Positions 1 through 64,000 of a DNA stretch of 64,000 nucleotides are shown here, in pieces; positions within the stretch are counted from its first letter, which is position 1, and the number at the start of each line of letters is the position of its first letter. Both the position numbers and the translations under genes were made by a program. The stretch spans positions 42,115 to 106,114 of the forward strand of contig NZ_JARKOT010000092.1 in the NCBI RefSeq assembly GCF_029977985.1, read 5' to 3'. This DNA is from Propioniciclava sp. (GTDB lineage: Bacteria; Actinomycetota; Actinomycetes; Propionibacteriales; Propionibacteriaceae). The notes beneath the pieces are model-generated. The model saw only the letters and a list, made by a program, of their open reading frames with translations, did no database searches and had not been told where the DNA came from.

Positions 1-369
1 GTAGGCCGAGATGTGCATGGCCGTGGCGACGTCCTCGAACGGGGTGGTGAGGAACTTGCCACCGAGCGCCGTCTCGGGGTTCGCGAACGCCACCGAGTGC
101 ACGACGCCGTCCAGGCGCTCCACGCCCAGTTCGCGCAACTTCTCGGGCAGCGAGGCCAGGTGGTCGGCGTCCGTCACATCGAGCTCGAGCACCGCGGGAA
201 CGGGGTCGAGCCGCTTGACGATGCGGTGGGTGAGCGACAGCGCCCGCCCGAAGTTCGACACCACCACGGTCGCGCCCTCGGCCGCCGCGATCTCGGCCAC
301 CTTGTAGGCGATCGAGGTGTTCATCGTGACGCCGGTGACGAGAATCGTCTTGCCCTCGAGAATGCCCAT
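1..369 (-). CDS. fabI: Enoyl-ACP reductase, InhA/FabI type (partial)
   Basis: NADH-dependent enoyl-ACP reductase, the last step of each FAS-II elongation cycle in the cytoplasm. Only the first 123 codons are in the window; the gene runs off the left edge, which is why the ORF track lacks it. The visible N-terminus (MGILEGKTILVTGVTMNTSI) has the atypical short-chain dehydrogenase nucleotide loop of FabI/InhA, followed by a LELDVTDADHLASL segment and HSVAFANPETALGG, which resembles the InhA family. The catalytic Tyr lies outside the window. It is directly downstream of fabG, the order known from mycobacterial mabA-inhA. A TCGA-rich repeat separates the two genes. Confidence 0.9.
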   Translation of the reverse strand, partial: MGILEGKTILVTGVTMNTSIAYKVAEIAAAEGATVVVSNFGRALSLTHRIVKRLDPVPAVLELDVTDADHLASLPEKLRELGVERLDGVVHSVAFANPETALGGKFLTTPFEDVATAMHISAY

Positions 370-381
370 GTCAGTCCTTTC

Positions 382-438
382 GCTGGTCGAGCCCGTCGCT
401 GGTCGCAGGTCGTTGATCGCTGGTCGAGCCTGTCGAGA
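382..438. repeat. TCGA-rich GGTCGAGCnnGTCGAGAC repeat between fabG and fabI
   Basis: Two and a half units of the form ctggtcgagcctgtcgagac lie in the fabG-fabI gap. The unit is a near-palindrome built on GTCGA/TCGAG. Similar units occur at 14118-14166, 19969-20030, 22700-22718, 33984-34002 and 40219-40238, mostly at gene ends. It looks like a dispersed REP-type element; function is not evident. Confidence 0.65.
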
Positions 439-1155
439 CTAGTGCCCCATGCCGAGGCCGCCGTCGACGCCCAGCACGGTTCCGGAGATGTAACTGGCCT
501 CGGGCGAGGCCAGGAAGGCCACGGACGCCGCCACCTCGGCCGGGAGCCCGAGGCGTCCGGCCGGGATGGCCGCCTTGTAACCGGCGACCGTGTCCTCGGA
601 GAGGACGGCCGTCATGTCGGTCTCGATGAAGCCGGGAGCGACGACGTTCGCGGTGATGCCGCGGCCGCCGAGCTCGCGGGTGAGCGAGCGGGCCATGCCG
701 ACGAGGCCCGACTTGGTGGCCGCGTAGTTGACCTGGCCGGGCGAGCCGTAGAGGCCGACGACCGAGCCGATGAAGATGATGCGGCCCTTGCGGAGCCGCA
801 GCATACCCTTCGCCGCCCGCTTGGCAACGTTGAACGCGCCCTTCAGGTTCACATCGACGACGGCGTCGAAGTCGGCCTCGCTCATGCGGAGGATGAGGGT
901 GTCCTTGGTGATGCCGGCGTTCGCCACGGCCACCTCGACCGGACCGTGCGCCTCCTCGGCCGCCTTGAAGGCCGCATCGACGCTCGCGGCGTCCGACACG
1001 TCGCAGGCGATGCCGAGGGCTCCGTCGGGGGCCTTGCCGCTGGTGCTGGCGCTGGCCACCTTGTCGCCGCGGGCAAGAAATTCGGCAACGATGGCGGCGC
1101 CGATGCCCCGGGCTCCGCCGGTGACGAGGATGCTGCGTGGGGTCTGCTCACTCAC
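439..1155 (-). CDS. fabG: 3-oxoacyl-ACP reductase FabG
   Basis: NADPH-dependent beta-ketoacyl-ACP reductase of FAS-II, 238 aa, the usual length. The glycine-rich TGGARGIGAAI loop is at residues 13-23, VANAGI is mid-protein, the catalytic Ser and YAATK motif lie in GSVVGLYGSPGQVNYAATKS, and the C-terminus carries the GxxLxVDGG signature. The start is GTG at 1155. It has no Shine-Dalgarno but sits 6 nt after TAGCGT, a typical actinobacterial leaderless -10. It is transcribed towards fabI as a two-gene unit and diverges from the DUF3099 gene, whose own -10 lies 25 bp away. Confidence 0.93.
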   Translation of the reverse strand: MSEQTPRSILVTGGARGIGAAIVAEFLARGDKVASASTSGKAPDGALGIACDVSDAASVDAAFKAAEEAHGPVEVAVANAGITKDTLILRMSEADFDAVVDVNLKGAFNVAKRAAKGMLRLRKGRIIFIGSVVGLYGSPGQVNYAATKSGLVGMARSLTRELGGRGITANVVAPGFIETDMTAVLSEDTVAGYKAAIPAGRLGLPAEVAASVAFLASPEASYISGTVLGVDGGLGMGH

Positions 1156-1204
1156 GGGGCAACGCTAGCGTGCGGCGTCGGGGCGGGGGGCTAGGCTGGC
1201 CGAC
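1156..1204. promoter_or_regulatory. Divergent leaderless promoters (fabG and DUF3099 genes)
   Basis: On the minus strand TAGCGT ends 6 nt before the fabG GTG. On the plus strand TAGGCT (1192-1197) ends 7 nt before the ATG at 1205. Neither gene has a ribosome binding site in between, so both transcripts should begin at or next to the start codon. The whole intergenic region is 49 bp. Confidence 0.6.
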
Positions 1205-1528
1205 ATGCCCTCGCGGTCGCGGCCCACCATCATCACGGACGCGCGGTACGGCACGACGCTGTCCGTGGACGCCCGCGAGCGCCGCTACCTGTGGACGATG
1301 GCGTTCCGCGTCGTCGCGTTCCTGGCGGCCGTCATGTCTCCCCTGCCGTGGAACGTGCTGCTCATCGCGGCGGCCGCGTTCCTGCCGGCCATCGCCGTGC
1401 TGCTGGGCAACGCCCGCGACAACAGCCCCGCCCCGGTCGTCGGGGACGACGTGGTGCCCGACCGGCCGGCCCTCGGTGCCGGCACGGTCGTGCCGGGCGA
1501 GGTCGACCCCGAGGGCGGGGCGCGGTGA
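1205..1528 (+). CDS. DUF3099 family small membrane protein
   Basis: A 107-aa protein with an N-terminal ITDARYGTTLSVDARERRYL segment followed by two closely spaced hydrophobic helices (about residues 33-65), the arrangement of the actinobacterial DUF3099 family. Function is unknown. The charged and Pro-rich tail is probably cytoplasmic. ATG 1205 is read as a leaderless start (TAGGCT, 7-nt gap). The stop overlaps the GTG of the SURF1 gene (GTGA), so the two are translationally coupled. Confidence 0.7.
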   Translation: MPSRSRPTIITDARYGTTLSVDARERRYLWTMAFRVVAFLAAVMSPLPWNVLLIAAAAFLPAIAVLLGNARDNSPAPVVGDDVVPDRPALGAGTVVPGEVDPEGGAR

Positions 1529-2298
1529 AGGGCATCCCCTGGACGCGATGGCTGCTGCTCACCCTCTTCGTGGTTGCCCTCGCCATCACGTTCGTCAATC
1601 TGGGCCGGTGGCAACTCGACCGGCTCGAGCAGCGGCGCGACCGCAACGCCGTCGTCGTCGAGCACGAGAACGCGCCCGTGGCGGAGTTCGACGCCATCTA
1701 CACCCGCGAGATCACCGAGGCCGACCAGTGGCAGCGGGTGCGGCTGAGCGGCACCTACGACGCCGCACACCAGTTGGTCGTGCGCTACCGGTCGATCGAG
1801 GGGGCGACGGGCTGGGAGATCGTCGCGCCGCTCGACCTGGCCGACGGGCGGACGGTCCTGGTCGACCGCGGCTTCGTCGAGCGCCCCCGCGACCAGGACT
1901 TCCCGACCGTGGCGCCCCCGCCGCCGGCCGGCGAGGTGACGCTCGTCGGGTATGTGCGGCGCAACGAGCAGGGCCGCGACAGCGCCGTCACCCCCGATTC
2001 CGGCGCCGTGATGCTCATCAACTCCGACGCGATCGGCGCATGGCTGGGCCGGGACGTGGTGAACGGCTACGTCGGCGTCGTGGAGTCCGAGCCGGCCGAC
2101 CCCGGCTTCACCGTCGTCGAGCCGCCACCGCTCACCGAGGGTTCGCACCTGAGCTACGCCCTGCAGTGGTTCGCGTTCACCGCGATCGCCGGTGTCGGGT
2201 TCGTGCTGCTGATCCGCAACGATCTGCGCGACCGGAAGAAGATGGCGGCACGAGCGGCGGCGTCGGTGCCGGCGTCCGTGTCGAAGGAGGAGGACTGA
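1525..2298 (+). CDS. SURF1-family cytochrome oxidase biogenesis protein
   Basis: SURF1/Shy1 proteins help assemble haem-copper cytochrome c oxidase in the membrane. The 257-aa product has the family layout: one N-terminal helix (residues 8-25, ending NLGRWQLDR), a soluble domain with GWEIVAPL and VDRGFV motifs, and a C-terminal helix near residue 215 preceded by HLSYALQWF. The ORF track begins much earlier at 1291 in frame, but that part is antisense-like sequence over DUF3099. GTG 1525, overlapping the DUF3099 stop, gives the correct N-terminal helix. The heme A and heme O synthases at 51.9-53.7 kb belong to the same oxidase pathway. Confidence 0.88.
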   Translation: MKGIPWTRWLLLTLFVVALAITFVNLGRWQLDRLEQRRDRNAVVVEHENAPVAEFDAIYTREITEADQWQRVRLSGTYDAAHQLVVRYRSIEGATGWEIVAPLDLADGRTVLVDRGFVERPRDQDFPTVAPPPPAGEVTLVGYVRRNEQGRDSAVTPDSGAVMLINSDAIGAWLGRDVVNGYVGVVESEPADPGFTVVEPPPLTEGSHLSYALQWFAFTAIAGVGFVLLIRNDLRDRKKMAARAAASVPASVSKEED

Positions 2299-3053
2299 TG
2301 GATCTCGGGCTGGCCGGCAAGGTGTTCGTGGTCACGGCCGCCTCGGGCGGCCTCGGCCGGGCGGCTGCCGAGGCGCTCGTGGGCGAAGGCGCCCAAGTGG
2401 TGCTCGTCGCGCGGCGCCCCGAGCCGTTGGACGCCGCCGTGGCGGCGCTCGGCCCGGCGGCCGTGGGGCTGGCGGCCGACGTGACCGAACCGGAGACGGC
2501 CCGGCGGGCGGTGGAGTTGGCCCTGGAGCGCTTCGGGCGGCTCGACGGGGCGCTCGTGAGCGTCGGCGGCCCGCCGCGCGGCACCGTGCTGGAGACCACC
2601 GAGGACGTGTGGCGCGACGCGTTCGCGTCGGTCGTGCTGCCGGCGCTGCGGGTGGCGCGCGAGGTGGTCGCGGCGGCATCCGGACCGGTGGCGCTGGCGT
2701 TCGTGCTCTCCACCTCGGCGAAGGAGCCGTTGGCTGTCATGGCCCCGTCGAACGTGACGCGGCCCGGGCTGGCGATGGTGCTCAAGCAGATGGCTGACGA
2801 GGTGGGCCCGTCGGGGTCGCGGGTCGTCGGGCTCATGCCGGGCACCATTCAGACCGACCGGATCGAGTTCATCACCTCCCAGGCCGACGACCCCGCGGCC
2901 GCCCTGGCCCAGATGGGAGCATCGGCGGCCTTGCGGCGCGTCGGGCAGCCGGCCGAGTTCGGGCGCGTGGCCGCCTTCGTGCTGTCCGATGCGGCGAGCT
3001 TCCTCACGGGCTGCATGATCCCGGTCGACGGCGGCCGCCTGCGCGGGCTCTGA
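2298..3053 (+). CDS. SDR family oxidoreductase lacking the canonical Tyr
   Basis: A 251-aa short-chain dehydrogenase with a TAASGGLGRAAAEAL cofactor loop, LAADVTEPE acidic-pocket strand and the C-terminal TGCMIPVDGG motif. In the catalytic region the protein reads STSAKEPLAVMAPSNVTRPG: the usual YxxxK is absent and an S-N-x-x-R pattern stands in its place. That pattern occurs in a subgroup of FabG-like SDRs, so activity is possible but the substrate is unknown. The start ATG overlaps the SURF1 stop (TGATG), and a GGAGGAGG ribosome binding site precedes it. It belongs to the DUF3099-SURF1-SDR-methyltransferase run. Confidence 0.8.
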   Translation: MDLGLAGKVFVVTAASGGLGRAAAEALVGEGAQVVLVARRPEPLDAAVAALGPAAVGLAADVTEPETARRAVELALERFGRLDGALVSVGGPPRGTVLETTEDVWRDAFASVVLPALRVAREVVAAASGPVALAFVLSTSAKEPLAVMAPSNVTRPGLAMVLKQMADEVGPSGSRVVGLMPGTIQTDRIEFITSQADDPAAALAQMGASAALRRVGQPAEFGRVAAFVLSDAASFLTGCMIPVDGGRLRGL

Positions 3054-3054
3054 C

Positions 3055-3858
3055 GTGCTGGACGCCGCCCGCGGCCTGCTCGCCTGCCCCGTGTGCGCAG
3101 GCGCGCTCGACGTGGCGGAGCGCCCGGTGCGGTGCCGGTCCGCGCACAGCTTCGACGTGGCCCGGCAGGGGTATGTGAACCTGCTCGGGAGCACACCCCC
3201 GGCGAACGCCGACACAGCTGCCATGGTGGCCGCACGCGAGCGGGTGCTGGCCTCGGGGGCGTTCGACGCCGTGGATGCACTCGTCGCGCGACGGGCCGGT
3301 GCGGCCGGCTGCAGGACGGTGCTCGACGCCGGCGGAGGGACGGGCCATCACCTCGCGCGCCTGCTCGACGCACTGCCGGACGCCCGCGGCGTCAGCTGCG
3401 ACGTGTCCGTGGCGGCGGCGAAGCGGGCCGGGCGGGCGCATGAGCGCGCGGCGTCCGTGGTGGCCGACACCTGGGGCACCCTGCCGCTGCTCTCACGCCG
3501 GTTCGACCTGGTGACGTGCTGGTTCGCGCCCCGGAACATGGCCGAGTTCGCCCGGGTGCTGGGCGACGACGGGTTGCTGGTCGTCGTGACCCCCGACGCC
3601 GGCCACCTCGCCGCCGTCCGCGAGCGCTACGGCCTGCTCGGCATCGAGCCCGACAAGGGAGACCGGCTGCTGCGGGCGGCGTCCGGGTTCTTCACGGCCG
3701 TGGGCAGCCAGAGGGTCCGGACGCCGCTGGCCGCCTCCGCCGGACTCATCGCGGACCTGGTCGCGATGGGTCCGAACGCCTTCCACGGCGTCCCCGACGA
3801 CGTCGACGCGCTGGAGACCGAGGTCGCCGTGACCGTGTGGCTGTTCCGACGGTCCTGA
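3055..3858 (+). CDS. 23S rRNA (guanine-N1)-methyltransferase, RlmA family
   Basis: A 267-aa SAM-dependent methyltransferase of the RlmA/TlrB family, which methylates a guanine in helix 35 of 23S rRNA. The N-terminal zinc module is visible (CPVCAGAL followed by RCRSAHSF), then the family's GYVNLL and a PANADTAAMVAARERVL segment. The SAM loop is VLDAGGGTGHHLARLL, and a late VVTPDAGHLAAVRERYGLL segment is typical of the family. Some members confer resistance to macrolides such as tylosin; whether this one does cannot be read from the sequence. GTG 3055 starts one base after the SDR stop. Confidence 0.85.
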   Translation: MLDAARGLLACPVCAGALDVAERPVRCRSAHSFDVARQGYVNLLGSTPPANADTAAMVAARERVLASGAFDAVDALVARRAGAAGCRTVLDAGGGTGHHLARLLDALPDARGVSCDVSVAAAKRAGRAHERAASVVADTWGTLPLLSRRFDLVTCWFAPRNMAEFARVLGDDGLLVVVTPDAGHLAAVRERYGLLGIEPDKGDRLLRAASGFFTAVGSQRVRTPLAASAGLIADLVAMGPNAFHGVPDDVDALETEVAVTVWLFRRS

Positions 3859-3860
3859 CC

Positions 3861-3904
3861 TTCATATCGTTTAACGGACGGTTCATATTGTTTTGCGATA
3901 TGAT
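3861..3904 (+). promoter_or_regulatory. Promoter/operator of the DUF2975-XRE pair
   Basis: This is an AT-rich island in GC-rich DNA. TTCATATYGTTT occurs twice, at 3861-3872 and 3882-3893, exactly 21 bp (two helical turns) apart. CATATCG (3863-3869) is also inverted as CGATATG (3896-3902). TATGAT (3899-3904) is a good -10 and ends 6 nt before the ATG at 3911. The likely binder is the XRE protein encoded in the same operon (inference). Confidence 0.55.
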
Positions 3905-3910
3905 GGGAGC

Positions 3911-4390
3911 ATGTCCACGCTGCTGAGACTCCTGCTGTCCGGCCTGCTCACCGTGCTCGCCCTGGGCGTCTTGTTCGTCATGGGGTTGCTCGCCCCCCTG
4001 GCTGCGGCACAGCTCGCCGAGTCGTTCCCCGAGGTCGCGTACCTGCGGTGGCCCTACACGGTGCTGCTCTGGGTCACGGGCGCGTGCGCGCTGGTCGTGA
4101 TCGGGCTCGCGGCGTCGGTGGTGTCGCTCGCGGGCCGGGACCGGTTCTGGTCGGCGCCGACGGTGCGGGCGTTCGGGCTCGCCGCGATCGCCCTGGTCGT
4201 GACCGGGGCCGTGTTCCTCGGCATCGACGCGCACCTCACCTTCTGGGTGCGCGCCAACCCGCCGGCCGTGGCGTACGGCCTGCTCGGCGGGGCGCTGGTG
4301 TGCCTCACCGCGGCCGCCGCGTGCTGGGCGGCCCGCGGAGAGGTCACGCGCGGCATGACGGTCCGCGACGAGTGGGCGGCTTTCGTCTGA
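3911..4390 (+). CDS. DUF2975 family membrane protein
   Basis: A 159-aa protein with four predicted hydrophobic segments (about residues 5-27, 45-70, 82-103 and 113-135). It resembles DUF2975 proteins, which are nearly always encoded next to a small XRE regulator, as here. Its role is unknown; a membrane sensor controlling the partner repressor is a common guess. ATG 3911 is preferred over the track's 3893 because the -10 candidate ends at 3904, so 3893 would lie upstream of transcription. The stop overlaps the ATG of the next gene (TGATG). Confidence 0.7.
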   Translation: MSTLLRLLLSGLLTVLALGVLFVMGLLAPLAAAQLAESFPEVAYLRWPYTVLLWVTGACALVVIGLAASVVSLAGRDRFWSAPTVRAFGLAAIALVVTGAVFLGIDAHLTFWVRANPPAVAYGLLGGALVCLTAAAACWAARGEVTRGMTVRDEWAAFV

Positions 4391-4644
4391 TGATCGTCGT
4401 CACGCTCGACGTCGCCCTCGCCCGCGCGAAGATGACGGTCACCGAACTCGCGGACCGCGTGGGCATCACCCAGGCCAACCTGTCGAACCTCAAGAACGGT
4501 CGCGCCCGCGGCGTCCGCTTCTCGACGCTGGACGCCATCTGCCGCGAGCTCGGCTGCCAACCGGCCGACCTGCTCGCCCATGCGCCCGACGCCGACGGTC
4601 GTCACTCCACCAGCCAGCCGCGTTCCCGCAGCGCGGCGCCGTAG
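4390..4644 (+). CDS. Small XRE/Cro-type DNA-binding protein
   Basis: An 84-aa single-domain helix-turn-helix protein (domain about residues 8-65: MTVTELADRVGITQANLSNL then FSTLDAICRELGCQPADLL). This size and motif match the YozG-like regulators paired with DUF2975. It probably autoregulates through the repeats at 3861-3904. Its last 43 bp overlap the 3' end of the convergent SRPBCC gene. Confidence 0.8.
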   Translation: MIVVTLDVALARAKMTVTELADRVGITQANLSNLKNGRARGVRFSTLDAICRELGCQPADLLAHAPDADGRHSTSQPRSRSAAP

Positions 4645-5114
4645 GCGGCGTGACGCTCCTGCCAGATTTCCATCCAGTCGGACGCCTCGTGTCCGGCGAG
4701 GTGGGCGGTGAGGAAGGGATCGAGGTAGGTCTCCCACCCGGCGCCGTACCCGGCTGCGGCCAGGGCGGTCAGGCGCTCGTGGACGAGGGTGAGCCGAGCG
4801 TCGTCGCCGGCCGCGGTAACCGTGACGGTGAGGAGCGTGTCCACGCCTCCCACCGGCCAGGTGAACGCGAACGAGGACGCGGGCTCGCAGGCGACGATCG
4901 TGCACACGGGGGCGTCCATGTCGTCGAACTTCTGCACGAACGTGCCGCCCACCCGGAGCTCGCCCTCGACGGGCGCGTACCAGCGCGCGAGCCGTTCGGG
5001 GTCGGTGACGGCCGCCCACAGGTCGGCGGCGGAGGTGCGGTAGATGCGGTCGAAGGCGACGGCGACGGTCTCGTCGGCGGCGCGGGAGAGGGCTGCCTGG
5101 ATTTCGGTGCTCAT
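4602..5114 (-). CDS. SRPBCC / AHSA1-like domain protein
   Basis: A 170-aa START-like fold protein related to activator-of-Hsp90 homologues, a ligand-binding cavity family of mostly unknown substrates. Family features are FDRIYRTSAADLWAAVTDPE near the N-terminus, ARWYAPVEGELRVGG, and GWETYLDPFLTAHL late in the protein. It overlaps the upstream ArsR-type gene by 4 bp (ATGA), the standard two-gene arrangement in which the regulator represses both genes. Confidence 0.85.
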   Translation of the reverse strand: MSTEIQAALSRAADETVAVAFDRIYRTSAADLWAAVTDPERLARWYAPVEGELRVGGTFVQKFDDMDAPVCTIVACEPASSFAFTWPVGGVDTLLTVTVTAAGDDARLTLVHERLTALAAAGYGAGWETYLDPFLTAHLAGHEASDWMEIWQERHAAYGAALRERGWLVE

Positions 5115-5464
5115 GCGCTTTCCTTCCTCTGGGCGTGGCTGGCCGGGGCCGGCGGGGCGTGCCGGCCGCGGGCGATCTCGGTCTCGAGTGCGTCGAGGCG
5201 CTGGCTCCAGAAGGCGCGGACGCCCTCCACCCAGGCTCCCGCCTCGTCGATCGCCTCGTGTTCGAGGCGATAGACGCGGCGGCGATCCACCGCTGTCGCG
5301 GAGACCACCCCCGCCTCCCGGAGCACCCGCAGGTGCCGCGAGACCGCGGGCCGGGACACGTCGAACTCCTCCGCCAGATCGCCCGCAGTCCGCTCACCCA
5401 CGGCGAGCAGCTCGACGATGCGGCGACGGATGGGGTCCGCGAGCGCCTCCCAGGGATCGGCCAT
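5111..5464 (-). CDS. ArsR-family winged-helix repressor
   Basis: A 117-aa metal-independent-looking ArsR/SmtB regulator. Motifs are DPIRRRIVELLAVGERTAGD, then FDVSRPAVSRHLRVLREAG (recognition helix), with no CxC metal site. The ORF track starts at 5623, but that extension crosses the palindromic operator and repeat. The ATG at 5464 begins with the typical MADPWEALADPIRR. It probably represses itself and the SRPBCC gene through the dyad 9 nt upstream. Confidence 0.88.
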   Translation of the reverse strand: MADPWEALADPIRRRIVELLAVGERTAGDLAEEFDVSRPAVSRHLRVLREAGVVSATAVDRRRVYRLEHEAIDEAGAWVEGVRAFWSQRLDALETEIARGRHAPPAPASHAQRKESA

Positions 5465-5472
5465 GCGGATAT

Positions 5473-5488
5473 GTAACCATATAGTTAC
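5473..5488 (-). promoter_or_regulatory. ArsR operator dyad GTAAC-N6-GTTAC
   Basis: GTAACCATATAGTTAC is a 5-bp inverted repeat in an AT-rich patch, 8 bp from the ArsR start codon. Its position over the expected promoter/start region fits autorepression by the adjacent ArsR-family protein (inference). Confidence 0.6.
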
Positions 5489-5517
5489 GCATTTGGCAAG
5501 GGGGCCCCGCCGTGGAC

Positions 5518-5634
5518 ACGCCGCTTGGGCGCATCCACGCCGGATCAGTGCAGAAACGCCGGTTGGGCTGGAGGGCACGCCGCTTGGGTGCAGAAACGCC
5601 GGGTGTGCGCGGCGTATCTGCACCCAAGCGGCGT
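5518..5634. repeat. Palindromic intergenic repeat (ACGCCGCTTGGGTGCAGA family)
   Basis: ACGCCGCTTGGGTGCAGA (5577-5594) is perfectly inverted at 5617-5634. Pairing continues inward with one mismatch to an 8-nt loop at 5602-5609, giving a 25-bp stem. A degenerate direct copy of the left arm precedes it (ACGCCGCTTGGG at 5518, GTGCAGAAACGCCGG around 5549). The hairpin ends 29 bp after the stop of the interrupted membrane gene, so it may act as a terminator, but it lacks a T-run. Confidence 0.75.
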
Positions 5635-5663
5635 GGTTGGCTGGGGAGCCCTCCAGGAGGGCG

Positions 5664-6113
5664 TCAGAGGAGCGTCGTGGCGAAGGCGATGATCGCGATC
5701 ACGATCAGGGCCGGCCCGAGGTAGTGCAGCGGCACGAAGAACAAGGTGTTGTGGGTGCGCCACTGCTTGCGGGCCCGCAAGGTCTCGGCGGCGACGACGG
5801 CGTCCGCCTAATATCGCGCCTCGGCCAACGTCGTGAGCGGCGGGAAGCCCGGGGCGTGGAACACACCGGCGGCGACATGCCGCTCGACGTCGGCACGGAT
5901 GAGTTCCGCGTGCTTCGCGGTGCGCCGGTCCGCGAGCCAGAAGTTCAGGACCCAGGCGAGGAGGCAGGTCAACACCCCGGCCACGCCGAAGACGATCCCC
6001 GTCCATTGCGCGCCGTCGGCCAGGCCGACCGTCGCATCCAGCAGGCTCGCGAGTCCCACCCCGACCCCAACGGTCAGGAAAGCGAGAATGCCCCAGCCGC
6101 GCCAGATGATCAC
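5664..6113 (-). pseudogene. Membrane protein gene interrupted by an in-frame TAG
   Basis: The ORF track gives 101 aa ending in LTTLAEARY at a TAG (5808-5810). Reading on in the same frame, a further 47 codons follow without a frameshift: ADAVVAAETLRARKQWRTHN, then a strongly hydrophobic LIVIAIIAFATTLL end and TGA at 5664. Codon use after the TAG is as GC3-rich as before. The complete frame would encode about 149 residues with three membrane helices; the truncated one loses the last. It overlaps the bglG stop by 4 bp as the distal gene of the PTS operon. A nonsense mutation is most likely; readthrough or a sequencing error are alternatives. Confidence 0.65.
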
Positions 6114-6964
6114 GGGTGTCCCCTCTCCTCGTCGGTCGCCACGCGGGCGACGTGCAGGGTGAGATACGAGATCTCGTCCTCGGTCAACGGCGCGCCGAGC
6201 CGCAACTCGACGATACCGGCGAGCCGTTCCGCACAGCGCAACGCCTCGGGATACACGGCCCGGATGGCATCCCCGATGGTGGATCGCCCCTCGTCGAGCT
6301 GGCGGTGGGCATGGATGCGCACGAACAGGTAGCGCAGGTGGGTGATGAACCGGCCCACGCTCACCGAGTTCTCGTCGAGGGTGAAGCCGTAGCTGGTCTC
6401 GATGACGTCGATCATCTGCTGGATGACGCCCGTCATCGTGTAGGTGAAGCTGAGGTCGCCGGTCGTGAACCCGGCGTTGACGAAGTGCAACGCGAGCGCC
6501 ACGGCTTCGCCGGGCGGCAGGGGCGTGTCGAGCCGGGCGTTCACCCCAGCCAGCAACTCCCGCGCCTGGGCGTACTCGTCGGCGTACAGGTGGGCCACCT
6601 CGGCAGCGAGCGGGTAGTCGATGTGCATGCCGAGCGCGATGCGGCGCACGGCGAACGCGACGTGGTCGGCCAGCGCGATGACGAGGGTGGGGGTGGACGC
6701 CGCCCGTCGCTCCAGTCCGGCATCGGCCAGGGCGGCCCCGACGATCTGGATGTACTCGGGCGGGATGCCGGCCAGGAGTTCTGCGAGGTGGTCGGGGTCG
6801 CGGCCGTCGGCGGCGCGGAACACCCGGACGACGCGGTCCTCACGGACCGCCTGGCCCGGCCGGGCCTGGAACCCCAGGCCGCGGCCGGTCAGGATGACCT
6901 CCTCACCCGAGCGGTCGTCCCGGGCGAGGACGACGTTGTTGTTGAAGACGCGGAGCAGTTCCAT
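6110..6964 (-). CDS. bglG: BglG/LicT-family transcription antiterminator
   Basis: A 284-aa RNA-binding antiterminator. The N-terminal CAT domain (residues 1-55, MELLRVFNNNVVLARDD) binds the RAT RNA upstream of the PTS gene. Two PRD domains follow, with conserved His in ALADHVAFAVRR (PRD1) and in YLTLHVARV (PRD2), through which phosphorylation by the PTS controls activity. The gene lies 45 bp downstream of the EIIBCA gene in the same direction. Expected logic: without substrate the permease phosphorylates and inactivates BglG; with substrate BglG opens the terminator at 9124-9171. Confidence 0.93.
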   Translation of the reverse strand: MELLRVFNNNVVLARDDRSGEEVILTGRGLGFQARPGQAVREDRVVRVFRAADGRDPDHLAELLAGIPPEYIQIVGAALADAGLERRAASTPTLVIALADHVAFAVRRIALGMHIDYPLAAEVAHLYADEYAQARELLAGVNARLDTPLPPGEAVALALHFVNAGFTTGDLSFTYTMTGVIQQMIDVIETSYGFTLDENSVSVGRFITHLRYLFVRIHAHRQLDEGRSTIGDAIRAVYPEALRCAERLAGIVELRLGAPLTEDEISYLTLHVARVATDEERGHP

Positions 6965-7009
6965 GGCTCAACAACCGGGCGAGGAGGTCACGGGTCGTGC
7001 AGAGGACGG

Positions 7010-9088
7010 TCAGCGAACCACGTCGATGACCGGGTCGCCCGCCGAGACGGACTGGCCGGCCAACGGCGTGACGGACGCCATCGCCTTGGTGTTGGTGACG
7101 GTCACGATGGTGGTCGTGTCGAAACCGGCGGTGCGGACGGCGTCCAGATCGACGTCGGCGAGCACGTCGCCCACGTTGACCCGGTCGCCCTTGGCGACCT
7201 TCACGCTGAAGCCGTCGCCCTTCATCTGCACCGTGTCGATGCCGACGTGCACCAGCACCTCGACGCCGTCGTCGGTCTTCAGCCCGAACGCGTGCCCGGT
7301 CTTGGTGACCGTGGCGAGCGTGCCGCCGACCGGCGCGACGACGCGGCCGTTGTCGGGACGGATGCCGACGCCCTCACCGAGCGCACGGGAGGCGAAGACC
7401 TTGTCCTCGACCTCGTCGAGCGTGACGACCTGGCCGGCCATCGGGGCCCCCACGAAGGTGGTGGCCTGGGCGTCCAGCACCGCAACCGGGGCAGCGGACG
7501 CCGCGGCCGCGGTTCCGGCGCCCGTGGCGGCCACCGCACCGGCGGTGGCGTCGCGGTGGCCGTGCGGGTGCAGGGCGTGCTCGCGCTCTTCTGCCTCACG
7601 GGCGAGTCGGGACTCCTCCTTCTGCTCCGGCGTGCGGTAGTCGGTGATGATGATGAGCATCATCGCGACGACGAACGCCACGGCGATCGCGATCGCGTAC
7701 ACCCACATCGGGGAGAAGACGGGGATCGTCAGCAGCGAGGTGAACGCGAACGCCGACGTGCGGACGCCGCCGAACGGCGAGCCGAGGATGGCGATCGTCA
7801 GACCACCGGCGAAGCAGCCCACCAGCATGCGCGGGTAGATCTTCTTGAACCGCAGGTGGATGCCGTAGAGCGACGGCTCGGAGATACCGCCGAGCAGGCC
7901 GGCGGCGAGAGCACCGGTGGCCGTCTGGCGCATCTGGGTCTCCTTGTCGCGCATGGCGATGAAGAGGACGCCGGCGGTCGCACCGAAGCAGGCGAAGTTC
8001 CACGTGCCCATCGGGCCCTGAATGAAGTCGTAGCCGAGGCTCTGGATGTTGGCGAGCATGAGCGCGTTGAGCGGCCAGTGCAGGCCGAGCGGCACCAGGA
8101 ACGGGTACACCATCGGGATCAGGATCGCGAAGAGGAACGGCACGGTCGTGTTGAGCCAGTTGAGGCCGGTGCCGAGCGCGGTGCCCAGCCAGATGCCGAG
8201 CGGGCCGAGCAGGAACGCGGTCACGGGGATCATGATGACCATCGAGAAGAACGGCACGAACACCATCTGCACGTTCTCCGGGAAGATGCGCACGAGCGCC
8301 TTGTAGACGAGCGCGAGCACCGCGACCGTGATCAGCGGCACGAACACCTGGCCGCCGTAGCCGTTGAGCTGCATCGGCAGGCCGAAGATGTTGGCCACAC
8401 AGGTCGGGTCGGCGCCCGGGATCGGGCTGGGCGTGCAGACCGTGTCGGCGAAGCGTTCGGTGCTCGACAGGCTGATGAACTCGGGGGTCATGACGGCGCC
8501 CATGACGGTCGCGCCCACCCACGGGTCGATGTTGAGCGCCTTGGAGGCGTTGTACGCCACCATGATCGGCAGGAAGTAGAACACCGACCGCCACATGGCG
8601 TCCACGAAGATCCAGGACGCGGCCTTGTCGGAGGCGCGGAAGTCGACGACGCCGAGGGCGTCGAGGACGGCCGCAAACGCGATGATGAGGGAGGCCCCCA
8701 GCAGCACGCCCAGGAGCGGGCGGAAGCTGTTGGACAGGTACTCGAAGAAGGCGTCGAGCCACGCCACCTTGCCGCGGGCTTTGGAGCGCGCGGCGGCCTT
8801 GACGTCGGCGTCCGACTGGGCGCCCATGCTCGACATCTGGGGGAGGTTCATGATGTCGGTGTACATGCCCTGAACGGCACCGCCGATGACGACCTGGTAG
8901 CGGTCGCCGCTCTGCGGCACGGCCCCGAGCACACCGGGGATCTTCTCGACGGCGGTCTGATCGATGCCCGACGCGTCCTTCAGCTCGAAGCGAAGGCGGG
9001 TCGCACAGTGGGTCAGGGCCGTGATGTTGCCAGGTCCGCCGACGGCGTCGACGATCTGGGCGGCTGCGCTGTCCTGCATTGTAGCCAC
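7010..9088 (-). CDS. bglF: Beta-glucoside-specific PTS permease EIIBCA
   Basis: A single-chain sugar-phosphotransferase permease, 692 aa, importing and phosphorylating beta-glucosides at the membrane. EIIB is at residues 1-85 with phospho-Cys28 in ALTHCATRLRF. EIIC runs about residues 105-480 with roughly ten helices and the LLGGISEPSLYGIHLR signature. An Ala-rich linker leads to EIIA near residue 545, with its His in LVHVGIDTVQMKGDGF. GTG 9088 is chosen because AAAGGAAG sits 6-7 nt upstream; ATG 9079 is the alternative. No phospho-beta-glucosidase gene is in the operon, so it must be encoded elsewhere. Confidence 0.93.
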   Translation of the reverse strand: MATMQDSAAAQIVDAVGGPGNITALTHCATRLRFELKDASGIDQTAVEKIPGVLGAVPQSGDRYQVVIGGAVQGMYTDIMNLPQMSSMGAQSDADVKAAARSKARGKVAWLDAFFEYLSNSFRPLLGVLLGASLIIAFAAVLDALGVVDFRASDKAASWIFVDAMWRSVFYFLPIMVAYNASKALNIDPWVGATVMGAVMTPEFISLSSTERFADTVCTPSPIPGADPTCVANIFGLPMQLNGYGGQVFVPLITVAVLALVYKALVRIFPENVQMVFVPFFSMVIMIPVTAFLLGPLGIWLGTALGTGLNWLNTTVPFLFAILIPMVYPFLVPLGLHWPLNALMLANIQSLGYDFIQGPMGTWNFACFGATAGVLFIAMRDKETQMRQTATGALAAGLLGGISEPSLYGIHLRFKKIYPRMLVGCFAGGLTIAILGSPFGGVRTSAFAFTSLLTIPVFSPMWVYAIAIAVAFVVAMMLIIITDYRTPEQKEESRLAREAEEREHALHPHGHRDATAGAVAATGAGTAAAASAAPVAVLDAQATTFVGAPMAGQVVTLDEVEDKVFASRALGEGVGIRPDNGRVVAPVGGTLATVTKTGHAFGLKTDDGVEVLVHVGIDTVQMKGDGFSVKVAKGDRVNVGDVLADVDLDAVRTAGFDTTTIVTVTNTKAMASVTPLAGQSVSAGDPVIDVVR

Positions 9089-9123
9089 TGGTCACTTCCT
9101 TTGTCTGCCAGCATCCCGGGCAC

Positions 9124-9171
9124 AAAAAAAGACCTGCGGGAGGGTACGCGGAAGTACCGTCCCCAGGTCTT
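9124..9171 (-). terminator. Conditional terminator upstream of bglF
   Basis: Read on the minus strand: AAGACCTG...GGTAC, short loop, GTACC...CAGGTCTT followed by seven T. It is a strong GC-rich stem with an intrinsic T-run between the RAT and the bglF start codon. The 5' edge of the stem overlaps the RAT, so antiterminator binding and terminator folding are mutually exclusive. Confidence 0.85.
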
Positions 9172-9194
9172 GCCCCTGTACCGGGTAGCAATCC
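9166..9194 (-). promoter_or_regulatory. RAT (ribonucleic antiterminator) for BglG
   Basis: The minus strand reads GGATTGCTACCCGGTACAGG followed by GGCAAGACC, a close match to the RAT consensus bound by CAT domains (GGATTGTTACT...GGCAAAACC). It overlaps the left arm of the terminator at 9124-9171. A possible -10, TAGATT, is at 9222-9227. Confidence 0.85.
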
Positions 9195-9331
9195 GAGTGA
9201 GCGAACTGATGCTCGCGGAGCAATCTAGCACACAGATTCGGCCCAGGGCTGACGGCGTGGGCGTGTTGTCAAGACCCTCGGGGCCTGATTTGTCTCGACC
9301 TCGTACGACCGTGGCGTGGGAGAATCGACCC

Positions 9332-9850
9332 ATGACTGACGCGACCATCAGCGACGTCGTTCTCAGCGCCGACGACATCCGAACCGGTGTGGCCCAGGTG
9401 GCTGCCCGCCTCAACGAGCGCTACGACAGCGCCGTCGTGATCACCGTCGTGCCCGGCGGGATCCTGCACACGGCCGACCTGGTGCGACAGCTCGACTTCG
9501 ACGTGGCCATGGACTACATCTCCTGCCCCCACACACCGGGCGCGCGCAACAACGCCTCCCCGATCGTCTATCACGCCAACATCGACATCACCGGCCGCGA
9601 CGTCATCGTGGTCGACGATGCGATCGAGTCCGGCGGAACGATGAAGCGACTCATCGAGTTCCTCGCGACCAACTATTCGCCCGCATCGCTGGCGGTCGCG
9701 GTGTTGTTCGTCAAGCCGGGCCGGGTCGACGTGGGTGCCGAAGCGTTCTACGCGTACGAGATGGATTCCGACGATCTCCTCGTGGGCTACGGCCTGCCCT
9801 GGAACGACCTCCACCGGAACCGGCCGAACGTCTCCAAGCTCCTGCGCTGA
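9332..9850 (+). CDS. hpt: Hypoxanthine/guanine phosphoribosyltransferase
   Basis: A purine salvage enzyme converting hypoxanthine or guanine plus PRPP to IMP or GMP, cytoplasmic, 172 aa. The PRPP-binding motif is VIVVDDAIESGGTM. The pyrophosphate loop reads VVPGGIL, and VGYGLPWNDLHRNRP near the C-terminus matches the HPRT VGYGLDxxxxxRxxP pattern. The track ORF starts at 6116 because the opposite strand of the PTS operon stays open; ATG 9332 is the first plausible start. It diverges from the PTS leader and converges with the next gene, whose stop is 11 bp away. Confidence 0.9.
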   Translation: MTDATISDVVLSADDIRTGVAQVAARLNERYDSAVVITVVPGGILHTADLVRQLDFDVAMDYISCPHTPGARNNASPIVYHANIDITGRDVIVVDDAIESGGTMKRLIEFLATNYSPASLAVAVLFVKPGRVDVGAEAFYAYEMDSDDLLVGYGLPWNDLHRNRPNVSKLLR

Positions 9851-9860
9851 CGAGGCGGCC

Positions 9861-10784
9861 TCAGCGCGCGTGCCCGACGACCCACGCGCCGTCGTCGGGC
9901 CGCAGCGCCTCGGCCAGGTCGACGAGACGCCGCCCCCTCCAGCCCGCGTTCTCCCCGGCGATGATCTCTGGCTCGGCAGCGAACAGGACGGCCCAGCCAC
10001 CGCCCGGCACGGGCACGCAGACGCGGTCGATCGCGTCGACGCCGCCCGTCGGCGGCGGGTCGCCCAGGTGCCACGCGCGCAGGACCGAGCCGTCCCCGCA
10101 GGAGTCGAAGGCGTCGACGCGGTCCATGAGGACACGCACGGTCCCGGGCTGCCCGAGCTCGGTCGGGTCGTAGGCGAGGTAGGGGCCGGTCGGCGGCGGT
10201 TCGTGCACGACCGCGGAGACCACGAACTCATCGTGCCCGACGGGCGCCAGGATGCCCGCACCGTCGGTGCGCGCGGCCGCCACGGCACGCGACGCTGCCG
10301 CCACGGCCGACGTGCGGCCCACGACAAACACGCCGACCCCGACGCCCAGCACGAGCACGGCGCCGAGGATCCCGGACGCCAGCAGCCGCGGCCGGGTGGG
10401 CAGCCGGGAGGCCAGCACCGCCGCCAACGGCAGGATCGGCAGGAGCCACGGCCAGGAGCTCTCGATCGGGATGGCCAGCGCCGAGAAGGCCATCCCCCCG
10501 GCGACGACGCCCAACACGAAACCGGGGATGAACCACCATCGCAGCCCGCAGAACCAGCCGGCGACGCCGCCCAGCACCAGGCCGAGCGCCGCGCCCGCGA
10601 TGGCGCCGTAGAGCGCGAGGCCGATGCTGCACAGGAACCCCTCGCACGGGATCCCCAACCCGACCAGGCCGAACAAGCTGTCGAGCACGGGGACGAACGC
10701 GAGGGTCGCGAGGGTGCCGAGCAGGATGCCGAGGGGTCCCCCGCCGAGGCGACGCGGCGCAGATGGACGGGCCGGGGTGGTCAC
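9861..10784 (-). CDS. Uncharacterised multi-pass membrane protein
   Basis: A 307-aa product I do not recognise. Residues about 15-170 hold five hydrophobic segments with Gly/Ala/Leu-rich helices and two Cys in GIPCEGFLCSIG. Residues about 175-307 form a soluble, probably extracytoplasmic domain with Cys in DSCGDGS and RVCVPVPGG. The start GTG is 7 nt after a GAGGCT -10-like hexamer. The isochorismatase-fold gene ends 13 bp upstream in the same direction, so cotranscription is possible. Confidence 0.6.
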   Translation of the reverse strand: MTTPARPSAPRRLGGGPLGILLGTLATLAFVPVLDSLFGLVGLGIPCEGFLCSIGLALYGAIAGAALGLVLGGVAGWFCGLRWWFIPGFVLGVVAGGMAFSALAIPIESSWPWLLPILPLAAVLASRLPTRPRLLASGILGAVLVLGVGVGVFVVGRTSAVAAASRAVAAARTDGAGILAPVGHDEFVVSAVVHEPPPTGPYLAYDPTELGQPGTVRVLMDRVDAFDSCGDGSVLRAWHLGDPPPTGGVDAIDRVCVPVPGGGWAVLFAAEPEIIAGENAGWRGRRLVDLAEALRPDDGAWVVGHAR

Positions 10785-10797
10785 GCGGCCCAGCCTC

Positions 10798-11328
10798 TCA
10801 CAGGTCGGTGCTGCGCCTCACGGTGATCTGGGGCGGGTACAGCCCCATCACGGTGAGCGCGGCGGCGTGGTTCTCCACCGTCGAGCCGGCGCAGGCGTCG
10901 GACACGACGGTGAGGGTCGCGCCGGCGTCCGCAGCGGGCAGAGCTGTCGAGATGACGCAACAGTCGGTGGACACGCCCGTCAACACCAGCTCGGGCGTCT
11001 CCCCCACCACGGCGCGGAGGGCGTCCCACTTGCCGAAGGTGGGGGCGTCCAGCACGACAGCCTCCACATCGGCGAACTCATCGACGAGGTCGAAGTACGG
11101 GTCGGTCGCCGGCCGGTCGGCGAACGGCCACGCCTTCATGTAGGCCTCCCACGAGCCCGGACGCCGCCGCGGCGGGATCCAGCGGGTCAGGATGGTGCGT
11201 CCCTCGAAGCGCGGCAGCAGGGTCGCGATGACGCCGGCGGCGTCCGGCCACATCGGCGAGCCCCACGCGCTCGCCGGGTCCGCGAAGATGCGTTGCGGGT
11301 CGATCACCACGAGCCAGGGATCGGGCAT
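10798..11328 (-). CDS. Isochorismatase-like cysteine hydrolase
   Basis: A 176-aa hydrolase of the isochorismatase/nicotinamidase fold. The catalytic Asp is in LVVIDPQ, the nucleophile in LTGVSTDCCVISTALPAADAG (Cys after VSTDC), and the cis-peptide region precedes it. Substrates in this family include nicotinamide, ureidoacrylate and isochorismate; the sequence does not decide. Its ATG overlaps the permease stop (TGATG). With the upstream permease and PfkB kinase it forms a three-gene unit, which suggests uptake and breakdown of a nucleobase or nucleoside-like compound (inference). Confidence 0.8.
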   Translation of the reverse strand: MPDPWLVVIDPQRIFADPASAWGSPMWPDAAGVIATLLPRFEGRTILTRWIPPRRRPGSWEAYMKAWPFADRPATDPYFDLVDEFADVEAVVLDAPTFGKWDALRAVVGETPELVLTGVSTDCCVISTALPAADAGATLTVVSDACAGSTVENHAAALTVMGLYPPQITVRRSTDL

Positions 11329-12836
11329 CAGCGGCCCTCCTGGCGGCGCACCGTGCCGGCGCGCGCAGCGAGGGTGACGAGGAAGCCGAACACGAGGGCG
11401 AACAGGACGCCGAGGTTGGCCCACGGCCAGGTGCCGTCCCAAGTCTCGACGCCGTCGACGACGCTGCGCGCGCCCAGACCGAGGGGCTCCAGGAGGTACC
11501 CCTGCCAGTTGTTCCAGGCGGCGTCGGCGGCGAACTGGTTGATGACGAGGCCCCACCCGATGACCGTGGCGACCACGAGCGTGCCGATCGCGACCCAGTC
11601 GAACGCCCCGTAGCGGCCGCGCGGGTCGAAGAGCGCGGCCTCGTCGTAGTCGCGCTTGCGCAGGAGGATGTCGGCGATGAGGATGCCGGCCCACGCGGCC
11701 ATCGGCACCCCCAGGGTGATGAGGAAGCTCTGGAACGGGCCGAGGAAGTTGTCGGCGAAGAACACGACGAAGATCGTGCCGGTCGTCAGGATGACGCCGT
11801 CGACGGCAGCGGCGGCCGGGCGCGGGATGGCGATGCCCAGGCTGAGCAGGGTGAGCCCCGAGGAGTAGATGCCGAGAACCGCGCCGGACACGAGGGCGAG
11901 CAGCGCCGTCAGCCAGAACGGAATGAGCACCCACGTGGGCAGGATCGCGGCCAGCGCCCCCACCGGATCGCCTGCGATCGCCTCGCTGAGGTTCGCGTCG
12001 GAGCCGGCGAGCAGCAGGCCGAAGACGACCAGGATCACCGGCGCCACCGAGCCGCCGAAGGTGTTCCAGAAGACGATGGAGCCGTCGGACGCCGTCCGCT
12101 TCTGGTAGCGGGACCAGTCGGCTGCAATATTGACCCAGCCCAGGCCGAACCCGCTCATGATCATGGTGAGCGCCCCGATGACGTTGCCGATCGACCCCGA
12201 CGGCAAGGCGCTGACGGCGGCGAAGTCGATGTGCGGGATCGTGATGACCATGTAGAGGATCGTCACCGCTCCGGTGATCCAGGTGAGGATCGACTGCAGT
12301 TTCATGATCGTGTGGTAGCCCAGCACCGAGGCGACCACGATGAGCGCGGCGACGGCGACCGTCGCCCCGATCTGCACGCCGAGGCCGCCGCCCCAACCGA
12401 GGATCTCGAACACGGTCGACGTGGCGAGCACCGCCATGATCGCCAGGAACGTCTCCCAGCCGATCGACAGCAGCCAGCTCACGATGCCCGGCACCTTCTG
12501 GCCGTGCACGCCGAACGCGGCCCGGGACAGGATCATCGTCGGCACCGAGCCCTTCTTGCCCGCGATCGCGATCACGCCGCAGAGCGCGAAGCTCACGATG
12601 ACACCCACCACGGCGACGAACACGGCCTGGCCGAAGCTCACGCCGAAGCCGTACACGAACGCGGCGTAACTCATGCCGAACACCGACACGTTGGCCGCGA
12701 ACCACGGCCAGAACAGATCGCGAGGCTTCGCGGTGCGTTCGTCCTCGCGGATGATGTCGATGCCGTTGGTCTCGATCAGCCGGGCGGGTGCCGGATCTGC
12801 GGACGCCGCCTGGCGGGCGGTCTCGGGCGTGCTCAT
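11328..12836 (-). CDS. NCS1 family purine/cytosine permease
   Basis: A 502-aa inner-membrane transporter with about twelve helices. The N-terminus (IIREDERTAKPRDLFWPWFAANVSVFG) is characteristic of the NCS1 cytosine/purine/allantoin family. Related features are FGLGWVNIAADWSRYQ and a FFADNFLGPFQSFL segment. It probably uses a cation gradient. Specificity cannot be assigned. It starts 13 bp after the PfkB kinase stop and overlaps the hydrolase start. Confidence 0.85.
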   Translation of the reverse strand: MSTPETARQAASADPAPARLIETNGIDIIREDERTAKPRDLFWPWFAANVSVFGMSYAAFVYGFGVSFGQAVFVAVVGVIVSFALCGVIAIAGKKGSVPTMILSRAAFGVHGQKVPGIVSWLLSIGWETFLAIMAVLATSTVFEILGWGGGLGVQIGATVAVAALIVVASVLGYHTIMKLQSILTWITGAVTILYMVITIPHIDFAAVSALPSGSIGNVIGALTMIMSGFGLGWVNIAADWSRYQKRTASDGSIVFWNTFGGSVAPVILVVFGLLLAGSDANLSEAIAGDPVGALAAILPTWVLIPFWLTALLALVSGAVLGIYSSGLTLLSLGIAIPRPAAAAVDGVILTTGTIFVVFFADNFLGPFQSFLITLGVPMAAWAGILIADILLRKRDYDEAALFDPRGRYGAFDWVAIGTLVVATVIGWGLVINQFAADAAWNNWQGYLLEPLGLGARSVVDGVETWDGTWPWANLGVLFALVFGFLVTLAARAGTVRRQEGR

Positions 12837-12849
12837 GCCCGGGATTCAA

Positions 12850-13770
12850 TCACGCCGGGGGGACAAAGGCGTCGATCTCTGCGCGCGTCGGCGCCGTGGC
12901 CGGCCCGCGGCGGGTCACCTTGATCGCGCCGCCGATGTTGGCGCGCCGGCACGCCTCCACCCAGCCGGTGCCGCGCGCGACCTCGGCGAGCAGCACGCCG
13001 GTGTGCGCATCGCCGGCTCCGTTGGTGTCCACGGCGTCCTGCGGGAAGCCCGGGACGACGGTGGTCGTGCCGTCGGCGTGCACCGCGCACCCGGCCGGCC
13101 CGTCGCGGACGATGGCGACGGCGTCCGGGTAAAGGAGTCCGGCGAGGGCGCGGGCGGTGGCGGCCATGCCGCGTTCGGGCGTGAGGGCCTCGGCCTCGGC
13201 GAGGTTGGAGGTCCAGATGCTCGTGCGGGCGAGCATGGCGGCGCGCGTGGACTCCGGGAGGCCGGCGAACACGGCGCCGGGGTCGAGCACGACGCCCACG
13301 CCGGCGGGCAGCGTGGCGAGCCAGGCCTCGAGGGGCTCGCGGGTGGCGTCGACGGCGAGGGTGTAGCCCGTGATGCAGACGAGGTCGCCGGGCCGCGGTG
13401 CGCTGGCGGCGAGCGCGGCGACGGACAACCGCCGTTCGGCGCCGAGGGTGGTCACGAAGGTACGTTCGCCGTCGGCCTCGACGAGGACGAGGCAGAGCCC
13501 CGTGTCGGCGTCCGGGACGGCGGGGGCGGACCAGGTGGCCCCTTCGGCGGCGAGGGCGGTGCGGATCAGGTCGCCGTTGCGGCCGGTGCCGATGACGCCC
13601 GCCTGCACGCATTCGGCGCCCGACCGAGCCGCCGCGACGAGGATGTTCACCGATCCGGCGGCGGCCACGTCCCAACTGGTCGCCATGACGTTCTGCCCGC
13701 GCTCCGGAAGGGCGGGGACGCGCGCGACGGCGTCCACGAGCGCCTGCCCGGTGTGGATGATGCGCGGCAC
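12850..13770 (-). CDS. PfkB/ribokinase-family sugar or nucleoside kinase
   Basis: A 306-aa ATP-dependent kinase. The N-terminal PfkB pattern is AAAGSVNILVAAARSG, with ERTFVTTLGAE, and the C-terminal signature with the catalytic Asp and anion hole is DAVDTNGAGDAHTGVLL. The start is GTG (13770). It is the first gene of the kinase-permease-hydrolase unit. Substrates in the family range from ribose to nucleosides; with an NCS1 permease a nucleoside-type substrate is reasonable but unproven. Confidence 0.85.
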   Translation of the reverse strand: MPRIIHTGQALVDAVARVPALPERGQNVMATSWDVAAAGSVNILVAAARSGAECVQAGVIGTGRNGDLIRTALAAEGATWSAPAVPDADTGLCLVLVEADGERTFVTTLGAERRLSVAALAASAPRPGDLVCITGYTLAVDATREPLEAWLATLPAGVGVVLDPGAVFAGLPESTRAAMLARTSIWTSNLAEAEALTPERGMAATARALAGLLYPDAVAIVRDGPAGCAVHADGTTTVVPGFPQDAVDTNGAGDAHTGVLLAEVARGTGWVEACRRANIGGAIKVTRRGPATAPTRAEIDAFVPPA

Positions 13771-13780
13771 GCGCCGCAGC

Positions 13781-14686
13781 CTAGCGAGCGGTGCCGATCA
13801 GGTGCGGCTTGTCCTCGCGCCCGAGCACGGCGAACCGGACGCCGTCGCTCGCGTCGTTCGCAGCGAAGCCCACCCGGCCGGGGAGGAGGATCGGCTTCGT
13901 GAACCGCACGGCGACCGTGTACGCGTCGGGGAGACGCCCCTCCAGGGCGGACAGGCAGCGCGCGTGCGTCCACATGCCGTGCGCGATGGCGCGCTTGAAC
14001 CCGAACACCTTCGCGCTCGCCGCGCTGAGGTGGATCGGGTTCACGTCCCCGGACACGGCGGCGTAGTCTCGGCCGAGATCTGCCGGCAGACGCCACGTCT
14101 GAGCGCGCCGCCGATCGGGCTCGTCGAGATCACGGGGCTCCTGCCGATCGAGCTGGTCGAGATCAGGAGTCCCGCCCGGCGCGACCGGTGGGGTCGTCTC
14201 GGCCAGCGGACGGGGCAGGCGGGCGAGATAGGTACTCCGGCCGGACCAGACGATGTCGCCGCGGACCCGCACCTCCTCGACGAGGTCGAACAGGGCGCCC
14301 TTCGCGTGCGGCCGCAGGCCGTCGGCACGGACCATGAGGTCGAGTTCCTCCGCGACCCCGACACCCCGGTGGATGGTCATCGTGTTGGCCACGTGCACGA
14401 GCCCGGCGGGCGCGAAGGGGAAGCTCCGCTCGGCGAGGATCGCCGCCTGCAGCGGGAACGTCTGGACGTGCAGCCAGGTGGGCGGCACGTGATCGCGGAG
14501 CGTGAACCCGCACACCCGGTCGTAAGCGGCGAGCCGGTCGAGGTCCTGCCGGTGCCGGGCGACGCGCGCCACCTTGTCCGGAAGGACGGGCGCGGCCGCG
14601 GGGCGGCGTCCGACATGGTTGGCCATCGCCCGCAGGAGGAGCGGCGTCACGTCGGGGACGGTGCGGAAGGCGAGGGTGGTGGCCAT
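13781..14686 (-). CDS. MaoC-family (R)-enoyl-CoA/ACP hydratase, double hotdog
   Basis: A 301-aa tandem hotdog protein. The C-terminal hydratase 2 motif is DVNPIHLSAASAKVFGFKRA followed by IAHGMW, holding the catalytic Asp/His pair. The N-terminal hotdog is degenerate, as usual for such dimers in one chain. The linker (about residues 172-190) is encoded by a TCGA-rich repeat. The start overlaps the stop of the long FabG gene (TGATG). The order thiolase-FabG-MaoC resembles the mycobacterial htdX-fabG4-fadA2 neighbourhood. Confidence 0.85.
   Translation of the reverse strand: MATTLAFRTVPDVTPLLLRAMANHVGRRPAAAPVLPDKVARVARHRQDLDRLAAYDRVCGFTLRDHVPPTWLHVQTFPLQAAILAERSFPFAPAGLVHVANTMTIHRGVGVAEELDLMVRADGLRPHAKGALFDLVEEVRVRGDIVWSGRSTYLARLPRPLAETTPPVAPGGTPDLDQLDRQEPRDLDEPDRRRAQTWRLPADLGRDYAAVSGDVNPIHLSAASAKVFGFKRAIAHGMWTHARCLSALEGRLPDAYTVAVRFTKPILLPGRVGFAANDASDGVRFAVLGREDKPHLIGTAR
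14118..14166. repeat. TCGA-rich repeat inside the MaoC gene linker
   Basis: GGCTCGTCGAGATC and GAGCTGGTCGAGATC lie 25-30 bp apart and fall in the hinge between the two hotdog halves, encoding LDQLDRQEPRDLDEPDR. The composition matches the intergenic repeat at 382-438, suggesting the element can be tolerated in frame at protein linkers. Confidence 0.5.
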
Positions 14687-16089
14687 CAGGCTCCGATCAG
14701 GTTCTGCCCGCAGACGCGCACGATCTGTCCGTCGACGCCCCCGGACGCCGGGTCGCACAGGTAGGCGATGGTCTCCGCGACGTCGACCGGCAGGCCGCCC
14801 TGGTTGAGCGAGTTCGTGCGGCGGAACACCTCGCGCTGCACGAACGGGATCGCCGCGGTCATCTCGGTCTCGATGAAGCCGGGCGCGACCGCGTTGACGG
14901 TGATCGGCCGGTCGGCGAGCGCCGCCGATTCGGCCCATGTGAGGCCCATCACGCCCGCCTTGGACGCCGCGTAGTTCGTCTGCCCCTTGTTGCCCGCCCA
15001 GCCGGACGTGGATGCGATGCCCACGATGCGGCTGTTGGCGGCGAGCCCCCCGGGCAGGTCGGGGTCGAGGAGGGTATGGTTCATGCGGATCTCCGCGGCC
15101 AGGTTGACCTCCAGCACGGACGCCCACAGCTTCTCGTCCAGGTTGGCGAGCATCTTGTCGCGGGTGATGCCGGCGTTGTGGACGATCGCCCAGATGCGGG
15201 CCTGCGGGCCGTGCACGGACGCCACATGTGCGGCGATACGGTGGCCGGCTCCGTCGGTGGTGATGTCGAGTTGGAGCGCCGACCCCCGCACCTCGTTGGC
15301 GACCTTCGCGAGGGCGTCGCCGGCAGCGGGCACGTCGACGGCGACCACCTTCCCCCCGTCGCGGGCGAAGGTGCGCGCGATGTCGGCCCCGATGCCGCGG
15401 GCGGCGCCGGTGACCACGACGATCTTGTCGGCGAACGGACGGGTCGGGACGTGGTCGTCGGGCACCGTGTCGCCGCTCTTGGCCGGGCCGATCCGCCACG
15501 TCTGGCCGTCGACGAACGCCGACCGCCCCTCGAGCAGGAACGACAGCGTGGAGCGCAGGTCGGCGGCGGTCGTCCCGGCGCGCAGGAACAACAGGTTGGC
15601 GGTGGAGCCGTCGCGCAGTTCCTTCCCGACGGTCCGGTTGATCCCGTCGATCGCCTGGGCGACCGCTTTGGCCTCCAGCCCGTCGACGGCAGCGGCGTCC
15701 ATGGCGAGGATGACGATGCGTCCGGACTTCTCCAACCCGCGCATCACCGGCCGCAGCACCTGGCGCAGCAGTTCCAGCTGGCCGATCTCGCGGACGCCGG
15801 TGGCGTCGATCACGAGCGCCCCGGGCCGGACGCCGTAGCGCGGCGGCTGGGCGCGGCCCCGGTCGTCCTCCGTGCGGGCCTCGGGGACATCGAAGAGCGG
15901 CTCGGCCGGGTGGACGCCGGCGAGGGCAAGGGCCTCGGCACCGATGCCGCCGCCGGGCAGTTCGGCGAGGACGACCGGGCCGATCGGCAGGACGCGTCCC
16001 CGGCGCAGCGTCGGCGGTTCGGCGAGGCCGGCACGGCCCGCGACCTGCTTGCCGAGGGGCGTGCGGTAGAGCTTCTCGAGCAGGCTCAT
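14686..16089 (-). CDS. High-molecular-weight 3-oxoacyl-(ACP/CoA) reductase, FabG4 type
   Basis: A 467-aa SDR about twice the normal FabG size, like mycobacterial FabG4. The N-terminal 210 residues form a degenerate flavodoxin-like Rossmann domain (ALVIDATGV, RIVILA). The active C-terminal domain has VVVTGAARGIGADIA, VHNAGITRDKM, catalytic Ser and YAASK in STSGWAGNKGQTNYAASK, and NAVAPGFIETEMT. The start is placed at ATG 16089 (MSLLEKLYRTPLGK), one base after the thiolase stop, instead of the track's 16137. It probably reduces 3-oxoacyl-CoA/ACP together with the neighbouring MaoC hydratase. Confidence 0.88.
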   Translation of the reverse strand: MSLLEKLYRTPLGKQVAGRAGLAEPPTLRRGRVLPIGPVVLAELPGGGIGAEALALAGVHPAEPLFDVPEARTEDDRGRAQPPRYGVRPGALVIDATGVREIGQLELLRQVLRPVMRGLEKSGRIVILAMDAAAVDGLEAKAVAQAIDGINRTVGKELRDGSTANLLFLRAGTTAADLRSTLSFLLEGRSAFVDGQTWRIGPAKSGDTVPDDHVPTRPFADKIVVVTGAARGIGADIARTFARDGGKVVAVDVPAAGDALAKVANEVRGSALQLDITTDGAGHRIAAHVASVHGPQARIWAIVHNAGITRDKMLANLDEKLWASVLEVNLAAEIRMNHTLLDPDLPGGLAANSRIVGIASTSGWAGNKGQTNYAASKAGVMGLTWAESAALADRPITVNAVAPGFIETEMTAAIPFVQREVFRRTNSLNQGGLPVDVAETIAYLCDPASGGVDGQIVRVCGQNLIGA

Positions 16090-16090
16090 G

Positions 16091-17335
16091 TCAGACCGCC
16101 TCGAGGATCGCGGTGACGGCCTGGCCACCGGCGGCACACACCGAGATGAGGCCCTTCGCCCCCGGGCCCTTCTGGGCGAGCAGCTTGGCGAGGGTCGGCA
16201 CGATGCGGGCGCCGGTCGCGGCGAACGGATGGCCGGTGGCGAGCGAGCTGCCGTGGGCGTTCAGGCGGGCCGGCTCCACCGTGCCGTGGCCGTCGCGCTC
16301 GAGTTGGGCGAGGGTGGCGAGCACGGTGGCGGCGAACGCCTCGTGGATCTCGACGAAGTCGAAATCGGCGAGCGTCAGGTTGTTGCGCTCCAGCAGCACG
16401 GGGATGGCCCGGGCGCCGGCGATGAGCAGCCCCTCGGCTCCCGTGACGTAGTCGGTGGCCGCGACGTGGGCGTCCACGACGCGGGCCAACACGGGCCAGT
16501 GGTGATCGCGTGCCCACCCCTCGTCGGCGAGCAGCACGGTGGCGGCACCATCGGTGAGCGCGGTCGAGTTGCCGGCCGTCATCGTGCCGTCAGCGCCCCC
16601 GAAGACCGGCTTGAGTTTGGCGAGCGCCTCGGAGGTGGTGTCGGGCCGGAGGATCGTGTCGCGGGTGACCTTCAGGAAAGGGGTCACGAGGTCGTCGAAG
16701 AATCCCGCGTCCCACGCCCGGGCGAGGTTTCGGTGCGAGGCGAGGGCGAGGGCGTCCTGCGCCTCGCGGGTGATGCCGTATTCGGCCGTCGTGAGCGCCT
16801 GGCTCTCCCCCATCGACAGTCCGGTGCGCGGCTCGACCACCGCGGGTGGCACCGGCGCGAGGTGCTGCGGCCGGATCGTCGCGAACGCCTTGAGCCGCTC
16901 CGGAAGGCTGCGCGCCCGGCTCGCCTTCAGCAGCGGCCGGCGCAACCCCTCGGAGACGACGATGGGGGCGTCCGACGCGCTGTCGACGCCGCCGGCGATG
17001 CCGGTGTCGGCTTGGCCGAGCCGGATCTTGTTGGCCACGTAGATCACCGCCTCGAGCCCGGTGCCGCAGGCCTGCTGCAGGTCGCAGGCAGGCGTGTGCG
17101 GGTCGAGAGCAGAGCCGAGCACGGCCTCGCGGGTGAGGTTGAAGTCGCGGGTGTGCTTGAGCACGGCGCCGGCGACGACCTCCCCCACGGTCTGGCCGGC
17201 CAGCCCGAACCGCGCGACGAGCCCGTCGAGTGCCGCGGTGAGCATGGCGGAGTTGGACGCCGCGGCGTACTGCGTGCCCGCCTTCGCGAAGGGGATCCGG
17301 TTGCCGCCGACGACGACGGCGTTGCGCTCTGCCAT
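16091..17335 (-). CDS. Acetyl-CoA C-acetyltransferase (thiolase), FadA2-like
   Basis: A 414-aa thiolase catalysing acyl-CoA condensation or cleavage. The nucleophilic Cys is in DLQQACGTGLEAV, His in NAHGSSLATGHPFAATGAR, and the second catalytic Cys in SVCAAGGQAV. ATG 17335 is chosen over the track's start because AGGAG lies 5 nt upstream. It is the first gene of the thiolase-FabG-MaoC operon and diverges from the TetR regulator with 83 bp between start codons. Confidence 0.9.
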   Translation of the reverse strand: MAERNAVVVGGNRIPFAKAGTQYAAASNSAMLTAALDGLVARFGLAGQTVGEVVAGAVLKHTRDFNLTREAVLGSALDPHTPACDLQQACGTGLEAVIYVANKIRLGQADTGIAGGVDSASDAPIVVSEGLRRPLLKASRARSLPERLKAFATIRPQHLAPVPPAVVEPRTGLSMGESQALTTAEYGITREAQDALALASHRNLARAWDAGFFDDLVTPFLKVTRDTILRPDTTSEALAKLKPVFGGADGTMTAGNSTALTDGAATVLLADEGWARDHHWPVLARVVDAHVAATDYVTGAEGLLIAGARAIPVLLERNNLTLADFDFVEIHEAFAATVLATLAQLERDGHGTVEPARLNAHGSSLATGHPFAATGARIVPTLAKLLAQKGPGAKGLISVCAAGGQAVTAILEAV

Positions 17336-17418
17336 GGGTTCTCCTGTGAACGTGATCGGAGCCAGATGTCCGGAACCCACGGTAGCAGGTACTGCAAGTT
17401 TCGGGTACTCTCGGTGTC
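17336..17418. promoter_or_regulatory. Divergent thiolase/TetR promoter region
   Basis: It contains GGTACT and GGGTACT 16 bp apart (17387-17410) around GCAAGTTTC. TACTCT (17406-17411) lies 7 nt before the TetR ATG, a leaderless -10. The thiolase side has a ribosome binding site (AGGAG) and so a transcribed leader. The repeated GGTACT is a candidate TetR site, but not a clear palindrome. Confidence 0.45.
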
Positions 17419-18045
17419 ATGACCACCACCGACGGGCGCGCCACGCGCTGGGCCGAGCACAATCTCGCCCGGCGAACCGAGCTCGTCGAGGCCACCCTGC
17501 GGGCGATCCGCAAGCACGGCCACACGGTCGGCATGGAGGAGATCGCGGCCTCCGCGGGCACCTCGAAGACCGTCTTCTACCGCCACTTCGGCGACCGCAA
17601 CGGTCTCTATGCGGCCGTCGTCGAGAGCGTGCACACGTTCATCCGCGGCAACCTCGACCGGCCGCTCAGCGCCGCCCTGCCGCCGGCAGACCTCGTCACC
17701 GAGCTCGCCGACGCCTACCTGGCGGTCGTCGAGGGCGACGTGGAGATCTATCGGTTCGTGACGAACCGCCCTGCGGGGTCGCCCGACCCCGTCCTCGGCA
17801 TCACCAACCGGATCGGCGACGAGGTGGCGGCCGCGTTCGGCGCCTGGCTCACCGACCACGGCCTCGACCCGGCCCCCGCCAGCACGTGGGGTCACGGCGT
17901 CACCGGGTTCGTCTGGGCCGTCGCCGACCGGTGGATCCTGACCGACCTGCGCCGCCCGCGCGCCGACATCGTCGCGTTCGTCGCCCAGCTCTTCGCCCCC
18001 GCATTCGCCCACCAGAACCGCACTGACGAAGGAGTCAACGCATGA
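17419..18045 (+). CDS. TetR-family transcriptional regulator
   Basis: A 208-aa repressor. The N-terminal HTH (residues 20-62) reads LVEATLRAIRKHGHTVGMEE and ASAGTSKTVFYRHFGDRNGL, typical of TetR. The C-terminal ligand domain resembles that of fatty-acid regulators. It is divergent from the thiolase operon and overlaps the acyl-CoA oxidase-like gene by 4 bp (ATGA). It most likely controls both flanking lipid units in response to an acyl-CoA (inference). Confidence 0.88.
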   Translation: MTTTDGRATRWAEHNLARRTELVEATLRAIRKHGHTVGMEEIAASAGTSKTVFYRHFGDRNGLYAAVVESVHTFIRGNLDRPLSAALPPADLVTELADAYLAVVEGDVEIYRFVTNRPAGSPDPVLGITNRIGDEVAAAFGAWLTDHGLDPAPASTWGHGVTGFVWAVADRWILTDLRRPRADIVAFVAQLFAPAFAHQNRTDEGVNA

Positions 18046-20045
18046 GCACCAGCCCCACCGGCCAAGCCCTGTCCACGGCCCTGGACGGCCCGTTCCGCGC
18101 CATCAAGCAGCGGTGGCGCGACGAGGTCACCGCGGACGACATCGTCCGCGACCCGGCCCTCTCCCTCCCCGACGCGCGGGAGTGGACGCTCGACCGGCTC
18201 GTCAGGCTCGCGGGTCGCAAGCTCGCTGTCGCCGGGTTCCCGGCCGAGCACGGGGGCACCGGGCCGCAGTCGGAATCGGTCGCCCACTTCGAGATGCTCG
18301 CCCTGGGCGACCTCAGCCTGACCATCAAGTCGGGCGTCCAGCACGGGCTCTTCGGCGGCGCGATCGTCAACCTGGGCACGCAGTGGCACCACGAGACGTT
18401 CCTCCCCCAGGTCATCAGCGTCGAGATGCCGGGCGCGTTCGCCATGACCGAGCTCGGCCACGGCTCCGACGTGTCGTCCATCGAGACGACGATCACCTAC
18501 GTGCCCGAGACCGACGAACTCGAGGTCAACTCGCCCACGCCCAGCTCGACGAAGGCCTACCTCGGCAACGCCGGCCAGCACGGCCAGTGGGCCACGGTCT
18601 TCGGCCAGCTCGAGGTCAACGGCGAGAACCAGGGCGTCCACGTGGTCCTGGTGCCGATCCGCGACCACGCCCTCGCCGACCTGCCGGGCGTGACCACCGG
18701 CGACCAGGGGCACAAGGGCGGCCTGCTCGGCGTCGACAACGGCACCATCCGGTTCGACCACGTCCGCGTCCCGCGCCGCCACCTGCTCGACAAGTTCGGC
18801 GGCATCGGCGACGACGGCGCCTACCACTCCCCGATCGAGTCCAAGAACGCCCGGTTCTTCACCATGCTCGGCACGCTGGTCCGGGGCCGCATCTGTGTGG
18901 GCGGCGGGGCGGCGTCCGCGACCCGCAAGGCGTTGAGCATCGCCACCCGCTATGCGCTGCAGCGCACCCAGTTCCGGCAGCCGGGCCTGGGTGAGGAGAT
19001 CCTGCTGCTCGACTACCAGACCCATCAGCGCAAGCTGCTGCCCAACATCGCGCGCGCCTACGCGTACGGGTTCGCGCAGAACGAGATGGCGCTCGCGCTG
19101 CAGCGGGTGATCGACGCCGACGGCGCCGACCCGGTCGCCGCCCGCGAGTTGGAAACCCGCGCCGCCGGCATGAAGGCGCTGCTGACGCGCTGGGCGAACG
19201 ACACGATCCAGCTGTGCCGCGAGGCGTGCGGGGGTGCCGGCTATCTGAGCGAGAACGGCCTGACGCTGCTGCGGCAGGACGCCGACGTGTTCGCCACGTT
19301 CGAGGGCGACAACACGGTGCTGCAGCAACTCGTCGCCAAGGCGCTGCTGCTGGACTACAAGAAGACCTGGGGCGACATGGACCTGCGCGGCACCGCTCAG
19401 GCGACCGCCCGGATGGTCGGCGGCTCCGTCCTCGAAAGGACGACCGCACGCTCCGTCATCGACCGGCTCGTGCTGAGCGCCCGCAACCTGGGCGGCGACC
19501 CGATGCGCAAGCGCGGCTGGCACGTCCAGCTGTTCGAGGACCGCGAGGCGCACGTCGTCGAGGGGCTCGCCAAGCGCATGCGCGCCGCCGGCAAGGCGCC
19601 CGCCGAGAACGCGTTCGCGGCCGTCAACGCCTGTCAGGAGCACATGCTGAACGCCGCCCGCGCCCACACCGACCGGGTCGTGCTCGAGGCGTTCATCGAG
19701 GGCATCGAGGAGACCAGGGATCCCTACATCCGCTCGATCCTCAACCAGGTCTGCGACCTGTTCGCCCTGGCCACCCTCGAGGAGCACCGCGCCTGGTACA
19801 TGGAACACGACCGCTTCGACGGCAACCGCAGCCGCGAGATCAGCCAGGCCGTCGACGACCTCATCGTCGAGCTCCGGCCGGTCGTCCTCGAGCTCGTCGG
19901 GGGCCTCGGTGTGCCGGAGGGCTGGCTCAACTCGGCCATGCTCGCCGACGCGGGCGGCCAGCGGCAGCCGGCCGAGCAGGGCACTTCGCCGGTCGAGCAG
20001 GGCACCGCGCCGGTCGAGCAGGTCGAGACCAAGGTCGCCTCCTGA
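18042..20045 (+). CDS. Acyl-CoA oxidase/dehydrogenase family flavoprotein
   Basis: A 667-aa FAD enzyme oxidising acyl-CoA to trans-2-enoyl-CoA. Family motifs: FAMTELGHGSDVSSIETT (flavin/substrate site), RYALQRTQFRQPG, CREACGGAGYLSENGL, and TFEGDNTVLQQLVAK, which is the acyl-CoA oxidase-like signature. The C-terminal about 150 residues form an extra helical domain as in ACOX enzymes, so oxygen could be the acceptor; a dehydrogenase role is equally possible. The last 25 residues are repeats (PAEQGTSPVEQGTAPVEQVE) encoded by the TCGA-rich repeat. Confidence 0.88.
   Translation: MSTSPTGQALSTALDGPFRAIKQRWRDEVTADDIVRDPALSLPDAREWTLDRLVRLAGRKLAVAGFPAEHGGTGPQSESVAHFEMLALGDLSLTIKSGVQHGLFGGAIVNLGTQWHHETFLPQVISVEMPGAFAMTELGHGSDVSSIETTITYVPETDELEVNSPTPSSTKAYLGNAGQHGQWATVFGQLEVNGENQGVHVVLVPIRDHALADLPGVTTGDQGHKGGLLGVDNGTIRFDHVRVPRRHLLDKFGGIGDDGAYHSPIESKNARFFTMLGTLVRGRICVGGGAASATRKALSIATRYALQRTQFRQPGLGEEILLLDYQTHQRKLLPNIARAYAYGFAQNEMALALQRVIDADGADPVAARELETRAAGMKALLTRWANDTIQLCREACGGAGYLSENGLTLLRQDADVFATFEGDNTVLQQLVAKALLLDYKKTWGDMDLRGTAQATARMVGGSVLERTTARSVIDRLVLSARNLGGDPMRKRGWHVQLFEDREAHVVEGLAKRMRAAGKAPAENAFAAVNACQEHMLNAARAHTDRVVLEAFIEGIEETRDPYIRSILNQVCDLFALATLEEHRAWYMEHDRFDGNRSREISQAVDDLIVELRPVVLELVGGLGVPEGWLNSAMLADAGGQRQPAEQGTSPVEQGTAPVEQVETKVAS
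19969..20030. repeat. TCGA-rich tandem repeat at the 3' end of the acyl-CoA oxidase gene
   Basis: GGTCGAGCAGGGCACnnCGCC is repeated about 2.5 times and ends in GGTCGAGCAGGTCGAGACC. It is in frame and creates the PVEQGT repeats at the protein C-terminus. It is the longest in-gene copy of the element seen at 382-438. Confidence 0.65.
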
Positions 20046-20061
20046 GTCCTAGGCTGGCGGC

Positions 20062-21525
20062 ATGCAGCCCGTCGTGAGCGCCCAGGCCATCCGGGACGCC
20101 GAGCAGGCGTGGTTCGCCGCCCACCCCGGCGGCGACCTCATGGCACGCGCCGCGCACGAGGTGGCGCGGGCCGCCGCCGAACTGGTGAGCTTGGCCGGCT
20201 GGTACGCCGAGCCGCCCGAGCCGGTGCCGGACGCCCCCCGGGTGGTCCTCGCGGTGGCCGGTCCGGGCAACAACGCCGGCGACGCGCTCTTCGCTCTCGC
20301 CGAACTGCCCGCGCTGGTCGACTCCGACCTCGAGTTCGTCGTCTGGCGCTGCGCAGGAGTCACCCACGCGGCCGGCCTGGCTGCCGCCCTCGCGGCCGGC
20401 GCGCGCGAGGTGGACGCCGCCGGTGCGCTCGCGCTGGCAGCCCACGCCGCGTTGGTCATCGACGGCGTGTCCGGTCTGGGCGGTCGCCCGGGGTTGGACG
20501 CCGACGTCCAGGCCGTCGCGGACGCCGCCGCCGACGCCGGCGTGCCGGTCCTGGCCGTCGACCTCCCGAGCGGGCTGGTGGCCGACAGTCACGTCGCCCA
20601 CCCGAGCTTCAGCGCGACCATGACCGTCACGTTCATCGCCCACAAGCTCGCCCACGTGGCCCAGCCGGCGGCGTCGCGCTGCGGACTGGTGCGGCTGGCC
20701 GACATCGGGGTGGCGGCGCCGGCGTCCGATCTCGAATCGATCGAAGAGGCCGACTGCACCGCCTGGTTCCCCTGGCCGGGCGCGACGTCGGACAAGTATG
20801 CCCGCGGCGTCGTGGGCCTCGACACCGGCACCGACGCCTACCCCGGCGCCGCCGTGCTCGGGGCGGCGGGCGCCCTGTGGTCGGGGGCCGGGATGGTGCG
20901 CTACGCGGGCCCACGGCGTCCGGCCGACCTCGTCCTGGCCGCACACCCGAACGTCGTCGTGGCGGTCGATCCGGACGATCCGGGCCGGGTGCAGGTGTGG
21001 GTGTGCGGCTCGGGGTGGCCGGGAGGCGACTCGGCGCGCCTCGATCGGCGGGTGGGCGACGGCGTCCCGCTCGTGGTGGACGCCGGCGCGCTCGACGCGC
21101 TGCCGGACGCCCTCCCGGCGGGCTCGGTCCTCACGCCGCACGCCGGTGAGCTCGCCCGGCTGCTCGGGGTCACGCGGGCCGAGGTGGAGACCGACCCGAT
21201 CGGGCATGCCCGCCGGGCGGCGGCGTCCACGGGGGCGACGGTGCTGCTCAAGGGCGCCTCGCAGTACGTGGTGTCCCCCGGCGGCGGGGTGCTCGTCGCC
21301 CGGCCGGGGCTCGCGTGGACCGCGACGGCCGGCTCGGGCGACGTGCTCGCCGGGGCTGTCGGCACCTTCCTGGCCGCCGGACTGCCGCCGGAGCGGGCAG
21401 CCGCACTCGCGGCGTCCCTGCAGGCGGAGACGTCGCGGGTGGTGGCGTCGGCGCCGATCCCGCCGGAGCGCCTGGCGGCCGAGTTCGCGCGCGTCATCGA
21501 CCACTGGGGCGCTAACCTCCCGTGA
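20062..21525 (+). CDS. nnr: Bifunctional NAD(P)HX epimerase/dehydratase
   Basis: A repair enzyme for hydrated NAD(P)H. The N-terminal YjeF_N epimerase domain spans about residues 1-225 (VLAVAGPGNNAGDALFAL). The C-terminal ribokinase-like ADP/ATP-dependent dehydratase domain spans about 245-487 (GAAGALWSGAGMVRYAG, LTPHAGELARLLG, TAGSGDVLAGAVGTFLAAG). The total of 487 aa equals the fused bacterial form. TAGGCT (20050-20055) lies 6 nt upstream of ATG, so the mRNA is probably leaderless. The upstream gene's stop is 17 bp away. Confidence 0.93.
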   Translation: MQPVVSAQAIRDAEQAWFAAHPGGDLMARAAHEVARAAAELVSLAGWYAEPPEPVPDAPRVVLAVAGPGNNAGDALFALAELPALVDSDLEFVVWRCAGVTHAAGLAAALAAGAREVDAAGALALAAHAALVIDGVSGLGGRPGLDADVQAVADAAADAGVPVLAVDLPSGLVADSHVAHPSFSATMTVTFIAHKLAHVAQPAASRCGLVRLADIGVAAPASDLESIEEADCTAWFPWPGATSDKYARGVVGLDTGTDAYPGAAVLGAAGALWSGAGMVRYAGPRRPADLVLAAHPNVVVAVDPDDPGRVQVWVCGSGWPGGDSARLDRRVGDGVPLVVDAGALDALPDALPAGSVLTPHAGELARLLGVTRAEVETDPIGHARRAAASTGATVLLKGASQYVVSPGGGVLVARPGLAWTATAGSGDVLAGAVGTFLAAGLPPERAAALAASLQAETSRVVASAPIPPERLAAEFARVIDHWGANLP

Positions 21526-22692
21526 GTGAGCTCCGACCTGCTAAACGCCTTCGTCGCGGGGATCGACGCGCTGCTGCCTGAGGCGGCGTCGCTGCGCCGC
21601 GCCATCCATGCCGACCCGCACCTCGGCGGCGACGAGGGCGACACGCGCGACGCGATCACAGCGGCGGCAGATTGGCTCGACTGGACGCCCGTCGCCGAGA
21701 CCGGCGCCTGGGCACGGACCGGACCCGACGGGCCCGCCGTCGGGCTGCGCGCCGAACTGGACGCGCTGCCCATCACCGAGGCGACCGGCGTCGAATGGGC
21801 GTCGGGGCGGCGCGGCATCATGCACGCCTGCGGCCACGACGTACACATGGCGGCGCTGTGGGCGGTCATGACGGTCGCGCGCGACCTCGACCTGCCGGTG
21901 GCGATGGTGCCGATCCTGCAGCCGCGCGAGGAACTGAACCCGCCTGGGGCGTCCGACGTGGTCGCCTCGGGGATTCTCGAGGACGCCGACGTGCGGGCGA
22001 TGGTCGGGGTGCACGTGCAGCCGGCCGTGGAGCGCGGGCTCGTGTCGACCGGAGCCGGCGCGGTGAACGCCGCCTTCGACGGCTTCGACATCACCATCAC
22101 GGGGCGAGGCGGCCACGGGGCCTACCCGCACGCGGCGGTGGATCCGATCACCGTGCTCGCGTCGATCGTCACCGCGCTCGGCGGCATCACGCAGCGGACC
22201 GTCGATCCGCTCAACCCTGCCGTCGTGTCCGTGGGCCTGTTCCAGGGGGGCACCGCGCCGAACATCATCGCCGACACGGCCACCTGCTCCGGCAGCATCC
22301 GGACCTTCCAGGAGTCCGACCGGTCCAACATCCACGACGCCATCACCCGGTTGGCGGAGGGCACGGCGATCGCGCGGGGGGCGTCCGCGACCGTGCAGTT
22401 CACCCGCGGTGGTCCGGCGGTCGTGAACGACCCGCGGCTCGTCGCCGGCGCGGACGCGTTGCTGAAGGGCTTGGGCATCCCGGTCGCCGACGTGCCGTTC
22501 CGCTCGTGCGGGTCGGACGACTTCTCCGAGTACGGCGAGATCGTGCCCAGCCTGATGAGCTTCATCGGCACCGGGACGGGCGACGGCGTGAGCCTCCACT
22601 CCGCGAAGTTCCTGCCCGGGCGCGGCGCGATGCGGTTGAGCGCCATCGCCCTGGCGGCCAACTACCTCGCCGCGGCCGAGACCCTGCGCTGA
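21526..22692 (+). CDS. M20 family metallo-amidohydrolase
   Basis: A 388-aa zinc/manganese aminoacylase-type hydrolase, HipO/AmaA class. Metal ligands are seen in MHACGHDVHMAALW, PREELNPPGA (Glu pair, usually QPAEE), VGVHVQPA, and a late His in SLHSAKFLPG. The lid/dimerisation domain has GRGGHGAYPHAAVDP. It acts on N-acyl amino acids or similar amides in the cytoplasm; substrate unknown. GTG 21526 follows TAACCT by 7 nt and directly abuts the nnr stop, so a leaderless internal promoter inside the nnr end is likely. Confidence 0.88.
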   Translation: MSSDLLNAFVAGIDALLPEAASLRRAIHADPHLGGDEGDTRDAITAAADWLDWTPVAETGAWARTGPDGPAVGLRAELDALPITEATGVEWASGRRGIMHACGHDVHMAALWAVMTVARDLDLPVAMVPILQPREELNPPGASDVVASGILEDADVRAMVGVHVQPAVERGLVSTGAGAVNAAFDGFDITITGRGGHGAYPHAAVDPITVLASIVTALGGITQRTVDPLNPAVVSVGLFQGGTAPNIIADTATCSGSIRTFQESDRSNIHDAITRLAEGTAIARGASATVQFTRGGPAVVNDPRLVAGADALLKGLGIPVADVPFRSCGSDDFSEYGEIVPSLMSFIGTGTGDGVSLHSAKFLPGRGAMRLSAIALAANYLAAAETLR

Positions 22693-22699
22693 CCCCGCC

Positions 22700-22718
22700 G
22701 GTCGAGCCCGCGAGACCC
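22700..22718. repeat. Partial TCGA-rich repeat after the M20 gene
   Basis: GGTCGAGCCCGCGAGACCC sits 8 bp after the M20 stop codon. It is a degenerate unit of the element at 382-438. The rest of the 90-bp gap to the GH13 gene shows no clear feature. Confidence 0.45.
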
Positions 22719-22782
22719 AGTCCTGATCTGGCCGGCCGCGCTCTCTCCTGTCCCGCCGGCCCCGCTTGAACGGTGGCATACA

Positions 22783-24609
22783 GTGGCCGCCGTGCCTGCC
22801 GTTCGCCCCTCCCCACAAGCGGGAATGGGAGCGGTTCCGGACGACGGGGGCGTCACGTTCCGCGTGTGGGCGCCGAACGCACGCCACGTCGCCGTCATCG
22901 GCGACTTCTGCGACTGGCAGACCACCCGCAAGCAGATGCTCGCGCCCGACAACGCCCGGTCGGGCACGTGGTCGGCGTTCGTGCCGGGGGCTGTACCGGG
23001 CACCGAGTACCGCTTCCTGATCCGTCGGGGAGGGCCGTACCTGTGGCGCATGGATCCGTACGGCCGCCAGGTCACCGGGTCGCGGGGCAACTCGGTCGTG
23101 TTCGACCCGGCGTCGCTGGACTGGGGGTCCGACGCCTACGTCTCGCCCGGGTGGGACGAGATCGTCCTCTACGAGTTGCACGTCGGGACCTTCGCGGCGG
23201 ACGCCCGCGGTGCGGGCACGTTCGACAAGGCGATCGGCCGGCTGGAGCACTTGGCGTGGCTGGGCGTCAACGCGGTGGAGGTGATGCCGCCGTTCGAGTT
23301 CGCCGGAACGGTCAGCTGGGGCTACAACCCGTCGCACGTGTTCGCGATCGAGTCGTCCTACGGCGGGCCGCACGCGTTCGCCCGGTTCGTGCGGGAGGCC
23401 CACCGGCTGGGCATCGCCGTGTTCCTCGACGTCGTGCACAACCACCTCGGCCCTACCGACCTCGATCTCTGGCGGTTCGACGGCTGGCGCAAGGGCGGCT
23501 GGGGCGGCGTCTACTTCTACAACGACCGCCGCGCCCTGACGCCGTGGGGGGCGACGCGCCCCGACTACGGGCGCTCGCAGGTGCGCCGGTTCCTGCGCGA
23601 CTCGGCGGTCATGTGGCTAGAGGACTTCCGCGTCGACGGGTTGCGCTTCGACGGCACGAACTTCATCCGGTCTCGCTGGGGGGACACGCGCGACCCGGCG
23701 GCGTATTTGCGCGGCGGCCACGCGTACCTGGCGGCGCTCACCGCCGACCTGCGCGAACGGCAGCCGTGGAAGCTGCTCGTCGCGGAGGACATGCAGCTCG
23801 ACCCGGTCGTGACGCGGTCGTCGGCGGCTGGCGGGTTGGGCTTCCATGCGCAGTGGGACGCCGGCTTCGTCCACCCGGTGCGTGCGGCGCTGGAGACGCC
23901 GCGCGACGAGGACCGCAACCTGTACGCCGTCGCCCACGCGTGGCTGGGCCACTATCTTTCGGCGCCCCACGAGCGGGTGGTGTTCACCGAGAGCCACGAC
24001 GAGGTGGCCAACGGCCGGTCGCGGCTGCCGGAGACGATCACGCCGGGAGCGGCCGATTCGTGGCACGCGCGCAAGCGATCGGCACTCGGGTTGGCGTTGA
24101 CGCTCACCGCCGTCGGGTTGCCGATGCTGTTCCAGGGCCAGGAGTTCTGCGAGGACCAGTGGTTCTCCGATCGCCGGGCACTGTCGTGGGAGAAGGGCAA
24201 CCACCACCACGGGTTCTTGCTGCTGGTGCGCGACCTCGTGCGGCTGCGCCGCAACGTCGATCGCACGACGGGCGGCCTGCACGGCCCGCACGCGAAGATC
24301 CTGCGCGTCGACCCCCACCACGGCGTCCTCGTCCTGCACCGATGGCACCGCGGCGGCCCCGGCGACGACACGATCGTCGTGGTCAACCTCTCCACGCGCA
24401 CGCACGGCCACTACCCCGTCGGGTTCCCGGCGTCCGGTCGCTGGCGCCTCCGCGTCAACACGGACGCCCCCACCTACGGCCCCGACTTCGGCGCCGTGGT
24501 CACCACCGACGTGGACGCGACGAACTGGTGGTGCGACGGCTACCCCGCCGGCTCCCACGTCGCCCTGGGCCCGTACACGGCGTTGGTCTTCTCCCAGGAT
24601 CCCGCCTGA
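22783..24609 (+). CDS. GH13 family enzyme, glycogen-branching/trehalohydrolase-like
   Basis: A 608-aa alpha-amylase superfamily protein. An N-terminal CBM48-like domain (about residues 20-100, VTFRVWAPNARHVAVIGDF) leads into the barrel with YELHVGTFAADARGAGTF and FLDVVHNHLGP. The nucleophile region is DGLRFDGT, the acid/base LLVAEDMQ, and the third Asp FTESHDEV. MLFQGQEFCED is common in branching enzymes. The length is shorter than classic GlgB and near TreZ, so the exact reaction is open. GTG 22783 and GTG 22792 are both possible starts; no clear ribosome binding site decides. It ends 9 bp before palindrome A. Confidence 0.82.
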   Translation: MAAVPAVRPSPQAGMGAVPDDGGVTFRVWAPNARHVAVIGDFCDWQTTRKQMLAPDNARSGTWSAFVPGAVPGTEYRFLIRRGGPYLWRMDPYGRQVTGSRGNSVVFDPASLDWGSDAYVSPGWDEIVLYELHVGTFAADARGAGTFDKAIGRLEHLAWLGVNAVEVMPPFEFAGTVSWGYNPSHVFAIESSYGGPHAFARFVREAHRLGIAVFLDVVHNHLGPTDLDLWRFDGWRKGGWGGVYFYNDRRALTPWGATRPDYGRSQVRRFLRDSAVMWLEDFRVDGLRFDGTNFIRSRWGDTRDPAAYLRGGHAYLAALTADLRERQPWKLLVAEDMQLDPVVTRSSAAGGLGFHAQWDAGFVHPVRAALETPRDEDRNLYAVAHAWLGHYLSAPHERVVFTESHDEVANGRSRLPETITPGAADSWHARKRSALGLALTLTAVGLPMLFQGQEFCEDQWFSDRRALSWEKGNHHHGFLLLVRDLVRLRRNVDRTTGGLHGPHAKILRVDPHHGVLVLHRWHRGGPGDDTIVVVNLSTRTHGHYPVGFPASGRWRLRVNTDAPTYGPDFGAVVTTDVDATNWWCDGYPAGSHVALGPYTALVFSQDPA

Positions 24610-24618
24610 CTCTCCCCG

Positions 24619-24738
24619 CCCGTGTGGCAGTTGGGGACCACCCCCGTGTGGCGGTTGGGGCTCACGTTTGGAGCGCTGCAGCGCCCTCTTCGTGAGCCCC
24701 GACTGTCGCACGGGGGTGGTCCCCAACCGTCGCACGGG
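24619..24738. repeat. 120-bp palindrome A, left boundary of the first AbiEi-like gene
   Basis: An imperfect palindrome centred on GCGCTGCAGCGC (24673-24684) with 60-bp arms. Each arm holds two units of the form CCCGTGYGRCRGTTGGGGAC. The arms differ in detail (GTTTGG beside the centre on the left, CGAAGAGG-type on the right). Element B at 25847-25966 has the same length and centre but the arms swapped, so A and B are inverted copies. A begins 9 bp after the GH13 stop codon. Short ORFs in it (such as MWQLGTTPVWRLGLTF) are spurious. Confidence 0.9.
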
Positions 24739-24772
24739 GCAGGGAAGCCGAACCGGCGGCGTCCGACGGGCC

Positions 24773-24859
24773 TGTGGACAACGCACCCGAGCCCCAGAAG
24801 TTGTCCACAATCTGCCTCATCGTGACGGATTCGGGCCTCTGCGGGCGAATGTGAAGGGC
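24773..24859 (+). promoter_or_regulatory. Leader of the first AbiEi-like gene with two inverted DnaA-box-like 9-mers
   Basis: TGTGGACAA (24773-24781) and its inverse TTGTCCACA (24801-24809) are separated by 19 bp. The second box is 50 bp from the GTG start. Between them and the gene lie CGTGACGGATTCGG and GGGCGAATGTGA, both exactly conserved upstream of the paralogue at 29.8-30.8 kb. TTGTCCACA equals the high-GC actinobacterial DnaA box. Confidence 0.75.
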
Positions 24860-25819
24860 GTGAACGACAACGGCTTTCCCGACCTGCCGCACCAGCGCGG
24901 CTTCGCGACCCGGCGCCAGCTTCTGGACGCCGGATCCACCCCCTCCGCGCTCCGCCAGCTGTCGCGGAACGGGCACCACGTCGCCCGGGCGGTCTACGGC
25001 GCCGACGGGGGCGCCCTACGGGAGGAGGATCGCGTGATCGCCGGCTACCTGTGGGCCGGCAAGAGCGCGGTGCTGACCGGAGTCAATGCCCTCATCCGCC
25101 TCGGCATCGCGGTGCCCCGGCCGGCCACGGTGATCTGTTTCCTCGTGGTGGCGGGGGCCCGCAACAGGCGACACATCCAGGGCTTCCGCACCATCCGCAC
25201 CCGGCGTCCCCCCAAGGCTCGCCCGCGCTACGGCGTCCCGACCGCCCCCATCGAACGCGCTCTCGCCGATGCGGGGCGGCATCGCGAGTTGACGGCGTCC
25301 GAGCTGAAGGGCCTGACGATCGCCGTGCTGCAACGGCGCCTCACCACGCCCGAGCGCCTCGTTGCCGAGCTCGAGGCGGGCGGCACCCTCGGCGTCACCG
25401 GCGTGCGACAAGGGCTGATGGCTTTCTGTGACGGGTCGTGGTCGGTGCCGGAGGCGACGCTCGCCGGAGCCGTCGCAGAACACTCCGACCTGCCGGTCAT
25501 GCTGGCCAACCCCACACTCCTGGACGCCGCCGGTGCGGTCATCGGCGTCCCGGACGGGTACTTCCCGGACGCCGGCGTCGTCGTCCAGGTCCATTCCCGC
25601 GCCTACCACGACGGGGTCACCGATGACGGTGACGACCGGTGGACCGCAACGGTCGAGGGGGACCTCCGCTACCCCGAGCACGGGCTCCTCGTCGTGCCCG
25701 TCACCCCCGAGACCCTGCGCGACTCCCTCCCCGGCTTCCTCGATTCGCTCGCCGCGATCCTGGCTACCCGCGATGGCCCGGCACCGAACGTCTTCGTTCG
25801 GACGCCCCCCGCCGCGTGA
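24860..25819 (+). CDS. Orphan AbiEi-like HTH protein with degenerate Vsr/DUF559-type C-terminus (copy 1)
   Basis: A 319-aa protein. Residues about 8-45 (GFATRRQLLDAGSTPSALRQ) resemble the AbiEi antitoxin N-terminal HTH. The middle carries LTASELKGLTIAVLQRRLTT. The C-terminus (GVPDGYFPDAGVVVQVHSRA, then YHDG) looks like the PD-(D/E)XK core of DUF559/Vsr proteins, with Gln-Val-His where Glu-x-Asp/Lys is usual, so it may be catalytically dead. GTG 24860 is chosen because the start context GAATGTGA-GGG-N-GTGA is conserved in the paralogue, where GTG 24851 would be out of register. No AbiEii toxin is adjacent. It is bounded by palindromes A and B. Function is unknown. Confidence 0.65.
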   Translation: MNDNGFPDLPHQRGFATRRQLLDAGSTPSALRQLSRNGHHVARAVYGADGGALREEDRVIAGYLWAGKSAVLTGVNALIRLGIAVPRPATVICFLVVAGARNRRHIQGFRTIRTRRPPKARPRYGVPTAPIERALADAGRHRELTASELKGLTIAVLQRRLTTPERLVAELEAGGTLGVTGVRQGLMAFCDGSWSVPEATLAGAVAEHSDLPVMLANPTLLDAAGAVIGVPDGYFPDAGVVVQVHSRAYHDGVTDDGDDRWTATVEGDLRYPEHGLLVVPVTPETLRDSLPGFLDSLAAILATRDGPAPNVFVRTPPAA

Positions 25820-25846
25820 CGCCCAAACCCCCGCCCACCCTGCCTC

Positions 25847-25966
25847 CCTGTGTGGCAGTTGGGGACCCCCCCCGTGCGACAGTCGGGGCTCACGAAGAGG
25901 GCGCTGCAGCGCCCAAACCGTCTGCCCCAACCGCCACAGGGGGGTGGTCATCAACTGCCACACGGG
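25847..25966. repeat. 120-bp palindrome B, right boundary of the first AbiEi-like gene
   Basis: Same length and centre (GCGCTGCAGCGC, 25901-25912) as element A, in inverted orientation: the left arm ends CACGAAGAGG and the right arm begins CCAAACCG. It starts 27 bp after the AbiEi-like stop and ends 9 bp from the mmdB stop codon. Translations of A(+) and B(-) are nearly the same peptide (ALQRPLREPRLSHGGGPQ), confirming the inverted relationship. It could terminate transcription from both sides. Confidence 0.9.
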
Positions 25967-25975
25967 CGGAGAGGA

Positions 25976-27097
25976 TCAGGCGGTGCCCATCAACGCCAAC
26001 AGGACGCCACCGGCGACGACGGAGGCCACTTGGCCCGCGGCGTTGGCGCCCATGGCGTGCATCAGCAGGAAGTTGTCGAAGCTCTCTCGTTGCGCTTCGC
26101 GCTGGACGACCCGCGCGGCCATGGGGAATGCGGAGATGCCCGCCGCCCCGATGAGGGGGTTGAACTTGCCGCCCGAGACCACGTTCATCACCTTGCCGAA
26201 CAGGACTCCCATGACGGTGTCCAGGCAGAAGGCGATCAGGCCGAGCACGAGGATCATCAGCGTCGCCACGTTGAGGAAGCGTTCGCCGATCATGGTCGAG
26301 CCGATGGCGAGGCCGAGGAAAAGGGTCACCACGTTCGCCAGTTCGTTCGAGGACGCCCCGACGAGCCGCTCCACCACCTTCGATTCCCGCATCAGGTTGC
26401 CCAGCATCAGCATGCCGATCAGCGGCGTCGCAAAGGGCACCAGGGTGCCCACGACGATGGTGACGATGATGGGGAACAGGATCCGTGTCCGTTGGCTGAT
26501 CTCCCGGCTCGTGTACGGCATGCGGATGGCGCGCTCCTTGGGCGTCGTCAGCGCTCGCATGATCGGCGGCATGATGATGGGCACGAGGCTCATGTACGAG
26601 TAGGCGGCGACCGTAATCGGCGGCACCAGGTCGGGGGCGAGTTTGTTGGAGACGTAGATCGACGTGGGCCCGTCGATGGCTCCGATGATGCCGATGGACG
26701 CCGCCTCGTTCTGACTGAAGCCGAGCAGCAGAGCGAGGAGCAGGGTCAGGAAGATGCCGAACTGCCCCGCCGCGCCGAGGAGCACCATCTTGGGGTTCTC
26801 GAGCAGCGGCCCGAAGTCGGTCATGGCTCCGATACCGACGAAGATGAGCAGGGGGAACAGCTCGTTCGCCACGCCCATCTCGTACAGCACGGTCAGCGCA
26901 CCCTCCTCACCCACCATCGGCGAGAGGGGCAGGTTGGCGAGGATCGCCCCGGCGCCGATCGGCAGGAGCAGCAGCGGCTCGTACTCCTTCTTCACGGCCA
27001 GCCAGACGAGCAGCAGCCCGACCGCGATCATGGTCAGGCTCTGCCACGTGACGTTCAGGATCCCCTGCAGGAGGTAGTGGAGGGTGTCCGGGTTCAT
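25976..27097 (-). CDS. mmdB: Na+-translocating decarboxylase beta subunit (MmdB/OadB)
   Basis: The membrane subunit of a biotin-dependent sodium-pump decarboxylase. It takes CO2 off carboxybiotin and exports Na+. It has 373 aa with about nine to eleven helices. Family motifs are GIGAMTDFGPLLENP, IGAIDGPTSIYVSNKLAP (membrane Asp), and GGKFNPLIGAAGISAFPMAARV at the C-terminus. The start overlaps the biotin-carrier stop (TGATG). It is the last gene of mmdA-gamma-biotin-beta. The carboxyltransferase homology points to methylmalonyl-CoA and not oxaloacetate. Confidence 0.93.
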   Translation of the reverse strand: MNPDTLHYLLQGILNVTWQSLTMIAVGLLLVWLAVKKEYEPLLLLPIGAGAILANLPLSPMVGEEGALTVLYEMGVANELFPLLIFVGIGAMTDFGPLLENPKMVLLGAAGQFGIFLTLLLALLLGFSQNEAASIGIIGAIDGPTSIYVSNKLAPDLVPPITVAAYSYMSLVPIIMPPIMRALTTPKERAIRMPYTSREISQRTRILFPIIVTIVVGTLVPFATPLIGMLMLGNLMRESKVVERLVGASSNELANVVTLFLGLAIGSTMIGERFLNVATLMILVLGLIAFCLDTVMGVLFGKVMNVVSGGKFNPLIGAAGISAFPMAARVVQREAQRESFDNFLLMHAMGANAAGQVASVVAGGVLLALMGTA

Positions 27098-27639
27098 CAG
27101 GACTCGAACCTCACCAGCGTCTCGCCGAACTTCACCTGCTGGCCGGCAGCCACGTAGATCTCGGCGACGACGCCGTCGCGCGGCGCTTTGAGCTCGTTCT
27201 TCATCTTCATCGCTTCGAGCACCATGAGGGCGTCGCCGCGTTGCACGCGCGTGCCTGGTGTCACATCGACGCTCAGGATCACGCCGGGCATGGGGGCGGT
27301 GAGCATGTCCCGGCTGCCGGACGCCGCCCCGCCGCCACCGCCTCCCCCGGCCGGCGCGGACGCAGCGGCCGACGGGCTGGGGGCGCCTGACCCGGCGGGT
27401 GCAGCCGCTGCGTGAGGTGCCGAGCGGGGGGACGCCGCCGGTGCCGGCCGGGGCTCCGGGGCGGGCGACGGGCGGGGCGTCAGGGCGGGCGTGACGGCGG
27501 AGTGGGCGAGGTCGCGGTGGTCTTCGAGGGTGACGTCGACGAGGCGTCCGTCGATCTGGACGCGGAAACTGTTGGCGCCGATGGCCTCGACGTCGAGCAC
27601 CTTGGTGGTGTCGTTGACGGAAATCGTGTAGCGGCGCAT
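27097..27639 (-). CDS. mmdC: Biotin carboxyl carrier subunit of the decarboxylase
   Basis: A 180-aa biotin protein that shuttles carboxybiotin between the carboxyltransferase and the membrane subunit. The N-terminus is a conserved MRRYTISVNDTTKVLDVEAI module, followed by a long Ala/Pro/Gly-rich flexible linker (residues about 48-108) and the biotinyl domain with EAMKMKNELKAP; biotin joins the Lys between the two Met. ATG 27639 is chosen for the GGAGGT ribosome binding site 6 nt upstream. The gene ends in the start of mmdB. Confidence 0.92.
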   Translation of the reverse strand: MRRYTISVNDTTKVLDVEAIGANSFRVQIDGRLVDVTLEDHRDLAHSAVTPALTPRPSPAPEPRPAPAASPRSAPHAAAAPAGSGAPSPSAAASAPAGGGGGGGAASGSRDMLTAPMPGVILSVDVTPGTRVQRGDALMVLEAMKMKNELKAPRDGVVAEIYVAAGQQVKFGETLVRFES

Positions 27640-27643
27640 CGGC

Positions 27644-28024
27644 CTACCTCCGGACGAACGGTTGCTGGGACTGGGCACGCCCGACGGCGAGCCACCGGCT
27701 CGCGAACAGTTGGCTGCCCGGGGCGTGGGCGCGGGTCTCGGGGGCGGCGAGGCGACGCCGGTTCTCCGCGTGCGTGATGACGGCGACGGTGATCGCCGCC
27801 ACTTGGTTCTCGTCGAGGCCGTCGGCGACGATGCGGACGCGGGGGGCGGCGTCCGGAGCGGACCGCTCCTCGACGGGCGGCACCTCCGTCGCGGCGGGGG
27901 TCTCGCGGGGCTGGCGGTCGAGGCGTCCGATGAGCATGAGCAGACCCATGAGGGCGGCGAGCAGGGCGAACACGACGCCCATGCCGACGAGCATCATCAT
28001 GAGGCCCCAGCCGAGGTTCTCCAT
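27644..28024 (-). CDS. mmdD: OadG-like gamma/delta subunit of the decarboxylase
   Basis: A 126-aa small subunit with one N-terminal helix (residues 5-33, GWGLMMMLVGMGVVFALLAA) and a Pro-rich linker. The C-terminal part (QVAAITVAVITHAENRR) is shared by OadG/MmdD and the biotin-dependent decarboxylase family. It anchors the cytoplasmic carboxyltransferase to the membrane complex. It lies between the alpha and biotin subunit genes, 9 bp after mmdA and 4 bp before mmdC. Confidence 0.85.
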   Translation of the reverse strand: MENLGWGLMMMLVGMGVVFALLAALMGLLMLIGRLDRQPRETPAATEVPPVEERSAPDAAPRVRIVADGLDENQVAAITVAVITHAENRRRLAAPETRAHAPGSQLFASRWLAVGRAQSQQPFVRR

Positions 28025-28033
28025 GGCGTGCTC

Positions 28034-29578
28034 CTAGACGGGGAAGAGGCCGTGCTTCTTGGGGATGGTGTGGGTGACCTTGGTGCGCAGCACCTCGAAC
28101 GCCCGGATGAGACGCGCACGGGTCTCGCGCGGCTCGATGACCTCGTCGATCTGGCCGACGTCGGCGGCCTGGTAGGGGTTGAAGAACTTCTCCTTGTACT
28201 CGGCGATGAAGCGGGCCTGTTCGGCGGCCGGGTCCTCGGCGGCCTCGATGGCGCGCCGGTGCAGCAGCCGCGCGGCTCCCTCAGCGCCCATGACGGCGAT
28301 CTGGGCGCTGGGCCAGGCGAAGGCGACGTCGTTGTTCATCTGCTTGCTCGACAGGGCCACGTACGACCCGCCCATCGCCTTGCGCGTGACGAGGGAGATC
28401 TTGGGGACGGTCGCCTGACAGTAGGCGTAGATGATCTTGGCTCCGTGCCGGATGACGCCGTTGTGCTCCTGTTCGACGCCGGGCAGGTAACCGGGGCAGT
28501 CGACGAAGGTGACGAGCGGGATGTTGAACGCGTCGCACAAGGTGATGTGGCGGGCGATCTTGTCGGAGGCGTTGATGTCGAGGCATCCGGACATGACGAG
28601 CGGCTGGTTCGCGATGAACCCGACGCTCTGCCCGTCGAGTCGGGCGAAGCCCACGAGCGCGTTGCCGGCCCACTGGGCGTGCAGTTCGAACACGGAGTCG
28701 TGGTCGAACACCCGGCTGAGCACCTCGCGCATGTCGTAGGCGATCCCGTCGTCGGCGGGGACGAGCGTGTTGAGGGCCTCGTCCATGCGGTCGGGCGGAT
28801 CGTAGGGTTCGAGAGCGGGCGGGTCCTCGGTGTTGTTCTGCGGCAGATAGCTGAGCAGCGACTTGGTGAGCCCCAGGGCCTGTTGCTCGTTGTCGGCGAC
28901 GAGCTGGGCGACGCCGGAGGTCGCGTTGTGCACCCAGGCGCCGCCGAGATCCTCGGCGCTCACCTCCTCGCCGGTGACGGTCTTGATGATGTCGGGGCCG
29001 GTGAGAAACATGTTGGAGGTCTCGTTGACCATGATCGTCACGTCGGTGAGCGCCGGGCTGTAGACGGCGCCGCCCGCGCAGGGGCCCATGATGAGCGAGA
29101 TCTGCGGGATCACCCCGGACGCCTTCACGTTCCGCACGAACACCTCGCCGTACGCGGCCAGAGAGCGGACGCCCTCCTGCACCCGCGCGCCGCCGGAGTC
29201 GTTGAGCCCGATGAGCGGGATGCCGGCCTCGATGGCGAGGTCCTGGATGCGGGAGATCTTGTTCGACTGCACCTCCGAGAACGACCCGCCGAGCACGGTG
29301 AAGTCCTGTGCGTAGACGGCCACGCGGCGACCCTGGATCTTCCCGAAGCCGGTGATGATGCCGTCCCCCGGGAATCGTTGGGCGTCCAGGCCGAACGCCG
29401 TGTTGTGATGCGTGGCGAGCGCGCCGAGTTCCTGGAAGGACGCCTCGTCGAGCAGGATCGACAGCCGCTCCCGCGCCGTCAGCTTGCCGCGGGCGTGCTG
29501 GGCGTCGATCCGCGCCTGCCCGCCCCCGAGCAGGGCCTGTTCGCGCTTGCTGCGCAGAATGGAGAGTTGGTCCGCCAT
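28034..29578 (-). CDS. mmdA: Methylmalonyl-CoA decarboxylase carboxyltransferase (alpha) subunit
   Basis: A 514-aa crotonase-fold carboxyltransferase that moves carboxylate from methylmalonyl-CoA to biotin. The two oxyanion regions are GLNDSGGARVQEGVRSLAAY / MGPCAGGAVYSPAL in the N-half and FVDCPGYLPGVEQEHNGVI / VTRKAMGGSYVA in the C-half. The same fold serves propionyl-CoA carboxylase and propionibacterial transcarboxylase, but the adjacent gamma, biotin and beta genes show that it works as a sodium pump. GAGG is 5 nt before ATG. The C-terminus ends KKHGLFPV. Confidence 0.92.
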   Translation of the reverse strand: MADQLSILRSKREQALLGGGQARIDAQHARGKLTARERLSILLDEASFQELGALATHHNTAFGLDAQRFPGDGIITGFGKIQGRRVAVYAQDFTVLGGSFSEVQSNKISRIQDLAIEAGIPLIGLNDSGGARVQEGVRSLAAYGEVFVRNVKASGVIPQISLIMGPCAGGAVYSPALTDVTIMVNETSNMFLTGPDIIKTVTGEEVSAEDLGGAWVHNATSGVAQLVADNEQQALGLTKSLLSYLPQNNTEDPPALEPYDPPDRMDEALNTLVPADDGIAYDMREVLSRVFDHDSVFELHAQWAGNALVGFARLDGQSVGFIANQPLVMSGCLDINASDKIARHITLCDAFNIPLVTFVDCPGYLPGVEQEHNGVIRHGAKIIYAYCQATVPKISLVTRKAMGGSYVALSSKQMNNDVAFAWPSAQIAVMGAEGAARLLHRRAIEAAEDPAAEQARFIAEYKEKFFNPYQAADVGQIDEVIEPRETRARLIRAFEVLRTKVTHTIPKKHGLFPV

Positions 29579-29789
29579 TGGTCCTCACCTCACGGCGCCG
29601 CGGTCGTCGCGGCGCGATGACGCGCACCGTAGCACGCCCTCCGGACACTCCCCACCAGCGCCTGTCCCGCACACCCCTCGGACGCCGCAGGCGCCCCTCG
29701 TTGCCCCTCGGCCGCGCCGGGGCCGGCCCGCCTGGTTCCCGGACAAGCCGGGCCCGTCCCGCGCCCCCTGAGATGCACCGGGGCGGCAC

Positions 29790-29853
29790 GTGTGCAACCC
29801 CGTGCTGCGCAAGGCGTGCGAGGGCACCGGTTAGGCAGCACGGACGCGCACAC
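29790..29853. repeat. 64-bp palindromic repeat C at the 3' end of the second AbiEi-like gene
   Basis: It begins GTGTGC, ends GCACAC, and is imperfectly palindromic (CCGTGCTGC ... GCAGCACGG). It matches repeat D (30876-30939) at about 53 of 64 positions in the same orientation. It includes the stop codon and the last seven or so codons of the AbiEi-like gene. The 210 bp between it and mmdA hold no recognisable gene. Confidence 0.8.
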
Positions 29854-30784
29854 GGTCGCCCGCACCGGAACCGCGCCCGTCCACGATCGCGACGAGGCCC
29901 TCGAGGTAGGCGTCCAGCCGGTCCCGGATCGTCTCGGGGGTCACCGGAACCACCACGAGGCCGTGGTAGGTGTACTCGTTGTCCCGTTCCACCGTCGCGG
30001 CCCACTGGTCGTTCCCCTCGAGGTCCACGCCGTCGTGGTAGGCGCGCGAGTGCACCTGGACGACCACGCCGGCGTCCGGGAAGAACCCGTCGGGCACGCC
30101 GATGAACTCCCCCGCGAGGGTCTCGAGCCGCGGGTTGGCCAGCATGGGCGGGAGGTCGGCGCAGCGCTCGACGGCGTCCTGCAGCACCGCCTCGGGCACG
30201 GACCACGCCCCCGCCCGGTGGGCCAGCACCCCGTCGCGGACCCCGGCGACCCCCGCGTTCCACCCGCCCTCGAGTTCGGTGGCGAGCCGGTCGTCGGTGC
30301 TCAGGCGCCGCTGGAGCACGGCGAGTGTGAGGCCCTTCAGCTCGGCCCGCGTGAACTCGGCGAAGCGTCCGGCGTCCACGAGAGCCCGCTCGAGCGACGC
30401 CACCCGGACGCCGCCGCGCACCATCGTCGCCGGCATCGACCGCGTGCGGACCGTGACGTACCCGCGAGCGCTGCGCCGTGAGCGGTGGCTGGCCGGCACG
30501 AGGAAGCGGGTGGCGACGGGAGCCCGCGGCAGCTCCACCCCGTGCAGGGCGAGCGCGCGGGCGCCGGTGAGGGCGGCCCGGGGACCGGCCCACAGGAGCC
30601 CCGCCATGAGCAGCACGTCCGCCGACCACGGCCCCTTCGTGGGTGCGTAGACCCCCCGGACGACGCGGCGCCCGGTGGCAGCCAAGTGGGTCAGGGCGTC
30701 CGGGGTAGTGCCGGCTTGCTTGAGTTGGAGGGCAGTGGCGAGGCCGCACTGGCCCCCGACCTCCGGGAATCTGCAGGTGCTCAC
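29831..30784 (-). CDS. Orphan AbiEi-like HTH protein with degenerate Vsr/DUF559-type C-terminus (copy 2)
   Basis: A 317-aa paralogue of the 24860-25819 product, roughly half identical by eye along its whole length. Shared stretches are ELKGLTLAVLQRRLSTDDRL, PDGFFPDAGVVVQVHSRAYH (again Q-V-H in place of an acidic active-site residue) and LVVVPVTPETIRD. Copy 1's HTH is partly retained. The start is GTG 30784, matched to copy 1 by the conserved leader. No toxin partner is next to it. It lies beyond the 5' end of mmdA, in the same direction, between repeats C and D. A role as a defence-related or DNA-binding protein is speculation. Confidence 0.65.
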   Translation of the reverse strand: MSTCRFPEVGGQCGLATALQLKQAGTTPDALTHLAATGRRVVRGVYAPTKGPWSADVLLMAGLLWAGPRAALTGARALALHGVELPRAPVATRFLVPASHRSRRSARGYVTVRTRSMPATMVRGGVRVASLERALVDAGRFAEFTRAELKGLTLAVLQRRLSTDDRLATELEGGWNAGVAGVRDGVLAHRAGAWSVPEAVLQDAVERCADLPPMLANPRLETLAGEFIGVPDGFFPDAGVVVQVHSRAYHDGVDLEGNDQWAATVERDNEYTYHGLVVVPVTPETIRDRLDAYLEGLVAIVDGRGSGAGDRVRVRAA

Positions 30785-30860
30785 ACCCTCACATTCGCCC
30801 TCGAGCCACCGAATCCGTCACGGATCGAGAAGATGTGGACAACGCGTCTCGTTGTCCACA
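30785..30860 (-). promoter_or_regulatory. Leader of the second AbiEi-like gene with two inverted DnaA-box-like 9-mers
   Basis: In gene orientation: TGTGGACAA (30860-30852), 9 bp, TTGTCCACA (30842-30834), then 49 bp to the GTG. CGTGACGGATTCGG and GGGCGAATGTGA are identical to those before copy 1. Box spacing differs from copy 1 by exactly 10 bp (one helical turn), while the distance to the start codon is conserved within 1 bp. Confidence 0.75.
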
Positions 30861-30875
30861 CCGCCGGGGACGAGC

Positions 30876-30939
30876 GTGTGCGGCTCCGTGCTGCGCAAGG
30901 CGTGCCAGGGCACTGGTTTGGTAGCGAGGGCCCGCACAC
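30876..30939. repeat. 64-bp palindromic repeat D upstream of the second AbiEi-like gene
   Basis: GTGTGCGG ... CCGCACAC with GTGC-CAGG-GCAC at the exact centre. It is a direct copy of repeat C at about 83% identity. It lies 15 bp beyond the distal DnaA-like box. The 82 bp from here to the DUF456 gene stop contain no recognisable element. Confidence 0.8.
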
Positions 30940-31021
30940 GCCTCCGCGTCGCCCTCGCCCAGCGCGCACACGCCCCGATACTTTGGTGGTGACCCCCCCG
31001 GAGGCCCGGCAGCCGGCGGGC

Positions 31022-31516
31022 TCAAGCGAAGAAGTGCACCAGGATCCCGATGAGCAGCACGACCGCCGCACTCAGCGCGCAGCCGAGCTCCACCAGCATC
31101 CCCAGGCCTACGGACTTCAGGGCCGCCCAGCTCGTCGACACGGCCTCGCGCCAGCGCCGGACCCGGAGCCACTCCATGCCCAGCAGGCCGACGACGAACC
31201 CGATCGGCAGCCCCACGAACGGGATCACGAACAGCCCGATCACCCCGCACGCGAGGCCGACGAGCACCGACCGGTTGGGGATCTGCCGCTCGCGGAGGCG
31301 GCGTCCGGTGATGAGGTACTGCGCGGAAGCCCCCGCGGCCAGCAACACGGCCCCGACGCCGAAGACGATCCACCCCCACGGTGCGGGCGAGAAGCAGGCC
31401 CACACGAGCAGGCCGGCGAGCACGGTGATCGTCCCGGGCCACACGGGCACGACGATCCCGCACACCCCGACCACGGTCAGGGCGACGGCGATCAGCGCTG
31501 CAGCTTCCACGGGCAC
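31022..31516 (-). CDS. DUF456 family membrane protein
   Basis: A 164-aa protein from GTG 31516 with about five hydrophobic segments and the DUF456 pattern: VVPVWPGTITVLAGLLVWA near the N-terminus and GLPIGFVVGLLGMEWLR mid-protein, Gly-rich helices otherwise. Function is unknown. The track's start is a TTG at 31534. GTG 31516 is preferred because TACGCT lies 6 nt before it, a leaderless -10. It diverges from the HAD gene. Confidence 0.75.
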   Translation of the reverse strand: MPVEAAALIAVALTVVGVCGIVVPVWPGTITVLAGLLVWACFSPAPWGWIVFGVGAVLLAAGASAQYLITGRRLRERQIPNRSVLVGLACGVIGLFVIPFVGLPIGFVVGLLGMEWLRVRRWREAVSTSWAALKSVGLGMLVELGCALSAAVVLLIGILVHFFA

Positions 31517-31581
31517 GGCGCCAGCGTAGGCCAAACCCGGCGCCCCTTCTTCTTAAACGACTCAGCTGCCACACTGGTGCC

Positions 31582-32412
31582 ATGCGCAAAGCGGTGTTCC
31601 TCGATGTCGACGGCACGTACATGGTGGGCAACGAGGTGCCACCGAGCGCTGCGGACGCCGTGCGCGCAGCCCGCGCGAACGGTCACCAGGTGTTCCTCTG
31701 CACCGGAAGGTCGCTCTCGGAGATCTACGCCCACATCACCGAGGCCGGGTTCGACGGGGTCATCTCGGCGGGCGGCGCGGTGATCGACCACGACGGACGC
31801 CGCCTCGAGTCCCACGCCTACCCGCCTGAACTCCTCGACCGCGCCCTGGCCTGGCTGGACGCCCACGGCATCGACCACATCCTGGAGACCGACGCCGCCA
31901 TGCTCGGCAGCGCCGGCACGCGAGCCCACTTGGCGCGGATCGTCCACCCCGACCTGGACGCCGCCGACCTGGACGCACTCGTCGCGACCGACACCGACTT
32001 CATCAAGCCCATCGTCACGCTCGCCGGGCACGACCTCGACGGGGTGGTCCACAAGATCCTACTGCTGGGCTCCGACGTGCCCCTCGATGAGGTGCGCGCC
32101 GAGTTCGGCGCCGAACTCGACGTGATCGGCGACACGATCCCCCGCTTCGGCGCGAACATGGGGGAACTCGCGCTGCCGGGCGTCCACAAGGCGACCGCGA
32201 TCGAGCGGCTGCTCGCCGAGGTCGGCATCGACCGCGCCGACACCATCGCGTTCGGCGACGGCACCAACGACCTCGAGATGCTCGACTACGTCGCCGTCGG
32301 CGTCGCCATGGGCGACAGCCCGGCCGTTGTCAGGGACGCCGCCGATCTGGTGGTGCCGGCGGCGTCCGACGAAGGTCTGGCCATCGGCTTCCGCCGGCTC
32401 GGCCTGACGTGA
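31582..32412 (+). CDS. HAD-superfamily Cof-type phosphatase
   Basis: A 276-aa phosphatase of the Cof/YbiV type. Motif I is FLDVDGTYMVG, motif II the Thr in LCTGRS, and motif III/IV IAFGDGTNDLEML. A C2B-type cap lies between residues 85 and 185. Such enzymes dephosphorylate sugar phosphates or FMN with broad specificity. It is a single gene that ends 4 bp before the stop of the convergent protease gene. Confidence 0.88.
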   Translation: MRKAVFLDVDGTYMVGNEVPPSAADAVRAARANGHQVFLCTGRSLSEIYAHITEAGFDGVISAGGAVIDHDGRRLESHAYPPELLDRALAWLDAHGIDHILETDAAMLGSAGTRAHLARIVHPDLDAADLDALVATDTDFIKPIVTLAGHDLDGVVHKILLLGSDVPLDEVRAEFGAELDVIGDTIPRFGANMGELALPGVHKATAIERLLAEVGIDRADTIAFGDGTNDLEMLDYVAVGVAMGDSPAVVRDAADLVVPAASDEGLAIGFRRLGLT

Positions 32413-32416
32413 GTCC

Positions 32417-33946
32417 CTACCCGGTCAGCGCGATCACGGCCGCTGGGGCCACGGTGGCCGTCTGGGTTGCGAGGGTTTCCTCGTCGCAGTTGCGGGCCAG
32501 CACGTCGTAGTCGCCTGCCGGCAGCGACAGCGTGGTGCTGTCGCCCGCCCACAGGATCTGGTCCTCGCCCAGCCGGTCCGACTCCCACGACGAGGCGAAC
32601 CCCGGCGAGATGTACAGGTAGCAGACGTCGCCGGCGAGATCGTTGCGCACGGTGATGTCGACGATCTCGTGGCCGTCGCCCACCCACACGCTGCGGCTGA
32701 CGAGGGGTTCGTCACCGCCGAAGTAGAGGCTGAGTTCCCAGCCTCCGTCGGCCAGGGGCGCCTGGTCTGCGATTCCGGTGCACAGCCAGGTGTCGCCGTC
32801 GGGCGTCCACGTCCAGGTGCTCTGCAGCATGCTGGCCGTCTCGTCGACCTCGCCGTCGCGCGTCCACACGGCGTCCCACGTCTCCACGCCGCCCATGCCG
32901 GTGTAGGAGAAGAAGGCGCAGATGCGGTCGACGCCGGACGGGAAGGACGCCGCCTCACCGATCGGCTGGTCCTCGGCGTCGGCGCTCTCGGCGAAGCTCA
33001 TGGCGGTGATGGTCGGCTCCGACGTGGTGGGCGTGCCCGGGTCGGTGGTTGTCGGCGCCAACTCGGACGGCGGGATCGCGGCGGCACCCTTGGCGTCCTC
33101 GATGAGCGGCAACACGAGGTTGACCGGCCGGATCGAGTTGATGAACCCGCCGATGGGCACGCACGTGTCCGACTCGTCGACGGTGCCGTCGCCGTTGGTG
33201 TCGGTGACGCGGCGGCAGTCGACGGTCGAACTGGCGTCGGACGCCCCCGCGCGCGTCGGGACGCCGACCATGCGGCCGGCGTCGTCGGTGGCGAGGCCGC
33301 CGGAGTTGCCGCCAGCCAGCGAGGCGTCCGTCTTGATCCAGGCGGTGCCGTCGATGCCCGCCTCGGTGGTGAACCCGGAGACCTCGCCCTGGGTGGACGT
33401 GATCGTCTGGCCGCCTATGCCCGGGTAGCCGAAGACGTGGAGGGTGTCGCTGATGCCGATGGCGTCGGAATCGCCGAGCGCGATGAAGGGGAAGGGCCCG
33501 GACGCCGTCCCTCCGTTCACCGTCCCGGAGATCCGGAGGACGGCGAGGTCAAGGGACGCGTCGTAAGCGTGCACGTCGGCGGTGTAGTCGAGGCTCGGCA
33601 CGTCCCGCACCGAGTCGGCCAGGCCGATGAGGAGGTGGTCGTAGGCGCAGGGGCCGGCGGGTTCGACGACGTGGAAGTTGGTCACGATCGTTCCGGCGGA
33701 GTCCACGAGAGTGCCCGAACCACTGCACAGGGTTTCACCGGCGGCGTCCACGGCGGCGACGAGGACGACGGCCGAGGCCACGGCGTCCCAGTCGGCAGGA
33801 CCCGCAGGGCCCGGGGTGGCGACGGTGGCGTCGGGCGTGGGGCTGACGGAGGTGAAGTTGAGCCGGACGCAACCCACGAGGAGGACGCCGGCCAACAGTA
33901 GAACCAAGATCTTGGCGAGGACCTTGGGGGTCGGCTCTCGTGTCAT
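32417..33946 (-). CDS. Lipoprotein trypsin-like serine protease with C-terminal beta domain
   Basis: A 509-aa secreted protein. The signal peptide ends in a lipobox (LLVGC, Cys26), so it is probably anchored to the outer face of the membrane. The chymotrypsin-fold domain has all three catalytic residues: VTNFHVVEP (His), DLAVLRI (Asp) and AGGNSGG (Ser). A DTNGDGTVDESD segment with EF-hand-like calcium-loop spacing is inserted after the catalytic Ser. A Thr/Pro linker leads to about 180 residues of unrecognised, Trp-rich domain. HtrA-like, but without a visible PDZ domain. Substrates unknown. Confidence 0.83.
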   Translation of the reverse strand: MTREPTPKVLAKILVLLLAGVLLVGCVRLNFTSVSPTPDATVATPGPAGPADWDAVASAVVLVAAVDAAGETLCSGSGTLVDSAGTIVTNFHVVEPAGPCAYDHLLIGLADSVRDVPSLDYTADVHAYDASLDLAVLRISGTVNGGTASGPFPFIALGDSDAIGISDTLHVFGYPGIGGQTITSTQGEVSGFTTEAGIDGTAWIKTDASLAGGNSGGLATDDAGRMVGVPTRAGASDASSTVDCRRVTDTNGDGTVDESDTCVPIGGFINSIRPVNLVLPLIEDAKGAAAIPPSELAPTTTDPGTPTTSEPTITAMSFAESADAEDQPIGEAASFPSGVDRICAFFSYTGMGGVETWDAVWTRDGEVDETASMLQSTWTWTPDGDTWLCTGIADQAPLADGGWELSLYFGGDEPLVSRSVWVGDGHEIVDITVRNDLAGDVCYLYISPGFASSWESDRLGEDQILWAGDSTTLSLPAGDYDVLARNCDEETLATQTATVAPAAVIALTG

Positions 33947-33983
33947 GCGCCAATCCTGCCGTATCGCGCACCAGAAGTCCGCA

Positions 33984-34002
33984 GGTCGAGCTCGTCGAGA
34001 CG
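33984..34002. repeat. TCGA-rich repeat between protease and ABC-F genes
   Basis: GGTCGAGCTCGTCGAGACG is a clean single unit of the dispersed element, 7 bp from the ABC-F stop codon. Confidence 0.55.
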
Positions 34003-34008
34003 CCGGCC

Positions 34009-35610
<1,602 letters not shown>

Positions 35611-35672
35611 GAGGATCCAGCTTACCGGGACGGCCACGGCGGATTGTCCGCCGGGTTGGTTAGGGTTGCCGC

Positions 35673-36863
35673 ATGGCGGAACGCGCAGCGATCAGACCCC
35701 CCTCGGCCCTCGTGGTGGTGGGGACCCTGGCGGGCCTGGTCGTGCTGCTGTTCGGCATGCGCGAGTTCAACGAGATCCTGGCTCCGTTCTTCCTGACGAT
35801 CAGCCTCTTCATCGCCGCGTATCCGATCCAGCCGCGGCTGGAGAAGGCGGGGGTGCCGCGGGTGGTGGCGTCGACCATGCTCGGTTTGCTGGTGTTCGCG
35901 ATCCTGGGCGCGTTCTTCTACATGCTCACGTGGGCGATCACGTCGCTGATCTCCGAGTTGCCCAAGTACCAGGGCCAGTTCTGGACCCAATACCGCGCCA
36001 CCATCGACTGGCTGGCCGGCTGGGGGTTGTCGGAGGCGGAGTTGAGTCGACAACTCCAGCAGATCAACCCGGTGAATTTCGCGGGACTGTTGCAGAGCCT
36101 GCTGCGCGAGGTGACGTCGGCGGTGACGCTGCTCGTCGTGCTGGTGACGATGATCTTCATGATGACGATCGATTCGGGCACGTTCGCGCACCGCAACCGG
36201 GTGCTGAACCGCTTCCAGCCGCGGGTGTGGCTGTCGGTGGTGGACTACACGATCGGCGTTCGGCGCTACTGGGTCGTCACGAGCCTGTTCGGACTGATCG
36301 TGGCGATCATCGATGTGATCGCGCTCATGTGGTTGGGGGTGCCGTTGGCGCTGGTCTGGGGCATCCTCAGCTTCCTGACGAACTACATCCCGAACATCGG
36401 GTTCGTCATCGGTCTGGTGCCCCCGGCGGTCATGGCGCTGCTGGCGAACGATCCGCTGACGGCGCTGCTGGTGGTCATCATCTACAGTGTGGCGAATTTC
36501 GTGATCCAGTCGATCATCCAGCCCAAGTTCAACGGGGACGCCGTGGGCGTCACCGCCACGGTGGCCCTGCTGTCCCTGCTGCTGTGGAGTTCCGTCCTGG
36601 GCGCCCTGGGCGCCCTGCTGGCCTTGCCCATGACCCTGCTCGCGAAAGCGCTCTTCGTCGACCACGACCCGAACCTGCGCTGGCTGAACGCGTTCATCTC
36701 CAACGAGCCGGACACGGCCAATCCGGCGGTCCTCGCGGCGGTCACCGCACCCGCGACGGTGCTTGCGGAGGACAAAGCGGACGCCGTCTCCTCCGTCGCC
36801 GAGGACGACTGTCCGCCCCCGGACGACGGGGACGTGGTGGCCGAGGGCGTCGCCAAGCACTGA
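35673..36863 (+). CDS. AI-2E family transporter (permease)
   Basis: A 396-aa membrane protein of the AI-2E/PerM family with about eight helices: two near the N-terminus, a soluble SELPKYQGQFWTQYR stretch, then a helix bundle including NYIPNIGFVIGLVPPAVMAL and VIQSIIQPKFNGDAVGVTAT, both family hallmarks. The family includes quorum-signal exporters and Na+/H+ antiporters; the role here is open. TAGGGT lies 6 nt before ATG (leaderless). The 139 bp after it, up to the convergent sufT, hold nothing recognised. Confidence 0.88.
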   Translation: MAERAAIRPPSALVVVGTLAGLVVLLFGMREFNEILAPFFLTISLFIAAYPIQPRLEKAGVPRVVASTMLGLLVFAILGAFFYMLTWAITSLISELPKYQGQFWTQYRATIDWLAGWGLSEAELSRQLQQINPVNFAGLLQSLLREVTSAVTLLVVLVTMIFMMTIDSGTFAHRNRVLNRFQPRVWLSVVDYTIGVRRYWVVTSLFGLIVAIIDVIALMWLGVPLALVWGILSFLTNYIPNIGFVIGLVPPAVMALLANDPLTALLVVIIYSVANFVIQSIIQPKFNGDAVGVTATVALLSLLLWSSVLGALGALLALPMTLLAKALFVDHDPNLRWLNAFISNEPDTANPAVLAAVTAPATVLAEDKADAVSSVAEDDCPPPDDGDVVAEGVAKH

Positions 36864-37002
36864 ACCGCACAGAACGCGTGGCTCGCCGGGCGGCGCATGC
36901 GTTCGGCGGAGTCACGGGAAGTCGACGCGTTTCAGCGTGACAGTGCGGAACACACGCCGACGGCTCCGCCGGAACGGCCAAACGTCCGGCGCGAGGCCCA
37001 CC

Positions 37003-37404
37003 TCAGAGGTTGTAGCCCACCGCCCGGAGTTGTTCGCGGCCGTCGTCGGTGATGTTGTCCAGCGTCCACGGCGGCAGCCAGACCCAGTTGATCGTCACGG
37101 AGTTCACGAGCGGCCCGAGGGCGACCTGGGTGTCGTACTCCAGCCGGTCCGTCAGCGGGCACGTCGGGGAGGTGAGCGTCATGTCGACCGTGCAGTTCAG
37201 CTCGTCGTCCAGGTGGATGCCGTACACCAGACCGAGGTCGACCACGTTCACCATCAGCTCCGGGTCGACCACGTCGCGCATGGCCTCCTCGAGGTCCTCG
37301 ATGCTCGGCCGGTCACCCTCTGGCTCCGCAGGCGCCGCGGTGGCGCCGGCGGCGTCCGGGAACGTGTCCCTGACGAGGTCGGACGGGCGGGGTTCGTCGG
37401 TCAT
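37003..37404 (-). CDS. sufT: DUF59 Fe-S assembly protein SufT
   Basis: A 133-aa MIP18/DUF59 protein, an auxiliary Fe-S maturation factor. The core reads LEEAMRDVVDPELMVNVVDL and LTSPTCPLTDRLE, with the family's single Cys. The N-terminal 30 residues are a variable acidic/Ala-rich leader. It is the last gene of the suf operon, with GGAGGAATC before ATG and a 4-bp overlap with sufU. Confidence 0.88.
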   Translation of the reverse strand: MTDEPRPSDLVRDTFPDAAGATAAPAEPEGDRPSIEDLEEAMRDVVDPELMVNVVDLGLVYGIHLDDELNCTVDMTLTSPTCPLTDRLEYDTQVALGPLVNSVTINWVWLPPWTLDNITDDGREQLRAVGYNL

Positions 37405-37853
37405 GATTCCTCCTTGGGAAGCGACAGGGCCCGGGCGGTGGCGTCCTTCCACGCCGACCAGCCGAGCAGCGCGCACTTCACACGCGCAGGGAACTGGGCG
37501 ACACCGGCGAAGGCGATGCCGTCCTCGAGCACGTCCTCGTCGGGCTCGACCCTGCCCTGGCCGTGCATCATCTCGGAGAACACCGCGGCGACCGCCAGCG
37601 CCTCGTCGACCGTGCGGCCGATCACGAGGTCGGTCATCACCGACGTGGACGCCTGCGAGATCGAGCAGCCGATGGCGTCGTAGCTCACATCGGCCACCCG
37701 ATCGCCGTCGAGGTGGACGCGCAACATCACCTCGTCACCGCAACTCGGGTTGACGTGGGTCACCTCGGCCTCGTACGGGTCGCGCAGGCCGCTGTGGCGC
37801 TTCTCCCGGTAGTGGTCGAGGATGATCTCCTGGTACATCGATTCGACGTTCAC
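37401..37853 (-). CDS. sufU: Fe-S scaffold/sulfur relay protein SufU
   Basis: A 150-aa zinc-dependent sulfur acceptor for SufS. Conserved residues are NPSCGDE (Cys), GCSISQASTS (Cys) and ARVKCALLGW (Cys), with the YQEIILDHYREKRHSG start typical of SufU. GTG 37853 (VNVESMYQE) overlaps the SufS stop (GTGA). The long upstream extension in the track is a shadow over sufS. Confidence 0.92.
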   Translation of the reverse strand: MNVESMYQEIILDHYREKRHSGLRDPYEAEVTHVNPSCGDEVMLRVHLDGDRVADVSYDAIGCSISQASTSVMTDLVIGRTVDEALAVAAVFSEMMHGQGRVEPDEDVLEDGIAFAGVAQFPARVKCALLGWSAWKDATARALSLPKEES

Positions 37854-39115
37854 CGCCCACCTCCGGAGAAGAAGTCCCGCGTGTAGTCCAGCGCGTCGGC
37901 CAGCCTGTCGATCTCGCCGGGCGTCGTGTAGAGGTAGCCGGACGCCCGCGTCGAGGCCACGATGCCGAGCCGCCGATGCAGCGGCCGCGCGCAGTGGTGC
38001 CCGCCCCGCACCGCGATGCCGCGGGAGTCGAGGAACTGCATCAGGTCGTGCGGGTGCACGTCGACGCCGTCGGCGGTGGTGAGCGTGAAGGACACCGCTC
38101 CCCCGCGGTCGACCGGTTCCGTCGGCCCCAGGAGGCGCAGCCCCTCCACCCCGGCGAGCCGCTCCAGCGCGTACGCCGTGATCGCGGACTCGTGCGCGCC
38201 GACGCGCTCCATCCCCACCCCGGCCAGGTAGTCGACCGCCGCGCCCAAACCGACGGCCTGGATGATCGGCGGCGTCCCCGCCTCGAACCGGGCCGGCGGC
38301 GGCGCGAACGTCGAGCGCTCCATCGTGACCACCTCGATCATCTCGCCGCCGCCAAGGAACGGCGGCAACTGCTGGAGCAGGTCGTAGCGCCCCCACAGGA
38401 CGCCGATGCCGGTCGGCCCCAGCATCTTGTGGCCCGTGAAGGCCACCAGGTCGGCTCCGGACGCCCTCACGTGGGCCCCCAGCTGGGGGACGGCCTGGGC
38501 GGCGTCCAGCACCACCGTGGCGCCCACGGCATGGGCGAGCGCAGCGATCTCCGCCACGGGGTTCACCGTGCCCAGCACGTTGGAGACCCACGCCACCGAG
38601 ACGATCCGCGTCCGTTCGTTGAGCAACCCGTCGGCCTCGGCTTTGGCGAGGTCGAGGCGTCCGTCGTCGGTGATGTCGAACCAGCGCAACGTGGCGCCCG
38701 TCCGTTCGCAGAGCAACTGCCACGGCACGATGTTGGAGTGGTGCTCCAGCACCGAGATGACGACTTCGTCGCCCGGGCCGAGCCGCAGGTGCTGGCCGAG
38801 CGTGTGCGCGGCCAGGTTGAGCGCCTCGGAGGCGTTCTTCGTGAAGACGATCTCCTCCGGCCGGCCGCCGACGAACGCGGCGACCTTCGCCCGGCCCCCC
38901 TCGAAGGCCGCCGTCGCCTCCGCACCCAGCGTGTGCATCGCCCGCGCCACGTTGGCGTTGTGGAACGCGGTGAACTCGGCCATCGCGTCGATCACCGTGG
39001 CCGGCTTCTGCGACGTGTTGGCCGAGTCGAGGTACGCCAGCTCCGCCCCGTTCACCACCCGGCCGAGCGCCGGGAAATCGGGGCGGACGGCGTCCGCGAG
39101 GGAGAAATCAGGCAT
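37850..39115 (-). CDS. sufS: Group II cysteine desulfurase SufS
   Basis: A 421-aa PLP enzyme removing sulfur from cysteine for Fe-S cluster assembly. The PLP Lys is in VAFTGHKMLGPTGIGVLWG, the His base in LEHHSNIVPWQ, and the catalytic Cys in VRGGHHCARPLH, in the group II context. It overlaps sufC by 8 bp and sufU by 4 bp, indicating tight translational coupling. Confidence 0.94.
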   Translation of the reverse strand: MPDFSLADAVRPDFPALGRVVNGAELAYLDSANTSQKPATVIDAMAEFTAFHNANVARAMHTLGAEATAAFEGGRAKVAAFVGGRPEEIVFTKNASEALNLAAHTLGQHLRLGPGDEVVISVLEHHSNIVPWQLLCERTGATLRWFDITDDGRLDLAKAEADGLLNERTRIVSVAWVSNVLGTVNPVAEIAALAHAVGATVVLDAAQAVPQLGAHVRASGADLVAFTGHKMLGPTGIGVLWGRYDLLQQLPPFLGGGEMIEVVTMERSTFAPPPARFEAGTPPIIQAVGLGAAVDYLAGVGMERVGAHESAITAYALERLAGVEGLRLLGPTEPVDRGGAVSFTLTTADGVDVHPHDLMQFLDSRGIAVRGGHHCARPLHRRLGIVASTRASGYLYTTPGEIDRLADALDYTRDFFSGGGR

Positions 39116-39872
39116 GCGCCCGGGCCTGGGCGATGTAGGCGTCGTAGCCGGTCTCCTCGAGCTTCTCGGCCAACTCGGGGCCGCCCTCGGTGATGACGCG
39201 GCCGTCGACGTACACGTGCACGAAGTCGGGCTTGATGTACTGCAGGATCCGCGTGTAGTGCGTGATCAGCAGCACACCGCGATCGCCCTGGCTCGTGTAG
39301 CGGTTGACGCCGTCGGCGACCACGCGCAGCGCGTCGATGTCGAGGCCCGAATCGGTCTCGTCGAGGATCGCGTACTTCGGGTTGAGCAGCTGCAACTGCA
39401 CGATCTCGGCCCGCTTCTTCTCCCCACCCGAGAAGCCTTCGTTGAGCGAGCGGCCCGAGAACGAGTCGTCGAGGCCGAGATCGGCCATCGCCTTGTTGAC
39501 GTCCTTGACCCACGTGCGCACCTTCGGGGCCTCGCCGTCGAGAGCGGTCTTCGCCGTGCGCAGGAAGTTCGACACGGAGACGCCCGGCACCTCCACCGGG
39601 TACTGCATGGCGAGGAAGAGGCCCGCGCGGGCCCGCTCGTGAACGGCCAGCTCGGTCAGCTCGGTGCCGTCCAGCGTGACGGAGCCCGAGGTGATCTTGT
39701 ACTTCGGGTGGCCGGCGAGGCTGTAGGCGAGCGTCGACTTGCCCGACCCGTTCGGGCCCATGATGGCGTGCACCTCACCTGGGTTGATGGTGAGGTTGAC
39801 GCCCTTCAGGATCTCCTTGGGGCCGTCCTCGGTGAGGACGTCGACGTGCAGGTCGTTGATGACGAGGGACAC
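39108..39872 (-). CDS. sufC: Fe-S assembly ATPase SufC
   Basis: A 254-aa ABC-type ATPase of the SufBCD scaffold complex. Walker A is MGPNGSGKST, the signature NEGFSGGEKKRAEI, and Walker B YAILDETDSGLDIDALR, the SufC-specific form with DETDSGLD. GTG 39872 (MSLVINDLHVDV) is preceded by GGAGC. The preceding gene is the Rieske ferredoxin, 14 bp away. Confidence 0.94.
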   Translation of the reverse strand: MSLVINDLHVDVLTEDGPKEILKGVNLTINPGEVHAIMGPNGSGKSTLAYSLAGHPKYKITSGSVTLDGTELTELAVHERARAGLFLAMQYPVEVPGVSVSNFLRTAKTALDGEAPKVRTWVKDVNKAMADLGLDDSFSGRSLNEGFSGGEKKRAEIVQLQLLNPKYAILDETDSGLDIDALRVVADGVNRYTSQGDRGVLLITHYTRILQYIKPDFVHVYVDGRVITEGGPELAEKLEETGYDAYIAQARAHA

Positions 39873-39886
39873 TTCTGCTCCTGTTT

Positions 39887-40207
39887 TCAGTGGATCGGGT
39901 GATCGAGGTCGACGAGCACGTCGTCGCCCTCGATCGAGACGGGGTACACGGGGACGGGCTGCGTCGCCGGCAGGTCGAGCGCCTCGCCGGTGCGCAGGTC
40001 GAAGCGGCTGCCGTGGGCGAAGCACTCCAGCGTGCAGTCCTCCACCACGCCATGGCTGAGCATGACCCTCTGGTGGCTGCACTCGTCGCGGATCGCGAAG
40101 ACCTCGCCGTCGGTGCGCACGAGCGCGACGAGTTCGTCGCCCACCTGGACGCTCAGTGGCTGGTCGGGCTCCAGGTCGGACGCCGCGGCCGCGCGTTGCC
40201 AGCTCAT
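39887..40207 (-). CDS. Rieske [2Fe-2S] ferredoxin in the suf operon
   Basis: A 106-aa small Rieske protein. Cluster ligands are CSH in RDECSHQRV and CFAH in TLECFAHGSRFDLRTG (C-x-H ... C-x2-H). It probably supplies electrons for cluster assembly, or is an early client. It sits between sufD and sufC, overlapping sufD by 4 bp. This insertion is common in actinobacterial suf operons. Confidence 0.9.
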   Translation of the reverse strand: MSWQRAAAASDLEPDQPLSVQVGDELVALVRTDGEVFAIRDECSHQRVMLSHGVVEDCTLECFAHGSRFDLRTGEALDLPATQPVPVYPVSIEGDDVLVDLDHPIH

Positions 40208-41382
40208 CGGGCCCCGCCCGTCGAGCCGGTCGAGACCACCGTCAGCTCGCGCTCCACCTCGGCGACCAGGCGCTCCTCGACGTCGGGCACGCCGATGCGG
40301 CGGATGATGTCGACGAAGAACCCCATCACGACCAGGCGGCGCGCTTCGACGGGATCGATGCCGCGGCTGGTCAGGTAGAACAGGTGCTCGTCGTCGAACC
40401 GGCCGGTCGTGGAACTGTGCCCCGCGCCGAGGATCTCGCCGGTCTCGATCTCGAGGTTCGGCACGGAGTCGGCGCGCGCCCCCTCGGTGAGGACGAGGTT
40501 GCGGTTCGTCTCGTACGTCTCGATGCCCTCGGCGACCTTGCGGATGAGCACGTCGCCCACCCACACCGAGTGCGCGTGGTCGCCCTGGAGGGCGCCCCGG
40601 TAGTCGACGTGGCTCTTGCCGGCGGGTGCGTTGTGGTCGACGAACAGGCGGTGCTCGATGTGCTGGCCGGCGTCGGCGAAGTACACGCCGTACAGTTCGG
40701 CCTCGCCACCGGTCTCCGCGTAGCTCACGTTGGTGTGCAGCCGCACGACCGACCCGCCGAAGCTCACGTTGACGTGCCGGAACGTCGCGTCCTTGCCGAC
40801 CCGCGCCTCGTGGAGGCCCGCGTGCAGGGCGTCGTCGGCCCAGTCCTGGATGGACACGAAGGTGAGCCGGGCCCCCTCCTGCACGTCGATCTCGACGTTC
40901 TCCAACTGCTGCGCCGAACCGCCGTGGTCCACGATGATCGTCGCCGAGCTGTTCGGCTCGGCCACGATGACGTGGACCGCGTGACTGCGGGCGGCGGCGT
41001 CCGACCCCTCGACACGGAGCCGGATCGGCTCGGCGAGCTCGCGCCCCGCGGGGATGCGCAAGTACAGGGCCCGCTCGCACCCGGCGTCCGCTAGGGCAGC
41101 CGGCCGGTCGCCCGGGACGAGCACGTCGCCGCGCGGGCTCTGCCGCGGGGCGAGGTTCTCGCGCGCGATGCCGTCGGGTGCCTCCAGCGTGAACTCGACA
41201 CCGCCGGCGTCCGGCTGCTCGTCGAGCAGCGGCCGGATGCGGTGCAGAGGCGTGAACCGCCACACCTCTTCGCGGCCGGTGGGCACCGGATGGTCGGCCA
41301 GGTCGAAGCTGGGCTTCGGGTGCAGGTGGGACTCGACCGTCTCGAGGGCAGCCGAAACGTTGGGAACGTCAGTCACGGTCAC
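40204..41382 (-). CDS. sufD: Fe-S assembly protein SufD
   Basis: A 392-aa beta-helix subunit of SufBC2D. Characteristic regions are WRFTPLHRIRPLL, a SSATIIVDHGGS beta-helix segment, and GAGHSSTTGRFDDEHLFYLTSRGI near the C-terminus, with the His used for cluster assembly. Its final residues (VVSTGSTGGAR) are encoded by a TCGA-rich repeat unit at 40219-40238. There is a 21-bp gap from sufB. Confidence 0.92.
   Translation of the reverse strand: MTVTDVPNVSAALETVESHLHPKPSFDLADHPVPTGREEVWRFTPLHRIRPLLDEQPDAGGVEFTLEAPDGIARENLAPRQSPRGDVLVPGDRPAALADAGCERALYLRIPAGRELAEPIRLRVEGSDAAARSHAVHVIVAEPNSSATIIVDHGGSAQQLENVEIDVQEGARLTFVSIQDWADDALHAGLHEARVGKDATFRHVNVSFGGSVVRLHTNVSYAETGGEAELYGVYFADAGQHIEHRLFVDHNAPAGKSHVDYRGALQGDHAHSVWVGDVLIRKVAEGIETYETNRNLVLTEGARADSVPNLEIETGEILGAGHSSTTGRFDDEHLFYLTSRGIDPVEARRLVVMGFFVDIIRRIGVPDVEERLVAEVERELTVVSTGSTGGAR
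40219..40238. repeat. TCGA-rich repeat in the sufD 3' end
   Basis: CGTCGAGCCGGTCGAGACCA encodes the last residues of SufD (VSTGSTG on the minus strand). It is another copy of the dispersed element in frame at a gene terminus. Confidence 0.5.
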
Positions 41383-41403
41383 AGGTTGTCCTTTCCGCGG
41401 GCG

Positions 41404-42840
41404 TCAGCCCACGGCTCCTTCCATCTGCAGTTCGATCAGGCGGTTCAGCTCGAGCGCGTACTCCATGGGCAGCTCGCGCGCGATGGGCTCCACGAAGCCG
41501 CGCACGATCATCGCCATGGCTTCGTCTTCTTCCATGCCGCGCTGCATCAGGTAGAACAGCTGGTCGTCGGAGACCTTCGACACGGTCGCCTCGTGCGCCA
41601 TCGCCACGTCGTCGACCTGGACGTCGACGTACGGGTAGGTGTCCGAGCGGCTGATCGTGTCGACGAGCAGCGCGTCGCACTTCACGCTGGACGCCGCGTG
41701 GTGCGCCTGTGGCTGCACCTCGACGAGCCCACGGTAGGACGCCCGGCCCCCCGAGCGCGCGACCGACTTGGAGATGATCGAACTCGACGTGTGCGGCGCG
41801 GCGTGCACCATCTTGGAACCCGTGTCCTGGTGCTGGCCCTCGCCGGCGAACGCGATCGACAGCGTCTCGCCCTTCGCGTGCTCGCCGAGCAGCCAGACGG
41901 CCGGGTACTTCATGGTGACCTTGGAACCGATGTTGCCGTCGATCCACTCCATGGTGGCGCCCTCGTCGCAGGTGGCGCGCTTGGTGACGAGGTTGTAGAC
42001 GTTGTTCGACCAGTTCTGGATCGTCGTGTACCTGACGCGGGCGCCCTTCTTCACGATGATCTCGACGACGGCGCTGTGCAGCGAGTCCGACTTGTAGATC
42101 GGCGCCGTGCAGCCCTCCACGTAGTGCACGTAGGAGTCCTCGTCGGCGATGATGAGCGTCCGCTCGAACTGGCCCATGTTCTCGGTGTTGATCCGGAAGT
42201 AGGCCTGCAGCGGGATCGTCACGTGGACGCCCTTCGGCACGTAGATGAACGATCCGCCCGACCAGACGGCCGTGTTGAGCGCAGCGAACTTGTTGTCCCC
42301 GACCGGGATGACCGTGCCGAAGTACTCCTCGAACAGTTCCGGGTGCTCCTTCAGGCCCGTGTCGGTGTCGAGGAAGATGACGCCCTGGCGCTCCAGTTCC
42401 TCGTTGATCTTGTGGTAGACGACCTCCGACTCGTACTGGGCGGCCACACCGGCGACGAGCCGCTGCTTCTCGGCCTCGGGGATGCCGAGGCGGTCGTAGG
42501 TGTTCTTGATGTCCTCGGGAAGGTCCTCCCAGGTGGTGGCCTGCTTCTCGGTCGACTTCACGTAGTACTTGATGTTGCCGAAGTCGATGTCGGAGAGGTC
42601 TGCGCCCCACGTGGGCATTGGGTTGCGATCGAACAGCTTCAGACCGCGCAAGCGACGCTCCAGCATCCAGGCCGGCTCGTCCTTGCGGGCGCTGATGTCC
42701 CGCACGACGGCCTCACTGAGGCCACGCTGGGCCGAGGCGCCGGCGGCGTCCGGGTCGTGCCACCCGAACCGGTACTTACCGAGCGCCTCGAGGTGCTCGT
42801 CCTGGGTGGCGCCGAGGCCGGGGGCCTGCGTCTGGGTCAT
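41404..42840 (-). CDS. sufB: Fe-S assembly scaffold SufB
   Basis: A 478-aa core scaffold on which the cluster is built. Highly conserved blocks are [39 protein letters not shown] (Cys), [17 protein letters not shown] (Cys), and the C-terminal [14 protein letters not shown]. The start codon abuts the sufR stop; GAGGAAGG lies about 8-12 nt upstream. Confidence 0.95.
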
Positions 42841-43548
42841 CTAGGAGACCTTCCTCTCAACCGGGTGCGGGATGTGCGTGGTGCACACCCCGTCGCCATG
42901 AGCGATCGTGGCGAGCCGCTGGACGTGACTGCCCAGCAACTCGGCGAACAGAGCCGTCTCTGCCGCGCACAACTCGGGGAACTCGCGCGCGACGTGGGCG
43001 ACCGGGCAGTGGTACTGGCACAACTGCGTCCCGGACGCCACCGGCTGCAGCGAAGCCACGTACCCCTGTTCGTTCAACACCGTCGCCAACGCCTCGGCCG
43101 CGCTCCCGTATTCCCCGGCATCGGACGCCGTCGCCGCCGCGAAGCGGTCGGCCACCTCCGCCATGGTCTGCTCGGCGAACTGCTCGACCGCCGCGGGGCC
43201 CGCGTGGGCCCGCAGGAACTCGAGCGCCCGCACGGCGAGCGCGTCGTAGGCCTGGTAGAACTCGCCGCGGCCGGCGTCCGTCAGACAGAACACCTTCGCC
43301 GGACGCCCCCGCCCCCGGGCGCCGTACACGCGCCGCTCACGGCTCGTCAGATGACCGACGTCCGTGAGGACCGCCAGGTGTCGCCGGACGGCCGCCGGCG
43401 TCAGGTTGAGCCGCTCCGCCAGCTCCCCGGCGGTGGACGGCCCGTGCTCCAGGATCGAGCGGGCCACGCGGTCGCGCGTCGAGGCATCCTCGAGCGTCGG
43501 CTCGGGGCTGATCCCCCGGCTCACCCGCTCCGCGCCCGCTGTTTTCAC
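42841..43548 (-). CDS. sufR: Fe-S cluster-sensing repressor SufR
   Basis: A 235-aa winged-helix regulator. The HTH is at residues 28-72 (ARSILEHGPSTAGELAERLN, TPAAVRRHLAVLTDVG). Cluster ligands are likely in LCQYHCPVAHVAREFPELCAAE (C-x3-C and a third Cys). In related bacteria holo-SufR represses the suf operon. It is the first gene and is directly joined to sufB. GTG 43548 lies 6 nt after AATGAT, so it is probably leaderless. Confidence 0.92.
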   Translation of the reverse strand: MKTAGAERVSRGISPEPTLEDASTRDRVARSILEHGPSTAGELAERLNLTPAAVRRHLAVLTDVGHLTSRERRVYGARGRGRPAKVFCLTDAGRGEFYQAYDALAVRALEFLRAHAGPAAVEQFAEQTMAEVADRFAAATASDAGEYGSAAEALATVLNEQGYVASLQPVASGTQLCQYHCPVAHVAREFPELCAAETALFAELLGSHVQRLATIAHGDGVCTTHIPHPVERKVS

Positions 43549-43578
43549 AACGCCATCATTGCATAAAGCGTCCTGCTG

Positions 43579-43597
43579 TCAGGTAAGGCTGCCCTTA
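43579..43597 (-). promoter_or_regulatory. DtxR/IdeR-like iron box upstream of sufR
   Basis: TCAGGTAAGGCTGCCCTTA agrees with the DtxR/IdeR consensus TTAGGTTAGGCTAACCTAA at 14 of 19 positions and contains the perfect dyad GTAAGG-CTGC-CCTTAC (43583-43598). It lies about 30 bp upstream of the sufR start, where a bound repressor would cover the -35 region. A SufR site is the alternative reading. Confidence 0.6.
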
Positions 43598-43818
43598 CTG
43601 CGGCCCCACCGACCCCACCGACAGACCCGCCGATCCCCCTCGACAGCCCCCGCACCACCCGGCGGGCGGAGGGCCAGGCAGCTCGATCCGCACAGCTCGC
43701 CCGGAGTCTGGACAACTCGTCCCAAAGGATGGCTCGGAGAGCAATTACGAGTCACAACGGCTAGTTTCGGGTCCGACGGCACAGCCGCCTGATCATCGTC
43801 TCTGTCAAGGACACTTCC

Positions 43819-46347
<2,529 letters not shown>

Positions 46348-46365
46348 CGAACCCGGTGTGAAAAG

Positions 46366-46396
46366 GCAACCCCCGGCGCCGGTCGCCGGGGGTTGC
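46366..46396 (+). terminator. Hairpin between the two pyrophosphatase genes
   Basis: GCAACCCCCGGCG - CCGGT - CGCCGGGGGTTGC is a perfect 13-bp stem with a 5-nt loop, 18 bp after the hppA stop. There is no T-run, so termination would be Rho-assisted or partial. The second gene then needs its own promoter, possibly near TTTAATGA at 46417. Confidence 0.75.
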
Positions 46397-46448
46397 GCCA
46401 TCTTCGGGCGCTCCCCTTTAATGACGTGCACCTGAAGTCGACTCACCA

Positions 46449-49001
<2,553 letters not shown>

Positions 49002-49023
49002 TCAAGCCATAGAATGGTCAACC

Positions 49024-50451
49024 GTGTGGTCGTTCCTCGTCGTCGCCCAGCTGCTCTGCGCCGCCGTCCTGATCCTGAGCGGACTCGCCAAGGCGCGTGA
49101 GCCCGAGGCCACACGGGACGCCTTCGCCGCCCTCCGCTTGCCGCGCGCGCTCGCCGACTCCCCCGCGCCCACCTTGCTGCCGTGGGCAGAGCTGGTCCTC
49201 GGCGCCCTCATCGTGGTGGGAGCCGGCTGGGTGCTGGTGCTCACGCTGCTGGCCACCCTGGTGCTGTTCGTCGCCTACCTCGTCATCATCGGCCGCGCCC
49301 TCGGCTTCGCCGTGCCTGTGCGCTGCGGCTGCTTCGGCCGCATCGGCGACCACGATGTCAGCCGGCGCACGCTCGTCCGCAACTCCGTCCTCGTCGGCAC
49401 CGCCACCGCCGGCCTCGCCGGGGCGCTCGGCGGGGTCTCGACGGCAGACGTCCTGCTCGCCACCCCTGGGGCCATCGGCTGGATCCTCGCCGCCGCCCTG
49501 GCCGGGGCCGTCGGCGTCCTCGTCCTCGGCCGCGCCGGCGGTCCGACAGCGGACGCCGCTGCCACCGTCACCTACGCCAATCACCTTGTGCTGCGCGAGG
49601 CGGCCACCGGGACCCCGTACTCGCTGGGGCGGCTCCCGGACACGCTCTTGCTGTTCGTCACCCCCGGTTGCGGCGGCTGTGAACGCGTCGCAAAGGACCT
49701 TGCCGCCTGGCGCGCCGCTCTGCCGGGCGTGACGATCAGGCCCGTCTACCACGATGCCGTGAACCCGGCGGAGTGGGCGCACGACGGCGTCCGCGACCTG
49801 CATCTCACCGACAACGACGGCAACGTCGGCCTCGCCCTGTTCGGCGGCAGCACGCCGAGCGCCGTGCACGTCGACCGCAACGGCACGGTGGGGTGGGCGG
49901 CCGTGGGCGAGACCGCTGTCCGTGAGCTGGCCGCCGCCCTCGGCGCCGAGGCGACGGCACCTGCCCCGACACCCACCCCGACGTCTGAGGCCGCGCCCGC
50001 CGTCGTCGAGGACGAGCTCGCCTACGAGCGCAAGCCGATCCCGAGCGGCATCGTCATCAATGCCGAGGGCAAGCCGCGCACGCTGGCCGAACTGGCGATG
50101 TACCGCCCGACCCTCGTCGTGGCCATCACATGCTTGTGCGGTTCCGTCCGCGGTGCCGTGGATCAGTTGGGGGCCTGGGCCGAGCGACTCGAGGTGGTGG
50201 ACGTCGTCCTGTTCACCACCTTCCCCCTCGACGGGCTGCCCGAGGACTGGGGCGTCCGCGACCGGGCGTGGTACGACCACCGCAGCACCAGCCGGTCGGC
50301 CCTCGGCCTGAGCGGTTCGGTCAGCGCGGTGCTCCTCGGCGCCGACGGCATGGTCGCGGGCGGCCCGGTGCCCGAGGACGAGATCGAGCAGTTCGTGGCC
50401 GACATCGAGGCGGAGCTGGTCGAGTACGCCGTGCTCACCCGCGATGCCTAG
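49024..50451 (+). CDS. MauE-type membrane protein fused to two redoxin-like domains
   Basis: A 475-aa fusion. Residues 1-165 resemble MauE/DoxX (four helices, ILSGLAKAREPEATRDAFAA, then RCGCFGRIGDH). Residues about 190-315 form a thioredoxin-like domain with FVTPGCGGCERVAKDL (CxxC). A Pro/Thr linker (AAPTPTPTSEAAP-like) leads to a second redoxin-like domain with VVAITCLCGSVRGAV (CxC). It probably carries electrons across the membrane to periplasmic thiols, possibly for cytochrome oxidase or cytochrome c maturation as ctaA/ctaB are near (inference). GTG 49024 is 8 nt after TAGAAT. Confidence 0.75.
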   Translation: MWSFLVVAQLLCAAVLILSGLAKAREPEATRDAFAALRLPRALADSPAPTLLPWAELVLGALIVVGAGWVLVLTLLATLVLFVAYLVIIGRALGFAVPVRCGCFGRIGDHDVSRRTLVRNSVLVGTATAGLAGALGGVSTADVLLATPGAIGWILAAALAGAVGVLVLGRAGGPTADAAATVTYANHLVLREAATGTPYSLGRLPDTLLLFVTPGCGGCERVAKDLAAWRAALPGVTIRPVYHDAVNPAEWAHDGVRDLHLTDNDGNVGLALFGGSTPSAVHVDRNGTVGWAAVGETAVRELAAALGAEATAPAPTPTPTSEAAPAVVEDELAYERKPIPSGIVINAEGKPRTLAELAMYRPTLVVAITCLCGSVRGAVDQLGAWAERLEVVDVVLFTTFPLDGLPEDWGVRDRAWYDHRSTSRSALGLSGSVSAVLLGADGMVAGGPVPEDEIEQFVADIEAELVEYAVLTRDA

Positions 50452-50461
50452 ACTGGCCCGC

Positions 50462-51169
50462 ATGCCCGCCGATCCCGCCCTGGTCGCCGACGGTGTCGTC
50501 GTCGAACTCGGCGGGCGCCGCATCCTCGACCACCTCAGCCTGAGCGCCCGCACCGGCCAGATCACGGCCCTGCTCGGTCCCAACGGCGCCGGCAAGACCA
50601 CCACCCTTCGCTGCCTGACGGGCCTCATCGCCCCGCAGGCGGGCACGGTCAGCGTCCTCGGCCGACCCGCAGGGCACCCGGAGGCCCTCGTCCGGCTCGG
50701 CCTCATGCCGCAGGCGACCGGCGCCTGGTCCGGCGTCCGGCCACGCCAGTTGCTCGCCTACCTCGCGTCGTTGTATGCGCACCCGCACCCCGTGGACGCC
50801 CTCGTCGACGCCCTCGCGCTCGGCAGCTTCCTCGACACGCCCTACCGGCGCCTGTCTGGGGGGCAGCAGCAGGCCGTCAATCTCGCCGGGGCGCTGGTCG
50901 GGAGGCCCGAGCTCGTCGTCCTCGACGAGCCCACCGCGGGCATGGACCCGCACGCCCGCCGCCGCACGTGGGCGCTCGTGCGGGAGCTCGCGGACGTCGG
51001 CGTCACCGTCCTGCTCACCACCCACGCCATGGACGAGGCCGCCGCGCTCGCCCACCACGTCTGGATCATGGACGCCGGCCGGGTCACCGTCTCCGGAAGC
51101 GTGGGCGAGCTGACCGTCGACGGTTCCCTGGAGGACGTCTTCCTGCGCCACACCCAGGAGGGCCGGTGA
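50462..51169 (+). CDS. ABC exporter ATP-binding protein
   Basis: A 235-aa nucleotide-binding subunit. Walker A LLGPNGAGKTTTLRCLTG, signature LSGGQQQAVNLAGALVG, Walker B LVVLDEPTAGMDPHARRR, and an H-loop in LLTTHAMDEA; this is the DrrA/CcmA-like export class. ATG 50462 is chosen because TAGACT precedes it by 7 nt. It overlaps the permease start (GTGA). The two genes plus ctaA form a set seen in other actinobacteria, suggesting a link to heme or oxidase assembly. Confidence 0.9.
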   Translation: MPADPALVADGVVVELGGRRILDHLSLSARTGQITALLGPNGAGKTTTLRCLTGLIAPQAGTVSVLGRPAGHPEALVRLGLMPQATGAWSGVRPRQLLAYLASLYAHPHPVDALVDALALGSFLDTPYRRLSGGQQQAVNLAGALVGRPELVVLDEPTAGMDPHARRRTWALVRELADVGVTVLLTTHAMDEAAALAHHVWIMDAGRVTVSGSVGELTVDGSLEDVFLRHTQEGR

Positions 51170-51927
51170 CCGCCCTCGATCTCACGCCGGCCGCCGGCGC
51201 TGCCCCTCGTGGGCGCCGCATCGCCCGCCACGCCGCCATGGAGTCCGCCCTCACGCTCCGCAACGGCGAGCAGTTGTTGCTGGCCCTCGTCATCCCGGTC
51301 GGCGTGTTGGTCGCCGGCCGCCTGTTCGGGACGCAGTTCGGCCTCGATCCGCAGTTCCTGCCCGCCTCGGTGCTGGCACTGGCGCTGTGGTCCACCTCGT
51401 TCACCTCGCTGGCCATCACCACGGCCTTCGAGCGCCGCTACGGCGTGCTCGAGCGCCTCGTCGCCACGCCCCTGACGCGCCTCGACCTGGTCACCGGAAA
51501 AGCACTGGCGACGGCGACCGTCACTGCCGGGCAGCTGGCCCTGCTGGCCGGGGTCGCGGTGGCACTCGGCTGGCGGCCGATGCCCACGGTCACCCAGACC
51601 CTCGTGGCGGCCGGGGTCGCCGTGCTGAGCGCCGCCACGTTCGCGAGCTTCGCGCTCACCCTCGCCTCCCGCCTGCGCGCCGAGGCCACCCTTGCCGCTG
51701 CGAACCTCATCTACCTGCTCGTGGCCGCGGGCGGCGGCGTCCTGCTGCCTCTGTCGGCCTACCCACCCGCCACGGCGGCCGTGCTCGCGTGGACGCCGTC
51801 GGGCGCCCTCGGCGAGACGCTGCGCACGTGGGCGGCGGGCGGCACCGATCCGATGCCGCTGGTCGTGGTCGCCGCCTGGGCCGCCCTGGCGCTCCTGCTC
51901 GCCCGAAAGGCCTTCCGATGGACGTGA
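51166..51927 (+). CDS. ABC-2 type permease
   Basis: A 253-aa partner of the preceding ATPase with six hydrophobic segments. It has the ABC-2 pattern TAFERRYGVLERLVATPLTR in the second cytoplasmic loop and a late LTWTPSGALGETLR-like segment (AWTPSGALGETLRTW). Substrate unknown. GTG 51166 overlaps the ATPase stop. The 3' end overlaps the ctaA start by 10 bp, so the three genes are coupled. Confidence 0.88.
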   Translation: MTALDLTPAAGAAPRGRRIARHAAMESALTLRNGEQLLLALVIPVGVLVAGRLFGTQFGLDPQFLPASVLALALWSTSFTSLAITTAFERRYGVLERLVATPLTRLDLVTGKALATATVTAGQLALLAGVAVALGWRPMPTVTQTLVAAGVAVLSAATFASFALTLASRLRAEATLAAANLIYLLVAAGGGVLLPLSAYPPATAAVLAWTPSGALGETLRTWAAGGTDPMPLVVVAAWAALALLLARKAFRWT

Positions 51928-52841
51928 CGAGCCCCCCCCGCACCACCCTCCGGGGCCTGGCGATCGCCTCGCTCGTGGCCAACATGGTCATCGTGTGGAC
52001 CGGCGCCCTCGTCCGCCTCACCGGCTCCGGGCTCGGCTGCCCGACGTGGCCGCAGTGCGAGCCCGGCAGCTTCGTCGCGACCCCCGAGATGGGCATCCAC
52101 GGCGCCATCGAGTTCGGCAACCGCCTGCTCACCTTCGTGCTCGCCGGCATCGCCCTGTCCACCTGGCTGCTCGCCCGCCGCGAAGCCCGCGCCGGCCGCG
52201 TGCCGGAGCGGATGCCGGTCGTCGCGTTCGCCGTGGGGCTGGGCATCATCGCTCAAGCGGTCGTGGGCGGCATCTCGGTGCTCCTGCAGCTCAACCCGTG
52301 GATCGTCGGGCTGCACATGTTCGTCTCGGTGTTCCTCATCCTCGCCTGCGTCTTGCTCGTTCACGACGCCCAGCGGACGCCGAGGGCGTCCGCCCCGCTG
52401 CGGCTCGCCCGGCTGACGGAGGTCGTGTTCGCGCTCGGGATCGTTGTGGTGGCGCTCGGGGTGGTCGTGACCGGCGCTGGTCCGCACGCGGGGGACGGCG
52501 GCGCGGCGCGCAACGATCTGTCGACCGAGTGGACGGCCAAGGTGCACGCCTGGTCGGTGTGGGGGCTCCTCGCGCTCACCCTGCTGGGGCTGCTGTGGGC
52601 CTGGTCGGACACCCGGCTGCGCCGCCTGTGGCAGGGCCTCCTGGCAGCCGAACTCCTGCAGGGTCTCATCGGCTACGTGCAGTACTTCACGCACCTGCCC
52701 GTCGGCGTGGTGATCGCGCACATGGTGGGCACCACCGTGTTCACCGCCGCGCTGGGCCACCTGTGGCTGCTCGCCGGCGCGGGACCGCCTCAGAAGACGA
52801 GCGGGTCGACCGCGGCTGCGATGAAGACGAGCGCGAGGTAA
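51918..52841 (+). CDS. ctaA: Heme A synthase CtaA/COX15
   Basis: A 307-aa eight-helix membrane enzyme oxidising heme O to heme A for aa3-type oxidase. Markers are GALVRLTGSGLGCPTWPQCEPGSF (with Cys pair), HGAIEFGNRLLTF (heme His), GLHMFVSV and AHMVGTTVF (heme His). The start is ATG 51918 inside the permease end. The last 52 bp overlap the 3' end of the convergent ctaB. Confidence 0.92.
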   Translation: MDVTSPPRTTLRGLAIASLVANMVIVWTGALVRLTGSGLGCPTWPQCEPGSFVATPEMGIHGAIEFGNRLLTFVLAGIALSTWLLARREARAGRVPERMPVVAFAVGLGIIAQAVVGGISVLLQLNPWIVGLHMFVSVFLILACVLLVHDAQRTPRASAPLRLARLTEVVFALGIVVVALGVVVTGAGPHAGDGGAARNDLSTEWTAKVHAWSVWGLLALTLLGLLWAWSDTRLRRLWQGLLAAELLQGLIGYVQYFTHLPVGVVIAHMVGTTVFTAALGHLWLLAGAGPPQKTSGSTAAAMKTSAR

Positions 52842-53713
52842 CTGTTGGAGTAGTGGAACAGCCGCATGGGGTTGAGGGCGGCGTCGGTCTGGCCCGCACG
52901 GGCCCGGCGCAGCAACTGGAACGCCTCGACGACCAGCCACGCGCCGAGGGCACCGGCCACGAGCGGGTACAGCCAGCCGGTGCCCGCCGCCGGCCACAGC
53001 ACCAGACTCGTGGCCACCGTGAGCACCGCATAGACGAGGATCTGCCGCGTCACCACGGGCGCGGACGCCACGACCGGCAGCATCGGGACGTCCACCCGGG
53101 CGTAGTCCTCGCGATAGCGCAACCCGAGGGCCCAAGTGTGCGGCGGCGTCCAGAAGAAGACGATCGCGAACAGCACGAGCGGGGTGAGGGCGATGGAACC
53201 GGTGACAGCGGTCCAGCCGATGAGGGGCGGGAAGCAGCCGGCCACGCCACCCCACACGATGTTCTGCGGCGTGCGCCGCTTGAGCCAGATCGTGTAGACG
53301 AAGACGTAGTAGAGCATCGCCAGCAGTGACAGGCCCGCAGACAACCAGTTGGCGCCGAGCCCGAGCATGAGCAGCGATCCGATCCCGAGGACGGTCGCGA
53401 ACGCGTAGGCGGCGCGGGGATCCACCAGGTCGCGCGGCATCGGACGCCGCCGCGTGCGCCGCATGGAGGCGTCGATGTCGCGGTCGAGCACCGAGTTGAA
53501 GACGTTGGCCGCCGCGGCCGACAGCGTCCCACCCACGAAGGTGACCAGCACCAGCCCCAGCGGCGGCAGGCCGCCGGCGGCGAGGAACATGGCCGGAATG
53601 GTGGTGACGAGCAGCAGCTCGATGATCCGCGGCTTGGTGAGACCCACATAGGCCCGCACGACTCCCCCGAGACCGGTGCCGACGGGCACGGTCCGGCTGG
53701 GTGCGTTGTGCAT
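52790..53713 (-). CDS. ctaB: Protoheme IX farnesyltransferase (heme O synthase)
   Basis: A 307-aa UbiA-family prenyltransferase making heme O from heme B, the step before CtaA. The two Asp-rich sites are [18 protein letters not shown] and [19 protein letters not shown]. Eight or nine helices; the [17 protein letters not shown] start is typical. ATG 53713 is preferred over the ORF track start far upstream, which reads antisense through tal. TAGACT (53772-53777, minus) is a possible -10 with a leader of about 55 nt. Confidence 0.93.
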
Positions 53714-53839
53714 GTGGACTCCACGGGATCCGGCTGGCGCCGCCGGCCTGGGGGCCCGGGCGGTCGGAGGCAGTCTAGCCGATCGGGCGTCACCCGCCCG
53801 ACTCCGCGTCCCGCCCCTTGTGGCGGCTACAGTCGAGCC

Positions 53840-54934
53840 ATGAACGACCGTCTCGCGGCCCTCGCCGGCGCCGGGGTTTCCATCTGGCTCGACGATCTGT
53901 CCCGTTCCCGACTCATCAGCGGCAACCTCGCCGAACTCGTCGCGACGAAGTCCGTGACCGGGGTCACCACGAACCCCACGATCTTCGCCGCCGCGCTCGC
54001 ACAATCCGGTGCCTACGCCGATGCCGTGGCCGACCTTGCCCCCGTCGGCGTCGATGACGCCATCAAACTGCTCACCGCCGCCGACGTGCGCGACGCCTGT
54101 GACGTGCTGGCCGGCGTCCACACCGCCACGGGCGGCGTCGACGGCCGCGTGTCGATCGAGGTGGCGCCCACCCTCGCCCACGACACGCGGGGCACCATCG
54201 CACAGGCGCGCGAACTGCACCGCCTCGTCGATCGCGACGGCGTCCTCATCAAGATCCCGGCCACGCCGGAGGGCCTGCCCGCGATCGCCGAGACCCTCGC
54301 CGCGGGGATCAGCGTGAACGTCACCCTGATCTTCTCCGTCGACCGCTACCGCGAGGTCATGGACGCCTATCTCACCGGCCTCGAGATGGCCGACGCTGCC
54401 GGGATCGACCTGGGCGGCATCCACTCGGTGGCGTCGTTCTTCATCAGCCGCGTCGATGTCGAGGTCGACCAGCGGTTGGACGCCGCCGGTGCAGCCGAAC
54501 TGAAGGGCCGGGCAGGCATCGCGAACGCCCAGACGGCGCTGGGGGCCTACGACGAGGTGTTCGGTGGCGAGCGGTTCGCGGCGCTGGCCGCCAAGGGTGC
54601 CCACCCGCAGCGACCCCTGTGGGCGTCGACGGGCGTCAAGAACCCCGCCTACCCGGACACGCTCTACGTGTCCGAGCTGGTGGCGCCGGGCGTCGTCAAC
54701 ACGATGCCCGAGAAGACGCTCGTCGCGTATGCCGATCACGGCGAGATCGGGACGCCGATGCCGGGGACCGCGGCCGACGGCGTCCGGGTGCTGGAATCCA
54801 TCGCAGCAGCGGGCGTGGACCTGGCCGACGTGTTCGCCGTGCTCGAACGAGAAGGCGTGGACAAGTTCGCGGCGAGCTGGACCGAACTCACCGAAACCGT
54901 GGCCGCCGCCCTCGGCGGCAGGGGCGCGGGTTAG
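53840..54934 (+). CDS. tal: Transaldolase
   Basis: A 364-aa pentose-phosphate enzyme of the actinobacterial type. The Schiff-base Lys is in [16 protein letters not shown]. Other marks are [30 protein letters not shown] and [24 protein letters not shown] lies 6 nt before ATG (leaderless). pgl follows 10 bp later. The zwf and opcA genes normally found between tal and pgl in actinobacteria are absent here. Confidence 0.93.
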
Positions 54935-54943
54935 GATCGGCTC

Positions 54944-55690
54944 GTGGCTGAGAACACTGCCGTCGAGTCCGTCGCTCGCTACGCGACCGGCCCCGACCTC
55001 GTCGACGGCGCGGCCGAACGCCTGCTGGCCAACCTGGTGGCGATCCAGGCGGAGCGGGAGGGCAACGTGCACCTGTGCCTGACGGGTGGTCGCATCGCCA
55101 ACCGCATCTACGCGGCGCTCTGCGACCAGCTGGAGGGCTCGGGGCTCGACCCGCGGCGACTGGAGTTGTGGTGGGGCGACGAGCGGTTCGTGCCTACCGA
55201 GGACCCCGACCGCAACGCCGGCCACACGCTGGCCATCCTGGCGGGCAAGCTGCCACTCACGTCGGCGCAGACTCACCCCATGTCGGCGAAGGACGGGTTC
55301 GCGGACGCCACCGCCGTCGCCGCGTCGTACGCCAAGGAGTTGGAGAACGTCACGTTCGACATCTGCCTGCTCGGCATGGGCACCGACGGACACGTGGCGT
55401 CGATCTTCCCGAACCACCCCTCGTTCGAGGCGACCAGTCATGCGGTCGTCGGTGTCACGGATTCACCGAAGCCCCCGTCGGAACGCATCAGTCTGACCAT
55501 TCAGGCCCTGAACACGAGCCGCCAGATCTGGTTCCTCGTCGGCGGTGCGGACAAGGCGGACGCCGTGCGCCGGTCCGTCGGCGGCGACCCGACGGTGCCC
55601 GCGGGCGTCGTCCGCGGGCGCGAGCGCACGCTGTGGCTGTTGGACCGCTCGGCCGCGTCCGATCTGCCGTACCACGAGTGCAGCTTCTGA
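54944..55690 (+). CDS. pgl: 6-phosphogluconolactonase
   Basis: A 248-aa DevB-type lactonase of the oxidative pentose-phosphate pathway. Motifs are LCLTGGRIANRIY, LWWGDERFVPTEDPDRNAG, CLLGMGTDGHVASIFPNHPS, and a C-terminal R-x-T-L segment. GTG 54944 lies 6 nt after TAGGAT, whose first three bases are the tal stop codon, so pgl seems to have its own leaderless promoter inside the tal end. Confidence 0.92.
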   Translation: MAENTAVESVARYATGPDLVDGAAERLLANLVAIQAEREGNVHLCLTGGRIANRIYAALCDQLEGSGLDPRRLELWWGDERFVPTEDPDRNAGHTLAILAGKLPLTSAQTHPMSAKDGFADATAVAASYAKELENVTFDICLLGMGTDGHVASIFPNHPSFEATSHAVVGVTDSPKPPSERISLTIQALNTSRQIWFLVGGADKADAVRRSVGGDPTVPAGVVRGRERTLWLLDRSAASDLPYHECSF

Positions 55691-55722
55691 CGCCGATCGC
55701 GCCCGTTGGCCTTGCGCCGCGG

Positions 55723-56079
55723 CTAGTAGATGACCTCTCCCGCGGCGCGGCGGGCACGCAGGGTGGCGAGGGCCTCGGCAAGGATCGCGGCGGCCTCGGA
55801 GTCGGTGCGCCGCTCCTTCACGTAAGCCAGGTGCGTCTTGTACGGGGTGATCTTCGGCGGCGGCGGCGGGTTCTCGGAGTCGAGGTTGGCGGGCAGCCCA
55901 CAGCGGGGGCAGTCCCAGGTCTCGGGGACCTGCGCGTCCGCGGCGAACGCCGGCCTGGTCTCGTGACCGTTGCTGCAGTAGTAGGAGACGTACAGCCGCG
56001 GGGCCGCGTCGCCCCGCTCCGCCTCCCCCATCGGGCCCGCACCGACGCGGCTCCCGCGGATCGCACTACCACCGACCAC
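55723..56079 (-). CDS. rbpA: RNA polymerase-binding protein RbpA
   Basis: A 118-aa actinobacterial factor that binds group 1/2 sigma factors and RNA polymerase and stabilises open complexes. It has a basic N-terminal tail, then a zinc-ribbon-like core (YYCSNGHETRP ... WDCPRCGLPANL), and a C-terminal sigma-interaction region KTHLAYVKERRTDSEAAAIL. It is a single gene between convergent pgl and codirectional secG. Confidence 0.94.
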   Translation of the reverse strand: MVGGSAIRGSRVGAGPMGEAERGDAAPRLYVSYYCSNGHETRPAFAADAQVPETWDCPRCGLPANLDSENPPPPPKITPYKTHLAYVKERRTDSEAAAILAEALATLRARRAAGEVIY

Positions 56080-56125
56080 CGATGTCTCCTTCGTTGAGTG
56101 TCGGACGCCGAACGGCGTGGGGAAA

Positions 56126-56404
56126 TCAGAGCGTGCCGAAGTCCGGGAAGTAGCGGTAGAGGGCGAGCAGGGCGAGGATGCAACCGAACCACAGCACCCC
56201 CACGATGATCGTCAACCGGTCGAGGTTCCGCTCGGCCACCGATGTGCCACCCATGCTCGAGCTCATGCCGCCGCCGAAGAGGTCGGACATGCCGCCACCC
56301 CGGTTCTTGTGCAGCAGAATGAACAAGGCGAGGGCGACGCTCGTGATCGAGAGCAGGATCGACACGGTCAGGATCGGCCAGGTCAGCAGAGGCACGAGAG
56401 TCAC
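56126..56404 (-). CDS. secG: Preprotein translocase subunit SecG
   Basis: A 92-aa SecYEG component with two helices (residues 8-31 and 66-84) and the conserved HKNRGGGMSDLFGGGMSSSM loop. GTG 56404 lies 6 nt after TAGAAT (leaderless). The gap to tpiA holds the tpiA hairpin, so secG is a separate transcript although the order gap-pgk-tpiA-secG is the conserved actinobacterial one. Confidence 0.93.
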   Translation of the reverse strand: MTLVPLLTWPILTVSILLSITSVALALFILLHKNRGGGMSDLFGGGMSSSMGGTSVAERNLDRLTIIVGVLWFGCILALLALYRYFPDFGTL

Positions 56405-56421
56405 CGGATGATTCTAACCCA

Positions 56422-56461
56422 GCGCGGCCCCCGTTCCGAACCGACGGAACGGGGGCCGCGC
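56422..56461 (-). terminator. Terminator hairpin of the gap-pgk-tpiA operon
   Basis: GCGCGGCCCCCGTTCCG - 6 nt loop - CGGAACGGGGGCCGCGC is a perfect 17-bp stem, 14 bp after the tpiA stop. No T-run follows. It separates tpiA from the secG promoter (TAGAAT at 56411-56416). Confidence 0.85.
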
Positions 56462-56475
56462 GCAGGCGTTGCGGA

Positions 56476-57258
56476 TCAGGCCTGGTAGAAGAGGACGATC
56501 TTGGCGAACTCCTCCGGGTCGAGGCTCGCGCCACCGACGAGGGCGCCGTCGACATCAGGCTGGGCCATGATGTCGGGGGCGCTGGAGGACTTGACCGAGC
56601 CGCCGTACTGGATGCGGACGGCGTCCGCGGCGTCCTGACCGAAGAGCTCGGCCACGCGGCCACGGATCGCGCCACAGACCTCCTGGGCGTCCTCAGGGGT
56701 CGCGACCTCGCCGGTGCCGATCGCCCAGACAGGCTCGTAGGCCACGACGAGGGAACCGACCTGCTCGGGGGTGAGGCCCTCGAGCACCTTGTCGACCTGA
56801 GCCAGCACGAACGGCACGTGCTCGCCGGCCTTGCGGACATCGAGCTTCTCGCCAACGCAGATGATCGGCGTCATGCCGGCCGCGAGGACGACCTTTGCCT
56901 TCTCGTTGATGACCTCGTCGGTCTCGCCGTGGTAGTCGCGGCGCTCGGAATGCCCGACCACCACATACTTCACGTTGAGCTTGCTGAGCATGGCGGCCGA
57001 GATCTCGCCCGTGTAGGCGCCCTTGGCGTGGACGGAGATGTCCTGGGCGCCGTAGGTGATCGGGAGCTTGTCGCCCTCGACCAACGTCTGCACGGTGCGA
57101 AGGTCGGTGAACGGAACTATCACTGCGGCTTCGGACTTCGACGCGTCGTACTTGGCGTCGGTCAGCGACCAGGCCAGCTTCTGCACGACGCCGGTGGCCT
57201 CGACATGGTCGAGATTCATCTTCCAGTTGCCCGCCATCAGCGGGGTGCGGTTCGCCAT
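56476..57258 (-). CDS. tpiA: Triosephosphate isomerase
   Basis: A 260-aa TIM-barrel glycolytic enzyme. Active-site residues are in [10 protein letters not shown] (Lys), [10 protein letters not shown] (His) and [15 protein letters not shown] (Glu), with the phosphate loop [15 protein letters not shown] 57258 is 3 bp from the pgk stop. Operon gap-pgk-tpiA. Confidence 0.96.
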
Positions 57259-57261
57259 GGT

Positions 57262-58461
57262 TCAGTTCCCTTCGAGGACGTCGAGACCCGGGAGCACCTT
57301 GCCCTCCAGGTACTCCAGCGACGCGCCGCCGCCGGTGGAGATGTGGCCGAACTGGTCGTCCGAGAAGCCCAGCTGCCGCACGGCTGCGGCCGAGTCGCCG
57401 CCGCCAACGACCGTGAAGGCGTCGGTCTCGGCGAGGGCCTTCGCCACGGCCAGGGTGCCGTCGGCGAACGCCGGGTTCTCGAACACGCCCATCGGGCCGT
57501 TCCAGAACACCGTCTTGGCCTCCTTGATCGCCGCGGCGTACGCCTCGGCGGTGTCGGGGCCGATGTCGAGACCCATCTGGTCGGCGGGGATGGCGCCCGC
57601 AGCGACCGTCGACTTGTGCTCGGCGTCGCCGAACTCGGGCGTGACGACGGCGTCCGTCGGGATGAGGATCTTCTTGCCCTCGGCTTCGGCCTGGCTCATG
57701 TAGCCCTTGACGGTGTCGATCTTCTCGGAGTCGAGGATGGAGGTGCCGACCTCGAGGCCCTCGGCCTTGAGGAAGGTGTAGCCCATGCCACCACCGATGA
57801 TGAGGGTGTCGGCGACCTTCAGCAGGTTGTCGATGACGCTCAGCTTGTCGGCGACCTTGGCGCCGCCGAGGACGACGACGTACGGGCGCTCGGGGGTCTC
57901 CGTCAGCTTCTTGAGGACGTCGACCTCCTTCGCGACGAGGTAGCCAGCAGCGTTCGGCAGGAGCTTCGCGACGTCGTACACGGACGCCTGCTTGCGGTGG
58001 ACGACGCCGAAGCCGTCGGACACGAACACGTCGCCGAACTCGGCATACTTGGCGGCCAGCGCCTGGCGCTCGGCCTCGTCCTTGCTCTCCTCGGCCTTCT
58101 CGTAGCGGACGTTCTCCAACAACGCGATCTCGCCGTCACCCAGGGCCGCCACGGTCTCGGCGGCCGACGGGCCGACGACGTCACCCGCAAGCGTCACGGG
58201 GGCGTCGATGAGCTCACCGAGGCGCTTGGCGACGGGAGCCAGCGAGTACTTGGTGTTGACCTCGCCCTTCGGGCGGCCGAGGTGCGCCATGACGACGACC
58301 TTCGCGCCAGCGCCGACGAGCTCCTTGAGGGTCGGCAGAGCGGCCTTGATGCGGCCGTCGTCGGTGATCGTGTCGCCGTCCAGCGGCACGTTGAAATCGC
58401 AGCGGATGAGGACCCGCTTGCCCTTGAGATCGCCCAGATCCTTGACGGACTTCACTGTCAT
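57262..58461 (-). CDS. pgk: Phosphoglycerate kinase
   Basis: A 399-aa glycolytic kinase. The N-domain substrate site is [14 protein letters not shown], with [10 protein letters not shown]; the C-domain has [27 protein letters not shown] and [15 protein letters not shown] 58461 (MTVKSVKDL) with AAAGGGA upstream is chosen over the track's 58542 start. It is 97 bp downstream of gap, a stretch containing only GGTGGAGCGCCGGTGG-like short repeats. Confidence 0.96.
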
Positions 58462-58558
58462 TCCCTTTCGATGTTCCGTGGATGGAGGGGTGGAACCACA
58501 CCGGGGTGGAGCGCCGGTGGCGCCCCACCCCGGGTGGATCACTGATGGTGAGAACAGG

Positions 58559-59683
<1,125 letters not shown>

Positions 59684-59727
59684 TTACCTAGGTCAAACGA
59701 TGGACATAATCCGTCCCCGACGTCGGA

Positions 59728-60714
59728 TCAGACGTCGTCATCCAGCATGTCGGGGCTCAGGTTGGCCTCGGTCCCGGGGATGCCGAGCTCCTGCGCGCGC
59801 TTGTCCGCCGTGGCCAGCAACCGCCGGATCCGGCCGGCGACGGCGTCCTTCGTGAGGGGCGGCTCGTGTAGCTGGCCGAGCTCCTCGAGGCTCGCCTGCT
59901 TGTGCGCGAGGCGGAGCTGGCCCGCGATGCGGAGGTGGTCGGGCACCTGGTCGCCGAGGATCTCGAGCGCCCGCTCGACGCGGGCTCCGGCCGCGACGGC
60001 GGCTCGGGCCGAACGGCGCAGGTTGGCGTCGTCGAAGTTGGCCAACCGGTTCGCGGACGCCTTCACCTCGCGCCGGATGCGGCGCTCCTCCCAGGCCAGC
60101 AGCGTCTCGTGGGCGCCGAGGCGCGTGAGCATGGCTGCGATCGCGTCGCCGTCGCGGATGACGACCCGATCGACCCCGCGGACCTCGCGCGGTTTGGCCT
60201 GGACGCCGAGCCTGCGGGCGGCGCCGACGAGCGCGAGGGCGGACTCAGAGCCGGGACACGTGACCTCGAGCGACATCGACCGGCCCGGCTCGGTCAGGGA
60301 GCCGTGCGCCAGAAATGCGCCGCGCCACACGGCGGTCGCCACGTCGAGGCCCCCGCTGACCACGGCGGCGGGCAGACCGCGCACGGGGCGTCCGCGTGCG
60401 TCGACGAGACCCGTCTGGCGGGCGAGGGAATCACCGCCACGGATGAGCCGCACCACGTACCGGGTGCTCTTGCGCAGTCCGCTCGGCGTGATGACCACGA
60501 ACTCGCAGGTCAGCCCGAACAGGTCGAAGATCGTGTTGCGCAGGCGGCGGGCGGCGGCGCCGGTGTCGAGGTCGGCCTCCACCATGATCTTTCCCCCGAC
60601 CAGATGCAGGCTGCCCGCGAACCGCAGCATGGCGGCCACCTCCGCCTTGCGGCAGGCGGGCTTGGTGATCTCGACGGCTGCGAGCTCTTCCTTGACGTCT
60701 GCGGTGAGGGCCAT
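59728..60714 (-). CDS. whiA: Sporulation/cell-division regulator WhiA
   Basis: A 328-aa DNA-binding protein found across Gram-positives. The N-terminal LAGLIDADG-like domain ([36 protein letters not shown]) is followed by a C-terminal HTH ([20 protein letters not shown]). In actinobacteria it controls division and chromosome-segregation genes. ATG 60714 is 7 nt after TAGGCT, so leaderless. It is part of the conserved uvrC-rapZ-yvcK-whiA order. Confidence 0.95.
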
Positions 60715-60724
60715 GCGCGCCAGC

Positions 60725-61681
60725 CTACCGACCGAGCACGTCGGCAAAGACCGAGGCCAGTCGGTTGACGTCGTGACGAGGAGACCCGTCCCGCGCCCGC
60801 ACCCGCGACACCCGCAACTCCGCGCCCAGGGACTCGGCGTACCGCTCGAGGTGCGGATCGCCGGCGGCCATCGTGGGGTCGCAGATGATCGTGTCGAACC
60901 GGAGCTTCGGGGCGTGTTCGGCGATCACCTCGAGATGCCCGGACGCCGAGTACTCGGCCATCTCGGACGACGACACCACGTTGAGGTTGAGGACGCGCCG
61001 CGCGGAGGTGTCGACGAGAGCCTCCGCGAGTTCGGGGACGAGCAGGTGTGGCACCACCGAGGTGAACCACGAACCGGGGCCGAGCACGACGGCGTCCGCC
61101 TGCCGCACGGCGGCGACCGACTCGGGGCACGCCGGGGGGCGTCCGGGGATCAGCCGCACCTCCTGGATGAAGCCCTTGGTCACCGCCACGTGAGCCTGTC
61201 CGGTGACCAGACCGTGCTCGTCGGGATGGTCGGGATCGAGCCCGATGACGTCGGCCTCGATGGCCAGCGGTACCGCAGCCATCGGCAGCACCCGGCCCTG
61301 GGCGCCCAGCAGGCGCCCCACCATGTCGAGACCGGCGACCGGATCGCCGAGACGCTGCCAGATGCCCGCGATCAGCAGGTTGCCGATCGCATGCCCGGCA
61401 AGGGGGCCGTCGCCGCCGAAGCGGGACTGCAGGACGTCCGCCCACAGCCGTCCGTCCGCGTCGTCACCGCACAGGGCGGCGAGCGCCATCCGCAGATCGC
61501 CGGGCGGCAGGATGTCGAACTCGGCCCGGAGGCGTCCGGACGAGCCGCCGTCGTCGGCCACCGTCACGATCGCCGTGATCTGCGACGTCACCCGGCGCAG
61601 CGCCTGGAGGGTCGCGGCGAGGCCGTGACCGCCGCCGAGGGCGACCACGCGCGGAACGCCGGCCGAGAGCATCGGGGTCAC
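60725..61681 (-). CDS. yvcK: YvcK/CofD-like gluconeogenesis factor
   Basis: A 318-aa CofD-fold protein binding UDP-sugars, needed for growth on gluconeogenic carbon and for cell-wall homeostasis in other Gram-positives. Motifs are [43 protein letters not shown], and a later [20 protein letters not shown] 61681 overlaps the rapZ stop (GTGA); ATG 61672 is the alternative. The long track extension is antisense to rapZ. Confidence 0.93.
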
Positions 61682-62541
61682 TCGAGACCGAGGTCGCGAT
61701 GCACGACGTGCACCTCGACGCCGTCGGTGCGCAGGCGGCGGGCCAGCTCCTCGGCCATCGACGTGGAGCGATGCTTGCCCCCGGTGCAGCCGACCGCAAG
61801 GGTGGCGAGACGCTTGCCCTCCTGCTGGTAGCCGGGGATGACCTGGCCGAGCATCGCCCGGACCGCCTCGAGCCACGGCCCCGCGGCATCCTGTCTGAGC
61901 ACGTAACCCGACACCGCCTGCGACAGGCCCGTCTGCGGGCGTAGTTCGGGGATCCAGTGCGGGTTGGGCAGGAACCGCACGTCGAGCACCATGTCGGCGT
62001 CGACGGGCAGGCCGTTCTTGAAGCCGAACGACATGAGCGTGAGGCGGAACTGCCGGTCGTCGGCCGTGTTGAACGCGAACGCCACCCGGCTGGTGAGCTG
62101 GTGGACGTTCAGGTCGGAGGTGTCGAGCACCATGTCGGCGCCCGCACGGAGCATGGCGAGCATCTCCCGCTCCCGGTGGATGCCGTCGAGGAGCGGGCCG
62201 TCGCCCTGGAGCGGGTGCGGTCGCCGCACCGACTCCTGCCGGCGCACGATCACTTCGTCGGACGCCTCGAGGAACAGGATCTGGGGCCAGATGCCCTGCG
62301 TGTTGAGCGCGTCGAACGCTGCGGGGATCTCGTCGAACTGCTTGCGGGTGCGCACGTCGAGCACCACGGCGACCTTGTCGTAGCCGTCGCGCTGCGCCGA
62401 GGTCGCGAGCTGGCTGAGCAGAGTGGGCGGCAGATTGTCGACGACGTACCAGCCGAGGTCCTCGAGCGTGTGCGCCGCGGTGCGGCGTCCGGCCCCCGAC
62501 ATGCCCGTGATCGCGATGAACCGCAACGACGCCCCACTCAT
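61678..62541 (-). CDS. rapZ: RNase adapter RapZ (YvcJ family)
   Basis: A 287-aa P-loop protein. The Walker A reads AITGMSGAGRRTA with Arg19 in place of Lys, as in actinobacterial homologues. The Walker B-type VVLDVRTRKQF, the FLEASDEVIVRR motif and the late GCTGGKHRSTSMAEELARRL are all conserved. In E. coli RapZ controls amino-sugar synthesis via small RNAs; the actinobacterial function is less clear. It is part of uvrC-rapZ-yvcK-whiA. Confidence 0.94.
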   Translation of the reverse strand: MSGASLRFIAITGMSGAGRRTAAHTLEDLGWYVVDNLPPTLLSQLATSAQRDGYDKVAVVLDVRTRKQFDEIPAAFDALNTQGIWPQILFLEASDEVIVRRQESVRRPHPLQGDGPLLDGIHREREMLAMLRAGADMVLDTSDLNVHQLTSRVAFAFNTADDRQFRLTLMSFGFKNGLPVDADMVLDVRFLPNPHWIPELRPQTGLSQAVSGYVLRQDAAGPWLEAVRAMLGQVIPGYQQEGKRLATLAVGCTGGKHRSTSMAEELARRLRTDGVEVHVVHRDLGLE

Positions 62542-62645
62542 GGGGTCATTATCGCCGACATTCGCCTCCCATCTCCTCGCGGAGCCGCACTCGGGTGGCG
62601 TTCGGGCACTCCCCGCGCGTCGGGCGACTTACCTACCGTTGCAAC

Positions 62646-62680
62646 GCGAGGCAAGTGCGTGGCGGCGAGGCAAGTGCGTG
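62646..62680. repeat. 16-bp direct repeat between uvrC and rapZ
   Basis: GCGAGGCAAGTGCGTG occurs at 62646-62661 and 62665-62680 (19-bp period), with a decayed third copy (ACCGTGCGTG) at 62690-62699. It lies in the 181-bp uvrC-rapZ gap, which otherwise shows no clear feature. Confidence 0.65.
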
Positions 62681-62722
62681 CGGGGGAGGACCGTGCGTGG
62701 GGGTCAGGGAAGTGGACCCCTA

Positions 62723-64000
62723 TCACTCCAGGATCTCGCCGGTGGCCGTGTTGACGGCCTCGGGCTGCTCGGTGGCGGCGAGGGCGTCCTTGACGGCCTG
62801 CGCCGTGCGCGGCCCGATGCCCGGAACGGCCGCGATGTCCCCCACCTCGGCGGCCCGCAGCTTCTTCAACGACCCGAAGTGCTTGAGGAGCGCTTTGCGC
62901 CGCAACTCCCCCAACCCAGGGACGCCGTCGAGCAGCGACTCGACCATCGAGGCGCTACGCCGGCCCCGGTGGTGGGTGATGGCGAAGCGGTGGGCCTCGT
63001 CGCGAGCGCGCTGCAGGAGGAACAGCCCCTCCGAGGCGCGCGGCAGGATCAGCGGGAACTCCTCGCCGGGCAGCCACACCTCCTCCAGTCGCTTGGCGAG
63101 CCCGATGAGGGGGACGTCGGTGACGCCGAGGGCGTCCATGGCCGCTCGGGCCGCCGCGACCTGGGGTGCACCACCGTCGACGACGACGAGCGACGGCTTG
63201 TAGGCGAACTTGCGCGCCGCGCCGGTGGTGGCGTCGACCAGCATCGCCCCCTCCCCGGTGAGCGAGGCCTGGTCATCGAGGTAGCGGCGGAACCGCCGCG
63301 TGATGACTTCGTGGATCGCACCCACGTCGTTGGAGCCCTCGACCGTCTTGATGATGAACCGCCGGTACTCCGAGCGGCGCGAGAGGCCGTCCTCGAACAC
63401 GACCATCGACCCGACCACCTCGGTGCCCTGCAGGTGGCTGATGTCGTAGCACTCGATGCGCAGCGGTGGGGCGTCCAGTTCGAGGGCGTCCTGGAGCTCC
63501 TCGAGCGCCCGGTTCCGGGTCTCGAGGTCGGCGGCGCGCTTCGTCTTGTGCAGGACCAGCGCCTCCTGCGCGTTCCGGCCGACCGTCTCCAGCAGCGCCC
63601 GCTTGTCGCCCCGCTGCGGCACGTGCACCCGGACGCGGCCGCCGCGCACCTCGACCAACAACTCCTCGAGCGCCTTGCCGGACGCCGGTTCGACGGGCAG
63701 CAACACTTCCTTGGGGACGCCCCCGCTCACCTCGATCTCGGGGTTGCTGTAGAGCTGCAGGCAGAACGACTCGATGAGCTCGGCGAGGCTGGAATCGTCG
63801 GCGCGGTCGGCGACCCAGCCGCGCTCGCCGCGGACACGGCCCGAGCGCACGTGGAACACCTGGATCGCCACCTCCAGTTCGTCGGCGGCGAGCGCGATGA
63901 CGTCGGCGTCCGTGCCGTCCCCGAGCACGATCGCGTTCCGCTCGGTGGCCGACTCCAGCGCGCCGAGCTGATCGCGCAGGACGGCCGCCTTCTCGAACTC
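62723..64000 (-). CDS. uvrC: Excinuclease ABC subunit C (partial)
   Basis: The C-terminal 425 residues of UvrC, the dual-incision nuclease of nucleotide excision repair. The gene continues past the right edge. The frame stays open to base 64000, starting with a UVR motif ([18 protein letters not shown]), which binds UvrB. The RNase H-like 3'/5'-incision domain includes [20 protein letters not shown] and [12 protein letters not shown]. Helix-hairpin-helix motifs close the protein ([34 protein letters not shown]). The track's ATG at 63928 is internal. Confidence 0.95.

Follow-up and report, generated by a model that had tools for sequence, protein, structure and literature searches.

Two 120-bp palindromes, A and B, flank a gene for an AbiEi-like protein (copy 1) in the window, a stretch of 64,000 nucleotides from Propioniciclava sp., and the question raised by this arrangement is whether the gene merely lies between two dispersed hairpins or belongs with them. 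As a sequence-only reading of the locus had described, each palindrome is built of two abutting 60-nt arms around the same centre, GCGCTGCAGCGC. They are real palindromes but imperfect ones, with an arm complementarity of 80% in A and 75% in B, and the folds of the single strands lie 8.6 to 13.5 s.d. below those of shuffled sequences. The pair does form an inverted repeat of palindromes, also as had been read: A shares 89% identity with B in reverse complement, against 77.5% in direct orientation, and the longest exact match is 44 bp. The BLAST match of A to the reverse complement of B covers 138 bp at 88%, a length that takes in 17 bp of outer flank, partly stop-codon context, where the match could be due to chance. 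Among the copies compared, the best partner of B is A (score 188; next 140).

Table. Features of the copy 1 and copy 2 loci, in window coordinates.
Feature	Position	Strand	Remarks
GH13 / GlgB-TreZ-like glycosidase	22783..24609	+	stop 24609, 9 bp before A
Palindrome A, upstream bracket, family-1 dispersed palindrome	24619..24738	.	120 bp; arms are two 19-24 bp units around GCGCTGCAGCGC
Leader of AbiEi-like gene	24739..24850	+	inverted pair TGTGGACAAC (24773-24782) / GTTGTCCACA (24800-24809)
AbiEi-like gene copy 1	24851..25819	+	alternative start 24860; AbiEi-type N-terminus and DUF559/Vsr-like C-terminal domain
Palindrome B, downstream bracket, inverted relative to A	25847..25966	.	
mmdB, Na+-translocating decarboxylase beta subunit	25976..27097	-	3′ end 9 bp from B
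Downstream bracket repeat of copy 2	29778..29830	-	also in C155 (twice), C85 and weakly C102 of this assembly
AbiEi-like gene copy 2	29831..30784	-	protein 54% identical to copy 1; between DUF456 gene and mmdA
Upstream bracket repeat of copy 2	30864..30916	-	sequence family other than A/B; 83% direct match to downstream repeat

A and B are not a private pair. In the sequence examined from this Propionibacteriaceae assembly (G000; 3.1 Mb in 296 contigs) we observe about 26 copies of an intergenic palindrome of 75-120 bp, family 1, plus fragments at contig ends, which cut several copies. The family has a core of CCCCGTGTNRCGGTTGGGGCTCACG around GCGCTSSAGCGC, with a variable number of further 19-24 bp units outside it. 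The usual position of a copy is 3-70 bp 3′ of a gene, in some cases between convergent genes, and at least three copies lie between divergent genes; the 9-bp spacings that the sequence-only reading had pointed out on both sides are correct and, given this range, not unusual. By inspection, there is no consistent rule for palindrome orientation relative to the host gene. Selection on the hairpin at the RNA level was not apparent when copies were oriented by gene, as G.U and A.C pairs number 28 to 26 with no strand bias, and Rfam gave sub-threshold matches only, mostly to eukaryotic miRNA models. Inspection of A and B found no GTAG tag in either. Searched with the core pattern and two mismatches allowed, family 1 is found in 0 of 198 other genomes of the bacterial family, 12 congeners included (1/199, G000 only).

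The surroundings of copy 1 differ between G000 and its relatives. Congeners have an M20 peptidase gene and mmdB as their conserved convergent neighbours, and the mmdB site of the congeners examined holds no GH13 gene, no AbiEi-like gene and no A/B palindrome. Hairpins occur 3′ of mmdB there, and they are unrelated to A/B. These observations lend no support to the proposal that a single ancestral palindrome stood between GH13 and mmdB and was duplicated around the gene. A palindrome downstream of mmdB in genome G001 was considered as a shared family and rejected, being single copy in that genome. The only close GH13 homolog (76%) is in G010, on a contig that ends 58 bp past the GH13 stop. Copy 2 is bracketed by a 53-bp direct repeat that is present at a few further sites, in G000 only, and in four relatives the DUF456 gene and mmdA are adjacent, ~135-205 bp apart, with no gene between. 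A TNTCCACA site in the conserved leader, between the upstream palindrome and the gene, recurs upstream of AbiEi-like homologs. Additionally, the inverted TGTGGACAAC / GTTGTCCACA pair lies upstream of the gene here (24773-24809) and in homolog leaders, and TTGTCCACA resembles an actinobacterial DnaA box.

Bracketing by a matched repeat recurs at homologs of the gene and is not confined to this locus. For every close homolog within the genus, the 400 bp on the upstream side were compared with the 400 bp on the downstream side, and a matching repeat was present on both sides, mostly inverted, in 12 of 14 testable homologs. Among ordinary genes of the same genomes 5 of 470 pass this test, and since one of the five is itself AbiEi-like the background is 4/469 (12/14 vs 4/469, Fisher p ~6e-19), so that the inverted pair around copy 1 is meaningful, as had been supposed. 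Examples of the match between the two flanks are 97% over 67 bp (L194 and L200), 85% over 104 bp (L201), 86% over 80 bp (L199) and 82% over 66 bp (L191). The upstream copy ends ~80-170 bp before the start codon and the downstream copy usually starts less than ~70 bp past the stop. The bracket sequence differs between most loci, being matched within each locus and common to orthologous loci. The brackets of copy 2, L202 and L197 match better as direct than as inverted repeats; at L193 a palindrome stands on the upstream side only, and L196 has no matching pair.

The arrangement extends to other genera, where 14 of 24 distant homologs show flank-to-flank similarity at E <= 1e-3, of which L214 and L221 rest on 20-24 bp matches and L223 is borderline, leaving 11/24 clear cases. 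Split by their central motif, in a grouping made post hoc after the data had been seen, 11 of 13 ELDG-type and 2 of 10 EVDG-type distant homologs are bracketed (p 0.003). One homolog, in Rhodococcus ruber NZ_CP145323.1, is bracketed with the same spacing by palindromes that match at 83%, and this palindrome has 6 copies in 74 kb there, whereas the remainder of the 72,556 plasmid records searched has no copy. The record is labelled a plasmid; judged by its serS, pks13, fadD32 and cell-wall arabinosyltransferase genes, it is probably a piece of chromosome.

The association of gene and palindrome goes beyond bracketing to the cognate dispersal of the palindromes, their restriction to gene-bearing genomes, their presence or absence between species and one exchange of a cassette. 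A composite query of ten bracket palindromes other than A/B was searched against 13 genomes of the genus. Most of the ten have copies well beyond the bracket, only in genomes with an AbiEi-like gene, and none matched in 5 of 5 congeners without the gene; all ten were drawn from gene-bearing genomes, which makes the test partly circular, and its independent part is the copies beyond the bracket and the absence elsewhere. In the regions examined, the L193 palindrome occupies 10 sites in G001 and 14 in G012, the L200/L194 palindrome occupies 26 in G012, and counts of 8 and 4 sites were obtained in G009; the assembly of G012, like that of G000, is fragmented. The L196 palindrome is found many times in G010 only and the L202 palindrome many times in G002 only. 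Dispersal is not universal, as the L191 palindrome is found at its own bracket only and the L195 palindrome possibly likewise.

Sites also differ between species. A palindrome of G012 (L292) is missing at the orthologous site of G001, and one of G009 (L264) is missing at the orthologous site in both G001 and G012. These are the two informative empty sites; neither shows a target-site duplication, but their flanks are diverged. Comparison of G012 with G001 gives 9 differences over the 1337 bp of the cassette L194/L200 (~0.7%), and the adjacent genes differ by 6-11%. This low divergence relative to the flanking genes suggests that the whole block, gene and both palindromes together, was recently exchanged horizontally at one site between these two genomes.

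The protein is composed of two parts. PADLOC AbiEi models match the copy 1 protein (1.3e-11), which has an N-terminal AbiEi-type domain, and they match 15 of 15 homologs over the N-terminal part. Pfam and NCBIfam gave no match to copy 1 at E <= 0.01, and PF04480 (DUF559) has no sequence match in it; distant bracketed homologs match both AbiEi_4 and DUF559 (PF04480). The structure model of copy 1 (pLDDT 88.5) matches AbiEi 6y8q in Foldseek (6e-5) and also Rv2827c. When the C-terminal domain was modelled alone (pLDDT 89.1), I-Bth0305I came first and the best 11 matches also included Vsr, TnsA and NGO0050, each of these being weak on its own (E 0.2-0.9). Residues E197, D231, Q242, H244, S245 and H249 (numbered from 24863) are invariant in the homolog alignment. 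In predicted fold and in its acidic/histidine motif the C-terminal domain appears to resemble DUF559, Vsr, EDxHD (I-Bth0305I) and TnsA proteins; however, in the central motif of this clade the E and D of DUF559 are replaced by Q and H, and the putative catalytic activity may therefore be altered. The N-terminal domain is that of the AbiE type IV toxin-antitoxin system (PMC3985639). Unlike AbiE, the gene is solitary, its protein has the added nuclease-type domain and palindromes bracket it; no AbiEii nucleotidyltransferase toxin gene lies beside copy 1, whose neighbours are GH13 and mmdB. No homolog of the protein was found in phages.

REPIN/RAYT systems and REPtrons likewise combine dispersed extragenic palindromes of ~100 bp with a locus-specific gene that is present once and stands between palindromes of its own, an arrangement that each single-copy RAYT has (PMC3116915, PMC3733652). 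As in those systems, several gene/palindrome pairs can coexist in a genome and copies are absent from related genomes. Unlike them, the bracketed protein is AbiEi-DUF559/Vsr-like and not an HUH/Y1 tyrosine transposase, A and B lack GTAG, and the hosts are Actinomycetota. The RAYT tyrosine transposase (PF01797) has 0 matches in G000, and five control genomes were positive. Because architecture and distribution match REPIN/RAYT but PF01797 is absent, we propose that the system functions in a similar way, with the tyrosine transposase replaced by an AbiEi-DUF559 protein, and that the gene and its two palindromes make up one cassette; we give this reading a probability of roughly 0.55. The gene would encode an AbiEi-type DNA-binding domain and a DUF559/Vsr-like nuclease-type domain between copies of its own cognate palindrome. 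The association itself has good support; mobilisation we infer, as recognition and cleavage by the protein followed by a copying step: the protein would recognise the palindrome and most likely nick or cut its hairpin or cruciform form, after which repair would copy the palindrome to new sites. In this way the palindrome could have reached tens of intergenic positions without the gene, for the most part directly 3′ of genes, and the bracket copies could enable the cassette to move horizontally as one piece. Whether a whole REP/REPIN-like class of this kind exists in Actinomycetota, with palindromes propagated by single-copy AbiEi-DUF559/Vsr-like nucleases and not by HUH transposases and with each protein co-evolving with its own palindrome, we regard as an even bet.

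Other explanations can be given for the same observations. If the palindromes were the terminal inverted repeats of a classical small transposon encoding the AbiEi-DUF559 protein, solo palindromes would be MITE-like remnants, and the inverted brackets, the G001/G012 cassette exchange and the clean gene-free site for copy 2 in four relatives would follow. However, each palindrome type has a single gene copy against 10-26 copies of the palindrome, the number of units at the ends is variable, no target-site duplication was observed and orthologous cassettes sit at the same site in three species, so that a transposon of this type seems unlikely to us. The palindromes share with MITEs their short, non-coding, palindromic form, which in MITEs is mobile, but no parent IS with matching ends was found. 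We consider it rather unlikely that the palindromes are bidirectional hairpin terminators or stabilisers of mRNA 3′ ends that have gathered at gene ends, with the AbiEi-like gene merely between two of them. The position of most copies just 3′ of genes, some between convergent genes, the very high stability of the hairpins and the unrelated hairpins 3′ of mmdB in relatives would suit termination; the balance of G.U and A.C pairs, the lack of a U tract and the copies between divergent genes would not. Termination also gives no account of the absence from congeners or of locus-specific matched palindromes on both sides when so few other genes have them. A terminator role and a mobile-repeat role may coexist, but the former does not explain cognate bracketing.

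A homing-type or addiction cassette, in which a Vsr-like nuclease cuts cassette-free alleles and repair copies the cassette in, with the palindromes as insulating terminators and repair boundaries, is a markedly weaker candidate. The EDxHD enzymes form a family of homing endonucleases (PMC3943268), and one of them, I-Bth0305I, ranks first for the C-terminal model; the block of identity between G001 and G012 is limited to the cassette, like a conversion tract; homing alone leaves the dispersal of palindromes without the gene unexplained. Least credible of all is an invertible cassette, in which recombination between A and B would flip the gene as a phase switch. The sequence-only reading had considered such inversion conceivable, and inverted repeats with a 44-bp exact match could in principle recombine, but the orthologous cassette has one orientation in G001, G012 and G009, other tight palindrome pairs in G000 are direct, as some brackets are, and a flip would change little for a gene that comes with its own leader and is flanked by a palindrome at either end.

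The proposed REPIN/RAYT-like system is also close to TIRtrons and TIRYTs (PMC3733652), where a gene is bracketed by long inverted repeats that may in addition form a small dispersed repeat family, but the protein encoded here is unrelated to IS200/RAYT transposases. REPs of the CGTC type have been reported without a dedicated transposase (PMC3733652). A search of open-licence PMC full text for palindromes or flanking repeats in connection with AbiEi or DUF559 yielded no account of a system like this. To our knowledge, wherever the gene that propagates palindromes across a bacterial genome is known, the tie has so far been to tyrosine (HUH) transposases. If our reading is right, a second, unrelated class of protein has the same coupling of gene and palindrome, and this lifestyle would seem to have evolved convergently. 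The solitary AbiEi-DUF559 genes of Actinomycetota would then also have a possible role, and defined gene/palindrome pairs would be open to direct testing.

These genomes contain further repeats. In G009 we observe dispersed tandem arrays of a 22-bp unit, CCGCCGAGGGCTTGGG (for example L146:13810-13899 and L149:1430-2210), with weaker relatives in G001, G006, G007, G012 and G000; they were considered as AbiEi-linked repeats and set aside, as no tie to an AbiEi-like gene was made. Among the commonest 14-mers in samples of G000, G001 and G009 are those with GGACGCCG / CGGCGTCC, which often adjoin palindromes. Contigs C81 and C2 of G000 have ~119 bp in common, flank plus palindrome (L108:3863-3981 and L109:1-119), and then diverge, reflecting either an assembly branch or a strain-level junction at the palindrome. 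Additionally, G000 has a second family of long palindromes (CACGCCGCTTGGGTGCAGAAACGCCG...), at window positions 5576-5635, L173:17325-17384 and L180:16221-16282, and a third whose members have GATTCGGACCTCCCGACT in common, at L181:11758-11827 and L174:14301-14352.
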